Origin: Gammaproteobacteria bacterium
Lineage (GTDB): Bacteria; Pseudomonadota; Gammaproteobacteria; Pseudomonadales; Cellvibrionaceae
Direction of reading: 5' to 3'
DNA: 64,000 bases
Assembly (NCBI GenBank): GCA_004173475.1
Contig: SEBU01000007.1
Location: forward strand, 62,001 to 126,000
The notes below the pieces were generated by a model that saw only the letters and a list, made by a program, of their open reading frames with translations, made no database searches and was not told the DNA's origin. The position numbers were made by a program, and so were the translations under genes. Positions 1 to 64,000 of this stretch are shown here, piece after piece. The stretch's first letter is position 1, and every line of letters begins with the position of its first letter.

Positions 1-830
1 AATTCATCCCAATTCATTACATTGCGTGTGCCTTCAACGCTACCCCATTTACCGCCATTGGCAGGCGTTAATTGGTCGAAATATAAAGGAAGGTCTTCAT
101 AGTCTACGGCTGCGTTTGGCGCAGTACCGAGGAAGCGATTACCAATAGCAGTAAATACGCGCACAGCATTAGAGCTGGTTTTATTGCCACTGGGGTCATA
201 AGCCGTCGCTGTATAAACGTTACGGCCGTTGTCGTTACTTGTAACAGGAATACTTAATTTGAAAGGGGCTTTGGTAACCTGGCCAATTACTTTTCCATTA
301 ACTTCGAACACAACTTTGCGCACAGCTACGTTATCTGTTGCTTGTGCGTCTAGCGTGATAGTTGCATTGCTGGTAAATAATTTTTTGTTTGCACTTAAGC
401 TGACAACAGGTGCGTCGTTATCACATTTTTTTCCGTTGATTGAAATGATGTAGCCGGCTGGTGTGCTGTAAACGCCATTAGCAGTGTATTTGAAATTGAA
501 TGCGCTGCCTTTGGAAATTCCCTTGTGCTGTAAATTAGACGGAGAAGTTATGAAATACCCACCTTCAGCAGCGCTGTAATCTCCCTGATTAACATCACGC
601 ATGCTGGCGTTGCCAATGTCCAGCAAAATTTTAAAACTGGTGGCAACCTCACCGGTGTTGTTTGCCACGTCAGTCCGGGCGTGATACGAAGCCGGGTTAG
701 GCATGGTTGCCTGGAGTGCCGAGCTGAGGCTGTAACCACAATTGCCGGGATTATTTGTTTGTGCATGCGAACCCGCGCTAAACGCGAGCAGGCCCACCGC
801 ACCTATGAGCGGAAAAAAGTTGATGGACAT
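1..830 (-). CDS. Secreted GH10 endo-xylanase, N-terminal part (runs off the window)
   Basis: The reading frame is open from an ATG at 830 to the window edge (about 276 codons). A strong AGGAGA Shine-Dalgarno site lies 5-6 nt before the ATG. Residues 1-23 form a signal peptide ending SHA. Residues about 24-137 are a beta-rich module with a probable disulfide pair (Cys31 and Cys136), resembling a carbohydrate-binding module that I cannot assign to a family. Residues about 138-225 are a bacterial Ig-like domain (TDNVAVRKVVFEV, then YTATAYDPSGN). From about 228 a GH10 catalytic domain begins: FLGTAPN, FDQLTPANGGKWGSVEGTR, MNW, the usual start of the family's barrel with the substrate-binding N-x-x-K-W segment. 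The catalytic glutamates lie outside the window. The predicted role is hydrolysis of beta-1,4-xylan outside the cell. The GH10 identity is well supported; the binding role of the first module is inference. Confidence 0.85.
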   Translation of the reverse strand, partial: MSINFFPLIGAVGLLAFSAGSHAQTNNPGNCGYSLSSALQATMPNPASYHARTDVANNTGEVATSFKILLDIGNASMRDVNQGDYSAAEGGYFITSPSNLQHKGISKGSAFNFKYTANGVYSTPAGYIISINGKKCDNDAPVVSLSANKKLFTSNATITLDAQATDNVAVRKVVFEVNGKVIGQVTKAPFKLSIPVTSNDNGRNVYTATAYDPSGNKTSSNAVRVFTAIGNRFLGTAPNAAVDYEDLPLYFDQLTPANGGKWGSVEGTRNVMNWDE

Positions 831-1035
831 TTAAGTCTCCTGGTTTTATTAATTATCGAGATGGAGCTAAGACTATTCACTTTGCCGAGCGCATCTCGAA
901 CCAGAGGCGACCCACATCACAAACGGCCTTATAGTTGGTCATACTAGAAGGTCAATGGCATCAAAATCAACGATTGTTACCGGGTCCCTCAGATTAAATT
1001 TTTATGCAATTCGCTTCCAGGCAGTCCTTTTGTTA

Positions 1036-2655
1036 TTAGGATGATAAATCGGCAAGAATTGCCTTGGCCACAGCTTCCGCAACTTTGATTCCATCCACAC
1101 CTGCAGACAAAATTCCACCGGCGTAACCAGCGCCTTCACCAGCGGGATACAAACCGCGCGTGTTGATACTTTGCAGTGAATCATTATCGCGTTTAATTCG
1201 CACGGGTGATGAGGTACGGGTTTCAATCCCTGTGAGGATGGCATCATGGCGATCAAAGCCGCGAATCTGTTTGCCGAATTCCGGCAATGCTTCGCGAATG
1301 GCTTCAATAACATAACTTGGTAACGATGGCGTTAAATCGCCAAGCAATACGCCTGGCTTGTAAGAGGGCTCAACTTCACCAAATTCGCTGGATGGTTTTT
1401 TGCGAATAAAATCGCCCACGAGTTGCCCCGGAGCGCAGTAATCACTCCCACCCAATTCATAGGCCAAAGACTCAAGCTTTTCTTGCAATTCAACGCCCGC
1501 AAGCGGCCCGCCGGGAAAATCTTCTTCTGGTGTAATTCCTACGACAATTCCAGCATTCGCATTGCGTTCGTTACGCGAATATTGGCTCATCCCGTTTGTC
1601 ACTACGCGATTAGGTTCGGACGTTGCAGCAACAACAGTTCCGCCAGGGCACATACAAAAACTGTAAACGGCGCGACCATTTTTCGCGTGATACACGAGTT
1701 TATAATCCGCCGCACCCAATTCAGGATGCCCTGCATATTTTCCAAGTCGCGCCGTGTCGATTAGCGATTGCGGATGCTCAATTCGAAACCCAACTGCAAA
1801 AGGTTTTGCTTCTACATAAACGCCGCGCTCATGAATTTTGCGAAAACTATCGCGCGCGCTATGGCCGAGAGCGAGTACCACATAACGGCTACGCAATTGT
1901 TCGCCGTCTGCAAGCGCTACACCCTGAATGCGATTGTCCTCAATGATAAAATCAGTCACTTTACTTTCAAAACGCACTTCACCACCCAGCGCGCGAATTT
2001 CTTCACGCATAGCTGCAACTACACCTGTTAAGCGGAAAGTGCCAATGTGCGGTTTACTCACATACATGATTTCTTCCGGCGCACCTGCGCGGATAAATTC
2101 ATGCATCACTTTACGACCATAAAACTTCGGGTCTTTAATTTGGCTATAAAGTTTTCCATCCGAAAATAAACCCGCGCCACCTTCACCGAATTGCACATTG
2201 GATTCCGGTGTCAGAATTTTATTGCGCCACAGCGCCCAGGTATCTTTGGTGCGGCGACGAACGTCTTTACCGCGCTCCAACACAATCGGTTTAAAACCCA
2301 TTTGTGCCAAGGTCAATGCCGCAAATAAACCGCAGGGACCAAAGCCAATCACCAATGGGCGCTCAGCTAAATTTTGGGGAGCTTGCGCAACAGGGTAGTA
2401 ATTAGTGTCGGGAGCAAGGCGCACATTTATATCATCAGCAAAGCGCGCCAGAATACGGTCTTCGTTATTGGCTTTGAGATCGATAATATAAACAAATTTG
2501 ATTTCGCTGTTCTTTTTACGCGCATCGTAGCTGCGCTTAAACATGGTGAAATCGAGCAGATCAGCGTCTTTGATTTTCAGGCGATCAATAATAGCTTTGC
2601 GTAGAGCGTCCGCGGGGTGATCGAGCGGCAACGCGAGTTCGGTAATACGAATCAT
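1036..2655 (-). CDS. FAD-dependent oxidoreductase (COG2509-like dehydrogenase)
   Basis: A 539-residue protein, full length for this family of uncharacterised FAD-dependent dehydrogenases. Residues 1-90 form the family's N-terminal alpha/beta domain. A Rossmann FAD-binding motif, PLVIGFGPCGLFAALTLAQ, begins near residue 100. The stretch QFGEGGAGLFSDGKL follows. The C-terminal motif GLYPAGEGAGYAGGILSAG binds the flavin in related proteins. No signal peptide or membrane segment is visible, so it should be cytoplasmic. An AGGA ribosome site precedes the ATG at 2655. It is transcribed divergently from rlmE. The substrate is unknown; redox activity is inferred from family membership. Confidence 0.85.
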   Translation of the reverse strand: MIRITELALPLDHPADALRKAIIDRLKIKDADLLDFTMFKRSYDARKKNSEIKFVYIIDLKANNEDRILARFADDINVRLAPDTNYYPVAQAPQNLAERPLVIGFGPCGLFAALTLAQMGFKPIVLERGKDVRRRTKDTWALWRNKILTPESNVQFGEGGAGLFSDGKLYSQIKDPKFYGRKVMHEFIRAGAPEEIMYVSKPHIGTFRLTGVVAAMREEIRALGGEVRFESKVTDFIIEDNRIQGVALADGEQLRSRYVVLALGHSARDSFRKIHERGVYVEAKPFAVGFRIEHPQSLIDTARLGKYAGHPELGAADYKLVYHAKNGRAVYSFCMCPGGTVVAATSEPNRVVTNGMSQYSRNERNANAGIVVGITPEEDFPGGPLAGVELQEKLESLAYELGGSDYCAPGQLVGDFIRKKPSSEFGEVEPSYKPGVLLGDLTPSLPSYVIEAIREALPEFGKQIRGFDRHDAILTGIETRTSSPVRIKRDNDSLQSINTRGLYPAGEGAGYAGGILSAGVDGIKVAEAVAKAILADLSS

Positions 2656-2817
2656 GGCAGGTTCCTGGCCGGGTTATCCGGCAGAGGCTAGTTTCAAGGC
2701 AAATCAGGCGCGCATTGTACCTTTTCGTTTTCCGGCTGTCAGCGCATTCAGCGGAGCCTTTTCGCGCTGAAACCTATACAATTGCGAGCAGATAATTTAT
2801 TTCCAGAGTTTCTCCCA

Positions 2818-3438
2818 ATGGCCCGATCAAAAAGCAGTAACCGTTGGCTCGAAGAGCACGTCAACGACCCCTATGTTAAACGCGCACAAGTCGATGGTTA
2901 CCGTGCACGCGCGGCTTACAAACTAATTGAGCTGAATGAAAAAGATAAATTGATTCGCCCCGGTGATTTGGTGGTGGACCTGGGTTCTGCGCCTGGTAGT
3001 TGGTCGCAAATTGCAGGGCGTATGGTGGGAGTGAAAGGGCGGGTAGTGGCTTCAGATATTTTGCCGATGGATTCGTTAGAGAACGTCGATTTTATTCAAG
3101 GCGATTTCACTGAAGAATCTGTGTTCAACCAAATTATGGATTCGCTCGGCGGTAAAAAGGCCGACGTTGTTATTTCCGATATGGCACCAAACATCAGCGG
3201 TGTCGATGTTGCCGATCAGGCCGCGTCTATGTATTTGGTTGAGCTCGCCTTAGATATGGCGCGCAGCGTACTCAAACCTAAAGGAGACTACGTCGCAAAA
3301 GTTTTCCAGGGCGAAGGTTTTGATGCATACGTTAAAGATGTGCGCACAAGTTTTGAAAAAGTTGTTATCCGCAAACCCGACGCATCGCGTCCTCGGTCTC
3401 GTGAGGTTTATATAGTGGCTAAAGCTTTAAAAGCATAA
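2818..3438 (+). CDS. rlmE: 23S rRNA (uridine-2552-2'-O)-methyltransferase RlmE/FtsJ
   Basis: RlmE uses S-adenosylmethionine to methylate the 2'-O of U2552 in the peptidyl-transferase A-loop during late 50S assembly. The ATG at 2818 gives a 206-residue protein, matching the usual length (E. coli about 209). An in-frame TTG at 2782 would add 12 residues not seen in the family. The SAM-binding motif [13 protein letters not shown] is at 52-64, with DMAPN at 121-125. The catalytic tetrad K35-D121-K161-E196 is complete. In many gammaproteobacteria ftsH follows this gene; here a small unknown gene pair does. Confidence 0.95.
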
Positions 3439-3451
3439 AACCTCGCAACAT

Positions 3452-3477
3452 TTTAAGCGCTATTTTTTGCGCTTAAA
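3452..3477 (+). terminator. Hairpin after rlmE
   Basis: A perfect 9-bp inverted repeat (TTTAAGCGC / GCGCTTAAA) with a T-rich 8-nt loop begins 13 nt after the rlmE stop codon. There is no U-tract after the stem, so it is at best a weak intrinsic terminator or an RNA 3'-end stabiliser. Confidence 0.45.
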
Positions 3478-3670
3478 TAAACGCTTCAATAAAAATCCGC
3501 GTCACAATTCCTAAATTTTTTATCTTCGAGTTGAACATACCCAGACTGCATGGAACACTAGGCCGCTATTGCTAGCGAAGCCTATGGTTTTGTGCCGCAA
3601 AATAATAGATAGAAATTTCTCGAAGAACTTAGTTTCTATCTGGTAAGGAATTTACGTTTGGGTGAATAAA

Positions 3671-4237
3671 ATGCGTGATGATGTCAGTAACAAGCTTGTT
3701 CATTTAACCAAAGGAATAGGTGAAGACCCTAAAAAACATCGAGAAGAAGCTTTCCGTATTTTAGAAAAAATTCTCGGCGAAAAAACATTGAAAGGTGGGA
3801 CAGGGTTCATAAGAGGGGGCCATAGGTGCGTCTGCTTTTCTGAAGCGCCCATCACCAAACTTTCGCACATACTGGCGACAAAAGAAAATAATAGAAACTT
3901 CAAATACCAGCCATACGGCATTATGGTTGAGAAGAAATGGTTGTATCAAAAAAACGGCCGCCCGGTAATTTACGGGCCGAGCGATGATTACGAACTTCTT
4001 CCAGATGCCATGAAACACCGACACGTATGCTTTAGTCTAGAAAAACAGGAAGTGGATTACACGTGGGAGCGAGAGTGGCGAGTTAAAACGGAAGAACTCA
4101 CGATTGAACCCGCGGACGTTACTATTGTCGTGCCGAATAGAATTGCAAAAGATTCATTTTTTGTCGCAGGTTATAAAGATTGGCATTACATAGTGCTTAG
4201 CGATCTCGGCGTTAAGATTGATGCCGTACCAGCGTAA
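3671..4237 (+). CDS. Hypothetical protein, DUF2971/AbiGi-like
   Basis: A cytoplasmic protein of about 188 residues that I do not recognise with certainty. It starts with a VHLTKG segment, then GGTGFIRGGHRCVCFSEAPI, and ends with DVTIVVPN and a HYIVLSDLGVKID strand. The order 'H-[LF]-T-K ... CFSE ... WEREWR' resembles DUF2971 and AbiGi-type proteins, some of which occur in phage-defence or toxin-antitoxin settings. That link is weak. The ATG at 3671 has GGTGA 5 nt upstream; a GTG at 3662 is an alternative start. The next gene follows 20 nt downstream and is probably cotranscribed. Confidence 0.6.
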   Translation: MRDDVSNKLVHLTKGIGEDPKKHREEAFRILEKILGEKTLKGGTGFIRGGHRCVCFSEAPITKLSHILATKENNRNFKYQPYGIMVEKKWLYQKNGRPVIYGPSDDYELLPDAMKHRHVCFSLEKQEVDYTWEREWRVKTEELTIEPADVTIVVPNRIAKDSFFVAGYKDWHYIVLSDLGVKIDAVPA

Positions 4238-4257
4238 TTATAAAAGGAATGCGTAGC

Positions 4258-4455
4258 ATGCAAGATAAAATCGTAAACATAATTTATACCAATTATCGCG
4301 GTGAAACAGGTCTGCGAAAAATCATTCCGGAAAAAATATGGTTCGGTTCAACAGAATGGCATCCTGAGCCGCAATGGCTTTTGGATGCGGTAGATACAGA
4401 AAAAAATGCAATAAGAAATTTTGCGATGAAAGATATTCAGGAGTGGTCTGTATAA
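4258..4455 (+). CDS. Small hypothetical protein, WYL-like fold suspected
   Basis: A 65-residue protein with the pattern IxYxNYRGE...RKIIPEKIWFGSTEWHPEPQWLL...D..K..IRNFAMKDI. I recognise this pattern from small conserved bacterial proteins and from the ligand-sensing WYL-like beta fold, but I know of no tested function. AAGGA lies about 10 nt before the ATG at 4258. Starting at the upstream ATG (4249) would leave almost no spacing to the ribosome site. It lies 20 nt behind the preceding gene on the same strand, so the two may act together. Confidence 0.6.
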   Translation: MQDKIVNIIYTNYRGETGLRKIIPEKIWFGSTEWHPEPQWLLDAVDTEKNAIRNFAMKDIQEWSV

Positions 4456-7149
<2,694 letters not shown>

Positions 7150-7156
7150 GTTTTTC

Positions 7157-7189
7157 AAAAAAAAGGACGGATTTTTCCGTCCTTTTTTT
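7157..7189. terminator. Bidirectional intrinsic terminator between katG and the PEP-CTERM gene
   Basis: A hairpin with stem AAGGACGGA / TCCGTCCTT, flanked by an A-tract on the left and a T-tract on the right. It can stop katG on the plus strand and the convergent gene on the minus strand. Confidence 0.9.
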
Positions 7190-7209
7190 GAATATCAAAT
7201 CAAGCCGAT

Positions 7210-7854
7210 TTACGTGTTAGTCGGTTTTCGTCCACGCAAGAATCCAATCGCAAATAATCCAACACCTAACAGCAAAAGTGGATGAGGTTCAGGTATTTCT
7301 ACACGGTCAACGTCCACTTCTAAGGTAATGCTGTGCAACAACAGATTATTTGTTAGCAGAAGAGCGTATGCATTCATGGTTCCAGCTACATCAATATTAA
7401 ATGCACACTCTTGCGCATCATCCTCACCGGGCGCAGCATTTGCCATATACTGACAGCTGTCGTCACGCACCCAATCCTTTTCGAAGGTGATTAACCCCGC
7501 ATCTACATCTGGAAATACTTCACGCCAAATAAACATCCATGAACTAAAAATAACAAACTCATCCTCGTATGAAGGCGATCCCTCGCCTGGATAATTCCCT
7601 TCATCATATTGCTCCTCATCACCCTGGTTCGTATCAGAGTATATTTCCGTGAAATCATAAGTCAGTTTAATGTGGGTAATAGAATCGGTCTCAGGCGAAT
7701 ACCCCAAAGGTATAAGCTCAAATACCGTTCCCACCGAAGAATTTTTTGGAAATTGCTGTTCAACCACATAGGTATCTGAAATCAAAAACGCATTTGCATT
7801 TAGTGAAACCAGCAATAACAGCGATAAAAACGAAATGGCAAATGAGCGTCGCAT
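7210..7854 (-). CDS. PEP-CTERM sorting-domain protein
   Basis: An exported protein of 214 residues. The ATG at 7854 has GGAG 6 nt upstream. The N-terminus is basic (MRR) with a hydrophobic core ending at NANA (signal peptide). The C-terminus has the three-part sorting signal: EIPEPHPL, a transmembrane stretch LLLLGVGLFAIGFL, then basic RGRK. In PEP-CTERM/exosortase systems this tail is cut by an exosortase (EpsH/XrtA type) and the protein is delivered to the cell surface. The middle domain is acidic with no recognised fold. No exosortase gene is in this window. Confidence 0.8.
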   Translation of the reverse strand: MRRSFAISFLSLLLLVSLNANAFLISDTYVVEQQFPKNSSVGTVFELIPLGYSPETDSITHIKLTYDFTEIYSDTNQGDEEQYDEGNYPGEGSPSYEDEFVIFSSWMFIWREVFPDVDAGLITFEKDWVRDDSCQYMANAAPGEDDAQECAFNIDVAGTMNAYALLLTNNLLLHSITLEVDVDRVEIPEPHPLLLLGVGLFAIGFLRGRKPTNT

Positions 7855-8095
7855 ATCATTCTCCAAAGCTTCTTTGATGTGAAAATGTAAATAGCAGGTT
7901 ACGAGCCATAATTTTTTATTGTTATGTAATCAATGTGTTGAATTAATCATCGAAAAAATTATTTATAAATTTGTAAATTTTTTCGACGTTTAGCTGTTGC
8001 GTTTAAAAACTCCTAAGAAATATTAAGCGACAAAATTTCCGCCGCGTAATTTGTTGTAATTGACGACATCTAATTAGTGGTCTTAACTGAAGTGA

Positions 8096-8120
8096 TGTCA
8101 GCTTTGTGCCCAAAGCGGAC
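8096..8120. repeat. GGCC-type palindromic repeat, copy 1 (degenerate, inverted)
   Basis: TGTCAGCTTTGTGCCCAAAGCGGAC is close to the consensus of the copies at 9089, 10417, 11809 and 13753, read in the opposite orientation, and is itself nearly palindromic. It lies in the 374-nt gene-free stretch 7855-8228, in which I see nothing else. Confidence 0.55.
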
Positions 8121-8228
8121 CTTTAAATTCGAGCACTACATTAAATATTATTAGAAGCTGAACTCTAATCAAGACTTGCGTTATCTTCGAATAACTTTAA
8201 TACATTAGCTAGCAATGATGAGATTACA

Positions 8229-9008
8229 ATGACACAGACACTAGAGATGCGTGTAAAACGCTACGATTCGTTTAAAAAATGTATTTATTGTCTTAAAACT
8301 TTCGAGCTAAAGGATTTAAACGAGGAGCATATTATTCCGTTTTCGCTAAACGGAACTTTAATAATTGATAATGCTAATTGTACGAAATGCGGTAATCACA
8401 TAAATAAAGCGTTCGAGAACCCTTCCTCACAAGCTGATTTTTTGATGCCCAGGTTGTTATTGGGCCTTAGAAGAAGAAACAAAAATAATGCGAAAAAATT
8501 ATATACCTCTAGAATAATTTTTAACGATGAATCGGATCGAGAAGTAGTTCTTGAATTAAAGGATTATCCAGGCATAGTGCCTTTTCCTACCTTTGAGCCC
8601 CCATGTATTTTAGTAGGCGGAAAAAGTGAAGGTCACCTCACTTCACTAGGCATATCATTTTTACATCTTGGGCTTAAGCGTGACTATCCCTATAAACAGG
8701 TTGAAATTAACATTCCCTCACGCCCCTGCGAGTTTGCACTAACTTTAGCAAAAATTGCTTATTGTTTTGCTGTAGCTGAAAAAGGTTTAAATTATTTCAA
8801 TGGAGATGAAATGAGAGATCTAATTTTATGTGAACGCGACGACATTTTTAATTTTGTTGGAGGGCCTATAGAATGGGAATATTCATCAGACAGACAATTG
8901 CATGCACTTTCCATCCGTCACCGTGGCGTATGGGTCACGGTAGTGATTCATCTATTCGCATCATTTGGAGCGCAAACATATGAAGTAGTGGTAGGTAAAA
9001 AAAATTAA
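8229..9008 (+). CDS. HNH_5-like endonuclease-domain protein
   Basis: A 259-residue protein with an N-terminal zinc/HNH module: CIYC (residues about 18-21), EEHIIPFSLNG (about 34-44) and NCTKCGNHIN (about 54-63). This matches the CxxC...HxIP.xLxG...CxxC pattern of HNH_5 nucleases. The remaining two thirds has no domain I recognise. Only a weak ribosome site is visible before the ATG at 8229. The gene lies alone in an AT-rich accessory stretch with low-GC codon use, consistent with horizontal transfer. Whether it is a free-standing nuclease or a defence protein is not shown by the sequence. Confidence 0.7.
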   Translation: MTQTLEMRVKRYDSFKKCIYCLKTFELKDLNEEHIIPFSLNGTLIIDNANCTKCGNHINKAFENPSSQADFLMPRLLLGLRRRNKNNAKKLYTSRIIFNDESDREVVLELKDYPGIVPFPTFEPPCILVGGKSEGHLTSLGISFLHLGLKRDYPYKQVEINIPSRPCEFALTLAKIAYCFAVAEKGLNYFNGDEMRDLILCERDDIFNFVGGPIEWEYSSDRQLHALSIRHRGVWVTVVIHLFASFGAQTYEVVVGKKN

Positions 9009-9088
9009 ATTATTAACTCAGATGAGAAAATTTTATATTTCGCATGGCGGTAATCGTACTAATCTTGAAGTTGATAACAATCAAAGTA

Positions 9089-9105
9089 TGTCCGCTTTTG
9101 GCCGA
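9089..9105 (+). repeat. GGCC-type palindromic repeat, copy 2 (split by an insertion)
   Basis: TGTCCGCTTTTGGCCGA, identical to the start of the copy at 11809. The expected second half (GGCCGAAGGCAG) is found at 9282-9293, on the far side of the 174-bp inserted element, so the repeat was the insertion target. Confidence 0.6.
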
Positions 9106-9279
9106 TGCTGTTGAAAAACTAACTACGACTCGTTGAGCGGATCTTTAAAAGTAGAAATTTGCTATTTTTCGTATTGCTACGCGAATTTTGGCTGAGTTGA
9201 GCAGACTTAAATTTTTTAAATTCACGTAGCGCACGATAGTTTTTAATTTCAATCAACTATAAATGGTTTTTCAACAGCA
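9106..9279. mobile_element. MITE-like element, 174 bp
   Basis: The ends are inverted repeats: TGCTGTTGAAAAACT (9106-9120) and GGTTTTTCAACAGCA (9265-9279), 14 of 15 positions complementary. The flanks are TTGGCCGA on the left (9098-9105) and TCGGCCGA on the right (9280-9287), a 7-of-8 direct repeat like a target-site duplication. There is no open frame of useful length, so it is non-autonomous; the parent insertion sequence is not in the window. The rest of the gene-free stretch 9009-9455 shows only the split repeat and AT-rich sequence. Confidence 0.65.
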
Positions 9280-9455
9280 TCGGCCGAAGGCAGTATTTAC
9301 CGGTTTTGGTCCGCATAAAACTGCTATTGTCGGTTTACGTGATTGAAGTGGTGAAAATTGTCAAATCCATTTTCCACTTCAGAATACAAATGTGCTTTAT
9401 TAACTGTTCGTTCGACTTCTCATCGTTAATTATCATCAATTAAAAGGAATAAAAC

Positions 9456-10415
9456 ATGCGTAAGTTACTATATATGTTGATCGCCAGCACCTTGTTATCG
9501 CTGAATTGCGCTGCAATGGATCAAACCAAGGCAGAGGTGATTCCTGTCCGAAAAGTTAACTGTGCTGTTGATGTTTCGACTTGTACAGATTTTGATGCAA
9601 TTGTATTTGTACATGGCATTTACGGTGACAGGGACACATTTATTAACCCCGACACCAAGTTCAACTGGCCGGAACAAATGCCTCTCAAATTCGGGGAACG
9701 ATCAGTAGACATCTTCCTTTTGAATTATCAGACTGAACTTATCGCGTGGACTAAACACGCAAATCCCGAATTCACAGATCTCACCGATGCTGTTTACGCT
9801 GCTATGAAGCCACTAAGAGTGCGTCAGTACCGGTCAATTGGTTTTATCGCACACAGCCTCGGTGGTAATGTGGTTTCAACCTATATTCATTACAATAAAA
9901 CTGCGCGTAATCATCCGGCAAGTTCGCAACACGCATATGTCGTTACGCTTGCGACGCCAGTACTTGGAGCGCAAATTGCTGACATTGGTGAGCATCTCAA
10001 GTCAGCTTTCGGTATGCAAGACACGGTCCTTGCTTCCCTTCAGAAAAACAATCTTTTCCTACAAATGCTTCTAAAGTTTCGCAAGCTTGAGGGGAATAAA
10101 AGAGAGATGTATGGTTGCCGGGCAATCAATCTGCATGCAGCATATGAAGAGAAGCATATCGGTCCATTATTGGTGGTTGATCGAGATAGCGCGGGACAAT
10201 CAGTTGCTGATTTGACTTCTTCACCGATAGTAGGATTTAACCTGAATCATTTCAGCATTGCCAAACCGACGAATCAGCAGCATGAGGTTTATCGATGGGT
10301 CAATCAGCGTATTGAAGATGAATTCGTTCGTTTGTCGACTTGGAGCAAAGCTGTATCAAATCAACCGTACGACCGAAAGCTATGTACAGATATATCATTT
10401 AAGCCAGAGGTGTAA
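9456..10415 (+). CDS. Exported alpha/beta-hydrolase (lipase-like)
   Basis: A 319-residue protein with a signal peptide (about residues 1-19, ending NCA). The alpha/beta-hydrolase core shows the oxyanion HG motif FVHGIYGDRDTF near residue 52 and the nucleophile elbow GFIAHSLGGN near residue 130 (Ser in G-x-H-S-x-G-G). A late conserved His is likely in NLNHFSIAKP and an acid near VVDRDS. It is related to PGAP1-like and triacylglycerol-lipase-like hydrolases. The substrate is unknown; export suggests an envelope or extracellular ester. AAAGGA precedes the ATG at 9456. It is flanked by GGCC-type repeats on both sides. Confidence 0.75.
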   Translation: MRKLLYMLIASTLLSLNCAAMDQTKAEVIPVRKVNCAVDVSTCTDFDAIVFVHGIYGDRDTFINPDTKFNWPEQMPLKFGERSVDIFLLNYQTELIAWTKHANPEFTDLTDAVYAAMKPLRVRQYRSIGFIAHSLGGNVVSTYIHYNKTARNHPASSQHAYVVTLATPVLGAQIADIGEHLKSAFGMQDTVLASLQKNNLFLQMLLKFRKLEGNKREMYGCRAINLHAAYEEKHIGPLLVVDRDSAGQSVADLTSSPIVGFNLNHFSIAKPTNQQHEVYRWVNQRIEDEFVRLSTWSKAVSNQPYDRKLCTDISFKPEV

Positions 10416-10416
10416 C

Positions 10417-10435
10417 TGTCCGCTTCTGGCCGAAA
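10417..10435 (+). repeat. GGCC-type palindromic repeat, copy 3
   Basis: TGTCCGCTTCTGGCCGAAA begins 2 nt after the hydrolase stop codon and is followed by AACGTTAGC. It differs from the copy at 11809 at one position. Confidence 0.6.
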
Positions 10436-10679
10436 AACGTTAGCTGCGACACTAGAAGGGAAACTGATGAATATTTAATTCAGTTATTAGTTGTAAAAAC
10501 TATTGTGCCATGTCGTTGATACCGGCAGCGCTGAGAGAAGTGTTCGCTAAATCAATATTGAGCGTTGTAAAATTCACAAATTAGGCTGCTATGGTTGTGA
10601 ACGCCGGGTTAATGTACGCATGCACGGTGGCGGAAGAAAGGTGGGAAGCCCATAACATTTGGTAAAACACGGAGATATC

Positions 10680-11708
10680 ATGGCAATACCACGAGTATTT
10701 ATAAGTTCAACATGCTACGACTTAAAACATATTAGGGAGAACCTAAAATACTTTGTTCGCACCATAGGCTATGAACCTGTTCTGTCGGATGAAGGTGATG
10801 TGTTTTATAGCCCATCTTCTCATACCCATGATTCGTGCTTAAAAGAGGTGTCTACCTGTCAAATATTCGTGTTAATAATTGGAGGACGGTACGGAGGGGA
10901 GTTTAAAGGCAGTAGCCACTCTATTACTAACAATGAATATCGAGAAGCGATAAAGAATAATATTCCAGTTTTTGCTTTGGTAGAACAAGCAGTTCATTCA
11001 GATCATTATCTCTATCAAAAAAACATTAAAGAGAACCCTCACTTTGCTGAAAAAATAGCTTACCCATCATGTGATAATATAAAAATCTTTCACTTTATAG
11101 ACGAGGTCAGAAAGCAGGCTGAAAACAACGCACTATTCCCATTTAAGGACTTCTCAGATATGGAGCAATATCTTAAGAAACAATGGGCTGGAATGATGTA
11201 TGACTTTTTGGACAGCAGGCTTGATGTCGCAAACTCTAAGGTCACAAATAAACTTCTCGATGATCTGTCGCTTGCAACTCGAAAATCCGAAGAGTTGATA
11301 AAGGTTTTATTAAAAGCTACTTCAAGCGAAACTGCTGACGAAACGATTCAGAATGTTTCAACTAAAGTTCAGGCAGAGGAGTTTCTGCGTTTAATAAAGA
11401 CTAAATTTGGATTCAATAAGTTTGGGGCGAAGATAGTCAATCAACTCAATGATATCGAATTGGATGAGCATTGGTTTAATTACCTAAGCTCAATTAATGG
11501 TTTTTACCTTGAAGAATTTGAACATGATAATGAGATGCGCATTGTGATATGGGGTCCAAACAGTCAAGGTATTGAGATAGGTCACTATGCCGGTGATGGA
11601 AAGAAATTCAGCATCGATACCGAAATGGAGCGTTCGTATCGTGCTTTTAGAGCGATTTCCCTGAAGGACAGAGAAAAATTGGTACGGGACTTTGATGAAC
11701 AGTTTTAA
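10680..11708 (+). CDS. DUF4062-domain protein
   Basis: A 342-residue protein. The ATG at 10680 has GGAG 6 nt upstream, whereas the in-frame TTG at 10659 has no ribosome site. Residues about 1-120 are a clear DUF4062 domain: RVFISSTCYDLKHIRE, CLKEVSTCQIFVLIIGG, RYGG, then SITNNEYREA. DUF4062 is TIR-like in topology and often heads signalling or defence proteins (for example with STAND ATPases). Here it is followed by a helical linker and a C-terminal region of about 110 residues without a recognised domain. No partner gene is adjacent, so a defence role remains inference. Confidence 0.75.
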   Translation: MAIPRVFISSTCYDLKHIRENLKYFVRTIGYEPVLSDEGDVFYSPSSHTHDSCLKEVSTCQIFVLIIGGRYGGEFKGSSHSITNNEYREAIKNNIPVFALVEQAVHSDHYLYQKNIKENPHFAEKIAYPSCDNIKIFHFIDEVRKQAENNALFPFKDFSDMEQYLKKQWAGMMYDFLDSRLDVANSKVTNKLLDDLSLATRKSEELIKVLLKATSSETADETIQNVSTKVQAEEFLRLIKTKFGFNKFGAKIVNQLNDIELDEHWFNYLSSINGFYLEEFEHDNEMRIVIWGPNSQGIEIGHYAGDGKKFSIDTEMERSYRAFRAISLKDREKLVRDFDEQF

Positions 11709-11808
11709 AACGTAGGTACATGACACAACTGATAGCGCTTTTCCTGCGTGTGCTATGGGCGTTGGGGACGAGGACTTGTAACAAGCCGCTCAAGGCCGAG
11801 CGACCCAA

Positions 11809-11827
11809 TGTCCGCTTTTGGCCGAAA
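11809..11827 (+). repeat. GGCC-type palindromic repeat, copy 4
   Basis: TGTCCGCTTTTGGCCGAAA within the 315-nt stretch 11709-12023. The same stretch holds GTAACAAGCCGCTCAAGG at about 11778 and GCGTTAG at 11884-11890. These loosely resemble the two ends of an integron attC site but are not decisive. Confidence 0.6.
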
Positions 11828-12023
11828 TGTAACATTTCTTCCGCCTTTTTTTTCAAATTAAAAGTCCAGCACAACCAATTCAAGCGTTAGTTGGAATCCC
11901 TCTTTCAACGGAGGGATTTCAATAGCGACTCTGCTTTCAATTCGCTTTTTCATTACGCAATGATGGTAATTGAGCGTGGATGTTTTAATTTCATCTTAAA
12001 CAGTAGAAATTATTTTTTATTTA

Positions 12024-12722
12024 CTAATTTGATTGATTCATTTTTCTTTTGGCGGTGATGAAGGCCAAGCCTGTAAACAATAGAAATAATGTATATGGTT
12101 CCGGCACGGAAATTTTATCAATAATCATCGGGTTATAGCTTTCAGTATAGAAGTGCGCGGTTGTATCGAAAACCCATACCATTTCATGTCTTTTGTAGCT
12201 CCAGTCATCTTGTTGGAAAGTAAAGCCATCATAATTTGAAGACTCTCTATTAGCTGGATCTACGCTGCCAGACCCAATCAATGAGCCGTGCCGCGCTATG
12301 CCATCGAATGGATTAAAAGGGTAGGTAAAATTCACTGAAAAGGAAAAAAGTTGTAGTGAATTATCGGGTGATAATTCGAATGAAATAAAGCTACCTTTGT
12401 CTATGGTGAGTGGATGAGGAAAATTAGATCCGTCAGTGGTTTGGTTTACAGCCACTACGGGGTCATTGAATGTTAAATATTGTTGGTTTCCAACCACTAA
12501 ATCGAAGTCAGGCGTGATGAAAGAGATTTCAAACTGAGTCGCTTCAGTCTCAAAAAAATATGAATCAAAGTCATAACTTTCACCTTGCTCGGTAGACTTT
12601 TCACTATCCCAAATCATCTCGCCAGTTTTATAAGTAATCATCATGTAGGCAGATGCGCATGGTGTAAGACCAATAAACGTTGCAGTGGCAAACATCACCA
12701 ATAAAAATTTCTTTACATTCAT
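12024..12722 (-). CDS. PEP-CTERM sorting-domain protein
   Basis: A 232-residue exported protein. The ATG at 12722 has a strong AAGGAG site 7 nt upstream; a longer frame to 12761 lacks one. The signal peptide spans about residues 1-25 (ending ASA). The C-terminus shows the sorting signal: SVPEPYTL, hydrophobic FLLFTGLAFIT, then AKRK. The body is a beta-rich exported domain with DFDSYFFETEATQFEISF and GSGSVDP segments, similar in style to other PEP-CTERM surface proteins but without a family I can name. Confidence 0.8.
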   Translation of the reverse strand: MNVKKFLLVMFATATFIGLTPCASAYMMITYKTGEMIWDSEKSTEQGESYDFDSYFFETEATQFEISFITPDFDLVVGNQQYLTFNDPVVAVNQTTDGSNFPHPLTIDKGSFISFELSPDNSLQLFSFSVNFTYPFNPFDGIARHGSLIGSGSVDPANRESSNYDGFTFQQDDWSYKRHEMVWVFDTTAHFYTESYNPMIIDKISVPEPYTLFLLFTGLAFITAKRKMNQSN

Positions 12723-13348
12723 TGCCGGCTCCTTGTGAAAAATTAGAAGATGGACGTGCATTTTATGGATAATGCGAAAAACAGAATTAACGAGTAAATA
12801 AATTATAATAACAGCACATGTGCGGAGAAAATATACACAGTTATCGCATTGCGAGATCTTTGGATAATAAAAATAAAGTCTGTTATTAAGGGATTATCGA
12901 TTGGCGTTCAAATTTGTATTTGGCTTTTGATGTTTTAATTTGACTTCGTGTTATCCCATGAAAAGTGCGACTCGTAATACGCATTTTTTAGATGTGTTTA
13001 TGAATTGAACATCCCTGAAGACCCAATAAAAAAAATTGGTCTTGCCAGGATTTATAAGACTAATTTGCAATACGCAATTTCTTTACAATTCAGACGTTCG
13101 CCAAGGTTTACTGACGAATTGATATTCTTTGATGCTGGTGTTTTTAGGTTTTAGACGACACACCGGAAGATGCGAAAGATGTGATACATACTCATAATCG
13201 TAAAATCCATGACAACCGAGAACACATTTTTACAGATGCCCGCTAGATGCGCTGTCGCCTAAATAAATGTACAAATTATTGATAAAGAATAGACTGGTTA
13301 GTCGTAATAAGTGACGGGAAACTTTATTCATTGGCATTTAGAGAGAGT
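12723..13348. other. Gene-poor intergenic stretch with a possible relic
   Basis: No intact gene. Around 13155-13245 a short open stretch reads DDTPEDAKDVIHTHNRK and continues to a stop; its protein-like composition suggests a decayed gene end, but I cannot name a family. A hairpin (GACCAAT-type stem around an A-run) lies near 13020-13042. Confidence 0.3.
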
Positions 13349-13637
13349 ATGAAGATGATTTTTTCAAAAGCGTTCTGCGCTTTAGCTACATCGCTATTCA
13401 TATCTACCCTTAGTTCATTCGCGTCGGTTTGATGAATTGAGTGTTGTGCCCGGATTTGCAAATTTCCGAAATTATGGCGTGGTGATCTAATGCCAATCAA
13501 ATCTGGCCACCCCTAATTATTATTTTTGGATTGATTCGTTGAGCAGAATCGAGACAGAGGTTCCTGAACCGCCAGCACCGCTGCTCTTGTTTTCCGCATT
13601 ATTGGTTTTGCTATTAAAACGATATAGAGCTAACTAA
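13349..13637 (+). pseudogene. Degenerate PEP-CTERM protein gene
   Basis: A GAGAGAG site precedes an ATG at 13349 encoding a signal peptide (MKMIFSKAFCALATSLF...SSFAS) that stops after 27 residues. Shifting frame at about 13428 gives FDELSVVPGFANFRNYG, a TAA at 13488, then an open stretch ending in TEVPEPPAPLLLFSALLV, LLLKRYRAN and a stop at 13635. That tail is a complete PEP-CTERM sorting signal. The gene therefore has at least one frameshift and one nonsense codon, and is short for the family, implying an internal deletion. Confidence 0.7.
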
Positions 13638-13752
13638 CGAAATATTTATTTTCTGAAGAATTTTTAATCTAAAAAATGACTATCTAACAAAACTAGCTGC
13701 GCATTTATTTTTGCAGTGCTGTGTATCGGCATCAATTGAAGAAATCGAGTAA

Positions 13753-13770
13753 TGTCTGCTCTGGCCGAAA
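13753..13770 (+). repeat. GGCC-type palindromic repeat, copy 5
   Basis: TGTCTGCTCTGGCCGAAA in the 318-nt gap 13638-13955, followed by GTAGCGGTCA, a weak return arm. The gap holds no gene. Confidence 0.55.
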
Positions 13771-13955
13771 TTGTAGCGGTCATGCGTAAACCTCAATTTA
13801 TTCTCCACTACGTTGGGATCAGTAGAATTGACGATACCTGTATGGACCCCTTGAGGAGCCATGTAATTAAGGATGGAATTTATATAGACAACTCATTGTC
13901 ACCATGTATTAGTTTGAATGATTGATCCACCACCACTCAAAGGAGGATATGACCG

Positions 13956-14456
13956 ATGCAGATGTTAAATAAAGTAGTTCTCAGTTTTGTTATCTTTGCT
14001 TCACTTCCCGCCGCCGCTGGTTGGCGCAGCGCGAACCCGACAGCGGCAGAGGCAGTAAAAAATCCGAAAATCGCCGCTGTGCTTGAGCGAGCGATGGTAA
14101 TGGATAAAGCACTGCTTGCTCATGACGTGGCGTCCTTCTCAGATATTTTGACTGAGGATGCTGTTGTTAATAATCCATTCAATAAAATCGCTCGCAAGTC
14201 TGATGCGCTAACAAATCTAGAAACAAAATTAATTGATTACACATCCATAGAGAGATCAATCGAATACGCTGCAACAAGAGGTGAAAACGATGTCGTTTTA
14301 ATGGGCGAAGAATCCTTGACGCCCATGGGTAAGGCAAAATATGCAGGCAAACATCTTCGTAGACGAACAACTGAAATTTGGACAAATGAAAAGGGAATAT
14401 GGAGGTTAGCAATTCGCCAGGCGACTATTTTTTCGGTGGAAGAAATAAAAAAATGA
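13956..14456 (+). CDS. Exported NTF2/SnoaL-like (DUF4440-type) protein
   Basis: A 166-residue protein with a signal peptide (about residues 1-21, ending PAAAG). The body is a cone-shaped NTF2-like domain: LLAHDVASFSDILTEDAVVNNPF, TEIWTNEKGIWRLAIRQAT. The final WRL strand is typical of DUF4440 proteins. AGGAGG lies 9 nt before the ATG at 13956. A closer ATG at 13949 would give only seven codons. NTF2-like domains bind small ligands or act as enzymes; nothing visible decides which. Confidence 0.75.
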   Translation: MQMLNKVVLSFVIFASLPAAAGWRSANPTAAEAVKNPKIAAVLERAMVMDKALLAHDVASFSDILTEDAVVNNPFNKIARKSDALTNLETKLIDYTSIERSIEYAATRGENDVVLMGEESLTPMGKAKYAGKHLRRRTTEIWTNEKGIWRLAIRQATIFSVEEIKK

Positions 14457-14693
14457 TAATGGCTGCATGGTTCAGTTGAGGTACCACTACCTCTAACTTC
14501 AGCTTTTTGGCCGATTGCTGCGTATTGATTTAACTGACTTTAGCAGTAGTAATTTACAACTTCACTCACGTTAATCTTAATATCGAGACGCTGAGCGGCT
14601 CTGCATTGGTGATGCTATTACAATTACACCAGACCCGATAAAATCCGACAAAATTATTCACGATTCACAGCCGTCGGGACAAAATTTAATGAA

Positions 14694-14870
14694 GTGCTTT
14701 ATGCTTTAAAGAAAAAAGATGAAGAGCGTCCTTTACTTGGAGCACATGTAATAATCGCAGCAGCCTCCATGGAGCATGGAGTAATTCCAAGAGCATTTAA
14801 AGTTTTAGGTATTGACCGAGAGTCACTAGTTAAAGTGGCTAGAGAAGAACTTGATGCCGTGCAGCATTAG
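14694..14870 (+). pseudogene. Fragment resembling a Clp N-terminal repeat
   Basis: An open stretch from about 14606 without an ATG, with a possible GTG at 14694, ends at a TAG at 14868. It reads LLGAHVIIAAASMEHGVIPRAFK then VLGIDRESLVKVAREEL, the 'GTEHLLLALL...LxxLGVDxxxL' layout of the Clp_N repeat found in ClpA/ClpB/ClpC. No ribosome site or ATPase domain follows. I read it as a gene remnant; a short stand-alone adaptor cannot be excluded. Confidence 0.35.
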
Positions 14871-15148
14871 GCTTAAGGAGTCTAAAAAGCCATTAGATAC
14901 GTTCGCTTCGATCGCCGAGGAAATTGCGGTCAGAGTTAAATTGAAAATTGGTTCGGAGTAAAATTAGTCGCCGTTTTTTTGGTCGTCAGAAGTCTGAACC
15001 AAATTTTAAATTATTGAGTTTATTGGAACTGGCAAAAGCATAATAAGCTCGTCCACATGGACTCCCAAGATCAATCGGGCGTTAGCAAACAACAAATTTA
15101 GAAGTTTCCAGGTTTCACTTTTTAAATATTTTAAATAGGGCGAACTAC

Positions 15149-15517
15149 ATGAATAACTATGCTGCTATTACCAAAGCCTGTTTTGACGCCTACGTTCGCA
15201 AAGATCGATCTGCTATTGAACTACTTATCAATGATGGGTTTTCCTTCACTAATCCACTGGATAATCGTATCGACCGCAAAGCTTACTTCGAGCGTTGTTG
15301 GCCTAATAGCCAGCACATTGAGGAATTCAAATTTATCCAAGTTGTACCTTTTGAGGACAAAGTTTTCGTGGTTTATGAAGGAAAAAGTAGTACGGGAGAC
15401 GTTTTCCGAAATACTGAAATTTTTACTATACGGAAAGAGAAAATTATTGAGGTGGAAGTATACTTTGGGTGGACGATACCGCACAAAGCCCCTGATAATG
15501 GTTTCGTCAATGAGTAG
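15149..15517 (+). CDS. SnoaL-like NTF2-fold protein
   Basis: A 122-residue cytoplasmic protein made of a single SnoaL-like domain: AYVRKDRSAIELLINDGFSF, TNPLDNRIDRKAYFERCW, NTEIFTIRKEKIIEVEVYFGW. The length and the closing 'V-E-V-Y-F-G-W' strand are typical of small ketosteroid-isomerase-like proteins. The ribosome site is weak. The gene is isolated between two gene-free stretches. The ligand or reaction is unknown. Confidence 0.75.
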   Translation: MNNYAAITKACFDAYVRKDRSAIELLINDGFSFTNPLDNRIDRKAYFERCWPNSQHIEEFKFIQVVPFEDKVFVVYEGKSSTGDVFRNTEIFTIRKEKIIEVEVYFGWTIPHKAPDNGFVNE

Positions 15518-15752
15518 AATATTTGGAGCCAGCAGAAATTTAGCCGCGAGAAAGGTTATTTCTGAAATCCGTGCTATCGAATTTAAATTCGCAATCGAAG
15601 CTACATTTTGAAAACGCTTTCATCATTATAACGTTAAGCCGAAATTAAGAGTCGACCAGTATGAGTAGATCGCTCGATTCAAATTTATTAAGAAGCCAGG
15701 AAAAACTAACAAAACCAATGAGGCACTCACTAATAATAAATTAAGGGCTAGC

Positions 15753-17252
15753 ATGATTCAGAAAATAGTAACTGCCGCACTTTGTTTGATGCTCTGTAGC
15801 TGCAATAACTTTTCTAATAAAAAATTCCCGCATACAACTCAGTCGTTGAATGGCATGGCGGTTGAAATAGCCGTTAAAAATATGAGCTCGGATACATTAC
15901 CAAAAAGCCTTCTGCATGATGGCGGTAGGGTTGTTATTTATTTTGATGAAAATGAATTGTTCTACGACGCAAGGGAAAGGAATGGTTGGCATTATGTGGC
16001 AGATTATGTCATCGAAAAAACAACGGAAAATTCATTGGTTATTACCACTAAAGTGCCAGTAACCGGGCAGCGCAGCACTTTGCCCGTATTAAAAAAAACA
16101 ATGGTATTCGATACTCCTTCAAGTGGCACTGCAACGGTAGAAGAGATTGATAAAGGTAAGCTTGTGTTTACTCTTTCGGGCGATTTCAGTCTAAGTAAAA
16201 AGACATTTGCGCTTATTCAACAGGAAATGATTCATACCGTCTATAGGTTTCAAATTGAAAATGCCAGTAATATTTCCAGTCAAAATGAGTTAACACCCAA
16301 AACTAAATTTGAGGCACATTTTTACGGTAATAAAACGATTAAATTTAGTGTTAACGATCAGGAATTTTTCAGTGAAAATAACACTATCAAGCAAACGGAT
16401 ATGTCACGCTTAACTATGGGCGGACTGACACAAAATAATATCCCTTATAAAATTGATATGGACTATCTGGATTACCGATCAGGTGAATTTTCAATCAATC
16501 TAAATAATGGCGAAAACAAATTCAGCGGAACATTTGATTCGTATCGTTTTAATCCAATGAAGCCCGTAGTTTTAAAAGGCAGTTTGGTTAAGGAGAAAAA
16601 CTTTGCGTCTTCCATCACAGGTGTTACTTACCCCTATGAAGTTTATTTGCCGCCAGGTTATGAAAAATCTACGAAACGCTACCCTGTGGTTTACGCCAGC
16701 GATGGACAGTGGCAAAAAGAACTCTGTTATGCAATTGATGGGCACAACAAAGATGTCATTTTAGTGAGTATTGAGGAAGGGTCGGATGGTCGCCGTGGGA
16801 CAGATTATCGTCCTCCCGGCGCGATCGATTACAGTAGATTTTTAAAAACGGAATTTATTCCTTTCATTGAAGCACATTATAGAACGAATGATATTCGCAC
16901 TTACACGGGTGCATCGCTTGGTGGAGCACTAGGGGGCGTATTGATAGCGCAGGAGAGCGGCAATAAACCGTACTTTAAAAATTACATTCTTGCCGACAGC
17001 GCGTTTTGGGCGCTCACACCGGAAACCATCGCCTTGGAAGAGGCCAATTATCAACAGAACAGCCGTTTACCGATTAATATTTTGCTGACCGCAACCTGGC
17101 AAGGTAATGCATCTGTGACAATCGATTACGAGAATCGCTTTCGTGCAAGAAACTATAAAGGCCTAACCATCATCAACAAAACGTTTCCTCTATCCCACGA
17201 GGAAATGGGAACACCGACTTTTCTAGAGTTTCTGGACTACACCGACAAATAG
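15753..17252 (+). CDS. Lipoprotein with C-terminal esterase (Esterase D/enterochelin-esterase-like) domain
   Basis: A 499-residue protein. The N-terminus MIQKIVTAALCLMLCSC carries a lipobox-like Leu-Cys-Ser-Cys, so it is probably a lipoprotein. Residues about 25-270 are a beta-rich region of unknown family. From about 285 an Esterase (PF00756-type) domain starts: VTYPYEVYLPPGYEKS, YPVVYASDGQ. The nucleophile elbow is YTGASLGGALGG (Ser in G-x-S-x-G-G). An acid is probable in ADSAFW and the His in LSHEEMGTP. Family members cleave ferulate, acetyl or siderophore esters. In a xylan degrader a feruloyl or acetyl esterase is attractive but unproven. Confidence 0.75.
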   Translation: MIQKIVTAALCLMLCSCNNFSNKKFPHTTQSLNGMAVEIAVKNMSSDTLPKSLLHDGGRVVIYFDENELFYDARERNGWHYVADYVIEKTTENSLVITTKVPVTGQRSTLPVLKKTMVFDTPSSGTATVEEIDKGKLVFTLSGDFSLSKKTFALIQQEMIHTVYRFQIENASNISSQNELTPKTKFEAHFYGNKTIKFSVNDQEFFSENNTIKQTDMSRLTMGGLTQNNIPYKIDMDYLDYRSGEFSINLNNGENKFSGTFDSYRFNPMKPVVLKGSLVKEKNFASSITGVTYPYEVYLPPGYEKSTKRYPVVYASDGQWQKELCYAIDGHNKDVILVSIEEGSDGRRGTDYRPPGAIDYSRFLKTEFIPFIEAHYRTNDIRTYTGASLGGALGGVLIAQESGNKPYFKNYILADSAFWALTPETIALEEANYQQNSRLPINILLTATWQGNASVTIDYENRFRARNYKGLTIINKTFPLSHEEMGTPTFLEFLDYTDK

Positions 17253-18358
17253 TTGCGTAACTAGTTGTAGATTGTGAACATAAAGGCTATCCAGGTTTGC
17301 TGGTTGAGGTGACGCTGTTGGCGGTTCTTATCGCCACACCAAGTCTGGCTTAAATTTAGTCACCGATAATTTAATAAAATTAGTTTAAATGACAGCACTA
17401 TTTTTATCAGGTTTATTGCATTTTCGCCAAAAAAAATATTTTTCAAAAAATTGTTTCAAGGTCAACTAACAACATACATGTGGAGTAAATTTTGGCGACA
17501 TTAGTTTTATATTAAAAAATAAATGGCGACAACCGCAAAAAATGTCGCTATTATCTTTTCGGTTTTGATTATTTTGATTTAATAAATTTTAAGAGCGCTT
17601 GAAAGGAACTGAAGGAAAAGCGCTATTTGTTACGGGCAAGATTATTAGTTAAGGATTAGATATGATGAAAATATTTAAGTTATTATTCCTCATTTTCACT
17701 TCTCCCGTTTCTCATCTGCAATGCATCGGTTGACGTTAATCGACTCTGTATTCTAAATATACCCAATTTGCTATTACGTTAAGAGTTTGCTAGCTTAAAA
17801 ACTATCGCATGCGTTTTTTTATAATAGAAAACTGTGCACTTCTCAATGCCACTTAAGCACGATTGTGAGCTTTGATGCTTGCTAGGTGATGTTTTCAATA
17901 TTTTTGGAAAAATATGGTTCCGACTTATTCTAATTTTATTGATTTTCCGCTAAAACAAATCTCTATACGTCGATACGAATATATACGGATCTTTAAATCT
18001 CCTGTGCCAAAGACTTCGCCATTTGTATAAACATTTTATAAATTATTGGTTATTTAAATGCCGATATAGCTGGTAAATATTTTCAATTATTTATAGACAA
18101 TCAATGCTGAGAAATATTTAATATTATTTTTTGTTTCGTATCGATACATTTTAAAAATTTAATTGTCGCATCAGCACAAGTTTTATTTAAAAAAATTAAA
18201 AATATTTATATTTAACTACATAAGTGAAGACAATATTGGAAAATGTGTTTAGGATCACGTCGGCTCTGTGATTTCAGGGTCGGTAATTTTCATAAATTCA
18301 AGCCAGCTTGGTAACGAACTTAATGAGAATTATCTATTTTAATTAACTAAGGACTGTC
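17253..18358. other. AT-rich gene-free stretch with a decayed leader
   Basis: 1.1 kb without an intact gene. At 17662-17733 a ribosome-site-like TAAGGA is followed by ATGATGAAA and a signal-peptide-like sequence (MMKIFKLLFLIFTSP) that stops after 23 residues. The arrangement TAAGGAxxxxxATGATGAAA is repeated at the start of the DUF4214 gene (18346-18367), so this may be the relic of a duplicated exported-protein gene. The rest is very AT-rich. Confidence 0.4.
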
Positions 18359-19039
18359 ATGATGAAACTAGATAAATTTGCTATTATTTTTAAATTCTTA
18401 ATCCTCACTTTTTCCCTTGCTGTGTCGAGTGTCCACGCGCAAAACATTGATCGTCAAACCCATGAATATGTAACTCAACAAGTGTATGTTGCCATGTTCG
18501 GGCGAGCGGCAGATCGCGCGGGTGAAGCCTGGTTTGCTAATTCGCTTCGTAATATAGGAGCACCCACAAACATCGTTCAGTTAAACCAAGCCTATGATAC
18601 TAACTACCAAGTACGCGCTTTGATTGACAGCTACACAAACAGTGCTGAATTTCAGAGAATTAGCGCAGGTAGTAGTGAGAGTTATCTTTATTATTTATAC
18701 AACACACTTTTTAATCGCTCCCCGGATGTGAACGGCGCTGCCTATTGGAAAGCACTGATTGATACTGGAAGCGTAACTCGGGGTCGCGCTGCTTTGGCAA
18801 TCTTGGCCTCATCTTCCGGCACCTATGACGGATACATTGCTGGCACCAAATCTGATTATGCGTATCTAATTACACGGGATCTCGTGTGGAACTATCAAAT
18901 AGACGCGTACAATCGCGCTACACAAGATGAGATTCGTCCTGGAGTTACATATGCACGTGCGATGTTAGCGAGTATTAATAGTTGGTATGAGGTTAGACCG
19001 GCGGTTGATGCTATGGCTTCAAAGTATCGGCAGTGGTAG
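18359..19039 (+). CDS. Exported DUF4214-domain protein
   Basis: A 226-residue protein with a signal peptide (ends VHAQ, about residue 28). Two DUF4214 repeats are visible: VYVAMFGRAADRAGEAWFANSL and LYNTLFNRSPDVNGAAYWKALI. The 'L/V-Y-x-x-x-F-x-R-x-x-D-x-x-G-x-x-Y/W-W' signature is diagnostic. DUF4214 occurs in surface and secreted proteins, often beside calcium-binding modules; its function is unknown. AAGGA precedes the double ATG at 18359/18362. Confidence 0.8.
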   Translation: MMKLDKFAIIFKFLILTFSLAVSSVHAQNIDRQTHEYVTQQVYVAMFGRAADRAGEAWFANSLRNIGAPTNIVQLNQAYDTNYQVRALIDSYTNSAEFQRISAGSSESYLYYLYNTLFNRSPDVNGAAYWKALIDTGSVTRGRAALAILASSSGTYDGYIAGTKSDYAYLITRDLVWNYQIDAYNRATQDEIRPGVTYARAMLASINSWYEVRPAVDAMASKYRQW

Positions 19040-19205
19040 ATCCAGTTCCGCGTAAAAATATAGATGATTAATTTTTCCTGTAGTCGCCGCTCTTTCACGC
19101 TCTCGAGGTGTGCACTTTTAAATGAGAGGGCGAGTGGCGACGGCTTCAAGAATTTTTAAACAGGGAGTCAATATCAATATTGTTGGATATTGACTCTCTG
19201 AATGT

Positions 19206-21299
19206 TTAGCGAGATAGAGTGACTTTAAAAATCTTTTCGTTGCTGTTGTAGGCGATACTGTCTTTATCACCACTATTGGATGTTGTCATCCAGAAACCGT
19301 CACCGTTAATTGTGGGCTCAATAGTGCGAAGGCTACCGTACGCGCCTACGAATAATTGATCGACATTGGTGAGGGAGTCATTGCTAATCTCCGCGCTGTA
19401 CACTCTATTTCCCTGCAAGCATGCAACATACAAAATATTATTAATAATCGCGAGGCCGCTGCATGACGCTTGTGCCACCGGGTAGATAGCCGTTGGCGCT
19501 TTGAGGCCTGCCGTAGCGCAACCTCCTTCACCTGATTGCGATAGGACTCCTTCGCAGTAGGGCCATCCATAGTTGCCACCTTTTTCGATTAAATTAGTTT
19601 CATCTAATACACTGTTTCCAAATTCCTGTAGCCACAAACGGCCGTTTGAATCGAAAGCCAAACCTTGCGGGTTTCGGTGCCCATAAGTCCAAATGTAATT
19701 GTTGAACGGGTTGTCCGAAGGAGCCGTGCCATCAACATTGATGCGTAAAATTTTTCCGTTCAAACTGTTGAGATCTTGTGCGCTATCTGGCGATTGCGCA
19801 TCACCGGTTGCCGCATACAATTTTCCATCAGGCCCGAAGCGTAAGCGCCCACCATTGTGGTATTTATTTCGCCCTATGCCTGTAACTAATACTTGGTAGG
19901 TTGGTAACACTAGGCTGCCGTCTTTGTACTGTATTCTTACGATGCGATTATCCGTTTCACTGTTGTGATAGATGTAAATCCACGGGTCAGCAGCAGGAAA
20001 ATCTTTCGTCACCGCCAAGCCAAGCAATCCACCTTCGCCATCCGTGTTTTCAACATTAGGTACGGTTCCTATAATCGTTTTTAACCCAGTGGCAACTCTT
20101 ACAATTTCATGAGCATCGCGACGACCGTAAAGAATTGAGCCATCAGGAAGAGCTGCGAGGCCCCACGGTAAATCTTGCTCTATGGTGACTTGCTCAACCG
20201 AACACACCGATGTCGAACAGATGGTGCCGGTTGTTAGAGAGATGGCGCTGCTAACTTCCGAAACGTTTTGTGCGTCGCGCGCGGTAACAGTGTATGCGTA
20301 GCTCGTATTTGGGCTAAGTGCGGACTCGGTGTAGGTAAGTTCATTAGTGGCACCAATTTTTTTTCCATCACGGTAAACATCGTATGCAGTTACGTTCACG
20401 TTATCGCTGGATGCGTTCCAAGTTAATGTCGCTGTAGTTCCACTGATAATGCCACTCAAGTTTGTAGGTGCAGTGGGAGGTAGGCTATCGGACTGACAGT
20501 GAGGAATGATAATCGGCAAGGTATCACTCGCTTGCGACACATTTCCTGCATCGTCCACAGCATTTACATACAGGCCCCATTTGACACCTGGTGAAAGCGT
20601 TAAACTTGTTTTCAAGATGTTGCCTTCAGTGCGAACAATATGCTCGCCGTCGTGATAAATATCGTAAGCCATTACCCCCTCGGTATCCGAAGATGCAAGC
20701 CACGATAATTCTGCGCTATTGCAAGTGACGGCCGCTATTGCTAGACCCCGTGGCCGTGTGGGCGCAGTGGTGTCTACATGAGCAGAGGCGATTTGACAGA
20801 TATTTTGCGCGCCATTTGCTGGCTCTCCAAAAACGCGACTATTGCAGGCAACTTGATCTGTGAACTGCCCCTGCCTCCAACGAGTATTTGCACCGTAGCG
20901 CACAATTTTTTTACCGGCGAATCGGCAAATTCCATCTTTATTAGCACAAGTTGTCCATTGCGGCTCCGTAATTTGGCAGCTTTTAGACGTCCCCGCTGCA
21001 GGGTCACCGAACACGCTACTTTCACAGGCAACTGAATTTATGAAAACGCGCTGAACCCAGTTTGAACCTTCACCGTATCGAACTACTTTTGTGGCATCAA
21101 AACGGCAAGTGCCGTTTTCGTCTGCGCAATGAGTCCAATTTATTTGAGCATACGCATTGGTTGACAAACCCAACGCGCTAAGAAAAATCAGATTTAAACT
21201 GAGTAAAGCCCGAAATTTTTTTTTATTAATACCGTTATGAATTGACCGATTAGATATTTTTTCTTTCAAAGAAGTCATACCTTTTATTATTGTCCGCAT
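19206..21299 (-). CDS. Secreted FN3-containing PQQ glucose/sorbosone-dehydrogenase-like protein
   Basis: A 697-residue exported protein (signal peptide ends AYAQ near residue 52, preceded by a long basic n-region). The ATG at 21299 has GGAG 7 nt upstream. Two cysteine-bearing repeats of about 55 residues follow (W-x-x-C-A-x-E/K-x-G-x-C-R-F...VRYG...C-x-S-x-V-F-G-x-P-A), a repeat I know from secreted carbohydrate-active proteins. Two FN3 domains come next (about 175-270 and 275-358). A six-bladed GSDH propeller fills the rest: DLPWGLAALPDGS, then NKYHNGGRLRFGPDGKLY with the active-site-type His, TYGHRNPQGLAF, and GGNYGWPYCEG. It probably oxidises a sugar in the periplasm or outside the cell with PQQ; the repeats and FN3 units may hold it to polysaccharide. 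Confidence 0.82.
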   Translation of the reverse strand: MRTIIKGMTSLKEKISNRSIHNGINKKKFRALLSLNLIFLSALGLSTNAYAQINWTHCADENGTCRFDATKVVRYGEGSNWVQRVFINSVACESSVFGDPAAGTSKSCQITEPQWTTCANKDGICRFAGKKIVRYGANTRWRQGQFTDQVACNSRVFGEPANGAQNICQIASAHVDTTAPTRPRGLAIAAVTCNSAELSWLASSDTEGVMAYDIYHDGEHIVRTEGNILKTSLTLSPGVKWGLYVNAVDDAGNVSQASDTLPIIIPHCQSDSLPPTAPTNLSGIISGTTATLTWNASSDNVNVTAYDVYRDGKKIGATNELTYTESALSPNTSYAYTVTARDAQNVSEVSSAISLTTGTICSTSVCSVEQVTIEQDLPWGLAALPDGSILYGRRDAHEIVRVATGLKTIIGTVPNVENTDGEGGLLGLAVTKDFPAADPWIYIYHNSETDNRIVRIQYKDGSLVLPTYQVLVTGIGRNKYHNGGRLRFGPDGKLYAATGDAQSPDSAQDLNSLNGKILRINVDGTAPSDNPFNNYIWTYGHRNPQGLAFDSNGRLWLQEFGNSVLDETNLIEKGGNYGWPYCEGVLSQSGEGGCATAGLKAPTAIYPVAQASCSGLAIINNILYVACLQGNRVYSAEISNDSLTNVDQLFVGAYGSLRTIEPTINGDGFWMTTSNSGDKDSIAYNSNEKIFKVTLSR

Positions 21300-21870
21300 T
21301 TATTTCTCCGAATGAATTATTAATAGTGCGCGGGCCTGATTCCAAAGTGCAGAAACGAGGATCTTCCGCTTTGCCGTCGGCATATATAGATCAGAGTTGG
21401 ACGCTCATCTGTCTGTCAGGGAACAGAGGCACGTTAGATTTTTAATTTGAACGATCGCCTCTAAAGAATCATCGCATATCAATTTAACCGTTTCTCAAAA
21501 GAGGGAGTTGTAGCGCCAGTAAAAATCGATCAATTGGAAATAAAGAATTTACGTAGATAAACCAAAATGTAATTATATTTTTAGCGACAACAGAAATTAA
21601 AAAATTTAATTTTTGACTGATCCGATAACGGGCTACTGTCTGTATGGTAGCTAACGTTAAAAAATGGAATAACGCAAAAGCGCTTCTCAAGTGGGTATTT
21701 CGAACCTAAAGGAGTTGTGATTTTAAATGGACTAATTTTGAGATGTGAAATAATGGAAGACACGCCAATTTTTGAAATTATCAATCGCCTCATCCGCTCG
21801 GGATTTACAGTAACGTCAGAAGTTATATTTTAGCTTTTGTTAATTGATCCAAAAACGTCTCGGAGTCTTT
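21300..21870. other. Intergenic region between divergent genes
   Basis: No gene is supported. It holds the promoters of the minus-strand dehydrogenase-like gene and of mdaB, but I recognise no operator. Short open frames here lack ribosome sites and family likeness. Confidence 0.4.
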
Positions 21871-22461
21871 ATGAAAATACTATTTATTAATGCCCGTCAG
21901 CCAGTGGAAGAAATGTCAGAAGGAAAACTGAATGCTCATATTGCCTCCTGTATTTGTGTGCAACTTATAAGCAAGGGGCACGATATTCGTACAACGGAAA
22001 TTATTGAAGGCTACGATGTTGAACAAGAGGTGGAAAAGCACGTGTGGGCAGACATTATTATTACTCAGTCACCGGTGTACTGGTTTGGTAATCCGTGGAC
22101 CTATAAAAAATATGTGGATGAAGTATTTAATGCTGGGCTGCTTAATCCAAGAATGGTCGCTAACGATGGACGCACGCGGAATGACCCAAACAAGCAGTAC
22201 GGAACAGGCGGTTTGATGCAAGGAAAAAAATATATGCTATCGCTGACGTGGAACGCTCCTGAAGCCGCCTTTAATGATAAAGATCAATATTTGTTTCAGG
22301 GCAAAACGGTCGACGACGTTTTTATATTTAACACCGCAAATTACAAATTTTGTGGCGCTGAAATTCTGCCGTCATTCTCATTTCATGACGTGCTCAAACA
22401 CGGCGTTACAAATCAGGACATGGAGCGACTACGAGCTCACTTAGACGCACATATTAGCTGA
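21871..22461 (+). CDS. mdaB: NAD(P)H:quinone oxidoreductase MdaB (flavodoxin fold)
   Basis: Reduces quinones by two electrons using NAD(P)H and FAD, limiting redox cycling. The ATG at 21871 has GGAG 5 nt upstream; an in-frame TTG at 21844 has none. The 196-residue length matches MdaB. The FAD phosphate region is LFINARQPV...SEGKLNAHIA. The flavodoxin-fold segment IITQSPVYWFGNPWTYKKYVDEVF is followed by YGTGGLMQGKKYMLSLTWNAP, both very close to E. coli MdaB. No signal peptide, so cytoplasmic. It stands alone. Confidence 0.92.
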   Translation: MKILFINARQPVEEMSEGKLNAHIASCICVQLISKGHDIRTTEIIEGYDVEQEVEKHVWADIIITQSPVYWFGNPWTYKKYVDEVFNAGLLNPRMVANDGRTRNDPNKQYGTGGLMQGKKYMLSLTWNAPEAAFNDKDQYLFQGKTVDDVFIFNTANYKFCGAEILPSFSFHDVLKHGVTNQDMERLRAHLDAHIS

Positions 22462-22716
22462 TACCCGATGCGGAATCGTATGGGTCTGGATTTTAAATTT
22501 TCGCTTTATTCGATTCTAAATTTAATGCGTTGCTTTTAGTATCTACGGTAATGATTTAAATTATGCACGTGGATAGGTGCTTGGTTCATCTTCAGTTCTC
22601 TGGATATAATCCAGCTTATTGGCTCCAGCATATTAACGTGATTGCGTATGCTATTCTTTCGCGTACGGGCAGATAGCGATGACATTTTCCAATAATTACG
22701 ATCAGCAGAGTTTATT

Positions 22717-23718
22717 ATGAGCAAATGGCTACTTTTAATAACCACTATTTTTTTTATGTTGCTCACCACTTTTTCCGTTAATGCAGAAGAAAAAAATAAT
22801 AGGGGTACAGGCGACCAGAAAATAGAAAAGCCCGCAAATGACCCTGCTTATTTCTTTCCACCCAAAATGCAAAACTTCCGTTTGTATGGTGATGCTGCGA
22901 TTCCAAATTCAAAACCCACTCCGGATGAGGAAGCCGGTGCAGATAAAGGCTGGATACAAAAAGTTTCTCAGCCCTCTATTCAGGTGTACTTACCGGCAAA
23001 AGTTAAAGCGACAGGCGCAAGTGTGGTGATATTTCCAGGTGGCGCTTATTGGGGCTTGACCTTTGATTTCGAAGGCATTCAACAAGCCACTTATTTTGCG
23101 GACCACGGGATTGCTGCGTTTGTTGTTAAGTATCGAATTCCAAATGATTTGTGGATGACCGACAAGTCCATTGGCCCGCTTCAAGATGCGCAACAAGCAA
23201 TGAAATTTGCTCGTCAACACGCTAGTGAATGGAGTCTGGACTCCAACCGAATCGGTGCAATCGGTTTTTCTGCGGGCGGTCATCTTGCGTCAACCTTGGC
23301 GACGCATTTCGACAAACCTCAAATAGAAAATCCAGACGATATTAATTTACGTCCTGATTTTTTGGTTCTTGTTTATCCTGTAATTAGTATGGATTCAAAA
23401 GTTACTCATCTGGATTCACGCAAAGCCTTGCTGGGAGAAAAGCCATCTAAAGAGCGCATCAATTTCTTTTCCAACGAATTGCACGTAACCGCTACCACGC
23501 CACCCACATTGTTACTACATGCCGTCGATGACAAGTTGGTAGATGTAAAAAATTCCATTCTATTTCTTGAGGCTCTTAAACACGTAGGTGTTCCAGTTGA
23601 AGCCCACCTCTTTGAAAAAGGCGATCACGGATTTTTCCTAATCTCGCGTGACCGCTGGCAAAAGCCAATCATTGAATGGCTTACATCGAACGGTTGGCTA
23701 AATTTGAAAAAGAATTAG
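22717..23718 (+). CDS. Exported alpha/beta-hydrolase, acetylxylan-esterase/BD-FAE-like
   Basis: A 333-residue protein with a signal peptide (residues 1-23, ending VNA). The oxyanion motif is VVIFPGGAYWGL (about residue 106), the nucleophile elbow IGFSAGGHLASTLA (about 187), the acid DDKLVD (about 269) and the His KGDHGFFLI (about 306), giving a complete Ser-Asp-His triad. Proteins of this layout are commonly annotated as acetyl- or feruloyl-xylan esterases. In a xylan-degrading organism deacetylation of xylan is a reasonable inference. The next hydrolase gene begins 36 nt downstream. Confidence 0.82.
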   Translation: MSKWLLLITTIFFMLLTTFSVNAEEKNNRGTGDQKIEKPANDPAYFFPPKMQNFRLYGDAAIPNSKPTPDEEAGADKGWIQKVSQPSIQVYLPAKVKATGASVVIFPGGAYWGLTFDFEGIQQATYFADHGIAAFVVKYRIPNDLWMTDKSIGPLQDAQQAMKFARQHASEWSLDSNRIGAIGFSAGGHLASTLATHFDKPQIENPDDINLRPDFLVLVYPVISMDSKVTHLDSRKALLGEKPSKERINFFSNELHVTATTPPTLLLHAVDDKLVDVKNSILFLEALKHVGVPVEAHLFEKGDHGFFLISRDRWQKPIIEWLTSNGWLNLKKN

Positions 23719-23754
23719 TCTTTATCTGATCTCGACATTAAATGGTTCGAAAAA

Positions 23755-24414
23755 TTGAAAATTATCTTGTTGCCGGGAATGGATGGAACGGGAAAGCTAT
23801 TTGAGCCTTTTTGCTCTTTAATGCCTGTTCCAACAGTTACTATTCCTCTTCCTCAGTTTGGTCCGCAAACTTATGACTTTCTTGCAAGTCATATCGCTGA
23901 ACAGCTGCCTAATGAAGAATTTGTTATTGTGGCGGAATCTTTTTCGGGACCAATTGCTGCATTGCTTGCTGCCAAAAATATTGAAAACTTGAAAGGAATA
24001 GTTTTTGTTGCAACGTTTTTTTCCTGTCCAAGGCCTGTGCTGGTGTCTTTGGCAAAACTGATTCCGTTAAAGTCTTTGTTGAGTTTGCCTTTTGCTAAAA
24101 CGTTTATTTCACGTTACTTATTGACTGGCTTCAAATATTCGTTATTTATCTCGGCATTAAAGGAAGTGAAAAATTCAATTTTAAAGGAGAGGCTAATTTC
24201 AATTAGCAACCTAAAAATGGTAAAGATGCAATCTAATTTGCCCTCGATATATTTACGTGCCAGCTCTGACTGTCTGGTTCCCGCCAACCAGATAGATTTG
24301 TTTAAACAAAGCTTTCCAAGCCTGCAAGTAAAATATGTTAAAGGCACACATTTTTTGTTACTGTCAAATCCTGAAGCTTGTAGCGAAATTATCAGAAAAT
24401 TTGCAGGCATTTAA
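23755..24414 (+). CDS. Alpha/beta-hydrolase (cytoplasmic)
   Basis: A 219-residue alpha/beta-hydrolase starting at a TTG codon. LLPGMDGTGKLFEPF forms the oxyanion region, IVAESFSGPIAALLA the nucleophile elbow (Ser in A-E-S-F-S-G), and GTHFLLLSNPE the His region. An acid is likely in SSDCLV. It lies 36 nt after the exported esterase on the same strand and is probably cotranscribed. The TTG has no strong ribosome site, so it may rely on translational coupling. The substrate is unknown. Confidence 0.72.
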   Translation: MKIILLPGMDGTGKLFEPFCSLMPVPTVTIPLPQFGPQTYDFLASHIAEQLPNEEFVIVAESFSGPIAALLAAKNIENLKGIVFVATFFSCPRPVLVSLAKLIPLKSLLSLPFAKTFISRYLLTGFKYSLFISALKEVKNSILKERLISISNLKMVKMQSNLPSIYLRASSDCLVPANQIDLFKQSFPSLQVKYVKGTHFLLLSNPEACSEIIRKFAGI

Positions 24415-24594
24415 CAAGTCGTTTGTATCGAACAACTGAATGGCTAGATTTTTGGGAGTAGCCACAACGAATTAGCGTTTACCCGCCACGTGTTTTCCAC
24501 CTATAATCGCGACAATTCATTCGATGAGACGCTGCAACCATACGGTGTTTTTGGTGTGCCAGGCGCTAGTCATAATAAATCTACGGAGTTACCG

Positions 24595-25749
24595 ATGAAG
24601 TTGGCGCATTCAGTTCAACATCTACAACCTTCTTATATTCGCGAGATTCTGAAAGCTGCATCCTCGCCCGATATAATTTCCCTTGCGGGTGGGTTGCCGG
24701 CGCAAGAATATTTTCCTTTGGGTCTGATGGAAAGCGCCATTAAAAATTTGGTCGATCATCCCAGACTCTTTCAGTATGGGGAAACAATTGGTTATCAACC
24801 GCTAATTACTTTCCTCAAACAGCTCTATAAAACGCGAGAGGATGATGGGCTGCTTGTTACCTCTGGTTCACAACAAGGCCTCGATTTAATTGCACGCGCT
24901 TTTATCAATCCTGGCGATAAAGTTGTTTTAGAAACTCCAAGTTACATAGGTGCGTTGCAAGTTTTTTCTCTTGCTCAGGCAGATTTGATTACCGTGTCTT
25001 TAACGACATGTGGCCCCAATACAGAAGAATTAGAAACATTGTTTGCGAAAGGGGACGTAAAGTTTTTTTACGCCATTCCTGATTTCCATAATCCTACGGG
25101 TATTTCGTGGGATATGGCGACGCGCAAGCGTGTGGCTGAGCTGTGCGCTCAATACAAGGTGTGTTTGATAGAAGATTGCCCTTACCGTGAATTGCGTTTT
25201 CGTGGGGAGGAGCTGCCTTTGGTTTCATCCCTTTGTCCTGATCATGCGTTTGTGTTGCGTTCCTTTTCTAAAATCGCAACGCCTGGTATTCGTATAGGCG
25301 CAGTTACTGCGTTGAGCGAATGGATCAACACTCTGGTAAAAGTAAAACAAGCGGCTGACTTGCATACGGCAATCCCAATGCAACATGTACTGCTAGAATT
25401 GCTATCTCATGAAAAATTCCCGGAACACATTGAACAAATCCGTAATGTGTACGGTGAACGCTGCGACGCACTACTAAACGCACTGGATGAAAAATTATCG
25501 CACCTTGGAAAAGCCAATCCTGTTGATGGCGGTATGTTTTTATGGTTTGCGTTAAATGCAAATATTGATCCCATGCGATTTGCACAGAACGCATTAAAAG
25601 TTGGTGTGGCCGTAGTACCAAGCAGTGTATTCTACAAGCAACATCATAAACATGAATCCAGTCTGCGACTGAATTTTAGCAATACGCCGCCGGACAAATT
25701 GCAAAAAGCTGTATCTCGTCTTTCAGAAATTAAAGTTGATTCTTTATAA
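24595..25749 (+). CDS. PLP-dependent aminotransferase, 2-aminoadipate/LysN class
   Basis: A 384-residue fold-type I aminotransferase. The ATG at 24595 has GGAG 6 nt upstream; the frame extends to a GTG at 24490 without a ribosome site. Signature stretches: SLAGGLPAQEYFP, VTSGSQQGLDLIAR (PLP phosphate contact), DFHNPTGISW (Asn contact), EDCPYRELRF, and RSFSKIATPGIRIG with the Schiff-base Lys. The arrangement matches the free-standing LysN/ARO8-like enzymes that also form the C-terminal half of MocR regulators; no GntR-type domain is present here. The amino donor is unknown. Confidence 0.87.
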   Translation: MKLAHSVQHLQPSYIREILKAASSPDIISLAGGLPAQEYFPLGLMESAIKNLVDHPRLFQYGETIGYQPLITFLKQLYKTREDDGLLVTSGSQQGLDLIARAFINPGDKVVLETPSYIGALQVFSLAQADLITVSLTTCGPNTEELETLFAKGDVKFFYAIPDFHNPTGISWDMATRKRVAELCAQYKVCLIEDCPYRELRFRGEELPLVSSLCPDHAFVLRSFSKIATPGIRIGAVTALSEWINTLVKVKQAADLHTAIPMQHVLLELLSHEKFPEHIEQIRNVYGERCDALLNALDEKLSHLGKANPVDGGMFLWFALNANIDPMRFAQNALKVGVAVVPSSVFYKQHHKHESSLRLNFSNTPPDKLQKAVSRLSEIKVDSL

Positions 25750-25775
25750 TATTTTCTTATTGGTCTTCCAGTCCT

Positions 25776-25816
25776 AAAAAATAGCGAATTAGTGAAAACC
25801 TAATTCGCTATTTTTT
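25776..25816. terminator. Bidirectional intrinsic terminator
   Basis: A perfect 17-bp stem (AAAAAATAGCGAATTAG and its complement) with loop TGAAAAC, ending in T6 on the plus strand and on the minus strand. It lies between the convergent aminotransferase and AraC-type genes. Confidence 0.92.
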
Positions 25817-25910
25817 GCAAAGAAATCTGCAATTAACCTTCGTAATAATTAATTGTATTCCGAGCTGCTAGCTATTTGGCTAAGCCCGTTCGTCGACGTC
25901 AGTGATTTAT

Positions 25911-27059
25911 TTAATGTGGATTCTGCTGCGCGCGTTTTCGGTATTCGCTCGGTGATATCCCAACCAAGCGATTAAAAAAGCGGTGAAAGGCAGATTTGCT
26001 GTTGAAGCCCGCCTGTAACAAGATATCCATTATGGTCATGTCCGCGCAGCTCTCATCCAATAGCAAGCGCTTTGCTTCTTCCACGCGATACCTGTTCATG
26101 AATTCAAAAAAATTTGTTCCGTAATGTTTGTTAATAACCGCTGAGACATCGCGGATCGGCAAATCTATGCGCTTGGAGAATTCTTCAATATTCAAATTGC
26201 TTTTCAAATATAATTTTTGTTCTTCCATACCGGTCTGGACTTTCTGAATGGCTTTAGCTGCAATTTTTTCATCGAGCTTTTCTTCTTTTATTGCTTCAGG
26301 TTTAGTGACGAGTAATTGATGTGCATAGACTACGCTGTAGATAAATAATGCATTTATTAGGATGAAACCGACGTAGTTATCGGTTATTCCAAAGATGTCG
26401 GCAATTGAAGGGGCAGTAAATTCAGCAGCAATGTACACAAATAAAGTCAGACTCCAACTACATAGAAATCCATAAGTTAAGACGTTAAGCCAAGCCGGTT
26501 CCGTAGGCGAAAAATAAGAATACTGATTTTCTAACTGCCGAACATATTTGCGTACCTTAAATATTGCGGCAATCGAATAAACCAGCGGAACTATTTTTAT
26601 TGCCGCCCATAAAATATCGACCGCAACGCGGCTAGTAAGGGGGATGTCAGGATCACGAAACCAAATCAAAGAGCGTGAATCAATTTGAAATATGTATAGC
26701 CAGACGATCCCTATGATGATTGGTATTAAATGGCCTAATTTTTTGGAATCCAGTGTAAAAGAATCTTGGGTAATTGCTCGTACATACAAATACAGTGCGG
26801 CGCCTTTAGCTAAAAGTGAGCAAGTTAAAAAGTATGGTAATAATTTTTCATCGAAAAATTCTGTGAAATGTACATCTTTATTCCACAGCATTAGCACACA
26901 GGTAGCGCTCACGGCTACTGCTATTAGGAATACGGTGAGTAAAATACTGGATGATTTATTTTTAGCAGGCAAAACCGCTTGAAAAATGGCAAGCAGGATA
27001 CACTCGGCTGCCATCATGATTAAAATAACATCGTGTATATTGAAAATGTGCTCTTTCAC
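25911..27059 (-). CDS. Membrane-anchored AraC-family transcriptional regulator
   Basis: A 382-residue protein. The N-terminal 245 residues hold about seven hydrophobic segments (for example VILIMMAAECILLAIFQAVL, LGHLIPIIIGIVWLYIF, FILINALFIYSVVYA). A short linker rich in Lys/Glu follows. Residues about 285-380 are an AraC/XylS double helix-turn-helix domain: NIEEFSKRIDLPIRDVSAVI, YRVEEAKRLLL, DILLQAGFNSKSAFHRFF and GISPSEYRK. This membrane-sensor/AraC layout is common in Bacteroidetes and Cellvibrio-like bacteria and should transmit an envelope or extracellular signal to DNA. The target genes are unknown; no gene is divergently paired with it. Confidence 0.85.
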   Translation of the reverse strand: MKEHIFNIHDVILIMMAAECILLAIFQAVLPAKNKSSSILLTVFLIAVAVSATCVLMLWNKDVHFTEFFDEKLLPYFLTCSLLAKGAALYLYVRAITQDSFTLDSKKLGHLIPIIIGIVWLYIFQIDSRSLIWFRDPDIPLTSRVAVDILWAAIKIVPLVYSIAAIFKVRKYVRQLENQYSYFSPTEPAWLNVLTYGFLCSWSLTLFVYIAAEFTAPSIADIFGITDNYVGFILINALFIYSVVYAHQLLVTKPEAIKEEKLDEKIAAKAIQKVQTGMEEQKLYLKSNLNIEEFSKRIDLPIRDVSAVINKHYGTNFFEFMNRYRVEEAKRLLLDESCADMTIMDILLQAGFNSKSAFHRFFNRLVGISPSEYRKRAQQNPH

Positions 27060-27292
27060 AGAAATACTCAGTTGAATAGATTTTGAGAATCAATCTTTTG
27101 AGTTTAGCAAGCTAATAGAGGTTAGTGAAGCAACACATTGGCTTCAAGTGGAGGGGAAAATCAGACCGTCTGCTGGATGACACTCGAATTAATCTTTAAA
27201 ACTTAATATTGTTCATAAATTCACTAAAAAATTTATATGTGTGTGCTGCGAACGACTGGCCAATTCAATTGCGAATTGGCCATATACCAAAC

Positions 27293-27784
27293 TCAAACAA
27301 GACCGGCCTTATCCAAGCCAAACATTTTATCGCGCGTGCCTGGTGTGGTGCGGAAGGCGACATTTACGCGGTTCCAGGCATTGATTCCCATTATGCGAAA
27401 TACTAATGTGGAAAATTCTTTTTCGCTAAATTGTTCGCGCACTTCAGCGTAAAGCTCGTCTGTAATGCCTTCGGATGTAATTTGCGTTAAAGCTTCGGTG
27501 AGTTCTAGCGCCGCGCGTTCTTTAGCATTAAATAAGGGGGACTCACGCCAGATGGCGATGTGATAAAGACGCAACTCACGTTCGCCATGCAGCTTGGCTT
27601 CTTTTACATGCATGTCCAGGCAAAAAGCGCAGCCGTTTAATTGTGACGCGCGAATATCCACCAAATGAGATAGCAGTGGTTCGATATGGCCGCTGTTAGT
27701 TATTGCCATACTGAATTCTTGTAGCTTTTGGAGAAGGTCAGGTGATTGCGCGATGTAATTTAAACGAGGTTGGGTTTGGCTCAT
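27293..27784 (-). CDS. Carboxymuconolactone decarboxylase/AhpD-family protein
   Basis: A 163-residue protein. The ATG at 27784 follows AGGA; the frame to 27835 would run into the promoter's transcribed leader. The AhpD core motif is QLNGCAFCLDMHVKEAKLHGE with the redox/acid pair Cys-x-x-Cys and the downstream His. Proteins of this type (COG2128) are the classic partner of ECF41 sigma factors, which lie directly upstream on the same strand here. A matching ECF41-type promoter precedes it at 27844-27870. Its likely role is peroxidatic or in detoxification; the exact substrate is unknown. Confidence 0.88.
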   Translation of the reverse strand: MSQTQPRLNYIAQSPDLLQKLQEFSMAITNSGHIEPLLSHLVDIRASQLNGCAFCLDMHVKEAKLHGERELRLYHIAIWRESPLFNAKERAALELTEALTQITSEGITDELYAEVREQFSEKEFSTLVFRIMGINAWNRVNVAFRTTPGTRDKMFGLDKAGLV

Positions 27785-27843
27785 GACAATTTTTTCCTGT
27801 GAATTAATGAGGTGTAAATGATTTTTCGTGATCACACCTTAAA

Positions 27844-27870
27844 GACGATGCAGCCGTACACGCTGTGACA
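27844..27870 (-). promoter_or_regulatory. Predicted ECF41 promoter of the carboxymuconolactone-decarboxylase-like gene
   Basis: Read on the minus strand: TGTCACA (27870-27864), 16-nt spacer, CGTC (27847-27844). Both boxes and the spacer length equal those before the sigma gene itself. This is the -35/-10 pair I recall for ECF41 targets. It lies 60 nt before the ATG. Confidence 0.8.
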
Positions 27871-27894
27871 TTACATCGAAAATTTTTCAATTTT

Positions 27895-28827
27895 TTAAAT
27901 GGTTGCTGTACGGGTGCTCAAAGAGGCTATTAACATTTGCAACTTATCTGGATTTCGCTGGATATAAATGGCTTTAATCCTGCTCGAATCGGTGATGGAA
28001 ATTTCGAGAGTGACGGTTTGGATCAACTCGCCTGTTTCACCATCCAGAATCAAAAAACCTGGAAGTCCGTTAATATTGGTAGGCTCAAGTTGCCAGCTGC
28101 GGCTCTTGGGCAAACTGGCAAAACCGATGAATACTTTTGCTACCACCTCGCGGCTTTTCAACGGGTAAGGCACGGCGTTAACTTTGCCACCGCCGTCTGA
28201 AAGCATTACTGCATCTTCCGTGAGCATGTGTGCAAGGGCATTCACATCTGCTTTATTTACGGCGTCATAAAAAGCATTGAGTAAGCGATTACGCTCTTCG
28301 TCCTGAACCTCACGACGAGCGTAATCCACTTTCACATGGTTGCGGGCTCGGTTCGCTAATTGGCGGCACGCAGCGGGTGTACGGTCCAGTCGCTGTGCTA
28401 TCTCATCGAAATCCAAATCAAATACATCGTGCAATAAAAACGCTGCTCGTTCTAAAGGAGATAGCCGCTCTAACGCGAGCATAAAAGCCACAGAAACATC
28501 ATGCGCAAATTCGGCCTGCTCTTCGGGGCCAAGCGACCAGCCAAGTTCACGATCCAACAGCGGCTCAGGTAACCACACGCCAACATATTGTTCGCGTCTG
28601 CTTGCCGCAGAACTTAATTTATCCAGGCATAAATTAGTCACCATACGTGAGAGATACGCTCCAACGTGTTGCACGGCGTTTTCATCAATTTGTGCCCAAC
28701 GTAACCACGCCTCCTGCACTATGTCTTCAGCTTCACAGCGCGAACCGAGCATTCGGTAGGCAAGCGCACGCAGTTTGTATGCGTGATCACGGTCGTAACG
28801 CAATGCGCGCTCAGTAAGATTCGGCAT
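27895..28827 (-). CDS. ECF sigma factor, ECF41 group, with SnoaL-like C-terminal domain
   Basis: A 310-residue RNA polymerase sigma factor. Sigma-2 occupies about residues 8-75 (LAYRMLGSRCEAEDIVQEAWLRW, SRMVTNLCLDKL). Sigma-4 occupies about 110-165 (LERLSPLERAAFLLHDVF, FDEIAQRLDRTPAACRQLANRA). A C-terminal NTF2/SnoaL-like extension (about 180-295) is the mark of the ECF41 group, in which it replaces an anti-sigma factor as the control element. The ATG at 28827 has GGAG 10 nt upstream. It is followed by its usual partner (carboxymuconolactone decarboxylase-like) and carries its own promoter motif, implying autoregulation. Confidence 0.92.
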   Translation of the reverse strand: MPNLTERALRYDRDHAYKLRALAYRMLGSRCEAEDIVQEAWLRWAQIDENAVQHVGAYLSRMVTNLCLDKLSSAASRREQYVGVWLPEPLLDRELGWSLGPEEQAEFAHDVSVAFMLALERLSPLERAAFLLHDVFDLDFDEIAQRLDRTPAACRQLANRARNHVKVDYARREVQDEERNRLLNAFYDAVNKADVNALAHMLTEDAVMLSDGGGKVNAVPYPLKSREVVAKVFIGFASLPKSRSWQLEPTNINGLPGFLILDGETGELIQTVTLEISITDSSRIKAIYIQRNPDKLQMLIASLSTRTATI

Positions 28828-28863
28828 AGGACAAATTCTCCAGTTAAAACAGATATAGTTATA

Positions 28864-28890
28864 GACGAAATAGACCGATTATTTGTGACA
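28864..28890 (-). promoter_or_regulatory. Predicted ECF41 autoregulatory promoter
   Basis: On the minus strand: TGTCACA (28890-28884), 16-nt spacer, CGTC (28867-28864), 37 nt before the sigma-factor ATG. Boxes and spacing match the site at 27844-27870. Confidence 0.8.
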
Positions 28891-29043
28891 TCGATAAGAA
28901 TCACCCGGTATGTACTTGTGAATTAATAACTGTTGAAATTTCCACGGTGGTGCAATACAAAGTTGAAGATTGATTTTAAGCTAGTCGGTTGTCGTAAATG
29001 TTCGAATGGCAATACAGCGATCGGATAAATTATTTTCGCGCGC

Positions 29044-29070
29044 TGTCGAGATCCGCATGCGCTGTTCGTC
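29044..29070 (+). promoter_or_regulatory. Predicted third ECF41-type promoter, upstream of the VOC gene
   Basis: TGTCGAG (29044-29050), 16-nt spacer, CGTC (29067-29070) on the plus strand, 50 nt before the VOC ATG. The -35 box keeps the TGTC core but differs from TGTCACA at two positions, so this is less certain than the other two. Confidence 0.6.
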
Positions 29071-29119
29071 TAAGTGTAAAGAACTTAATTACTTCACATT
29101 CACCACTTGGAGATTAACC

Positions 29120-29530
29120 ATGACTAAAATGATTTTCGTAAGTTTTCCTGTCGTTGACCTTGACGTTTCAATTGCTTTTTATAAAGCAATTGGATTCGAA
29201 TACGTGCCACACTTTTCAGACGAGACTGCTGCGGCTATGGAATGGAGCGATGCGATTAAAGTCATGTTGCTTACACACGCCAAGTGGCGCTCATTTACGA
29301 CCCGGCCAATTCCACCGACGACATCGAGTGAAGTGGCGATAACTTTATCTTGCGATAGTCGTACATCGGTAGACACTATGAACGCGGCCGCCGGTGCGAA
29401 TGGTGGAACAGCCGACATTAATCCGCTTCAGGATCACGGCTTTATGTATAGCCGGGATATGGCAGATCCGGACGGTCACATTTGGGGAGCCATGTGGATG
29501 GACCCGGCTGCGATTCCTCCTAGCAATTAA
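29120..29530 (+). CDS. VOC/glyoxalase-family protein
   Basis: A 136-residue protein of the vicinal-oxygen-chelate fold. The ATG at 29120 has GGAG 8 nt upstream. A longer frame from 29006 would include the predicted promoter and is unlikely. The first beta-alpha-beta unit is IFVSFPVVDLDVSIAFYKAIGFEY; the second ends with GFMYSRDMADPDGHIWGAMWMDP, the typical D-P-D-G-H/N signature of glyoxalase/bleomycin-resistance proteins. It probably binds a metal or small molecule in the cytoplasm. Its promoter suggests membership of the neighbouring sigma factor's regulon. Confidence 0.87.
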   Translation: MTKMIFVSFPVVDLDVSIAFYKAIGFEYVPHFSDETAAAMEWSDAIKVMLLTHAKWRSFTTRPIPPTTSSEVAITLSCDSRTSVDTMNAAAGANGGTADINPLQDHGFMYSRDMADPDGHIWGAMWMDPAAIPPSN

Positions 29531-29637
29531 AATTACTGTTTGTTAAAAGCATGTCGAAAGAAAAATAAATATTTAACGTTAAGCATTTTAAATTTGAACT
29601 CACTGCATTCATCTTTTTCACGGCGGGGGAAATAAAA

Positions 29638-30294
29638 ATGACAATCACAATTACGGCTTTTGAAAGATCACCGGACGGGGGTAGGGGTTTGGCGCGCGAT
29701 ACACGTGTGCGTTGGGCGCTTGAAGAGGTAGGTCAGACTTATCAGGTTCGACCGGTTTCATTTAAGGCGTTGAAAGAGCCTGCACATTTAGCCTTGCATC
29801 CTTTCGGCCAAATTCCAACTTATGAAGAAGGTGATCTTATTTTGTTCGAAACGGGTTCAATCCTGTTTCATATTGCTGAGCGTTATGCTGGCTTGCTTCC
29901 CACCGATAGCAATGCTCGCGCTCGCGCTATCACGTGGATGTTTGCCTCGCTAAATACGATTGAGCCACCTGTGCTTGAACTTACCATCGCCAAAATTTTG
30001 GAAAACGATAAACCCTGGTCGAAGGACCGTTTACCTTTGGTTGAAGAGCGTGTTCGAAATAGATTGCGACAGCTCTCCGCACGTCTTGGCGATGCTGAAT
30101 GGTTGGATGGTGTTTTTACCGTCGGTGATTTGATGATGGTATCCGTGCGGCTTCGACTGAGATCATCGGGCATACTTGATGAGTTCGTAAATCTTTCCGC
30201 TTATGTAGCACGTGGCGAAGCGCGCCCAGCCTACAAACGTGCATTCGAAGCACAGCATGCGGCTTTCGTTGCGAGTAATAGTAATATCAGTTGA
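29638..30294 (+). CDS. Glutathione S-transferase family protein
   Basis: A 218-residue GST. The thioredoxin-like N-terminal domain is ITITAFERSPDGGRGLARDTRVRWALEE with PFGQIPTYEEGDLILFETGSI (cis-Pro and the Glu-Thr/Ser glutathione contact). The helical C-terminal domain spans about 90-210 (EWLDGVFTVGDLMMVSVRLR). GGGGGA precedes the ATG at 29638. The SDR gene follows 19 nt later, so the two are probably one transcript. Likely role: conjugation or reduction of electrophiles with glutathione; the substrate is unknown. Confidence 0.87.
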   Translation: MTITITAFERSPDGGRGLARDTRVRWALEEVGQTYQVRPVSFKALKEPAHLALHPFGQIPTYEEGDLILFETGSILFHIAERYAGLLPTDSNARARAITWMFASLNTIEPPVLELTIAKILENDKPWSKDRLPLVEERVRNRLRQLSARLGDAEWLDGVFTVGDLMMVSVRLRLRSSGILDEFVNLSAYVARGEARPAYKRAFEAQHAAFVASNSNIS

Positions 30295-30313
30295 CAAATT
30301 TTGGAAAAAATAA

Positions 30314-31066
30314 ATGAAAACGAACAAGGTCGCGATAGTGACTGGTTCAAGCAGAGGTATTGGCGCAGAGGTTGCAAAATTATTCGCGGAAAATGGTTAT
30401 GCTATTTGCATTAATTATATTTCAAATGATCTTGCTGCTGAAATCGTCAAAAATGAAATAATAGAAATGGGCGCTCAGTGCATATCTGTCAAAGCTGACG
30501 TTTCTGTAGCGAGTGAGGTGGTTAGGCTATTTGAAACTGTCGACGATGAATTAGGGCCTGTATCTGTTTTGATTAATAACGCCGCCATTTTGAAAACGCA
30601 GCGTCGAATGGTAGATATTTCAGAGGAACGTTTCAACGACGTTTTGAGAACGAATGTTATGAGTTGTTTTCTCTGTTGCAAAGAAGCTGTGAAGCGAATG
30701 TCGCCAAAAGAAGGTGGGGCAGGTGGCGTTATTGTGAATGTATCCTCTGGTGCGTCTAAAAGCGGGTCACCAAATGAATATATTGACTATGCTGCCTCAA
30801 AAGGTGCGGTTGACACCTTAACAAGAGGACTTGCGCTGGAGGTTGCGGATGAAGGAATACGAGTTAACGCTGTGCGCCCCGGTTTGATTTACACCGAAAT
30901 GCATGCATCAGGTGGCGAGCCAAATCGGGTCGAAAGATTAAAGTCTAAAATTCCTTTGCAGCGAGGTGGCAATCCTAAAGAAGTTGCAGAAGCCATTTTT
31001 TGGCTTGCCACAGAAAAATCTTCTTTTGTAACGGGTAGTTTTATTGATACGACTGGCGGATTGTAG
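30314..31066 (+). CDS. SDR-family NAD(P)-dependent oxidoreductase
   Basis: A 250-residue classical short-chain dehydrogenase. Cofactor motif TGSSRGIG (about residues 11-18), VLINNAA, catalytic Ser in VNVSSGASKSGSPNEY, then YAASKG (Tyr-x-x-x-Lys), and the C-terminal AIFWLATEKSSFVTG, ending DTTGGL. The length is normal. It starts 19 nt after the GST gene. It reduces or oxidises a carbonyl/alcohol pair; the substrate is unknown. The cluster context suggests aldehyde or ketone detoxification. Confidence 0.9.
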   Translation: MKTNKVAIVTGSSRGIGAEVAKLFAENGYAICINYISNDLAAEIVKNEIIEMGAQCISVKADVSVASEVVRLFETVDDELGPVSVLINNAAILKTQRRMVDISEERFNDVLRTNVMSCFLCCKEAVKRMSPKEGGAGGVIVNVSSGASKSGSPNEYIDYAASKGAVDTLTRGLALEVADEGIRVNAVRPGLIYTEMHASGGEPNRVERLKSKIPLQRGGNPKEVAEAIFWLATEKSSFVTGSFIDTTGGL

Positions 31067-31312
31067 TGCGTGTTCGGTATCTTTTGTTTTAAGAATTTTC
31101 TCGTTAATTAATCCCTCTCAAAATTAAATCTTAATATATTGTATGGCCGCCGAATCTATCTTACCTCGAGAGAAGAAATTATAAATTTTGGTTATCTATC
31201 GCACTGATGGCAATATTGAATCTAATCAAGATTACTCTCGACGGCTTGAATGCTTGGTGATCCCGTCAAATGTTCATGAGTCATTTCTTTCAACGAAACG
31301 AGGGTATTAGAT

Positions 31313-31417
31313 ATGAGTCAACATCCTGAAGAAAGAAGCAAAAAATCTACTGGCAAAAGTGAATCTGGAAAATCTTCCGGTAGTAAAAGTGGACAAGGCA
31401 AAAGCTCCAAAAAGTAA
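31313..31417 (+). CDS. Small basic Ser/Lys/Gly-rich protein, 34 residues
   Basis: An ATG at 31313 preceded by GAGGG about 7-9 nt upstream opens a 34-codon frame ending at a TAA at 31415. The product starts MSQHPEERSKKSTGKSE and continues with repeated GKS/SGK units, ending SSKK. About a third of the residues are Ser and a quarter Lys. It resembles low-complexity basic tails such as those of AlgP/histone-like proteins, but is too short to assign. The ribosome site and position inside a stress-gene cluster favour a real gene. Confidence 0.55.
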   Translation: MSQHPEERSKKSTGKSESGKSSGSKSGQGKSSKK

Positions 31418-31468
31418 TGCCTTGCCTTAGTTAGTTACCACACTGTTGTTTATTGGTAGTTAGCTCAG

Positions 31469-31505
31469 GATGCATCTCATGTCTACAACCAACATGAGGT
31501 GCATT
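31469..31505 (+). promoter_or_regulatory. RNA hairpin covering the ribosome-binding site of the stress-protein gene
   Basis: GATGCATCTCATG (31469-31481) pairs along all 13 positions (two G-U) with CATGAGGTGCATT (31493-31505), leaving an 11-nt loop. The right arm contains GAGGTG, the ribosome site 5 nt before the ATG at 31506. Translation from 31506 would therefore require opening of the stem, as in an RNA thermometer or a protein- or sRNA-controlled switch. If translation starts at 31479 instead, the start codon lies inside the left arm and the stem would still interfere. Confidence 0.55.
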
Positions 31506-32042
31506 ATGGATTCAATCAATAAAAATCAACCTGAAAATAATCATGAAAATCTGTATTCAGGTAAAGCGATCGAAAAAATAAAAGAGTTAACTGATAAAGC
31601 AGAGAGCTGCTTTTTTTCGACCGCCGTAGCAACCACAGGTTCGTGTGGAACCCGCCCCATGAGTGTAGAGCAAGTCGATGATGAAGGAAACTTATGGTTC
31701 CTCAGTTCGACTGATAGCCACAAAAATATTGAAATTAATTTAGATCCAAATGTTACTTTGTATTTTCAGGGGTCAGCCCATTCTGATTTCCTTGTTTTAA
31801 AAGGAACAGCAAGTATTTCTCGCGATCAACAAAAAATTAAAGAACTGTGGAAACCTATTATGAAAACCTGGTTTACCGCGGGCGAAAATGATCCGCGAAT
31901 TTCGGTTGTTAAAGTGGCACCAATTGAGGGTTATTATTGGGACACTAAACACGGATTTGCTGTTGCTGGCGTAAAAATGCTTGTCGGTGCAATGACAGGT
32001 AAAACTCTTGATGACTCAATCGAAGGTCAATTAAGAATTTAA
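31506..32042 (+). CDS. Pyridoxamine-5'-phosphate-oxidase-like stress protein (general stress protein 26 family)
   Basis: A split-barrel flavin-binding protein of 178 residues from the ATG at 31506. ATTGSCGTRPMSVEQVDDEGNLWFLSS is the FMN-contact region of the Gsp26/PNPOx-like family. KNIEINLDPNVTLYFQ and the late SVVKVAPIEGYYWDTK, then GVKMLVGAMTGK, are also typical. In-frame ATGs at 31470, 31479 and 31494 are possible starts; the one at 31479 has AGGA 8 nt upstream. The gene sits behind a 13-bp hairpin described separately. The role is probably flavin- or F420-type redox chemistry in stress; the substrate is unknown. Confidence 0.87.
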   Translation: MDSINKNQPENNHENLYSGKAIEKIKELTDKAESCFFSTAVATTGSCGTRPMSVEQVDDEGNLWFLSSTDSHKNIEINLDPNVTLYFQGSAHSDFLVLKGTASISRDQQKIKELWKPIMKTWFTAGENDPRISVVKVAPIEGYYWDTKHGFAVAGVKMLVGAMTGKTLDDSIEGQLRI

Positions 32043-32209
32043 CATCTCAGGTTTCAAGTTTTACGTTAACCTAAGTCGATTGACTAATAAATATTTTTAC
32101 TCGGCTTAGGTATTCCCCCAGTTTATTGTAAGCTTTGTATTCATTATTTTTTTGTTTTACATCCTCAAAGAATCCCAGACGTTGAGTCGTGAACCATTTG
32201 GAGAGATAT

Positions 32210-32698
32210 ATGAGTAAGCCTGCGAAAAATTCAATTTGCCTCTGGTATAACAAAGATGCAGAAGAGGCGGCACGATTCTATGCCGAGACCTTTCCCGATT
32301 CTTCTGTAGGCGCGGTACATTATGCACCTGGAGATTATCCATCTGGAAAAAAAGGTGAAGTGTTAACAGTGGAATTTTCGGTGATGGGAATTCCATGTAT
32401 TGGTCTTAATGGTGGCGACACATTCAAACACAATGAAGCATTTTCGTTTCAGGTTTCAACAGTTGACCAAGCGGAGACGGATCGTTACTGGAATGCAATT
32501 GTTAATAATGGCGGACAGGAAAGTGCATGTGGCTGGTGTAAGGACAAGTGGGGTGTATCGTGGCAAATTTCACCCATAGCACTTGTTCAAGCGGTGACGA
32601 GCCCCGACCCGCAATTAGCTAAGAGAGCATTTGACGCAATGATGGAAATGAGAAAGATTGATATAGCAACTATTGAAAAGGCGTGCCGTGGTCAGTAA
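32210..32698 (+). CDS. PhnB-like VOC protein (3-demethylubiquinone-methyltransferase-like fold family)
   Basis: A 162-residue protein. The ATG at 32210 has GGAGAG 6 nt upstream. NSICLWYNKDAEEAARFYAETFP, then GIPCIGLNGGDTFKHNEAFSF, then WCKDKWGVSWQISP: this is the PF06983/PhnB-like VOC signature. Despite the family's old name, methyltransferase activity is not expected. It is separated from the upstream stress gene by a stem-loop (CCTAAGTCGA/TCGGCTTAGG, about 32070-32110) that may end the previous transcript. Confidence 0.87.
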   Translation: MSKPAKNSICLWYNKDAEEAARFYAETFPDSSVGAVHYAPGDYPSGKKGEVLTVEFSVMGIPCIGLNGGDTFKHNEAFSFQVSTVDQAETDRYWNAIVNNGGQESACGWCKDKWGVSWQISPIALVQAVTSPDPQLAKRAFDAMMEMRKIDIATIEKACRGQ

Positions 32699-32842
32699 AA
32701 ACTAAAAATTTCTAAAATTTTCAATTAATAAAGTAGATATATTTCTTAGCTGGATGCTTCATTGAACCACGTTCGCGGACGTGGTTCGTGTTGTTAAGTC
32801 CAACATGTTCCTTCCTATAATCGAGTAGGCCGAAAAATTTAA

Positions 32843-33100
32843 TTAATGCAGCATGTAGGGCTGGCGTAATTTAATTCCTCTTTCTGCCAAAGCTTCTAGT
32901 TGGGGTCTTCCCAATTCGGTAATGAATGCGTCGTAGGCAACACGAACTTTTGGGTCAGAAATCATTGCGCTGTTGTGCAACAGGTCCAAAATGCCATATT
33001 CATCGGCCAGCCTATGGCGCTCGCCTGTGTGGTGGTAATACTGAGTTCCCAAACGTTGCAAGCGAAAGATAGCAGTTTGCGAAAAGATTAAAGCATTCAT
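32843..33100 (-). CDS. Hypothetical protein, 85 residues
   Basis: A small cytoplasmic protein of no family I recognise. A good AGGAG site lies 8 nt before the ATG at 33100, so it is likely translated. It is mostly helical in appearance: FSQTAIFRLQRLGTQYYHHTGERH, then YDAFITELGRPQLEALAERG. It is transcribed against its neighbours, between the PhnB-like gene and the RlpA-like gene. Confidence 0.6.
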   Translation of the reverse strand: MNALIFSQTAIFRLQRLGTQYYHHTGERHRLADEYGILDLLHNSAMISDPKVRVAYDAFITELGRPQLEALAERGIKLRQPYMLH

Positions 33101-33340
33101 AACAAATCTCCTCTGACGTTAAATCGTGTTAGTGGGAGTGATTATAAAGACGTGTAAATATCGTTCTGTACCCAAGCGCACATTAAATAAATATTAACCT
33201 ATATGAGAATGCATGGAAGATATCTAGATGCCAGTACCTAATTTCTGGTGTATGAATCCTTGATTTGGCATTTAATCGTTGTTTTATAGTTGTACGATTA
33301 ATTCTTACGATTGTGATGAGTCTTCAGAGGATAAATCTGT

Positions 33341-33730
33341 ATGAATTTATTTTTCAAAATTCTAACTCTTAATACACTTTTAGTTTTGATAGTAAGTTGT
33401 AGTAGTGTGCAACCACGTAGTGGAAAAAATTGGGTAGGTTATACCCAGACCGGAAAAGCATCCTTTTATGCTGATAAACACGAGTCGTTGAGAACAGCGA
33501 GTGGAGAGATTTACAAACATAGCTTGAATACAGCCGCACACAAGACATTGCCTTTCGGCGCGAAAGTTAAAGTAACAAATCTTGAAAATCAAAAAAGCGT
33601 CATTGTAAAAATCAATGATCGAGGCCCGTTCATAAAAGGACGAATCATAGACCTTTCGAAATCCGCATTTAAAAGTATTGGCAACATATCGTCAGGAATA
33701 GCGAGTGTTCAAATCGAAGTTATTAAATAG
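33341..33730 (+). CDS. RlpA-like lipoprotein (double-psi beta-barrel)
   Basis: A 129-residue lipoprotein with lipobox LIVSC (Cys at about 20). The double-psi beta-barrel of the RlpA family fills the rest: GKASFYADKHESLRTASGE, TAAHKTLPFGAKVKVTNL, VKINDRGPFIKGRIIDLSKSA. The RlpA catalytic-type residues (His in TAAH, Asp in NDRGPF) are present. No SPOR domain follows, so it is a short form not targeted to denuded septal glycan by that route. Likely a peptidoglycan lytic transglycosylase or a relative in the outer membrane. AGAGGA precedes the ATG. Confidence 0.87.
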   Translation: MNLFFKILTLNTLLVLIVSCSSVQPRSGKNWVGYTQTGKASFYADKHESLRTASGEIYKHSLNTAAHKTLPFGAKVKVTNLENQKSVIVKINDRGPFIKGRIIDLSKSAFKSIGNISSGIASVQIEVIK

Positions 33731-33817
33731 AATTTGAATCTTCGAGTTTAACGCTTGATATTCATAACGTTAATATTGCTATACGTTTCTTATTCCTGCC
33801 CTTAAAGTTTCAATTTT

Positions 33818-33839
33818 ATAAGCGCTCTATCGAACATAT
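33818..33839. repeat. 22-bp dispersed repeat, copy A
   Basis: ATAAGCGCTCTATCGAACATAT, matching the copy at 36511-36532 at 21 of 22 positions. It lies 52 nt upstream of the flavodoxin-type gene. Confidence 0.5.
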
Positions 33840-33890
33840 TCCTAAGCGAAGCGGAGATAAAATTTGGAATAAATTACCGCAGGAGGCTAT

Positions 33891-34967
33891 ATGACACTGG
33901 AGCCACGTAAGGGGCAAGCTCCCGGTAAACTGGGGCGCACGGAATTTCGCAACGAATTTCAAAAATCGTTTATCGACCCCACCTTTATTCCCATTAAGGA
34001 TGCGTTGGCGGAAATTGAAGAAATTGCCTGGAAAAATTACAGCGAGAGCGGACATAAAGCGCCACTAACAGAAAAAGCAGGTTGCGGCTTTTCTGATCCA
34101 GATTACGACTTGTCCGTTGAATGGAAAGCAACAAGTCAGCGACTTGTCGCTGCGGAAATAAAACAGAAAGACGCAAATACCCAATCACGTGTTTTATTAA
34201 TTTGTGGTTCCGCCCGTAATGATGGAACTTGCCCAGGGGAAATTTCCAAAACCTGGCGATTTACCTCAATGGCCAAAGAGGAATTACTCAAAGCGAATAT
34301 TGAGGTAGATATACTCGATTTGAGTTTGCTCACTTCCTCATACGATAAACATATTCACCCCTGCAAAGCATGCGTATCAACCGCAATGCCGTTGTGCCAC
34401 TGGCCATGCAGTTGTTATCCCAATCACGCGCAGAGGCAAACGAATGACTGGATGGCGGAAATTTACGAAAAGTGGGTAGCTGCCCACGGCATTATTCTTT
34501 TGACGCCCGTCTATTGGTATCAAACGCCCAGCGTTCTGAAGTTGATGATTGATCGTCTCGTCTGCGCCGATGGTGGCAATCCTGATCCGACCACTACTCA
34601 CGGAAAAGACGCAAAAAAAGCTAAGGAAATAGAATTGGCTGGCTGGAATTATCCCAAACACCTCGCGGGCCGTACTTACGGTTTAGTTGTACATGGTGAT
34701 GTCGCGGGCATTGAAGGTGTACGGCGCGGGCTTTCCGATTGGCTTGATTGGATGGGATTAATTGACGCAGGCGCCAGCTCGCGCTTAGACCGTTACGTTG
34801 GTTATTTCGAATCTTATGCTGAAAGTCATGAGGTATTGGATCGCGATATTAACGTCCAGCAAGAAGTACGAAATGTTGCCAGGGCGGTAATTAATTCTGT
34901 GGCTGAATTACGAAAAGGCACGTTGAGCAAGCCTGACGCTAATTTGCATAAACCACGACCGAAATAA
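33891..34967 (+). CDS. Flavodoxin-fold NAD(P)H-dependent FMN reductase-like protein
   Basis: A 358-residue protein with a strong GGAGG site before the ATG at 33891. Residues 1-95 are an N-terminal extension not seen in simple flavodoxin-fold reductases. From about 98 the flavodoxin fold appears: VLLICGSARNDGTCPGEISK (phosphate loop), HPCKACVSTAMPLCHWPC with several cysteines, then GIILLTPVYWYQTPSVLKLMIDRL (FMN-binding loop). The cysteine-rich insert could hold a metal or form disulfides. It probably reduces FMN or quinones in the cytoplasm. No signal peptide; stands alone. Confidence 0.82.
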   Translation: MTLEPRKGQAPGKLGRTEFRNEFQKSFIDPTFIPIKDALAEIEEIAWKNYSESGHKAPLTEKAGCGFSDPDYDLSVEWKATSQRLVAAEIKQKDANTQSRVLLICGSARNDGTCPGEISKTWRFTSMAKEELLKANIEVDILDLSLLTSSYDKHIHPCKACVSTAMPLCHWPCSCYPNHAQRQTNDWMAEIYEKWVAAHGIILLTPVYWYQTPSVLKLMIDRLVCADGGNPDPTTTHGKDAKKAKEIELAGWNYPKHLAGRTYGLVVHGDVAGIEGVRRGLSDWLDWMGLIDAGASSRLDRYVGYFESYAESHEVLDRDINVQQEVRNVARAVINSVAELRKGTLSKPDANLHKPRPK

Positions 34968-35102
34968 ATCGTCGAAATTTACGATTAGCCCTATGCGTAT
35001 GTAAAAAACACAAGCGCATAGGACTTTTAAAAGTACACCCAATTAGATTTGACCTAATCAGCAATCTATCGCCAAGGCGTTTCAAAAGTATTGAATAGCG
35101 CG

Positions 35103-36374
35103 CTACCAACTAACTACATTTGCAGTTGATCCGCTTTTAATAACGTCCAATTTTATATTAGAGCCGTTTATCAGCACGTCATAATTTATGGCTTCGGTAA
35201 AAGGCGAACCTGAAATCATGACGTCGTAAGCTCCGTTTGAAAGAGGCACTGAATAAGCGCCGGTCGAATAAACGGGGTAGGCGTTGCCGTTAATGGTGAT
35301 TGAGACTCCGTCCAAACCTTCGCCCACATCGTAGAAATCGTTGTTGTTATTATCAGAGTAAATTACGCCCGTTAAAAAATACTTATTGCCGGATGTCGCA
35401 AATTCTTCCGACAACATGGAGGATAAATAATTATTTCCATCCTGTAAAAAGTAACCTTGCTTTTGACCTACGCCAATCTCACGAAAATTTTCGGCTAAAA
35501 TATTTATACGATGACCTGGCGATTTAAATAAACCTTGATGGTGTGAAAACGCATATTGCGTTAGGGCGATACTTGGTGCGGTTGTCCCTCCCCACGCGAT
35601 ATTTTCGCCGTTACTCCACGACCCGGTAAACGAGTAGCCCGCATTTATCATTCGATCACCGGGGGAATTTCCGTCTGCGCCTGTGTGCGAGAAAATATCG
35701 TTATCGAGCATCCACTGAGAATGAACGCGCGCGGCATCGGTCAGCAATAAATTAAGCGCGACAGGTGGCTTGCGTGCGGTGGTTATCTGCCCACCGGTGA
35801 TGCCATCGTTCAGGCCAATATCGTATCGCTCAGCCTCCGCTAGCGGATCGAAGCGCGCGCGGTTAATTAATTCAATAACCAAAACTTCTTGCGCCGTCGG
35901 TTGGTTCGCTGTGAGAACCGCGCTTGGTGTTGTGCTAACTTCCGTGCTTTGTGTGCTTTCCAGGGAGCCATTTACTGCGGTAACTACAAAATAATAAGCT
36001 TGGTTATTTTGCAAACTTGTAACTGTGTATGGTGAGGTAACATTTTTTATCCATGTTCCGTTTTCAAAACTTTCAATATTTTTTGAAAGTATATTTTGCT
36101 CTGTCGCATAATATACGTGGTAGGAAGTAGCGCCCGCTACAGGACTCCAGCTCAGCGTTACGGATGCATTGCCAGCCTGCACTTGAAGATTTTGAGGCGT
36201 CGAAAGCGCTTGTATTGAGCTATTACTAGTTGAACTCAAATTTGAGTTTGAGGAAGGGGTTGATGAAGAAGACGGTTTAGGCGTGCTGGGCGAACCGTCG
36301 TTACCGCCACCCCCACCGCAACCGACAAGTGAGAGTAAGCAGCTGAGTATAATAAGGCGCTTAAGTTGCATCAT
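35103..36374 (-). CDS. CAP/SCP-domain lipoprotein with FN3 and Ca-binding-like tail
   Basis: A 423-residue lipoprotein (lipobox LVGC, then Gly-rich and Ser-rich linker). An FN3 domain spans about 60-150 (TPQNLQVQAGNASVTLSWSP). A CAP (SCP/PR-1) domain spans about 160-330: LVIELINRARFDPLAEAERY, ARVHSQWMLDNDIFSHTG, SNGENIAWG, and KSPGHRINILAENFREIGVG. The two conserved CAP His residues and Glu are visible. The C-terminal part holds YSDNNNNDFYDVGEGLDGV, an Asp/Asn-rich loop like calcium-binding SdrD-type repeats. GAGAG precedes the ATG at 36374. Surface display is expected; the CAP substrate is unknown. Confidence 0.86.
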   Translation of the reverse strand: MMQLKRLIILSCLLSLVGCGGGGGNDGSPSTPKPSSSSTPSSNSNLSSTSNSSIQALSTPQNLQVQAGNASVTLSWSPVAGATSYHVYYATEQNILSKNIESFENGTWIKNVTSPYTVTSLQNNQAYYFVVTAVNGSLESTQSTEVSTTPSAVLTANQPTAQEVLVIELINRARFDPLAEAERYDIGLNDGITGGQITTARKPPVALNLLLTDAARVHSQWMLDNDIFSHTGADGNSPGDRMINAGYSFTGSWSNGENIAWGGTTAPSIALTQYAFSHHQGLFKSPGHRINILAENFREIGVGQKQGYFLQDGNNYLSSMLSEEFATSGNKYFLTGVIYSDNNNNDFYDVGEGLDGVSITINGNAYPVYSTGAYSVPLSNGAYDVMISGSPFTEAINYDVLINGSNIKLDVIKSGSTANVVSW

Positions 36375-36510
36375 GATTGTCTCTCTAATTATGAAATGTT
36401 CTCAATCCTGTCGACGATCCTGTTCGCGATCCTAGTTGCGATCATAATTTGCACGTGCTCTACAATCTGTGCGCTTCTTAGCTTATTTATAAGGCGCTGG
36501 ATTTGCTTAT

Positions 36511-36532
36511 ATAAGCGTTCTATCGAACATAT
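36511..36532. repeat. 22-bp dispersed repeat, copy B
   Basis: ATAAGCGTTCTATCGAACATAT, one mismatch to 33818-33839. Both copies translate in one frame to YKRSIEHI, so the pair may be the relic of a duplicated coding segment. The stretch 36375-36740 around it holds no gene I can support. Confidence 0.45.
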
Positions 36533-36693
36533 CAAAAATCTACCTGCGGATACTATGGCGAAACTTTTGTAGCGAGCGTGGCGTCGTTAATCTTATGCGA
36601 AAATCGTGAGTCTCGCAGAATTAACGAACTTGATTTCTACTGCCGTTCTTCATGACCTGAATTGACGAATCAAAAAATCGAGTTGAAAATTTT

Positions 36694-36726
36694 TTATTGT
36701 ATAGAGTTTCTTATTGTATAGAGTTT
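36694..36726 (+). repeat. 16-bp tandem duplication upstream of a PEP-CTERM gene
   Basis: TTATTGTATAGAGTTT occurs twice (36694-36709 and 36711-36726), separated by one base, immediately before the ribosome site of the gene at 36741. The unit resembles a -10 region (TATAGA), so the duplication may alter promoter strength. Confidence 0.6.
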
Positions 36727-36740
36727 GAAAGGTGCAAAAG

Positions 36741-37223
36741 ATGTTTTCCCTAGTGCGATTTTCTGCATTCATTTTATTGCTTATATCGACAGCGGCTTAT
36801 TCGGTACCTTACACCTTTGAATATTCCACCCACCTTACCAGTAGCTTGCAGGCTATCGACAAAGAAACAGTTAATTACGAGTTAGGCGACTCTTTTAAAA
36901 GCTTTGTCAAAGATTCGGTAGGTATTAGCGTCGGAAATATAAACACTGCTTCTTCGGATTACCCTTATGCTTCGGATTACCCGGCATCGAATAAGGGTTC
37001 GGATTTTCTTACCGGTCAACTCAATAGTCAGGAGTCTTACGCTTCTTCTCCGACGGATGCGTACGCTGCTGAAGCGGCCATTCAAAACTTAGCTGATCGA
37101 TCAGATATTCATAATCAATTTGTCAAACTTGTTGCAGTAAATGTTCCTGAACCCAATACGCTATTTTTACCCGCTATTGGATTGCTGGCGCTTTTACTGG
37201 GCCGTCGACTTAAAACACTTTAA
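36741..37223 (+). CDS. PEP-CTERM sorting-domain protein
   Basis: A 160-residue exported protein. The ATG at 36741 follows GAAAGG by 8 nt (an in-frame GTG at 36732 is the alternative start). The signal peptide ends AAYS. The C-terminus is NVPEPNTLFLPAIGLLALLL then GRRLK, a full PEP-CTERM sorting signal. The centre has a short internal repeat (SDYPYASDYPAS). No enzymatic domain is visible. It is transcribed divergently from the CAP lipoprotein. Confidence 0.8.
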   Translation: MFSLVRFSAFILLLISTAAYSVPYTFEYSTHLTSSLQAIDKETVNYELGDSFKSFVKDSVGISVGNINTASSDYPYASDYPASNKGSDFLTGQLNSQESYASSPTDAYAAEAAIQNLADRSDIHNQFVKLVAVNVPEPNTLFLPAIGLLALLLGRRLKTL

Positions 37224-37291
37224 AATTATTTTAATTTTCGATGTTTTTTCACGCTGAATCCCCATTGATAATGTTTTGAACATTTCTACCC

Positions 37292-38251
37292 TTAAGTTGT
37301 ATTAGTTGCGCGAGCCGCACGTCTCACACCTTGCGGTGGCTGCCCAAACAAACGTAAAAATGCGCGTCGCATACGTTCGGGGTCGGCGAAGCCTACTTGA
37401 CGAGCTATGGTTTCAATTGGCTCACTACTGGTTTCGATTAAAACCCTTGCCGCTTCGGCACGTAATCGTTCCACCGCTTTTGCTGGAGTCTCTCCTGTTT
37501 CTGTCATGAACGCGCGTGAGAATTGGCGTGGACTTAAAAAAGCAATTTCTGCCAGGCGATCAACCGTTAATTTTTGATGCAAATTTTGCCGTGCAAAACT
37601 TAAGGCTTCGCGAATTCGGTCTGACTCAGGTTCCAGCTCAAGCAATGTAGAAAATTGCGATTGACCACCGGGGCGGCGGTGATAGACCACTAAATCTTGT
37701 GCGACCGCGCGTGAGAGATCGGTTCCCAAGTCTTCTTCAATCATCGCGAGGGCCACATCAATTCCTGCGCTAATACCGGCAGACGTCCAGACTAGTCCGT
37801 CCTTACAAAAAATACGATCTCTGTCGATCTTAACGCGCGGAAACAAGCGTTGAAGCGCTGCGCTATAGCGCCAATGGGTAGTCGCGCGTTTGCCATCCAA
37901 AATTCCAGCGGCAGCCAGAATAAAGGCGCCGGTACACACGCTGCCAACGCGCCTGGCCCGAGGTGCGCAAAATTGGGCGATACTTGCCAGTTCAGCAGCT
38001 TTAACCGGACAAGTCGGCGTCTCGCCACCACCCACAACGATAAAGGTATCGAAAAAACATTCGTCAATTGCATTAGTAAATATTTCAATGCCGGATGAGC
38101 TCGCCACCAGCCCACCCGTTGGTGATACAACTCGCAAGCGGTAGGGATGGGTGCCCGATATCCTTCCGGCCACCTGAAAGGCAGCAAGCGGTCCACTTAG
38201 GTCAAGTAGTTGAAACTGCGGATATACCAAAAAACCTATATCGAGCGACAT
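37292..38251 (-). CDS. GlxA-type transcriptional regulator (DJ-1/PfpI plus AraC domains)
   Basis: A 319-residue regulator. The ATG at 38251 lies just after GGAG. The N-terminal DJ-1/PfpI-like domain (about 1-180) shows IGFLVYPQFQLLDLSGPLAAF and the nucleophile-elbow-like GSVCTGAFILAAAGILDG. The C-terminal AraC helix-turn-helix pair (about 215-310) shows VDRLAEIAFLSPRQFSRAFM and IARQVGFADPERMRRAF. It begins 33 nt after the GAPDH-family gene on the same strand, so it is probably cotranscribed. The effector is unknown. Confidence 0.9.
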   Translation of the reverse strand: MSLDIGFLVYPQFQLLDLSGPLAAFQVAGRISGTHPYRLRVVSPTGGLVASSSGIEIFTNAIDECFFDTFIVVGGGETPTCPVKAAELASIAQFCAPRARRVGSVCTGAFILAAAGILDGKRATTHWRYSAALQRLFPRVKIDRDRIFCKDGLVWTSAGISAGIDVALAMIEEDLGTDLSRAVAQDLVVYHRRPGGQSQFSTLLELEPESDRIREALSFARQNLHQKLTVDRLAEIAFLSPRQFSRAFMTETGETPAKAVERLRAEAARVLIETSSEPIETIARQVGFADPERMRRAFLRLFGQPPQGVRRAARATNTT

Positions 38252-38284
38252 ATCTCCATCCACGCGTTGCAAATGCTCGCGTTT

Positions 38285-39319
38285 TCAAATGTGAGTTTGG
38301 TACAAAGGTAATTTCCCAAAGGCGACAGCATTATCGAGTAATCGATGGGCAAATCCCCATTCGTTGTCGTACCAGGCGTACACAGTTGCGTGCGAACCTC
38401 CGATGACTTTGGTCATACCCAATTCAAAAATGGAAGACGCGTCGTCATGGATAAAATCGCTGGAAACGAGCGGTAAATCATTCGTTTTTACCAGCCCGGC
38501 GAGTGGCCCTGACCGAGCGACATCTATCATCAAGTTATTAATTTCTTCTGTAGAAGTAGGGCGCCCTGTTGTAAAGCTGAGTACTAGCATACATACGTCT
38601 ATAGTCGGTACGCGAATCGAAAAACCGTCGAGTTTTCCGGCAAGCTCGGGTAGTGCCAAACCTATTGCAGAGGCAGCGCCCGTTTTAGTTGGGATCATTG
38701 ATTCCATGGCAGAGCGCGCCCTGCGCACGTCTTCATGGTAGACATCGGTAAGCACTTGATCATTAGTTACCGAGTGAATCGTTGTCATGGTGCCAGCGAC
38801 AATCCCTATGTGATCGTTGAGCGGTTTGGCAATGGTTCCTAAACAATTGGTGGTGCATGAGCCTATAGCGATAACGCGATGTTCCGGGCGAAGAACTTCA
38901 TTGTTCACACCGTAAACAATGGTAGCGTCCACTTCCTTACCGCCGGGTGCCGAGATAATGACTCGCTTTGCGCCCGCCGCTAAATGAACTGCTGCTTTGT
39001 CCCGTGTGGCGAAACGGCCGGTACATTCCAACACCACATCAATATCCAATTCTTTCCACGGCAGTTTCGCGGGGTCACGTTCCGATAAAACTCTAATGCG
39101 ATCTCCGTCAACAATCATAGCGTCCTGTTCGACCACGACTTTTCCGGGAAACCTGCCATATGTTGTATCAAAGCGCGTTAAATGTGCATTGATCTCTGCG
39201 CTGCCAAGATCGTTCACAGCGACTATTACGACATCATGCTTTTTACCCGCTTCGTATAAGGCCCGCAATGTATTGCGCCCAATACGCCCATACCCGTTAA
39301 TTGCAACTCTGACTGTCAT
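38285..39319 (-). CDS. Type I glyceraldehyde-3-phosphate dehydrogenase
   Basis: Oxidises glyceraldehyde-3-phosphate with NAD(P) and phosphate. The ATG at 39319 has GAGGG upstream; the frame reaches 39355 without a ribosome site. The 344-residue protein carries [14 protein letters not shown] (nucleotide loop), the active-site Cys155 in GSCTTNCLG, His182 in [11 protein letters not shown], and the [11 protein letters not shown] end. The usual ASCTTNC is GSCTTNC here, and Asp-Leu-Gly (37-39) follows the nucleotide-binding strand. It could also act on erythrose-4-phosphate (Epd-like). The adjacent GlxA-type regulator suggests a specialised isoform rather than the main glycolytic enzyme. Confidence 0.88.
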
Positions 39320-39535
39320 AACTAAACCCTCTCGGTGGATGTTCGTCGCTATCATGACCCAGGCACAGACATTAAAAAATGACGAAGATCCCTCCTTTTA
39401 GGACATTCTGTTGAAATATTTCTGGGTTGGATAGTCTTGAGAACCCACCGTGAATATTCAGATGAAAGACGAAATACTTTAAGATGCGCCCCCGTTTAGC
39501 GGTTCACCTACATAGTTACTGATGTTGAGAGTTAC

Positions 39536-40075
39536 ATGTTAGAAGTTATTTTCCTCGCCCTTGCTTTGAGTATGGATGCCTTCGCCGTTTCAATCGGTAT
39601 AGGCGCAAAACAAAAAAATAATGCGAAAAGATTAGCGTTGATGTCTGCGTGTTATTTCGGGGTGTTCCAGGCGTTGATGCCATTACTTGGATATTTTGTG
39701 GGTAAGAGCTTGCTCGCTTGGGTGGCCTCTTATGCTCCATGGATAGCGTTTTTTCTGTTGCTGGGCATAGGCGCAAAAATGATTTACGAGGCTCTTCACG
39801 ATAATGATGGAGAGGATTTAAAAATTATTACCCAGCGCGTCATGTTTATGCTGGCGATAGCAACCAGCATCGACGCTATGGCCGCCGGGTTTGCGCTGAA
39901 TTTACTAAACGTGAATGTTTTTCTATCTTGTTTGATTATTGGCGTAGTAACATTTTTGCTTAGCTACTATGGCGTTTTTCTGGGTGCTAAAAGCGGCACA
40001 AAACTGGAAAATAAAGCTGAGTTATTTGGCGGCATCGTTATTATTTTGATTGGTTTGAAAATACTGTTGGTTTAA
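39536..40075 (+). CDS. mntP: Manganese efflux pump MntP
   Basis: A 179-residue inner-membrane protein with six hydrophobic helices made of two related halves. The paired DUF204 signatures are [14 protein letters not shown] (near residue 8) and [15 protein letters not shown] (near 105), each with the conserved Asp needed for Mn export in E. coli MntP. The length is normal. Only a weak GAGAG site lies before the ATG. I could not find the yybP-ykoY Mn-riboswitch pattern upstream, so control here is unclear. Confidence 0.93.
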
Positions 40076-40194
40076 TTTAATCAATCAAAGTTGTAAAATA
40101 TTTTTCATAACTCGAATTTTTTCTAAGTCTACATTTCGGTATTCATTTATTCAGTCTCAGTTTCGCTCACTATCAAACAGCTAAAACGACCAAA

Positions 40195-40242
40195 ACAGAG
40201 CAAAGCGTTTTAGATCTCGGATCTTCTTACGCTAAGCTCTGT
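40195..40242. repeat. Nested palindrome in the mntP downstream region
   Basis: ACAGAGCAAAGCGT (40195-40208) pairs with ACGCTAAGCTCTGT (40229-40242) apart from two central mismatches, and between them AGATC-TCG-GATCT forms an inner stem. The structure is 48 nt long. It lies in the 496-nt gene-free stretch 40076-40571, which is otherwise AT-rich without visible genes. It could be a transcription terminator, a small-RNA core or a mobile remnant. Confidence 0.5.
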
Positions 40243-40571
40243 GGTTCACCTGTTTATTTTTATAATAATAAAAAATCTTTTTATTAAATAGATGATCGAA
40301 TAACCGCACCAAAAACGCTCATTGAAAATTTCCTTCCTTGCGCCAAAAGAAAAAAATTAATGAATATCATCTGTAAAAAAGTCACAGATCTGTGGCAATA
40401 AATACACATTATAAAAAAAATTATAAATTTACACTCAACGAGGATTTGCAATGCTTGAAAGGAGTGTGATTGGCGAGCCTTGCGAATCTAATCACTTAGT
40501 TCTAACAGGGTAGTTCTACATCCTTAGATCTAAAACTTAAAGTTTTCATCTCGATTGTAAAGGAAAATATC

Positions 40572-42287
40572 ATGGCACAGATTGTAAAGGTTCTTATTGT
40601 TACAGATGGCGGCGGAGGATTTAAACATTCCATAAAGATTGGAGGGCAATTTTTTAACGCGTTTCACTTAGGTGAGTTTGTTGATGTTTTACAAGAAACA
40701 GATTGGAATGGATTTTCCCTGCAAATTACCAAGGCGCATCGTGAAAATGTTGTCGCTTCCGATATTGGAGCAGATTTAGTCAACTTTAAATTCGATGCTC
40801 ATGACCTGTCTGTTTATGATGAAATTCTGCTTTTCCCAATTCTACGTGATGGTGATTCTATCGCAGTACCCGCAGGGCAACCCTTTCGCTCAAGTAATGC
40901 AACCGACGCAGAAGTAAAAGCGATTGCAGAATTTATGGATGCTGGTGGTGGTGTCTTCGCCACCGGTGATCATGAAGATTTGGGTGCGGGTTTATGTTCT
41001 CGTTTACCGCGCATAAGAAATATGCGGCGCTGGTATTGGGACACTGCGGGGCCAAACGGAGAACCAGTTGCACCCTCTGGCTCATCTGCAAATCGTTACG
41101 ACACTGTGCGTGCCGGACACGATTATGATTCGGCGCATCCCAACGATAATTATCAATTTGATGATCAGTCGGACAACATTGCACAAAAAATTGCGCCGGA
41201 AATTTTTGAGGTTCGCAGTTCACGCTATATTCGTCAAAGATGGCCACATCCTGTTTTGTGCAGCCCGGAAGGAATGGTTCGTTACTTACCCGACCATGCA
41301 CACGAAGGCCGATGTGAGGTTCCCGCTAACATGGGTTTGAATGTAACTGTTGCAGGTTACAACCAGCAGGAGTATCCACCGCTTCTTGACGGCACTGCGT
41401 TGGAACCAGTAGTTGTTGCTTATGCGACTGTTATCGGCGGGCACGCTACCGATGCAAAACCGGTTGTGAATGCAAGAACTTTCGGTGTTATAGGCGCTTA
41501 CGATGGACATCGCACCAGACGTGCAGGAAAAACCTTGGGCAGGGTGGTTGTTGATGCAACCTGGCATCATTTTTTTAACATTAATCTCACGGGTGATTTA
41601 AATAGCCCCACCCCCGCAAAACGCCTGGGTTTCAATGCACCGCTTTTACCGGGGCAACAAGACCATTACAAAATGATCAAGCACTACTTTCGCAATATTG
41701 TGTATTGGTTAATTCCATCGCGTCGTCGCAGATGGTTGGTTCATCATTTGTTGACTACTATGGTGCGTGATGCGCAATTTTATGAATTAAATCCTATCGC
41801 AAAAATTCGCGATTTCACCACGGTGAATTTAGATCATATTTTTGCATTGGCAAAATTAGCAGACGCTTATTTCAAGCAAGCACACGGCGCCTGCTACACG
41901 TTACAAATTTTACCGATAATTCTCTACGAGATAGATCCTCTGCGTAAATTTTGGGAGCGTTTTGAACCTACGGTGAATCCATGGATTGCCGAGCGGGAGA
42001 AAAAAACTATTCCTATCAATCTTGATCAGCAATTGGTTGTGGATACAATTTTGGGAAGCAGTGTACTTGCAGCCCTTCAGGCAAAAAATGATCTGGATAG
42101 TGCGCATGGAACAGTGTGGAATGAAGACATCACTCAAAAATCCTTTGAGCTGTTTGAAAAACACCTTCCTGAAATGCTCTCAATTGGAACAACACATTTT
42201 AGTCGCAAAATTCAAGGTGACATTAAAAACGCTGAAAATTTTATAAGTGACGTAAAAGATTTTTCTACATCACGCCAAAGCTGCTAG
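40572..42287 (+). CDS. Large ThuA/GATase-like hypothetical protein
   Basis: A 571-residue cytoplasmic protein; AAGGA lies 8 nt before the ATG. The N-terminal half looks like a class-I amidotransferase/ThuA-like fold: IVKVLIVTDGGGGF, FDAHDLSVYDEILLFPIL, IAEFMDAGGGVFATGDHEDLG and HPVLCSPEGM...VVDATWHHFFNI. The usual nucleophile Cys elbow is replaced by a G-D-H segment, so amidotransferase activity is doubtful. The C-terminal 200 residues are helical with no recognised family. It stands alone with its own terminator. Confidence 0.7.
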   Translation: MAQIVKVLIVTDGGGGFKHSIKIGGQFFNAFHLGEFVDVLQETDWNGFSLQITKAHRENVVASDIGADLVNFKFDAHDLSVYDEILLFPILRDGDSIAVPAGQPFRSSNATDAEVKAIAEFMDAGGGVFATGDHEDLGAGLCSRLPRIRNMRRWYWDTAGPNGEPVAPSGSSANRYDTVRAGHDYDSAHPNDNYQFDDQSDNIAQKIAPEIFEVRSSRYIRQRWPHPVLCSPEGMVRYLPDHAHEGRCEVPANMGLNVTVAGYNQQEYPPLLDGTALEPVVVAYATVIGGHATDAKPVVNARTFGVIGAYDGHRTRRAGKTLGRVVVDATWHHFFNINLTGDLNSPTPAKRLGFNAPLLPGQQDHYKMIKHYFRNIVYWLIPSRRRRWLVHHLLTTMVRDAQFYELNPIAKIRDFTTVNLDHIFALAKLADAYFKQAHGACYTLQILPIILYEIDPLRKFWERFEPTVNPWIAEREKKTIPINLDQQLVVDTILGSSVLAALQAKNDLDSAHGTVWNEDITQKSFELFEKHLPEMLSIGTTHFSRKIQGDIKNAENFISDVKDFSTSRQSC

Positions 42288-42308
42288 CTCAATCCAACTT
42301 TTGAGAAT

Positions 42309-42341
42309 AAAAAACCACCTGTCACCGGGTGGTTTTTTTTT
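42309..42341 (+). terminator. Intrinsic terminator after the ThuA-like gene
   Basis: Stem AACCACC / GGTGGTT followed by nine Ts, 22 nt after the stop codon. Confidence 0.92.
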
Positions 42342-42405
42342 GACCGTGATAAAATGAAGTAACATTGCTAAGCGCTCAAATAATTTGACTTAAAAAGTAG
42401 TCTGT

Positions 42406-42833
42406 ATGAAATTAAACGCGAACGAAAAACTTCTAGTGGTTGGTGGTGTAATCGCCGCACTTGCGGCAATCTGGCATTTGCTAATGATTATTGGCGGCCC
42501 AGTCTGGTATACATTTGCCAGGGTCCCGATTACATTGTCGCATCCGCCCAGAATGGAACCTTAACGGCCCCTGTTAGTGCAGTCGCAATCGCATTGTTAA
42601 TGTTCACCTGTACACTGTACTCGTTGTCAGGTGCTGGATTGATTCGAAAAATGCCATTATTACAACCAGCTCTGGTGACAATCTCCTTAATTTGTTTGGC
42701 GCGCGGATTTATTGTTTAGCCTTTATTTCACCCGATTGCATTACTTGGCGTATGGCATTTAGTGGCGAGTTCAGTTTGGTTTTTTGTTGGCGTTTGTTTT
42801 TTATTCGGCGTAATAAATAATTTCAAAACTTGA
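42406..42833 (+). pseudogene. Degenerate four-helix membrane protein gene
   Basis: The ATG at 42406 opens MKLNANEKLLVVGGVIAALAA, then HLLMIIGGPVWYTFAR. Shifting frame at about 42520 continues PDYIVASAQNGTLTAPVSAV, AIALLMFTCTLYSLSGAGLI, a TAG at 42717, then PLFHPIALLGVWHLVASSVW and a stop at 42831. Reading through the frameshift and the nonsense codon gives a continuous protein of about 142 residues with four hydrophobic segments. The preserved coding sense on both sides shows recent decay or sequencing error. Confidence 0.7.
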
Positions 42834-42939
42834 TTAAAATAGAAATAGGTTTGCGCTTGTGAGTAGATTTCTCAAATATGGCTATAATTTTAATTAATTA
42901 CACTGCGAATGATGATTTGAGTGAAAGTAGAGTAGGCCT

Positions 42940-43359
42940 ATGACCGATTTATTATCCATTATTTATGTAAGTACCGCGTTAAATCCTTTTATTGACGAAG
43001 AGCTTGATGCGCTTTTAGCTGATGCTAGAGCATTTAATAAGGAAAGGGCCATCACGGGAGTTTTATTATATGCAGATGGTAATTTTATGCAGTGTCTAGA
43101 GGGCCCTGCAGATTCGGTGTTACGTGCGTACGATCGCATTCTTGCCAGCCATCGACACAAAGGCCTTATAGAGCTTAATCGTTCAGAGATAGAAAGTAGA
43201 AGTTTTGATTCTTGGGAAATGGGTTTGTTGCGCCCCACTAAAGCGGAGTTTATTTCGATTTCAAATGCTGTGTCCCTTGCATCTCCAAAAGATCATTCTT
43301 CGGTAATTGCGATAGAGTTTATGAAAAGTTTTATAAACACCATGGGAGCCGCTAAATAG
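42940..43359 (+). CDS. BLUF-domain blue-light photoreceptor
   Basis: A 139-residue protein made of one BLUF domain that binds FAD non-covalently and senses blue light. The flavin-contact Tyr lies in LLSIIYVSTAL, the switching Gln in YADGNFMQCLEGP, and DRILASHRHKGLIEL completes the core. The C-terminal helical cap (about 95-139) is short and no output domain is fused, so it probably acts on a separate partner. No obvious partner gene adjoins it; the next gene is an AEC-family transporter. Only a weak ribosome site is visible. Confidence 0.9.
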   Translation: MTDLLSIIYVSTALNPFIDEELDALLADARAFNKERAITGVLLYADGNFMQCLEGPADSVLRAYDRILASHRHKGLIELNRSEIESRSFDSWEMGLLRPTKAEFISISNAVSLASPKDHSSVIAIEFMKSFINTMGAAK

Positions 43360-43463
43360 AATTTTATTTCAGCAATAAGGTTTTGCTCGGCTCGGGAAGG
43401 TTTGTATAGTAACCAGGATCGTTTTTGCTAAACTACGCGCCTGACTTTACCTAGAGCTTGCTG

Positions 43464-44348
43464 ATGCTAAACGAACTTTTCGCCATTTTGGCGCCCATAA
43501 TGATTTCTACCGGAATAGGTTATGTATGGGGAAAAAGTCGGGCCGAATTTCCTACCGAATTTATTTCCCGCATAGTGATGAACGTAGGCACGCCCTGTTT
43601 GATCATAGGTGTCATGGCTAAAGTTGAAGTAAAACCGGAGGTCATGGGCAGTGTTGCGCTTGCGACCGCAATTGTTATGACAGCAATGGGTTTAATCGGT
43701 TGGTTATGGCTGCACCTTATTAAATTACCTGTCGCTACTTATCTTCCCCCGCTAATTTTTCCTAACAACGGCAACATGGGTTTGCCCTTGTGTTTGTTTG
43801 CTTTCGGTCAAACCGGACTTGCGTTGGCGCTCGGTTCTTTTATGGTCATGATGATCGCTACGTTTACGGTAGGTTTGGTTTTAGTTGCTGAGGGTGGCTG
43901 GCGCGAGCGTTTGATGTCAGTTGCAAAACAGCCGGTGATGTACTCAATGGCGATAGCGGTGATTTTACTGGTGACTCACACTAGTCTTCCGCGTTGGCTT
44001 TCAAACACGGTGGATTTAATCGGTGGCATCGCAATTCCCTTAATGACAATTGCCTTGGGAGTTTCTCTTGCAACGTTAAAAATTCAATTTCTGTCGCGGA
44101 GCATTGCATTCAGTGTTGCGCGTGTTTTTGGTGGCTTGCTGCTGGGGTACGTGGTGTGTGAATTAATGACCCTCACTGGCGTCTCGCGTGCAGTGGTGCT
44201 TTTACAATCGGCTATGCCAATTGCCGTTTTCAACTATTTGCTCGCGTTACGCTACAACCGCTCACCCGAAGAAGTTGCGGCTATGGTGTTAGTCTCCACT
44301 CTAATTGCGTTTGCTGGATTGCCATTTTTATTAATTTTGCTTTTGTAA
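43464..44348 (+). CDS. AEC-family (auxin efflux carrier-like) transporter
   Basis: A 294-residue inner-membrane protein with about ten hydrophobic helices in two inverted five-helix halves. FPNNGNMGLPLCLFAFG carries the N-x-x-N-M-G-x-P crossover motif of the family, and LLQSAMPIAVFNYLLALRY is the matching motif in the second half. The start is the ATG at 43464; a TTG at 43458 is in frame. Relatives move organic acids such as malate or malonate; the substrate is unknown. Confidence 0.88.
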   Translation: MLNELFAILAPIMISTGIGYVWGKSRAEFPTEFISRIVMNVGTPCLIIGVMAKVEVKPEVMGSVALATAIVMTAMGLIGWLWLHLIKLPVATYLPPLIFPNNGNMGLPLCLFAFGQTGLALALGSFMVMMIATFTVGLVLVAEGGWRERLMSVAKQPVMYSMAIAVILLVTHTSLPRWLSNTVDLIGGIAIPLMTIALGVSLATLKIQFLSRSIAFSVARVFGGLLLGYVVCELMTLTGVSRAVVLLQSAMPIAVFNYLLALRYNRSPEEVAAMVLVSTLIAFAGLPFLLILLL

Positions 44349-44625
44349 GTTTTACGTTTGGCAGAAATCAATCTAGACAACCAACGCATTGGCTCTTGTC
44401 ATTAAGATATTTGTAAAAAGGCTAGGCGGTGATCAATCGATATCCGGTAGCTATTCAATTTGGAAAATGTCTGGACAAGTCGATCTTCCATCCGCTAAGT
44501 ACAAAATTTTTACATTTCGCCGAACCTGATAAACTGCTCTGTCCCAGCGTACTTGAATTACGCCCACGCAATCACGTAGGCTTGGCGACTATTTTTAGCA
44601 AGCCAACAAATGGGAATGCGAACGA

Positions 44626-45486
44626 ATGTCGTCTGTAAAAGAAATTATCCTTACCTTTAGTTGCCAGGATTCAAAAGGCCTTGTTGCCGCTGTAGCTACC
44701 TTGTTTGCAACCCTGGGATTTAATATTAAAGAGTCCTCGCAATTTGAAGATGTTGAGCGGAGCCGCTTTTTCATGCGCACCGTGTTTGAATGTCCGATTG
44801 GCTATAACCTCGGCCAAATTCGCTCATTGTTCAAGCCATTGGGTGAGCTGTACAAAATGAATTGGGAGATCTCTGACGCGCATGTCAAACCGCGTGTGCT
44901 GATCGCAGTTTCGCAATGGGGGCATTGCTTAAATGCATTATTAAACTCATGGAAGAACGGATCGCTTCCTATCGACATAGTCGGCGTGGTTTCTAATCAC
45001 CATGTGATGCGCGACCTAACGGAGTGGTATCAATTGCCGTTTCACTATCTGCCGATTACGCCAGATACAAAATCGCAACAGGAAGCGCAACTGTGGCAAT
45101 TAATGCAAGATTTACAGGGAGATTTTTTAGTGCTTGCGCGTTACATGCAGATTCTCTCCGACGATCTTTGTCAAAAATTAAACGGCCGCGCGATTAATAT
45201 CCACCATTCGTTTTTACCCGGGTTTAAGGGCGCAAAACCTTACCATCAGGCGTTTGATCGCGGGGTTAAGTTAATCGGCGCTACTGCGCATTTTGTGACA
45301 GCAGATTTGGATGAAGGCCCAATTATTGAACAAGCGGTCGAGCGTGTGTCTCATATCAACTCACCGGAAGATATGGCAGAAATAGGCCGTGATACGGAAG
45401 CTGTGGTGTTAAATCGCGCAGTTCGTTGGCACGCTGAACATCGCGTATTGTTAAATGGCAGTAAAACAGTGGTCTTCTCAAAATAA
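44626..45486 (+). CDS. purU: Formyltetrahydrofolate deformylase PurU
   Basis: Hydrolyses 10-formyl-THF to formate and THF, balancing one-carbon units and feeding formate to PurT. The 286-residue protein starts with an ACT domain (about 5-85: IILTFSCQDSKGLVAAVATLF) and then a formyltransferase-fold hydrolase domain. The active site includes Asn-x-His in AINIHHSFLPGFKGAKPYHQAF and Asp in ATAHFVTADLDEGPII. The next gene starts on its stop codon (TAATG), so the two are translationally coupled. Confidence 0.95.
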   Translation: MSSVKEIILTFSCQDSKGLVAAVATLFATLGFNIKESSQFEDVERSRFFMRTVFECPIGYNLGQIRSLFKPLGELYKMNWEISDAHVKPRVLIAVSQWGHCLNALLNSWKNGSLPIDIVGVVSNHHVMRDLTEWYQLPFHYLPITPDTKSQQEAQLWQLMQDLQGDFLVLARYMQILSDDLCQKLNGRAINIHHSFLPGFKGAKPYHQAFDRGVKLIGATAHFVTADLDEGPIIEQAVERVSHINSPEDMAEIGRDTEAVVLNRAVRWHAEHRVLLNGSKTVVFSK

Positions 45487-45854
45487 TGGCGACTTTATTA
45501 TTCAAATTGCAAAATGTGCCAGACGATGAGGCGGCAGATGTACGCGATCTTCTTGCGGAGCACGACGTTTATTTTTACGAGACTCACGCAGGTTTCTGGC
45601 GACTGGGAGTGGATGGGCTATGGCTGCCAGATGATAGCAACCTTGAACGCGCCCAAGCGTTGATCAGGGCATATCAGGAAGAGCGCACTTCCGCCCAGAA
45701 GAAAGTTTACGCTGAGTTAGTTGAGCAAGGGCAGGCACCCACGCTCTGGCAAAATTTTCTATTATCGCCCTTAAGATTCGTTCTTCTCATTCTGGCCGTC
45801 TTCTTCGTTTTAACCCTCACCTTAGCTCCGTTTGGATTTATGGGAACGCGCTAA
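45486..45854 (+). CDS. DUF6164-type membrane protein
   Basis: A 122-residue protein. Residues 1-90 are a soluble ferredoxin-like region (LFKLQNVPDDEAADVRDLLAEH, DVYFYETHAGFWRLGVDGLW) that resembles a degenerate signal-transducing PII/DUF2007-like fold. A transmembrane segment follows (LRFVLLILAVFFVLTLTLAPF). Its ATG overlaps the purU stop codon (TAATG). The function is unknown. Confidence 0.75.
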   Translation: MATLLFKLQNVPDDEAADVRDLLAEHDVYFYETHAGFWRLGVDGLWLPDDSNLERAQALIRAYQEERTSAQKKVYAELVEQGQAPTLWQNFLLSPLRFVLLILAVFFVLTLTLAPFGFMGTR

Positions 45855-46012
45855 GGCGGAAAAAGTTCAATAGAGCCATACATATAGATGTCGTTTCGAT
45901 AGGTCTTTCTCTTAAATTCAAAAACTTAGCTGCTAAACCTCAATTGAAATCCAGATGGATTCGTCTTAGTGCTATTTTCTCTCGCTGACTGATCACTACC
46001 CAAAAGTTGTCT

Positions 46013-46039
46013 AAAAAAAAGCCCTGCGAGTGCAGGGCT
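46013..46039 (-). terminator. Intrinsic terminator of the GH9-GH6 gene
   Basis: On the minus strand, stem AGCCCTGC / GCAGGGCT followed by an eight-T tract. It lies about 80 nt after the stop codon of the cellulase gene that ends at 46117. Confidence 0.92.
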
Positions 46040-46066
46040 GAATAGTTAACATCAGGTTTGAAACGG

Positions 46067-46109
46067 CTAACAGATAGCGAAAATTATTATTGAATTCGCT
46101 ATCTGTTAG
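46067..46109 (-). repeat. Perfect 15-bp inverted repeat in the cellulase 3' UTR
   Basis: CTAACAGATAGCGAA (46067-46081) and TTCGCTATCTGTTAG (46095-46109) form a perfect stem with a 13-nt AT-rich loop, 7 nt downstream of the stop codon and separate from the true terminator. It should fold in the mRNA 3' end. Confidence 0.8.
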
Positions 46110-46116
46110 TTAACTC

Positions 46117-48217
46117 TTACTGGCAGACACTACCTGTAACAGTTGGGGTTTGAGCAGCGCCATTTCCTTTAGTGCCTTGGAAACCAAACTCTGCAGTTTG
46201 ACCTGGTTGGATCGTGCTATTCCAACTCACGCCGCTTGCGGAGTACGGATTGCTACCAGACAAGGATCCGTTCCAGCTACTGGTAATTTTTGAACCATCG
46301 CTGTAAGACCAGCTAACGTTCCAACCGTTGATTGCTGAGCTTCCATTGTTGGTAATGCGTACAGCACCGGTGAAACCATTGTTCCACTGATTCGTCACTA
46401 CATAAGTACACTTGGCACCATTCGAAGCTATGCTGCTCGATGAACTGCTTCTTACACTTGAAGAACTGCTTACAACAGAAGAACTGCTGCTTCTAATGCT
46501 TGAGGACGAACTGCTAACAACTGAAGAACTTGATCTTCCGCCAGAACTTGATGAGCCGGTGCAGAAATCGCTGTTAGAGTGGTACAGGTCTTTTGTAGCT
46601 GTTGATACTCCACCTTTTCCATCTTTCACAGTGAGAGTAACTGTGTAAGTGGTAACAGGTCTCAGTCCGACATTGATGGTCACGCCGGAATAAGCGGTAG
46701 TGCTACCCCCGCCACTAACACTCCAATCATAGGTCAATGCATCGCCATCCAAATCTGAGGAAGTAGCTGCAGATATGGTGAAGCTTTGTCCAGGGCAACC
46801 TTGCGCTTGGGTGTAAGTGATAACTGCAGTAGGCGCACGGTTAGCGGCACTGCTCGAACTGCTTGATTCTCCTACTACTCCAAATGGTGCTGGTTGAGCG
46901 GCACAAGTACTGCGAGAAATACAGCTCTTGTTGTTCTCATATCCCCAACCGCTTGTGGTAGTTGTACATAACGGATACAAGTTGCCATACCAGTTACATT
47001 GTTGGCCAGAAGCGCTTGAAGACGATGATCTTACACTTGAAGAACTCGCTACACTTGAAGAGCTAATAACCGAAGAAGAGCTAACAACAGACGAGCTCGA
47101 GCGAACACTTGATGAACTAACCACTGATGAAGAACTTGATCTCGAGCTAGAAACTACCGAAGAGATCGAGCTTGAAGAGCGGCTGCTTGATGAGCCCGCT
47201 ACTGCAATTGGATAAGCATTGTTCAACAACAATTGGAAGCCACTGCTGAACCAACGACCTGCAACAGGTGCGTTAGCCATAGCGCCAGTTTCCACTGTCA
47301 GGTTGCCAGCAGCGTAGGTGTAAGTTGGATCACATTGACGGTCGAAACCTTTCGCTGGATCTTGTGGATCGTAAGACAGTTCTTGTGATGCAGCACCGTC
47401 TGACTCACCTGGTGGTTTCACCCACACGTATGCATCGATACCAACAGCAGGAGCTACAGTTGGACGCTCACCGATACCACCTTTTTGGTTACACCAGTTA
47501 CCGCGATGAGTACGCTTGTCGATACGAGACTCATTCACAAAGGTATCAAGTACAGTGCTGGTAGATTGCGCGGTTGGACGGTTTGCACCACCCCAGCCAT
47601 TACGTGAAGTATCAATCAACATACCAATTGTTGATGGGAAACCAGCTGCGATCATACGGGTACGCCATGCTTGCACGTAAGCAACTTCGCTGAAGTAGGG
47701 GTTCCACTCGTAGAAGCTTGCCTGACGAGTTTGGGTACCGCCACCACTGCCTGGGAATGCGCTGCTTGACAGTGAATCAAGGAAGGGTTCGTACAATGGA
47801 GTGTAACCTGCAGTGTTGGACACGAAACCAGCGATAGAGTTAACCCCACCAGTTGCACCTTTGATTGCGTCAGCAATTAAGGTTACTGATTTACCGATGT
47901 TGTCATCCCAACCTAACCAGCCAGAGTGACCGATATCAACGTAAGAATATACGTTAGGAATTGCATACAGCTTACTGAGGGTATAACGGGTATTTGCAAC
48001 GTAACCGTAGGTTGCATCGGCAGCTGCCTGGCAATCTGGATCATTCAGGTTAGTAACGAGGTTTGGTAATGAGTCAGGTTCAATGATCGCGATAATACGC
48101 AGACTTGCATATTTTGAATCAGAGAAAATTGACGCAATCTTATCAACATACTCGGTACGGTAGCGCAACGAACCTTCAGCAGATTGTTTCAACTCGCCGT
48201 TAGAAGCCAAGGCTTTA
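46117..48217 (-). pseudogene. GH6-CBM10-PKD-CBM2 portion of a bifunctional cellulase, out of frame with its GH9 half
   Basis: About 700 codons continue the GH9 gene in another frame. From the break at 48217: [14 protein letters not shown], then [21 protein letters not shown] and [16 protein letters not shown], which are clear GH6 sequence. Next come a Ser-rich linker, CBM10 ([12 protein letters not shown] ... [10 protein letters not shown]), a second linker, a PKD domain ([20 protein letters not shown]), a third linker and CBM2 ([15 protein letters not shown] ... SGSVCQ). The GH6 N-terminal portion between YVDP and ALASNGEL is missing, including the segment that carries the family's R-D-C/proton-donor Asp region. 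As written the GH6 domain cannot be active or in frame. Confidence 0.8.
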
Positions 48218-50315
48218 CCGGGTCTACGTACCAACGAGCGTCAGTGAATGGGTTATCCAAACGTGGACCAGCACTTGTGTTGGTGCTTGAAGAGCTTGAG
48301 CGAACGCTTGAAGAGCTTGATCTCGCACTCGAGAAAATCGTAGAGGAAAGGGAACTAGATCTCGCGCTAGAAGAGCCTACTGAAGATACAGAACTTGATC
48401 TCACGCTTGAAGAAGCTATTGATGAACTGCTTCTTGCACTTGACGAGCTCACAACGCTCGAACTGGCTAGGCTAGAGGAAGTATTGTTGTTGCCACTTGC
48501 CGCGTAATCGTTATAGAAAGCAAGGTTCCACGCCAAAGGAGCGTTCCAGTTGATCGTAATTTCGTTCACCGCATAGGCTTCGATGTTGTCCATCCAACAA
48601 GTAGCTGGCTTGGTTACACAACTTGCCAGAGCAGCCGCAGATTTTGGATCTTCCAAACCAGCGTTAGGACCACCAGAGAAAGCGCCGGGCGGAGGGGTTG
48701 GGTAGCTGCCATTGGTCGCATTAGACCAGAAACGGTGGTGCGGTTGGGTAACAGCCTTGGTTCCTTCGCCGGTAATGAACGAGGTTGACTGTGTATTTTG
48801 GCCTAAGAAGAAGTTCAAACCTTTACCAACGCCTTTCGCATAGGTGTCATTTTTGGTGAAATCGTAAGCCAAGCCCATCAATATCAACTTGTTAGCAACA
48901 GAACCGTTCGAACCCCAGTAATAATCCGTGATGGACGAAGGAGCCGGGTAGCCTGAACTGTTTTGCGTTGCTATATGTAAATCAGCAATCGATACGATTT
49001 TTTGCTGGGCAGCAGAGCGCAAGCTTGCAGTTTGGCTAGCTGGAACTATCGCCAAAGAGATCAAACCAGCAAGGTCGGTATCCGCCCAACCAAAATTGGT
49101 TTGGGTAACGCTGCGGCTATTCAAGGTTGAAAGATATTTGCTGTCACCGGTAGTGATATAAAGTTCGGCAGCTGCCCAATAAAATTCGTCAGCTACAGTC
49201 TTATCGCCGTAACCGCCACCGCCATTGTCGTAATTGCCTGAATAAAGATCGCTAGGATTTGCTTGTGCGGCAGTCCACGCACGTTCTGCAGCGGTCAAAC
49301 AGGTTTCGGCAAAACCAGAATCAATATCGCGCCAAATACGAGCCGCTTGTGCTGCTACCGCAGCTACATTGAGGGTTGCTGCTGTTGACGGTGGAACGAG
49401 TGCACGTTCTTGTGGATCTTCATGCGGTGCAAGTGGGAAACCAGTCCAGCCCACGTCATGCATTTTGTGGTGAACCATGCCTGCTTTGGCTTGGCCAGTT
49501 GGAACCTGCATACCTAACAAAAATTCCATTTCCCAACGAGCTTCGTCGAGAATATCTGGAACGCCGTTAACGCTTTCAGGAATATTTAATTTGCCATCAG
49601 CGATGCTGGGTGAGTTAGCGCCCAGGTAGAGACTGCGCTCATACAGGTTTAATAATGTCCAAACAGAAATACCGCCGTTCACGACGTATTTGCCATGGTC
49701 ACCAGCGTCGTACCAACCTTTCGATACATTGAGCGAGTAGTTACAAGTACCGGTCCAGCAAGGCACATTCACGTCACCTTTGTTGGGGCTGACGTTCACG
49801 TGGCCTGCTGGACGTGCCCATTTGCTATTGCTCGCAAACGAACCATTACCGCCGCCAGTGTATTGGGTCTCAATCGCGATGCCACTACGGTTGTGGTAGA
49901 AGTACTTGAGCGAGTCGTATAGAGCGCCTTTTAAAGCGGTTGAAGAAATCGCAAAGTTATAACTGGAGTCGCTTCCCACTGTCAGGCTGAAGCCGGTACC
50001 GGTTGAAGTAACATTGGAAAGATCGATCTGGTGAAGGTTATCGCCGCTGGCTGCGTCTGTGCCGAGCGGGGTAGTTTGACCGCTAGCTACAACGGTACCA
50101 TTTTGCTTGAGTTGCCACGTTTGAGCACTCGTACTGGTTGTTTTATAAGTAGCTGTCTTAGCTCCATTGGGCACGTAACCGAGTTGGTTCACTCTTGGGT
50201 TACCTGTTTGCGCCAGGGCATCAAGGCTTGCAACCGTAAGAAGTCCCGAAGCAATTAAGGTATAGAGCGCCTTACGCTTGGGGATTTTGCGTGCAAATTC
50301 TTTTTGTATATTCAT
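48189..50315 (-). CDS. GH9 cellulase, N-terminal half of a GH9-GH6 gene; reading frame ends early at a deletion
   Basis: A secreted endoglucanase-type GH9 protein. The signal peptide ends ALAQ (about residue 36). A CelD-type Ig-like domain follows ([19 protein letters not shown], about 38-130). The GH9 (alpha/alpha)6 domain carries the nucleophile/base pair in [15 protein letters not shown] and the acid Glu in [15 protein letters not shown], with PHHRFWS as the third signature. A Ser/Arg linker of about 90 residues leads to [15 protein letters not shown], the beginning of a GH6 domain. Here the frame breaks and stops within a few codons. The intact gene would encode GH9-linker-GH6-linker-CBM10-PKD-CBM2. 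The downstream part is listed separately. Confidence 0.88.
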
Positions 50316-50441
50316 TGGAAATTGTCTCGCTTAATTGGAAAAAAATTCATAACCGCTTTTTTCATACCATGACTGCCTATTTCATCTATTGGCAGGTCAA
50401 TATAAGCGGTGCGCTTTTACGGTAGTTCCGACTTCGGCCGT

Positions 50442-50470
50442 AAAAAAACCGGACTGTAGGACAGGCCGGT
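50442..50470 (-). terminator. Intrinsic terminator of the CBM2-CBM10-GH6 gene
   Basis: On the minus strand, stem ACCGG / CCGGT with a 13-nt loop and a T7 tract, between the GH6 gene (ends 50624) and the GH9 gene (starts 50315). The gap 50316-50623 holds no gene; it contains this terminator, the hairpin at 50508-50543 and the GH9 promoter region. Confidence 0.75.
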
Positions 50471-50507
50471 CTAATTGTTTTACTGATTAGATGTTATATC
50501 TCTTGAG

Positions 50508-50543
50508 GCTAACTGATCACAGTGTCGATCTTGATCAGTTAGC
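50508..50543 (-). repeat. Perfect 12-bp inverted repeat in the second cellulase 3' UTR
   Basis: GCTAACTGATCA (50508-50519) and TGATCAGTTAGC (50532-50543) form a perfect stem with a 12-nt loop, downstream of the GH6 stop. A further AAGCCC/GGGCTT stem lies at 50585-50612. Confidence 0.75.
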
Positions 50544-50623
50544 AATGATATAAATGTCTAACTGTCTATCTGGTTTCATAATGTAAGCCCTTATCAGTTA
50601 AGACTCGGGCTTAATTTCAAGGA

Positions 50624-51644
50624 TTACTGAGCCGCCGGATAAGCATTGTTCAACAATACTTGGAAGCCTTTGCTGAACCAACGACCTGCTACAGGAGCGT
50701 CAGCCAATGCACCAGTTTCCACGGTCAAGTTGCCTGCAGCGTAGACGTAAGTTGGGTCACACATACGGTCGAAGCCTTTGGCTGGATCTTGTGGATCGTA
50801 AGACAGTTCTTGTGATGCAGCACCATCTGACTCACCTGGTGGTTTCACCCATACGTATGCATCGATACCAACAGCAGGAGATACTTGTGGACGCTCACCG
50901 ATACCACCTTTTTGGTTACACCAGTTACCGCGATGAGTACGCTTGTCGATACGAGACTCATTCACAAAGGTATCAAGTACAGTACTGGTAGATTGCGCGG
51001 TTGGACGGTTTGCACCACCCCAGCCATTACGTGAGGTATCAACCAACATACCAATCGTAGATGGGAAACCAGCAGCAATCATACGGGTACGCCAAGCTTG
51101 CACGAAGGCAACTTCGCTGAAGAAGGGGTTCCATTCAAAGAAGTTTGCTTGACGAACTTGGGTACCGCCACCGCTGCCTGGCAATGCACTGCTTGACAGT
51201 GAATCAAGGAAGGGTTCGTACAATGGAGTGTAACCTGCAGTGTTGGACACGAAACCAGCGATAGAGTTAACCCCACCAGTTGCACCTTTGATTGCATCAG
51301 CAATTAAAGTTACTGATTTACCCAAGTTGTCATCCCAACCTAACCAGCCAGAGTGACCGATATCCACGTAGGAATAAACGTTAGATATTCCGTACAACTT
51401 GCCCAAGGTATAACGGGTATTCGCAATGTAACCGTAGGTTGCATCGGTAGCCGCCTGGCAATCTGGATCATTCAGGTTAGTAACGAGGTTTGGTAATGAG
51501 TCAGGTTCAATGATCGCGATAATTCGCAGACTTGCATATTTTGAATCAGAGAAAATTGACGCAATCTTATCAACATACTCGGTACGGTAGCGCAACGAAC
51601 CTTCAGCAGATTGTTTCAACTCGCCGTTAGAAGCCAAGGCTTTA
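50624..51644 (-). pseudogene. GH6 catalytic portion of the CBM2-CBM10-GH6 cellulase, out of frame
   Basis: About 340 codons from [10 protein letters not shown] to LLNNAYPAAQ, nearly identical to the GH6 portion at 47210-48217 (for example [16 protein letters not shown] and [20 protein letters not shown] in both). The upstream half of the gene (signal, CBM2, CBM10, linker) ends in another frame at 51642. The N-terminal GH6 segment is missing, again up to exactly GGCTTTA on the plus strand (51638-51644). The whole locus should encode a CBM2-CBM10-GH6 cellobiohydrolase or endoglucanase like Cellvibrio Cel6A. Confidence 0.8.
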
Positions 51645-52541
51645 ACGTGGACCAGCACTTGTGTTGGTGCTTGAAGAGCTTGAGCGAACGCTTGAAGCTA
51701 CTGAGCTCGATCTTAAGCTTGAGGAAACAGCTGAAGATAGTGAACTTGATCTCAGGCTTGAAGAAACAACTGATGATACAGAGCTCGATCTCAAGCTAGA
51801 TGAAACAACTGAAGATACTGAACTTGATCTCAGGCTTGAAGAAACAACTGAAGATACAGAGCTAGATCTTAGGCTTGAAGATACAGAGCTTGAACGTGCG
51901 CTAGATACGGGGCAGCTGGCGCCACCACCAACTACACCGTAAGGCGCAGGTTGTGTAGTACACGTAGATTGAGTAATACAGCTTTTACCGTTTTCATAAC
52001 CCCAACCAGATGTGGTTTGAGAGCAGATAGGGTAATTGGTGCCGTACCAGTTACATTGAGAACCGCCATTATTACAGGTCTGTGAAGAGCTGCTTGAGCT
52101 GCGTGGAGCGCTCGAAGTTGATGAGTTGTCTACAAAAGAACTAGCAGCTGAGCTTGTCGCGTTAGAGCAAACATTGCCAGTAATAGTTGGTTTTTCAGCC
52201 GAGCTGTTGTTATTTTTGTTGCCTTGAACACCAAAGCTAACAGACTGGCCTGGTTGGATAGTCCTGTTCCAATCTACGTTGGATGCAGAATATGGGTTAC
52301 TGCCCGATAGAGTTGCGTTCCATGAACTAGTGACTCTGTTGGAATTGTATTGCCAACCTACTGTCCAGCCATTAATAGCGGAAGAAGTATTGTTGGTAAT
52401 AGTAACAGTGCCTTGGAAGCCATTGCTCCATTCATTGTTAACGGTGTAGGTACAACTTGCTGCTTGAGCCTGGCTCGCAGCAGCAATGCTTAAACCTAGC
52501 AGTGATGCTAGACCAAGCGATTTGCGGATTGAAAGATTCAT
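51642..52541 (-). CDS. Signal-CBM2-CBM10-linker half of a GH6 cellulase; reading frame ends early at a deletion
   Basis: A 299-residue open frame. Signal peptide (about 1-27, ending AQA); CBM2 (CTYTVNNEWSNGFQGTVTI ... GNVC) with the surface Trp residues; Ser-rich linker; CBM10 ([22 protein letters not shown] then CITQSTC); a long [12 protein letters not shown] repeat linker; then STNTSAGPR and a stop created at the deletion junction. AGGA precedes the ATG at 52541. Without the deletion it would run into the GH6 domain at 50624-51644. Both binding modules target crystalline cellulose in related enzymes. Confidence 0.87.
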   Translation of the reverse strand: MNLSIRKSLGLASLLGLSIAAASQAQAASCTYTVNNEWSNGFQGTVTITNNTSSAINGWTVGWQYNSNRVTSSWNATLSGSNPYSASNVDWNRTIQPGQSVSFGVQGNKNNNSSAEKPTITGNVCSNATSSAASSFVDNSSTSSAPRSSSSSSQTCNNGGSQCNWYGTNYPICSQTTSGWGYENGKSCITQSTCTTQPAPYGVVGGGASCPVSSARSSSVSSSLRSSSVSSVVSSSLRSSSVSSVVSSSLRSSSVSSVVSSSLRSSSLSSAVSSSLRSSSVASSVRSSSSSTNTSAGPR

Positions 52542-52889
52542 TATATTTTTTCCTGATGTCGTAATGTTAAAAAAGGGGGTTGCACGCCCTCTGTTCTAAA
52601 CACCTTTATGTAATGAAGTCGCGTTTCATTCCAATTCAGGTGTACTACTGCCCGTACCCCATGTACTCCGCTTGCGCCTTGACGAAAGCAGTGTCGATCC
52701 TGACAGACTTCTTCCACAGTAATTCTGACGCTTAAAGTTCGAGAATTACTTTTAAATTTGTTTTTCTAAGTGCCTGTATTTCAACAATATATTTTTTTAA
52801 TTCTAATGGTTTATTGGCCTTCTTAGCTGCGTACTAAGTCCTTATCAATTGCGTACTAGGTCACCATTAGGCCAAAGAGTTATTAAATA

Positions 52890-52901
52890 GACAGCGCTGT
52901 C
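52890..52901. promoter_or_regulatory. Palindrome GACAGCGCTGTC, candidate LacI-family operator 1
   Basis: A perfect 12-bp palindrome followed by ATT, about 350 bp upstream of the cellulase ATG. Its CG-centred symmetry is typical of LacI-family operators for sugar regulons. An identical copy lies at 53035. Confidence 0.55.
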
Positions 52902-52937
52902 ATTTTCTTCTTGTATAAATCTCTAAAAAATCTTTTG

Positions 52938-52947
52938 AAAGCGCTTT
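52938..52947. promoter_or_regulatory. Palindrome AAAGCGCTTT, candidate operator 2
   Basis: A perfect 10-bp GCGC-centred palindrome between the two GACAGCGCTGTC sites, of the same symmetry class. Confidence 0.45.
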
Positions 52948-53034
52948 TAGACCTCGTTCAGGCGAATCCTTGGCGATTGGCGCGCCAAAACTGCTGAGTT
53001 TTACTTGATTATATTTTTTCGGTAATTTAATGAG

Positions 53035-53046
53035 GACAGCGCTGTC
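53035..53046. promoter_or_regulatory. Palindrome GACAGCGCTGTC, candidate LacI-family operator 3
   Basis: Identical to 52890-52901 and also followed by ATT; centre-to-centre distance 145 bp. Two identical 12-bp palindromes in one control region are unlikely by chance. Confidence 0.55.
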
Positions 53047-54110
53047 ATTACGATTTGTAAAAAAACATAAAAAAACCAGAGAGCAGCATGCAAAAGCATG
53101 AAGTCATTTGATCTCGAGTTGCTTGTGTTATCTAACACCATAAAACTCACTTTAAGTTAATCTTACCAAGCTGCGTAGGCCAAGCGACGTTAAACTTTTA
53201 AGGCCAGGTATGATTTGTGGCCGATACATTGGATTGTGACTTGATACATCAACTCGAAACGGATTATTGTTTTGTATAGTGCGTCATTAAAAATTCATTA
53301 TTGAAGAAAGTATTTTTAGCTTTGAGGTTAACCTTCATTCTCAAAATCTCGCCCATAGGCAAAATTCGAATAAAAACTTATGTCCATTATTATTATTTTT
53401 GTAGCTAGTGCTTTTTGAGTGGAGCAAGGAGTTGAAAAGCAATACGCCACACAGTAGGCCAAAATACGAAAAATGACAATAGGTTTTTCACTTAACAGTT
53501 AAATTTTTACAGGTGAAGTTAACCAGATCTCGTTTGGAGGTACTGTTCAGTCTTGTACCTTTCAAAACCTTTGAGTACTTCTCTGTCGTCTCTATTCGAC
53601 GCACCAAGATACTGAACTTCAAAAATAACTAATGTTCGGTATGTAACGCTATTTCCATCTAATTTTTCTAAAAATGTAGATCTGCTTTGAATCGCAAAGT
53701 TCAAATTATTTTTGCGTGTGACGTTAAAGCTTTAAACATTGAGTAAATGTAATCGGTTTCTCTTTGCCTGCATGGCAATCAGTAAGTGATTCGACCGGAA
53801 AAACTATTTAAACAATTTTTTATTTGTATATGGAAATAATTTTGCTAGGAAATAAAATTTTATTGATTCACAAAAAAAGAACGCACCATTTAGCAAATCA
53901 TCTCATCAGTTCTGGTAGGCTTATCAACATAATTATTATACTAAGCTGCAAGCGCTATTTTTATAAGCAAGGAAACTTATCTAATAGTCAGAAATCATTA
54001 CGCAATATTCGGCATAGCATTAACAACATTTGTTTAAATTTTTTTTAAATTTTATGTTTCGTCTAATGCATTAGGTTTATTCATATACCATTTTAAAAGT
54101 GAGTTTTGTT

Positions 54111-56024
54111 ATGACCATACAAACACGAAAACTTCAGCTCCAAAAAAGCATGCGATACTTTTGTGGTTTTTTATTAACATCGGTTGCATGTTTAACTGCA
54201 TCAGTTCATGCAGCAACTTGTACTTACACGGTAAATAACGACTGGAATACTGGGTTCCAAGGTTCTATCACCATCGTTAATAACGGCACAACCGCAATTA
54301 ATGGTTGGAATGTCAGCTGGCAATATGCGTCCAACAAAATCACCAGCTCTTGGAATGCAAATTTAAGTGGATCTAATCCTTACTCTGCAAGTAATTTGGA
54401 GTGGAATAAAACTATTCAACCGGGACAATCTGTTAGCTTCGGTGTTCAGGGTAATAACAATGGAATTGCGGCAGAAAAACCGGTGGTGAGTGGAAGTGTT
54501 TGCTCTCTTTCAAATGTCAGTTCTTCTTCTGTTACGTCAAGTGCGAGTAGTATTAAAAGCTCATCCGTGAGTTCGCTATCTTCATCAAGCGTCAAAACTT
54601 CTTCTTCAATTGCGAGCAGTGCCGTATCGAGTCAAATGACCGGCCAACAATGTAATTGGTATGGAACGCTCTATCCATTATGTAAAACAACACAAAACGG
54701 CTGGGGATACGAAAATAACCGAAGCTGCATCAGCGCAGTGACTTGTAGTGCTCAGCCTGCGCCTTTTGGAATCGTTGGTGCATCATCTTCTATATCTTCA
54801 ATTACAAGTTCGCGCAGCTCATCAAGTATATCCAGCGTAACGTCGTCACAATCAAGCGCGATAAGTTCGAGTGTGGCAAGTTCACGAGTTTCGAGCTCAT
54901 TGACTTCAAGTATTGCCAGTTCCTTTGCATCTTCTGTAATTAGTTCGATCGCATCCAGCATTTCTTCATCTAAGAGTAGTTCGTCAGTAACTAGCAGCTC
55001 AGGTGTGGCCAGCTTGAAGGCTTTGGTAAGTTTTCCGATTGGAGTTGCAGTTAACGCCGGAAATGAAAATAACAGCATTATCAACAGTGGCACCAGCGCG
55101 CAGCAGCAAGCTGTAGTGTTTCCGCATTTCAATCAATTGACTGCAGGAAATATCATGAAGATGAGTTATTTGCATCCTTCAGAATTTACCTACAATTTTG
55201 CTCAAGCAGATGAGCTGGTTTCTTTCGCAAGTTCTCACGGCATGAAAGTTCACGCGCACACGTTGATTTGGCATTCTGATTATCAAGTGCCAAGCTTCAT
55301 GAATAATTATTCTGGTGATTTTGAAGCAATGCTAAAAACGCACGTACAAATTGTTGCGTCGCATTTCGCTGGAAAAGTCGATAGCTGGGATGTGGTGAAC
55401 GAAGCTTTGGCGGAGGATGGCGATGGCGCTGCAGTGAATGGTTTCCGCAATTCTGTGTTCTATCAAAAAATGGGCGTGAACTTTATTGATCAAGCATTTA
55501 TTAACGCACGTGCAGCAGATCCAGTGGCCGATTTATTTTACAACGATTTTAATATAGAAAATGGCGGCACTAAAACGACTAATCTTCTAGCGCTAGTTGA
55601 TGGATTGAAATCGCGTGGTGTACCAATTACGGGCGTAGGTTTCCAAATGCATGTTCTATTGGATTGGCCAAGTGCTAGCACTATCGAGGCGGCCATGAAA
55701 GCAGTTGCAGATCGCGGGTTAAAAGTAAAAATCACCGAACTTGATGTGCGCGTAAATAATATTTACAACCCATCTGCTCCGGTCTACACCAGTTTGACTT
55801 CAACAGCTGCGGCTTTACAAAAAGAACGGTATCGTCAAATCGTTGCGTCCTATATGAAAGTCGTTCCTGCTGCGCAACGTGCGGGTATTACTGTATGGGG
55901 TGTGTGGGACGCGGATAGTTGGTTGAATACCGCAAGTGAGCCAGATTGGCCGTTGTTGTTCGATACCAATTTCTTGCCAAAGCCCGCCTTACAAGGTTTT
56001 GCAGATGGTTTAACGGGCAACTAA
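54111..56024 (+). CDS. xyn10A: Secreted CBM2-CBM10-GH10 endo-beta-1,4-xylanase (Xyn10A type)
   Basis: Hydrolyses internal beta-1,4-xylosyl bonds of plant xylan outside the cell. From the ATG at 54111 (in-frame GTG at 54099 possible) the protein has 637 residues. Signal peptide ending VHAA; CBM2 (CTYTVNNDWNTGFQGS ... SVC); Ser linker; CBM10 (QQCNWYGTLYPLCKTTQNGWGYE ... APFGIVG); long Ser linker; GH10 barrel from about residue 305. The acid/base is Glu431 in WDVVNEAL and the nucleophile Glu543 in ITELDVR. HTLIWH and WGVWDADSW are further GH10 marks. Module order and sequence match Cellvibrio xylanase A. A terminator follows. Confidence 0.95.
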   Translation: MTIQTRKLQLQKSMRYFCGFLLTSVACLTASVHAATCTYTVNNDWNTGFQGSITIVNNGTTAINGWNVSWQYASNKITSSWNANLSGSNPYSASNLEWNKTIQPGQSVSFGVQGNNNGIAAEKPVVSGSVCSLSNVSSSSVTSSASSIKSSSVSSLSSSSVKTSSSIASSAVSSQMTGQQCNWYGTLYPLCKTTQNGWGYENNRSCISAVTCSAQPAPFGIVGASSSISSITSSRSSSSISSVTSSQSSAISSSVASSRVSSSLTSSIASSFASSVISSIASSISSSKSSSSVTSSSGVASLKALVSFPIGVAVNAGNENNSIINSGTSAQQQAVVFPHFNQLTAGNIMKMSYLHPSEFTYNFAQADELVSFASSHGMKVHAHTLIWHSDYQVPSFMNNYSGDFEAMLKTHVQIVASHFAGKVDSWDVVNEALAEDGDGAAVNGFRNSVFYQKMGVNFIDQAFINARAADPVADLFYNDFNIENGGTKTTNLLALVDGLKSRGVPITGVGFQMHVLLDWPSASTIEAAMKAVADRGLKVKITELDVRVNNIYNPSAPVYTSLTSTAAALQKERYRQIVASYMKVVPAAQRAGITVWGVWDADSWLNTASEPDWPLLFDTNFLPKPALQGFADGLTGN

Positions 56025-56041
56025 TAATCTGTTTCTGATGT

Positions 56042-56081
56042 AAAAAAGCCTTGCCGCGAGAAATCGCGACAAGGCTTTTTT
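56042..56081 (+). terminator. Intrinsic terminator of xyn10A
   Basis: Stem AAAAAAGCCTTG-CGCGA / TCGCG-CAAGGCTTTTTT around a GAAA tetraloop with a T6 tail, 18 nt after the stop codon. The following 270 nt to prfB hold only its presumed promoter. Confidence 0.95.
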
Positions 56082-56351
56082 GTTGAGATATATCCTTCGC
56101 TGCAATTCTCGCAGTCCAATCCGAGTGAAGTACCCGACGGCGGAATTCTGCACAACGTATATTCGTTTATTCACATGACAACATACGCTTCATATATATA
56201 GGTGGGTACTTTGACCAAGATGTTTAGGGCTTGGATTTCAACCCTAACTCGGTCTTCCTGGAGATTTTGATCTTCAAACCTATCTCAAATAGAAATTCCT
56301 GCCCATGCTGGGGTAGAATGCGCGACTTTTTATTTTTGCAGTAATATCGTT

Positions 56352-57447
56352 ATGGAAATTAATCCACTATTAAATGCTTTAAAAGACCTCTCCGAGCGTA
56401 CAAATGTGCTCCGGGGGTACCTTTGACTATGCCACTAAGAAAGAACGCTTAACAGAAGTTGAGCTGGAACTTGGTGAGTCTAATGTCTGGGAAAACCCCG
56501 AGCGAGCGCAAACCTTAGGTCGGGAGCGTTCAAGTCTTGAAAATGTTGTAAAAACTATTGATGACCTGGATATAGGTGTTAGCGACTGCCGCGAACTTCT
56601 CGATATGGCTGTTGAGGAAGATGACGAAGCGAGTGTCGCTGATGTTCAGTCCGAAATCGACCGCCTCGACAAACAACTTGCTGCGCTCGAATTTCGCCGC
56701 ATGTTTTCGAATGAAATGGATCCCAATAACGCATACCTCGACATTCAATCTGGCTCCGGCGGCACCGAAGCGCAAGATTGGGCCGAAATGGTGTTGCGCA
56801 TGTATTTGCGGTGGGGTGAAGCCAAAGGTTTCAAAGTTACATTGGAAGAATGTTCTGCGGGAGATGTTGCTGGCATCAAGAGCGCCACCATTCGCTATGA
56901 AGGCGAATACGCATTTGGCTGGTTGCGCACAGAAACGGGTGTACATCGGTTAGTACGTAAATCGCCGTTTGATTCTGGCAATCGTCGTCACACCTCATTT
57001 TGTTCGGTGTTTGTATCGCCAGAAATTGACGACAATATCGAAATTGACATCAATCCTTCCGATCTTCGCATTGATACTTATCGCGCAAGCGGAGCAGGCG
57101 GGCAGCACGTAAACAAAACAGATTCGGCGGTGCGCATTACGCACATCCCAACCAATATTGTTGTGCAATGCCAGAACGAACGCTCGCAACATGCGAACCG
57201 CGATCAAGCTTATAAAATGTTGCGTGCGAAAATGTACGAACACGAAATGCAAAAGCGCAATGCCGAAAAACAAGCGATGGAAGACAGCAAATCCGACATC
57301 GGCTGGGGCAGCCAAATTCGATCCTACGTTTTAGATGATTCTCGCATTAAAGATTTGCGCACTAGCGTACAAACTAGCAACTGCCAAGCCGTATTAGATG
57401 GTGCGCTCGACCAATTTATGGTTGAAAGTTTGAAGGCCGGTTTGTAA
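56352..57447 (+). CDS. prfB: Peptide chain release factor 2 (programmed +1 frameshift)
   Basis: RF2 reads UAA and UGA stop codons and triggers peptide release. Frame 1 runs from the ATG at 56352 ([17 protein letters not shown]) to an in-frame TGA at 56424. Synthesis of the full protein requires a +1 shift at CTT-TGA, giving ...[13 protein letters not shown]. Total length about 364 residues, normal for RF2. The stop-recognition loop is [13 protein letters not shown] and the catalytic loop [19 protein letters not shown] carries GGQ. lysS follows 41 nt later, the conserved prfB-lysS order. Confidence 0.97.
56412..56427 (+). promoter_or_regulatory. prfB frameshift site
   Basis: CGGGGG (internal Shine-Dalgarno, 56412-56417), then TAC, CTT, TGA, C. 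Spacing and the CUU-UGA-C slippery stop equal the classical E. coli site. RF2 shortage lengthens the pause at UGA and promotes the +1 shift, so the gene is autoregulated. Confidence 0.95.
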
Positions 57448-57488
57448 TTTTTTATTTTTTAAATTTAATTTAGCAATCAGTGATAACT

Positions 57489-58979
57489 ATGACTAACGAA
57501 ACTAATTCTCCACAAGCGCATGATGAAAATAAACTCATTGCCGAGCGTCGCAGTAAGCTTGATGCAATTCGTGAGAAAGGTAATGCTTTCCCCAATGACT
57601 TTAAGCCATCCAATAAAAGTCAGGAGTTGCAAAATGCGTTTGGTGAAAAAACCAAAGAAGAATTAGAAGAGCTGAATCATGTCGTTTCTGTTGCTGGTCG
57701 AGTGATGGCAAAGCGTGGTCCATTTTTAGTATTGCAAGATGGCCACGGCAGCATTCAGTTGTATGCCGACAAAGCTGCGCAAGAAATAATCAAAGATAAA
57801 TGGGGCGTGTGGGATATTGGCGATATCGTTGGCGTAAAAGGCGCGTTGCATAAATCCGGCAAAGGTGATTTGTATGTCAACCTTGAAGAGTATCAATTAC
57901 TCACCAAAGGTTTGCGCCCATTGCCCGATAAATACCATGGCTTGAGCGATCAAGAAATTCGTTATCGCCAACGCTACGTAGATTTAATTGTAAACCCTGA
58001 AGTGCGTGACACTTTCCGTTTGCGTTCTAAGTGCATTAATTTTATTCGCCAATATATGGTTGGCCGTGATTTCATGGAAGTCGAAACGCCGATGTTGCAT
58101 GTCATTCCTGGCGGTGCGTCTGCAAAACCGTTCATCACGCATCACAACGCGCTGGATATGCAAATGTTTTTGCGTATCGCACCGGAGTTGTATTTGAAGC
58201 GTTTGGTTGTTGGTGGTTTTGAACGCGTGTTTGAAATTAATCGTAACTTCCGCAACGAAGGTGTGTCGACTCGTCACAATCCAGAATTCACTATGATGGA
58301 ATTCTACCAAGCCTATGCTGATTACAAAGACTTGATGGATTTAACGGAAGATATGCTACGTAAAATGTGCCACGAAGTTATGGGTACTACTACGTTAAAG
58401 TATCAAGAAAGTGAATACGATTTCGGAAAGCCTTTCACTCGTTTAACGATGTTTGATTCTGTGTTGCACTACAATCCGCAAATTACTGCGGAACAATTAA
58501 GTAACGTTGAAGGCGCAACCAAAGCTGCGGAAGCTCTAGGTTTAAAAATTAAACCTGGCACCGCTCTCGGAAAAATTCAAACTGAAATTTTTGAAGAAAC
58601 TGTTGAGCATAAGTTAGATCAACCAACGTTTATTACTGAGTACCCAATCGAAATTTCGCCACTTGCGCGCCGTAGCGATCACAACCCGGCGGTGACAGAT
58701 CGTTTCGAATTCTTTATCGGTGGCCGCGAATTGGCCAACGGTTTCTCGGAATTAAATGACGCTGAAGACCAGGCCGAGCGTTTCATGCAACAAGTTCGCG
58801 AAAAGGACGCTGGCGATGATGAAGCCATGCACTACGACGCTGACTTTGTTCGCGCACTCGAATACGGTTTGCCGCCAACAGCAGGGCAGGGAATTGGTAT
58901 TGATCGGTTAATAATGTTATTTGCAAATGCACCATCGATTCGGGATGTATTGTTATTCCCGCATATGCGGCCAGAATGA
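57489..58979 (+). CDS. lysS: Class II lysyl-tRNA synthetase
   Basis: Charges tRNA-Lys with lysine using ATP. From the ATG at 57489 (a GTG at 57480 is in frame) the protein has 496 residues, typical for LysS. An N-terminal OB-fold anticodon-binding domain (about 60-150: [19 protein letters not shown]) precedes the class II core. Motif 2 is [20 protein letters not shown] and motif 3 is [13 protein letters not shown]. The operon with prfB is as in E. coli. A strong hairpin follows the stop codon. Confidence 0.96.
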
Positions 58980-58982
58980 ATG

Positions 58983-59020
58983 CCGCGCTAAAAAGCGCTA
59001 GTACGCGTTTTTTAGCGCGG
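58983..59020 (+). terminator. Terminator hairpin of the prfB-lysS operon
   Basis: CCGCGCTAAAAA pairs with TTTTTAGCGCGG, with a GCG/CGC inner stem; it begins 3 nt after the lysS stop codon. The T-run lies within the stem rather than after it. Confidence 0.7.
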
Positions 59021-59508
59021 TTAATAAAAGCTGATGCATGTATTGCTTTATTTAACTCCGGTTCATAATAGTAAAAACTCAAGAAATTCTGGATTTTATC
59101 GGTTAATAGTCTGTTGATAGGGGTATTGGATTTCCGGTATAGAAGTTTTGCATGGCAGTACATTGGCAGCCAATCATTTTGTTGGCGTGCGCTATTGACT
59201 TAAGCTTTTTTGTCGTTTAAAGTTTTGCGAGTTATAAAAAAAGAATGGACTTTCTGGATGTTAATTCTCAAAAACTTTATTTTCTTCGCAGTTGCGCCCA
59301 TTCCTGTAACTCATAAAATTTCATTTAAGTTTATCTATTATCAAGCAACTTTTTGTGCTTGTATCGATGACTTCAAGTTAATATTTTTTAAATTTTAGTC
59401 CTGTAGCGCGCCTTATCAATGCCATGCAGAAGAAATATTTGACGACCTTATCCATTGTATGAAATTTATTTGTTAGGCTCTTATATATCCATTATTAGGA
59501 TTTTGAAA
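59021..59508. other. AT-rich intergenic region before the RHS operon
   Basis: No supported gene; presumably the promoter of the two-gene operon that starts at 59509. Short open frames here have no ribosome site. Confidence 0.4.
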
Positions 59509-60222
59509 ATGAGATCAGTTTCTTTTATTGCGTTTATTAGTGTATGCATAATTTTCTCTAATATAGCATCTGCTGAGGAGCAACCAGAAAAGCTAAATGC
59601 AACCGAAATTAATGCAATAAGAAATGTGTCGCAATCCTTGCTAAAAGTTAGAGGGCAAGAGCGTGAAAGAATTGAAAAAGAAATTAAACCTTTTCGAGAT
59701 GATATTAACGAAGTAAAAAAAGCTCTGGCGGAGTCTATTAATGAACCGAATATGATTACCAATTTTACTAATGGAAATGTCGTTGTAACGTCTACAGGCA
59801 TAAATGCTAATCAGGCAAGCTGGAGTTGGTTTGGTCTGTGGAAGCGAGTGACCAATATTTGGCAGCAAAAAAGAACTTGGTTCGGATCAACCGATATAAT
59901 ATCTTCTAAAGAACAAAAAACTGCCAAATCTTCTGAGTCTCTCAGGAGAGCCAAACATATTATTTCTGATAGGCGATCAAGAATCGAAACCCAATTACCT
60001 TCTTTTTGGGAGTTGTGGAAAACACCTGACGAACATCTAATGAGATCGAGAGATGCGCTCACTTCCTTGGAATCTAAATTGCAATCAATAGATAGTGGCG
60101 ATTTGGAGGTCAGAGATAAAAAAATTAAAGAGTTTATTGTGCAATTGGATACGGAATATAGTGCAGTTCATGGTAGACAAGATCCAACAATTACTTCAAT
60201 TACCAAGCATTTGAGCGAGTAA
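59509..60222 (+). CDS. Exported hypothetical protein, partner of the RHS-type gene
   Basis: A 237-residue protein. The ATG at 59509 has AGGA 9 nt upstream; the longer frame to 59455 would bury the signal peptide. The signal peptide ends IASA (about residue 22). The mature part is highly charged and predicted helical (LLKVRGQERERIEKEIKPFRD, LRRAKHIISDRRSRIETQLP), with a Trp-rich centre (ASWSWFGLWKRVTNIWQQKR). No family is recognised. The next gene starts 4 nt after its stop codon, so they form an operon. A chaperone, anchor or immunity-like role is guesswork. Confidence 0.65.
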   Translation: MRSVSFIAFISVCIIFSNIASAEEQPEKLNATEINAIRNVSQSLLKVRGQERERIEKEIKPFRDDINEVKKALAESINEPNMITNFTNGNVVVTSTGINANQASWSWFGLWKRVTNIWQQKRTWFGSTDIISSKEQKTAKSSESLRRAKHIISDRRSRIETQLPSFWELWKTPDEHLMRSRDALTSLESKLQSIDSGDLEVRDKKIKEFIVQLDTEYSAVHGRQDPTITSITKHLSE

Positions 60223-60226
60223 GCAA

Positions 60227-63200
60227 ATGAAAAAAATTATTCTAAGTTTACTATTGCTTTCCTTTATTTCGCCTACTGCTTTCGCATGTATTGGTTCGAT
60301 TACAGACGAATATTTGTGTGAAACTCCCGAGATTCTTTTTTCATCCGGGGACGCGCTTACTATTAAAGAAAAGGCGCAATCCCTATCTACTGCGGTAAAC
60401 ATTTATGAACATGTACGCAATAATTCTAAATATGCGGTCTACCAAGGCGCGCGGAGCAACTCAATCAACACATTTTTAAGTCAGGAGGGAAATGATGTAG
60501 ATCTGGCATCAACCCTTATTGCTATGTATCGTTCTGTAGGTATAAAGGCTCGTTATGTTGTTGGTAGTGTCCGTTTAAGGCGCTCCGACATCGCCAATTG
60601 GATTTCGGTAGAAAACCACAGCTTGGCTGTCTCTATTCTTAAAAATCAAGGTATTAACGTTGTTAACGACTCTTCAGCTGATTATGTGCAAGTCGAACAC
60701 GTTTGGGTTGAGGTTTTGGCAAGTTTTGCTAACTACAGAGGGGCTAGAGCAAATCAAAACTGTTCTGTTGAAGATAGTCAATGTAAATGGATCGCTCTTG
60801 ATCCCTCTTTTAAACTGCGCAGCTATAACTCTCAATATCGTAATTTATTAAGCTCTGTCAGCTTTGATTACGATGTATATTACAATGCAGAAAGCAATCA
60901 AAAATTACGCAACAAAAACCCCTTGGAAGTTTTTGAAGAGTCGTCACTTCAATATTTGCGATCGAACTATCCTGGTCGAACCCTGGAAGATGTTATAGAT
61001 GCTGGCGAGATAATTAAAGAAAATTTGGGTTTGCTTCCATCATCTTTGCCCTACGAAATTGTTGGGGTCACGCAAAATTATTCTTCTCTTACGGCGCATG
61101 ACGCTGCCGTAGCTTCCTCGACCCCAAAAAGTATATGGAATAAAAATGTTGTTGTTAAAGTCACTCCTATTATTGGAGGCAACGAGTGTAGTGCTATTAG
61201 CTTTAACGGAACATTTAGTGTGGCCGATCTCAGTACAAAAAAATTAACTGTGAATTGGGGAATCGTAAACGGTTCTACTAGATTAGCGATGCGCCTGGAC
61301 GGCAGTGTCCAAGGGGGCGGACTGAGTGGAAATTTTACAATTAATTGTAACGGCGCATCTGAAACAATAACCGCTGCTTCTCGCTTTAATATTAATGTAA
61401 AAATAGATGCGTCTCCAATTTCCGCTCCGATAGAAGTTAAATATGAGAATCTTGTCGTAGGTGGTTATTATCTTGTCGCCACAGGAGGGGAGACGTCAAA
61501 TTGGAGTCAGGTTCGTAGAGCTTATGAAAGCCTTCTTGCTGCAAATAAACAATATCCGATAATCAACGATGCGTCTGGTAATGTTTACGTTGACGAAAAT
61601 AAAAATGGAGCCATTGATTCTAGCGATACGCTGTTACTTCAAAATCAGCTTGCTCAAGACGCTTTAACAGGTGGGCTCTTATATGTCGCTCAATCTCTGT
61701 ATTACACCAAATTAAAGGAAAATAGTAACCGTTATAGTAGGCTAAAAAATATCGTTTCCCCAATTGCAGCATATGTAGGAGTTGTGAGCACTACCTATGA
61801 GGTTGAAAAAGTTGGTGAGACTCCGTTTGCAGTTTTGCCTGGCGGGTTACTAATTGATTTAAAAGGTATACGCATTAATGGAAGTTGGGTTGCGAATGCT
61901 GCGGAATCCTACTCCAATGACACATTTAAGTTTTTAGGTCATATTGCATCTTCCTTAGAGCATGAAGTATGGCAAGAGTTAACGGGTTACGATGCTGTAT
62001 CCACTATGCGCGGAATTCAGCTTGCAGTAAAAGCCGGAGCAACTCTAATGAATATAAAGAGTGATAGTTCGGGTGATAATTTTGAGTCGTCTTTGCTGCA
62101 AATGGGCATTGGGCACAGTGCACCCTCAGTATTTGTTAAGCAAGAGTACGACATATTCGGTCGTAAGCTAGTTGGCTGGAAATACACGGGTACGGACGCT
62201 GCCAATGCCGCGTTCCAAATTTTTATAGGAAATATCAGTAGTTACAGCGCTAGCGATTATCGATCCAACAGCTATATCTACAGAGCAAATAATGGGATCA
62301 ATAATTTTTTTAGTAACTTCGATAGTAGCGAAAATCAACTTATTTCTCAAATTAACATTGAGGACAATCCGCAACAATATAGTGTCAATGTCTCTGGTGC
62401 CACAGGTATGACTCTAGTAGGCACTCCAACATTGTCGGGAGTGGATGCGAGTAAATTTACCTACGTAAGTGCAAGCAAACCATCTGATGATATTTTTAAA
62501 TTTAACGTGCGTGAAAATTCGAATTTGGCTAACGGAACTTACAATTTTACTGTTGCATTTTCGTATACAAAAAGCTCAAGCACATATTCTGCCTCTTCAA
62601 ACATTGCGCTAACAATTGCTCCAAGCCGAGTGGATTTTAATTGCAATGGAGTGAATTACAGTCAGATTACCTTGGCTGATGCATTAAGCAAGTTGCAAAC
62701 TTGTTTTAACGTTACAGTAAATGCTAATTCAGATTTTATGAATTTTCTTGATAGGAACAAATCATTTAATCCGGATGTTGTTTTCTATAAAAGTATTTCA
62801 CCGATTCCGACATTGGAAGAGTACGGATGGGATTTTGTATCCTATGTAAGAGACCACCTATATCGCAACACTAATACAAGTGTAAGAGCAAGTTATACCG
62901 CCCCCTCCAAGTTAGTTAAAGGCCCCAATTATCTTTTTAATGTTTATATTGAAGATACTGTAAATACCTCAAACAGTAATGTTGTTTCTTCAGCCTATAT
63001 AATAAAAAATGAGAGTATGCGTTTAGTGGCAGGGGGTGGATATGTACCTGAGGGCGTACCTGTTGTACCTGCTACTGACACAGCTGGTGTAGTTAAAGTA
63101 TCTGGTTCTCCTGTAAATGTATCAGGAGCAGCATTTAACAACGAAGTATTTACAGACAAAAATTTGGTTTCAATTGCCAATAACGATGTAATTCGTACAC

Positions 63201-64000
63201 CTTCAACAGTAGACCCAGTAAGTACAGTAACTGGCAATATGTACCATGACGAAACTGATATTGTTATTGAGGGCAAAGGTCTGCCTTACGCCTTCACTCG
63301 TACCTACAATGCAAATGACACGTCTACTGATGGACCAGGGTCGAGCAATACGAGCTATCTACCATTGAGTCAAGGTTGGACTCATTCGTACAATATGAAA
63401 CTGGTCAGTAACGATTACGGTCGCTATCCGAACTACGATTCAACGCTCGCTCCTGAAAACACAAATGCAAAAACCTCTTCAATAACCTATGTGGATGAAC
63501 GTGGCGGCGAAGCAAATTATTTGCTGGATGACAGTATCACTACTTCACAGCCCATCTCACCTAGAGCCGGTTTTGATAAATTACTATTAAACACTCCGTC
63601 CACAGGGCTGCATCAAGTAACTTATAACAATGGTTCGATATATACTTTTGATAGCCAAGGAGTAAATATTCGTGTACCGGGCACAGTTGCGCGCTTGTCA
63701 AAAATTCAAGACGCATACGGCAACCAATTAATTTTTACCTACACCAACAATAAACTCACAGCTATCACTGACAATATGTCTTTGGTTGGGCGTAGCGGTT
63801 TAACTTTGAGTTATTACACGACAGGTAACGATATTGGTCGTTTGCAATACATTACTGATTGGTCTGGGCGGAGATGGGAATATCTATATACAAATTCACA
63901 ATTGACGAAAGTAGTGAATCCTTTAGGTAATGCGATGACATATACCTATGTTTCTGGAACACATTTGTTAAAAGATATTATTCATCCAGAAGATCGTAAT
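60227..64000 (+). CDS. Very large exported RHS-family protein with transglutaminase-like N-terminus (3' end outside the window)
   Basis: The frame stays open from the ATG at 60227 to the window edge (1258 codons). Signal peptide MKKIILSLLLLSF...AFA. Residues about 35-205 are a transglutaminase-like domain: GNDVDLASTLIAMYRSVGIKARYV, His in VEHVWVEVL, Asp in WIALDPSFKL. The usual nucleophile Cys position reads GND, so catalysis is doubtful. DENKNGAIDSSD (about 454-465) is a textbook EF-hand/dockerin-like calcium loop. From about 1000, TGNMYHDETDIVIEGKG and PYAFTRTYN mark the RHS/DUF6531 region, followed by RHS-type repeats (LSKIQDAYGNQLIFTYTN, YITDWSGRRWEYLY). RHS shells often enclose a C-terminal toxin or adhesin; that end is not visible here. 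Confidence 0.88.
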   Translation, partial: MKKIILSLLLLSFISPTAFACIGSITDEYLCETPEILFSSGDALTIKEKAQSLSTAVNIYEHVRNNSKYAVYQGARSNSINTFLSQEGNDVDLASTLIAMYRSVGIKARYVVGSVRLRRSDIANWISVENHSLAVSILKNQGINVVNDSSADYVQVEHVWVEVLASFANYRGARANQNCSVEDSQCKWIALDPSFKLRSYNSQYRNLLSSVSFDYDVYYNAESNQKLRNKNPLEVFEESSLQYLRSNYPGRTLEDVIDAGEIIKENLGLLPSSLPYEIVGVTQNYSSLTAHDAAVASSTPKSIWNKNVVVKVTPIIGGNECSAISFNGTFSVADLSTKKLTVNWGIVNGSTRLAMRLDGSVQGGGLSGNFTINCNGASETITAASRFNINVKIDASPISAPIEVKYENLVVGGYYLVATGGETSNWSQVRRAYESLLAANKQYPIINDASGNVYVDENKNGAIDSSDTLLLQNQLAQDALTGGLLYVAQSLYYTKLKENSNRYSRLKNIVSPIAAYVGVVSTTYEVEKVGETPFAVLPGGLLIDLKGIRINGSWVANAAESYSNDTFKFLGHIASSLEHEVWQELTGYDAVSTMRGIQLAVKAGATLMNIKSDSSGDNFESSLLQMGIGHSAPSVFVKQEYDIFGRKLVGWKYTGTDAANAAFQIFIGNISSYSASDYRSNSYIYRANNGINNFFSNFDSSENQLISQINIEDNPQQYSVNVSGATGMTLVGTPTLSGVDASKFTYVSASKPSDDIFKFNVRENSNLANGTYNFTVAFSYTKSSSTYSASSNIALTIAPSRVDFNCNGVNYSQITLADALSKLQTCFNVTVNANSDFMNFLDRNKSFNPDVVFYKSISPIPTLEEYGWDFVSYVRDHLYRNTNTSVRASYTAPSKLVKGPNYLFNVYIEDTVNTSNSNVVSSAYIIKNESMRLVAGGGYVPEGVPVVPATDTAGVVKVSGSPVNVSGAAFNNEVFTDKNLVSIANNDVIRTPSTVDPVSTVTGNMYHDETDIVIEGKGLPYAFTRTYNANDTSTDGPGSSNTSYLPLSQGWTHSYNMKLVSNDYGRYPNYDSTLAPENTNAKTSSITYVDERGGEANYLLDDSITTSQPISPRAGFDKLLLNTPSTGLHQVTYNNGSIYTFDSQGVNIRVPGTVARLSKIQDAYGNQLIFTYTNNKLTAITDNMSLVGRSGLTLSYYTTGNDIGRLQYITDWSGRRWEYLYTNSQLTKVVNPLGNAMTYTYVSGTHLLKDIIHPEDRN

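Follow-up and report, generated by a model that had tools for sequence, protein, structure and literature searches.

Two neighboring GH6 modules cut at a common base in a Cellvibrionaceae draft genome are very probably casualties of short-read assembly

Two neighboring cellulase genes in the window, the whole 64,000-nucleotide stretch of DNA analyzed here, each lack a segment of their GH6 module, and both modules are cut at one common base. We conclude that the missing segments are very probably a short-read assembly artifact within a recent duplication and not a real deletion. In the cell, both genes would most likely be intact, with a Cel6-type product of ~718 residues and a GH9-GH6-CBM10-PKD-CBM2 product of ~1,460 residues (summed residue counts).

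Both genes lie on the minus strand. Read 5' to 3', a CBM2-CBM10-linker-GH6 gene (52541 to 50624) is followed by a GH9-linker-GH6-linker-CBM10-PKD-CBM2 gene (50315 to 46117), and each is broken into two frames at a single point inside GH6. The initial annotation described two GH6 genes, but the GH6 module of the second gene (copy 1) is not a stand-alone gene; it continues the GH9 gene. The upstream part of that gene (48218 to 50315) has a signal-like start followed by CelD_N, GH9, a Ser linker, and the first 14 GH6 residues [14 protein letters not shown], while the downstream part (46117 to 48217) comprises the C-terminal part of GH6 (47209 to 48216), Ser linkers, CBM10, PKD, CBM2, and a stop. 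The downstream frame would continue the GH9 gene if the module were intact. As assembled, the frame joining GH9 and GH6 is broken at junction 1, each half being open up to the junction, and the upstream frame reaches a stop at 48189, shortly beyond it. The copy 1 gene probably encodes a GH9-GH6-CBM10-PKD-CBM2 enzyme. In the Cel6-type gene (copy 2), the upstream part (51645 to 52541) consists of a signal-like start, CBM2, CBM10, and a Ser linker, whose final GPR passes straight into a stop at the junction; the downstream part (50624 to 51644) is the C-terminal part of GH6, with a stop following NNAYPAAQ. The GH6 profile PF01341 scores 246.3 and 238.3 bits for the two copies, over profile positions 68 to 299 and 71 to 299 of 305, both above the curated cutoff of 27 bits. 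A search against Rfam gave no match.

On the plus strand, junction 1 joins GGCTTTA to CCGGGTC at 48217/48218, and junction 2 joins GGCTTTA to ACGTGG at 51644/51645. These positions bear out the initial annotation, which had reported a breakpoint common to the base, left ends that differ (copy 1 keeps its 14 residues and copy 2 stops after the linker), and halves that are out of frame at both junctions. The sequence that ends at the common breakpoint is identical in the two copies over 120 bases (48098 to 48217 and 51525 to 51644). On the far side of the missing part, a second identical stretch of 54 bases (48260 to 48313 and 51644 to 51697) covers the end of the linker and GPR. The joins contain no N and are nearly blunt, with perhaps 1 to 3 bases in common as guessed from relatives. 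Measured against the module of G014, the closest intact congener module and our reference for gap lengths, 66 codons are missing at junction 1 and 80 at junction 2, so the earlier figure of 80 to 90 residues for both copies needs correction. In the 30 intact congener modules that we extracted, the interval from the start of LDNPF to the residue before the AL(A/S)SNG motif spans 79 to 83 residues.

The missing part carries the motif YDLPNRDC, which is absent from both copies as assembled. Contrary to the earlier suggestion that the proton-donor Asp had been lost, the proton-donor motif EPDSL is retained in both copies (its Asp codon is 48073 to 48075 in copy 1), and the missing Asp is the one resembling Asp175. 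In this assignment, EPDSL corresponds to D221 and YDLPxRDC to D175 of Trichoderma Cel6A. In that enzyme, D221 is the catalytic acid and D175 the putative base, according to PMC6091422. Loss of the missing part would very likely kill the enzyme.

Evidence for an assembly origin comes from the contig ends. The genome is a draft of 60 contigs and 4.73 Mb, of which 32 read entirely as N, leaving 28 unmasked contigs for comparison. Among the 56 ends of these contigs there are eight end-to-end matches; the overlap is exactly 119 bases in seven of them and 115 in the eighth. Another three ends have matches in the interior of contigs (119, 116, and 41 bases). Such overlaps are characteristic of de Bruijn assembly at k = 119. 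One contig runs through a 119-base match, so some repeats must have been bridged in another way. No exact repeat in the 865,118 unmasked bases (18% of the genome) is longer than the 120-base stretch at the junctions. The 119-base matches come next, and all of them touch a contig end. The copies last differ, on the left side of the cut, at 48097 (copy 1) and 51524 (copy 2); adding 119 gives 48216 and 51643, and the next base is A in both. At k = 119 the unitig of either copy must therefore end at the cut, which accounts for the common breakpoint; only additional data could take the assembler past this point. The right flanks do not follow this rule, as they keep 97 and 54 bases of the common stretch rather than 119. 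The value of k thus accounts for the left breakpoint but not for those on the right.

A sequence of events consistent with these observations would begin with two young GH6 modules, one in the CBM2-CBM10-GH6 gene and one inserted next door between GH9 and CBM10. Around the GH6 N terminus the modules would be identical over ~415 bases in total, longer than k = 119; this length comprises the 120 and 54 bases seen in the assembly and the part that would lie between them. Both unique left-hand unitigs end exactly 119 bases past the last distinguishing base. The common middle piece, as a contig of ~415 bases, would fall below a length floor of ~1 kb and be dropped; the shortest contig in the draft is 1,023 bases. 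A later joining or gap-closing step would then have fused the right flanks nearly bluntly after unequal trimming. Plain unitig output would not give N-free, nearly blunt joins, which counts against an artifact, and gap closing must be assumed.

The missing segment was also sought in the draft itself. A protein search of the genome gave just the retained ends of both copies in the window, plus weak matches of 33% elsewhere, and a degenerate DNA pattern returned none; both results say little in a draft that contains no contig below 1,023 bases and in which 32 of 60 contigs are all N. Of the other genomes of the genus, a GH6 match spanning the part missing here is present in 17 of 20, two (G007 and G020, both given as 100% complete) gave no GH6 match, and G003 has gapped copies. 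The two copies of G003, 97.5% identical in their kept parts, contain N runs of 609 and 608 bases starting at LDNP and further runs of 76 and 88 bases beyond. The N runs resemble gaps left by assembly and fall in the corresponding part of the domain; they may in principle be masked sequence, and we regard them as support rather than proof. We also considered a contig end inside GH6 in G016 as a case of repeat breakage and rejected it, since the second GH6 of that stretch shares only 81% identity with it. This break, without a near-identical partner in its stretch, indicates that not every GH6 break is due to repeats.

The two copies in the window are sister sequences with a support of 100/100 in a tree of 34 rows. 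They are direct repeats 3,427 bases apart with identical stretches of up to 120 bases, and are 93.1% identical over 1,008 bases, with 43 of the 70 differences at third codon positions. Between them, dN is 0.038 and dS 0.196 (dN/dS of ~0.2), and the downstream parts are open frames, indicating that both copies have been under selection since the duplication. When the differences are placed at random, an identical run of at least 120 bases appears in 0.6% of placements. The differences are thus unevenly spread, a pattern that could result from patchy gene conversion or from uneven selection.

If the deletions were real, ~200 bases would have been lost in one copy, the cut would have been passed on to the other by gene conversion, and 43 more bases next to the junction would then have been lost in copy 2, leaving no working GH6. 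The joins, free of N and nearly blunt, fit such a history, as does the failure to find the segment in the searchable part of the assembly, and the copies are similar enough for conversion. The absence of GH6 from G007 and G020 further shows that its loss is tolerated in the genus, a point that also counts against an artifact. However, this account requires three events, or else two deletions that coincide at one base, and a common run ending at exactly k + 1 for k = 119 would be a coincidence. Given the open downstream frames and the low dN/dS, a loss could only have happened recently. To judge from the names of its relatives and its gene content, the present genome probably belongs to Cellvibrio or a close relative. 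When cel6A, the only GH6 gene of Cellvibrio japonicus, is deleted, growth on cellulose suffers (PMC12542752); this makes a silent loss of GH6 here somewhat less likely, with the two congeners lacking GH6 as the counterargument. Weighing these points, we consider true deletions very improbable. Were they real, a cellulolytic bacterium would here be without GH6 while both genes remain otherwise intact.

Still further down in probability, to the point where we give it almost no weight, is a recombination switch in which the direct GH6 repeats excise the 3.4-kb GH9 block or swap modules, so that the assembly mixed different states. The spacing and the identity of the repeats would permit it, yet recombination between direct repeats would not delete the inside of the repeat itself, and among the unmasked contigs these are the only two GH6 places, with no excised or switched form. 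The initial annotation had offered loss in assembly of a near-identical repeat next to biological loss or switching of GH6 activity. The former is strongly supported by the k = 119 fingerprint, the N runs in the congener, and the selection on the copies; the latter is unsupported.

Under the preferred reading, an artifact within a recent duplication, the duplication itself is real. In G002, G003, G005, G008, G009, G012, and one G015 contig, the Cel6-type gene adjoins a GH9-CBM10-CBM2 gene without GH6, whereas the window has a GH6 module placed between the GH9 and CBM10 parts. Similarity between the two copies ceases within the Ser linker at one end and with the end of the domain at the other. 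To judge from these boundaries, it looks as if the GH6 module was recently copied into the linker of the neighboring GH9 gene, which would be a fresh example of modular shuffling between adjacent genes. The GH9-GH6 fusion is probably lineage specific. Across the other 20 genomes of the genus, no GH9-GH6 frame was seen, with the G003 copies gapped and one G016 copy truncated at a contig end; GH9 is absent from all the congener GH6 frames examined, a list for which the truncated G016 copy was too short; in a GH9 search of the 21 genus genomes, GH9 frames did not exceed 1,134 residues; and a GH9 scan of genome contigs, covering 80 loci out of 193 relatives, found no open reading frame of at least 250 residues with both GH9 and GH6. 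Comparable shuffling is frequent in the genus: GH10 and GH6 share one frame in G010, G014, and G016 (in G003 this arrangement is deduced from the order on one strand), and GH5 is found with GH6 in G001, G013, and G019. In G003 (locus L034, G003:C9), the 97.5% identical copies belong to the Cel6-type gene and the GH10-associated gene and are sisters in the tree, although the matching pairs reach only 78.5% in G010 and 80.6% in G014, a difference suggestive of conversion or a new copy in G003. Locus L139 of G010 (G010:C1) has two GH6 domains with 95.2% identical DNA in one open frame of 1,716 residues.

Other features of the genome and the window were recorded alongside. A 6,236-base contig (G000:C23, L180) closes on itself by 119 bases, and its open reading frames look filamentous-phage-like on reading (a pI/Zot-like ATPase of 389 amino acids, a coat-like protein of 82, and an adsorption-like protein of 466). 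The ends of a 194,195-base contig (G000:C60, L217 and L226) overlap by 119 bases, and this contig may be a circular replicon of ~194 kb. Within the window, at 56352 to 56430, an upstream start and a CTTTGAC site (56421 to 56427) lie ahead of a long frame. We take this to be prfB, encoding release factor 2, with CTTTGAC as in its programmed +1 frameshift.

These results call for caution in reading gene loss from draft genomes, as paralogous catalytic modules of recent origin can be cut unnoticed, leaving no N and a breakpoint that seems precise, and an enzyme class present in the organism may then be recorded as absent. A simple check, possible without reads, is to set the length of the common stretch against the contig-tip overlap.

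In de Bruijn assembly of short reads, repeats collapse at the k-mer length and contigs break inside exact repeats longer than k. The present case resembles this behavior in that unique unitigs end k past the last difference and contig tips have k bases in common; it differs in that neither an N nor a contig break is left and in that the right flanks are nearly blunt and do not end at k. As a gene, copy 2 matches the Cel6-type CBM2-CBM10-GH6 genes of congeners in domain order and in its GH9 neighbor, as in G005 and G008, and in length (~718 residues here, summed, versus 718 in G005 and 739 in G008), and differs from them in the 80 codons absent as assembled. For the fusion, PMC11653725 was set aside, as the passage concerned refers to GH65. 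PMC4928363 describes a multi-activity cellulase from Kribbella (spelled Kribella there) with the order CBM4/9-CelD-GH9-GH6. As in that enzyme, CelD_N, GH9, and GH6 would here be combined in one polypeptide; unlike in the arrangement given there, the GH6 module here occupies a Ser linker ahead of CBM10-PKD-CBM2 and is nearly identical to the GH6 of the gene next to it.
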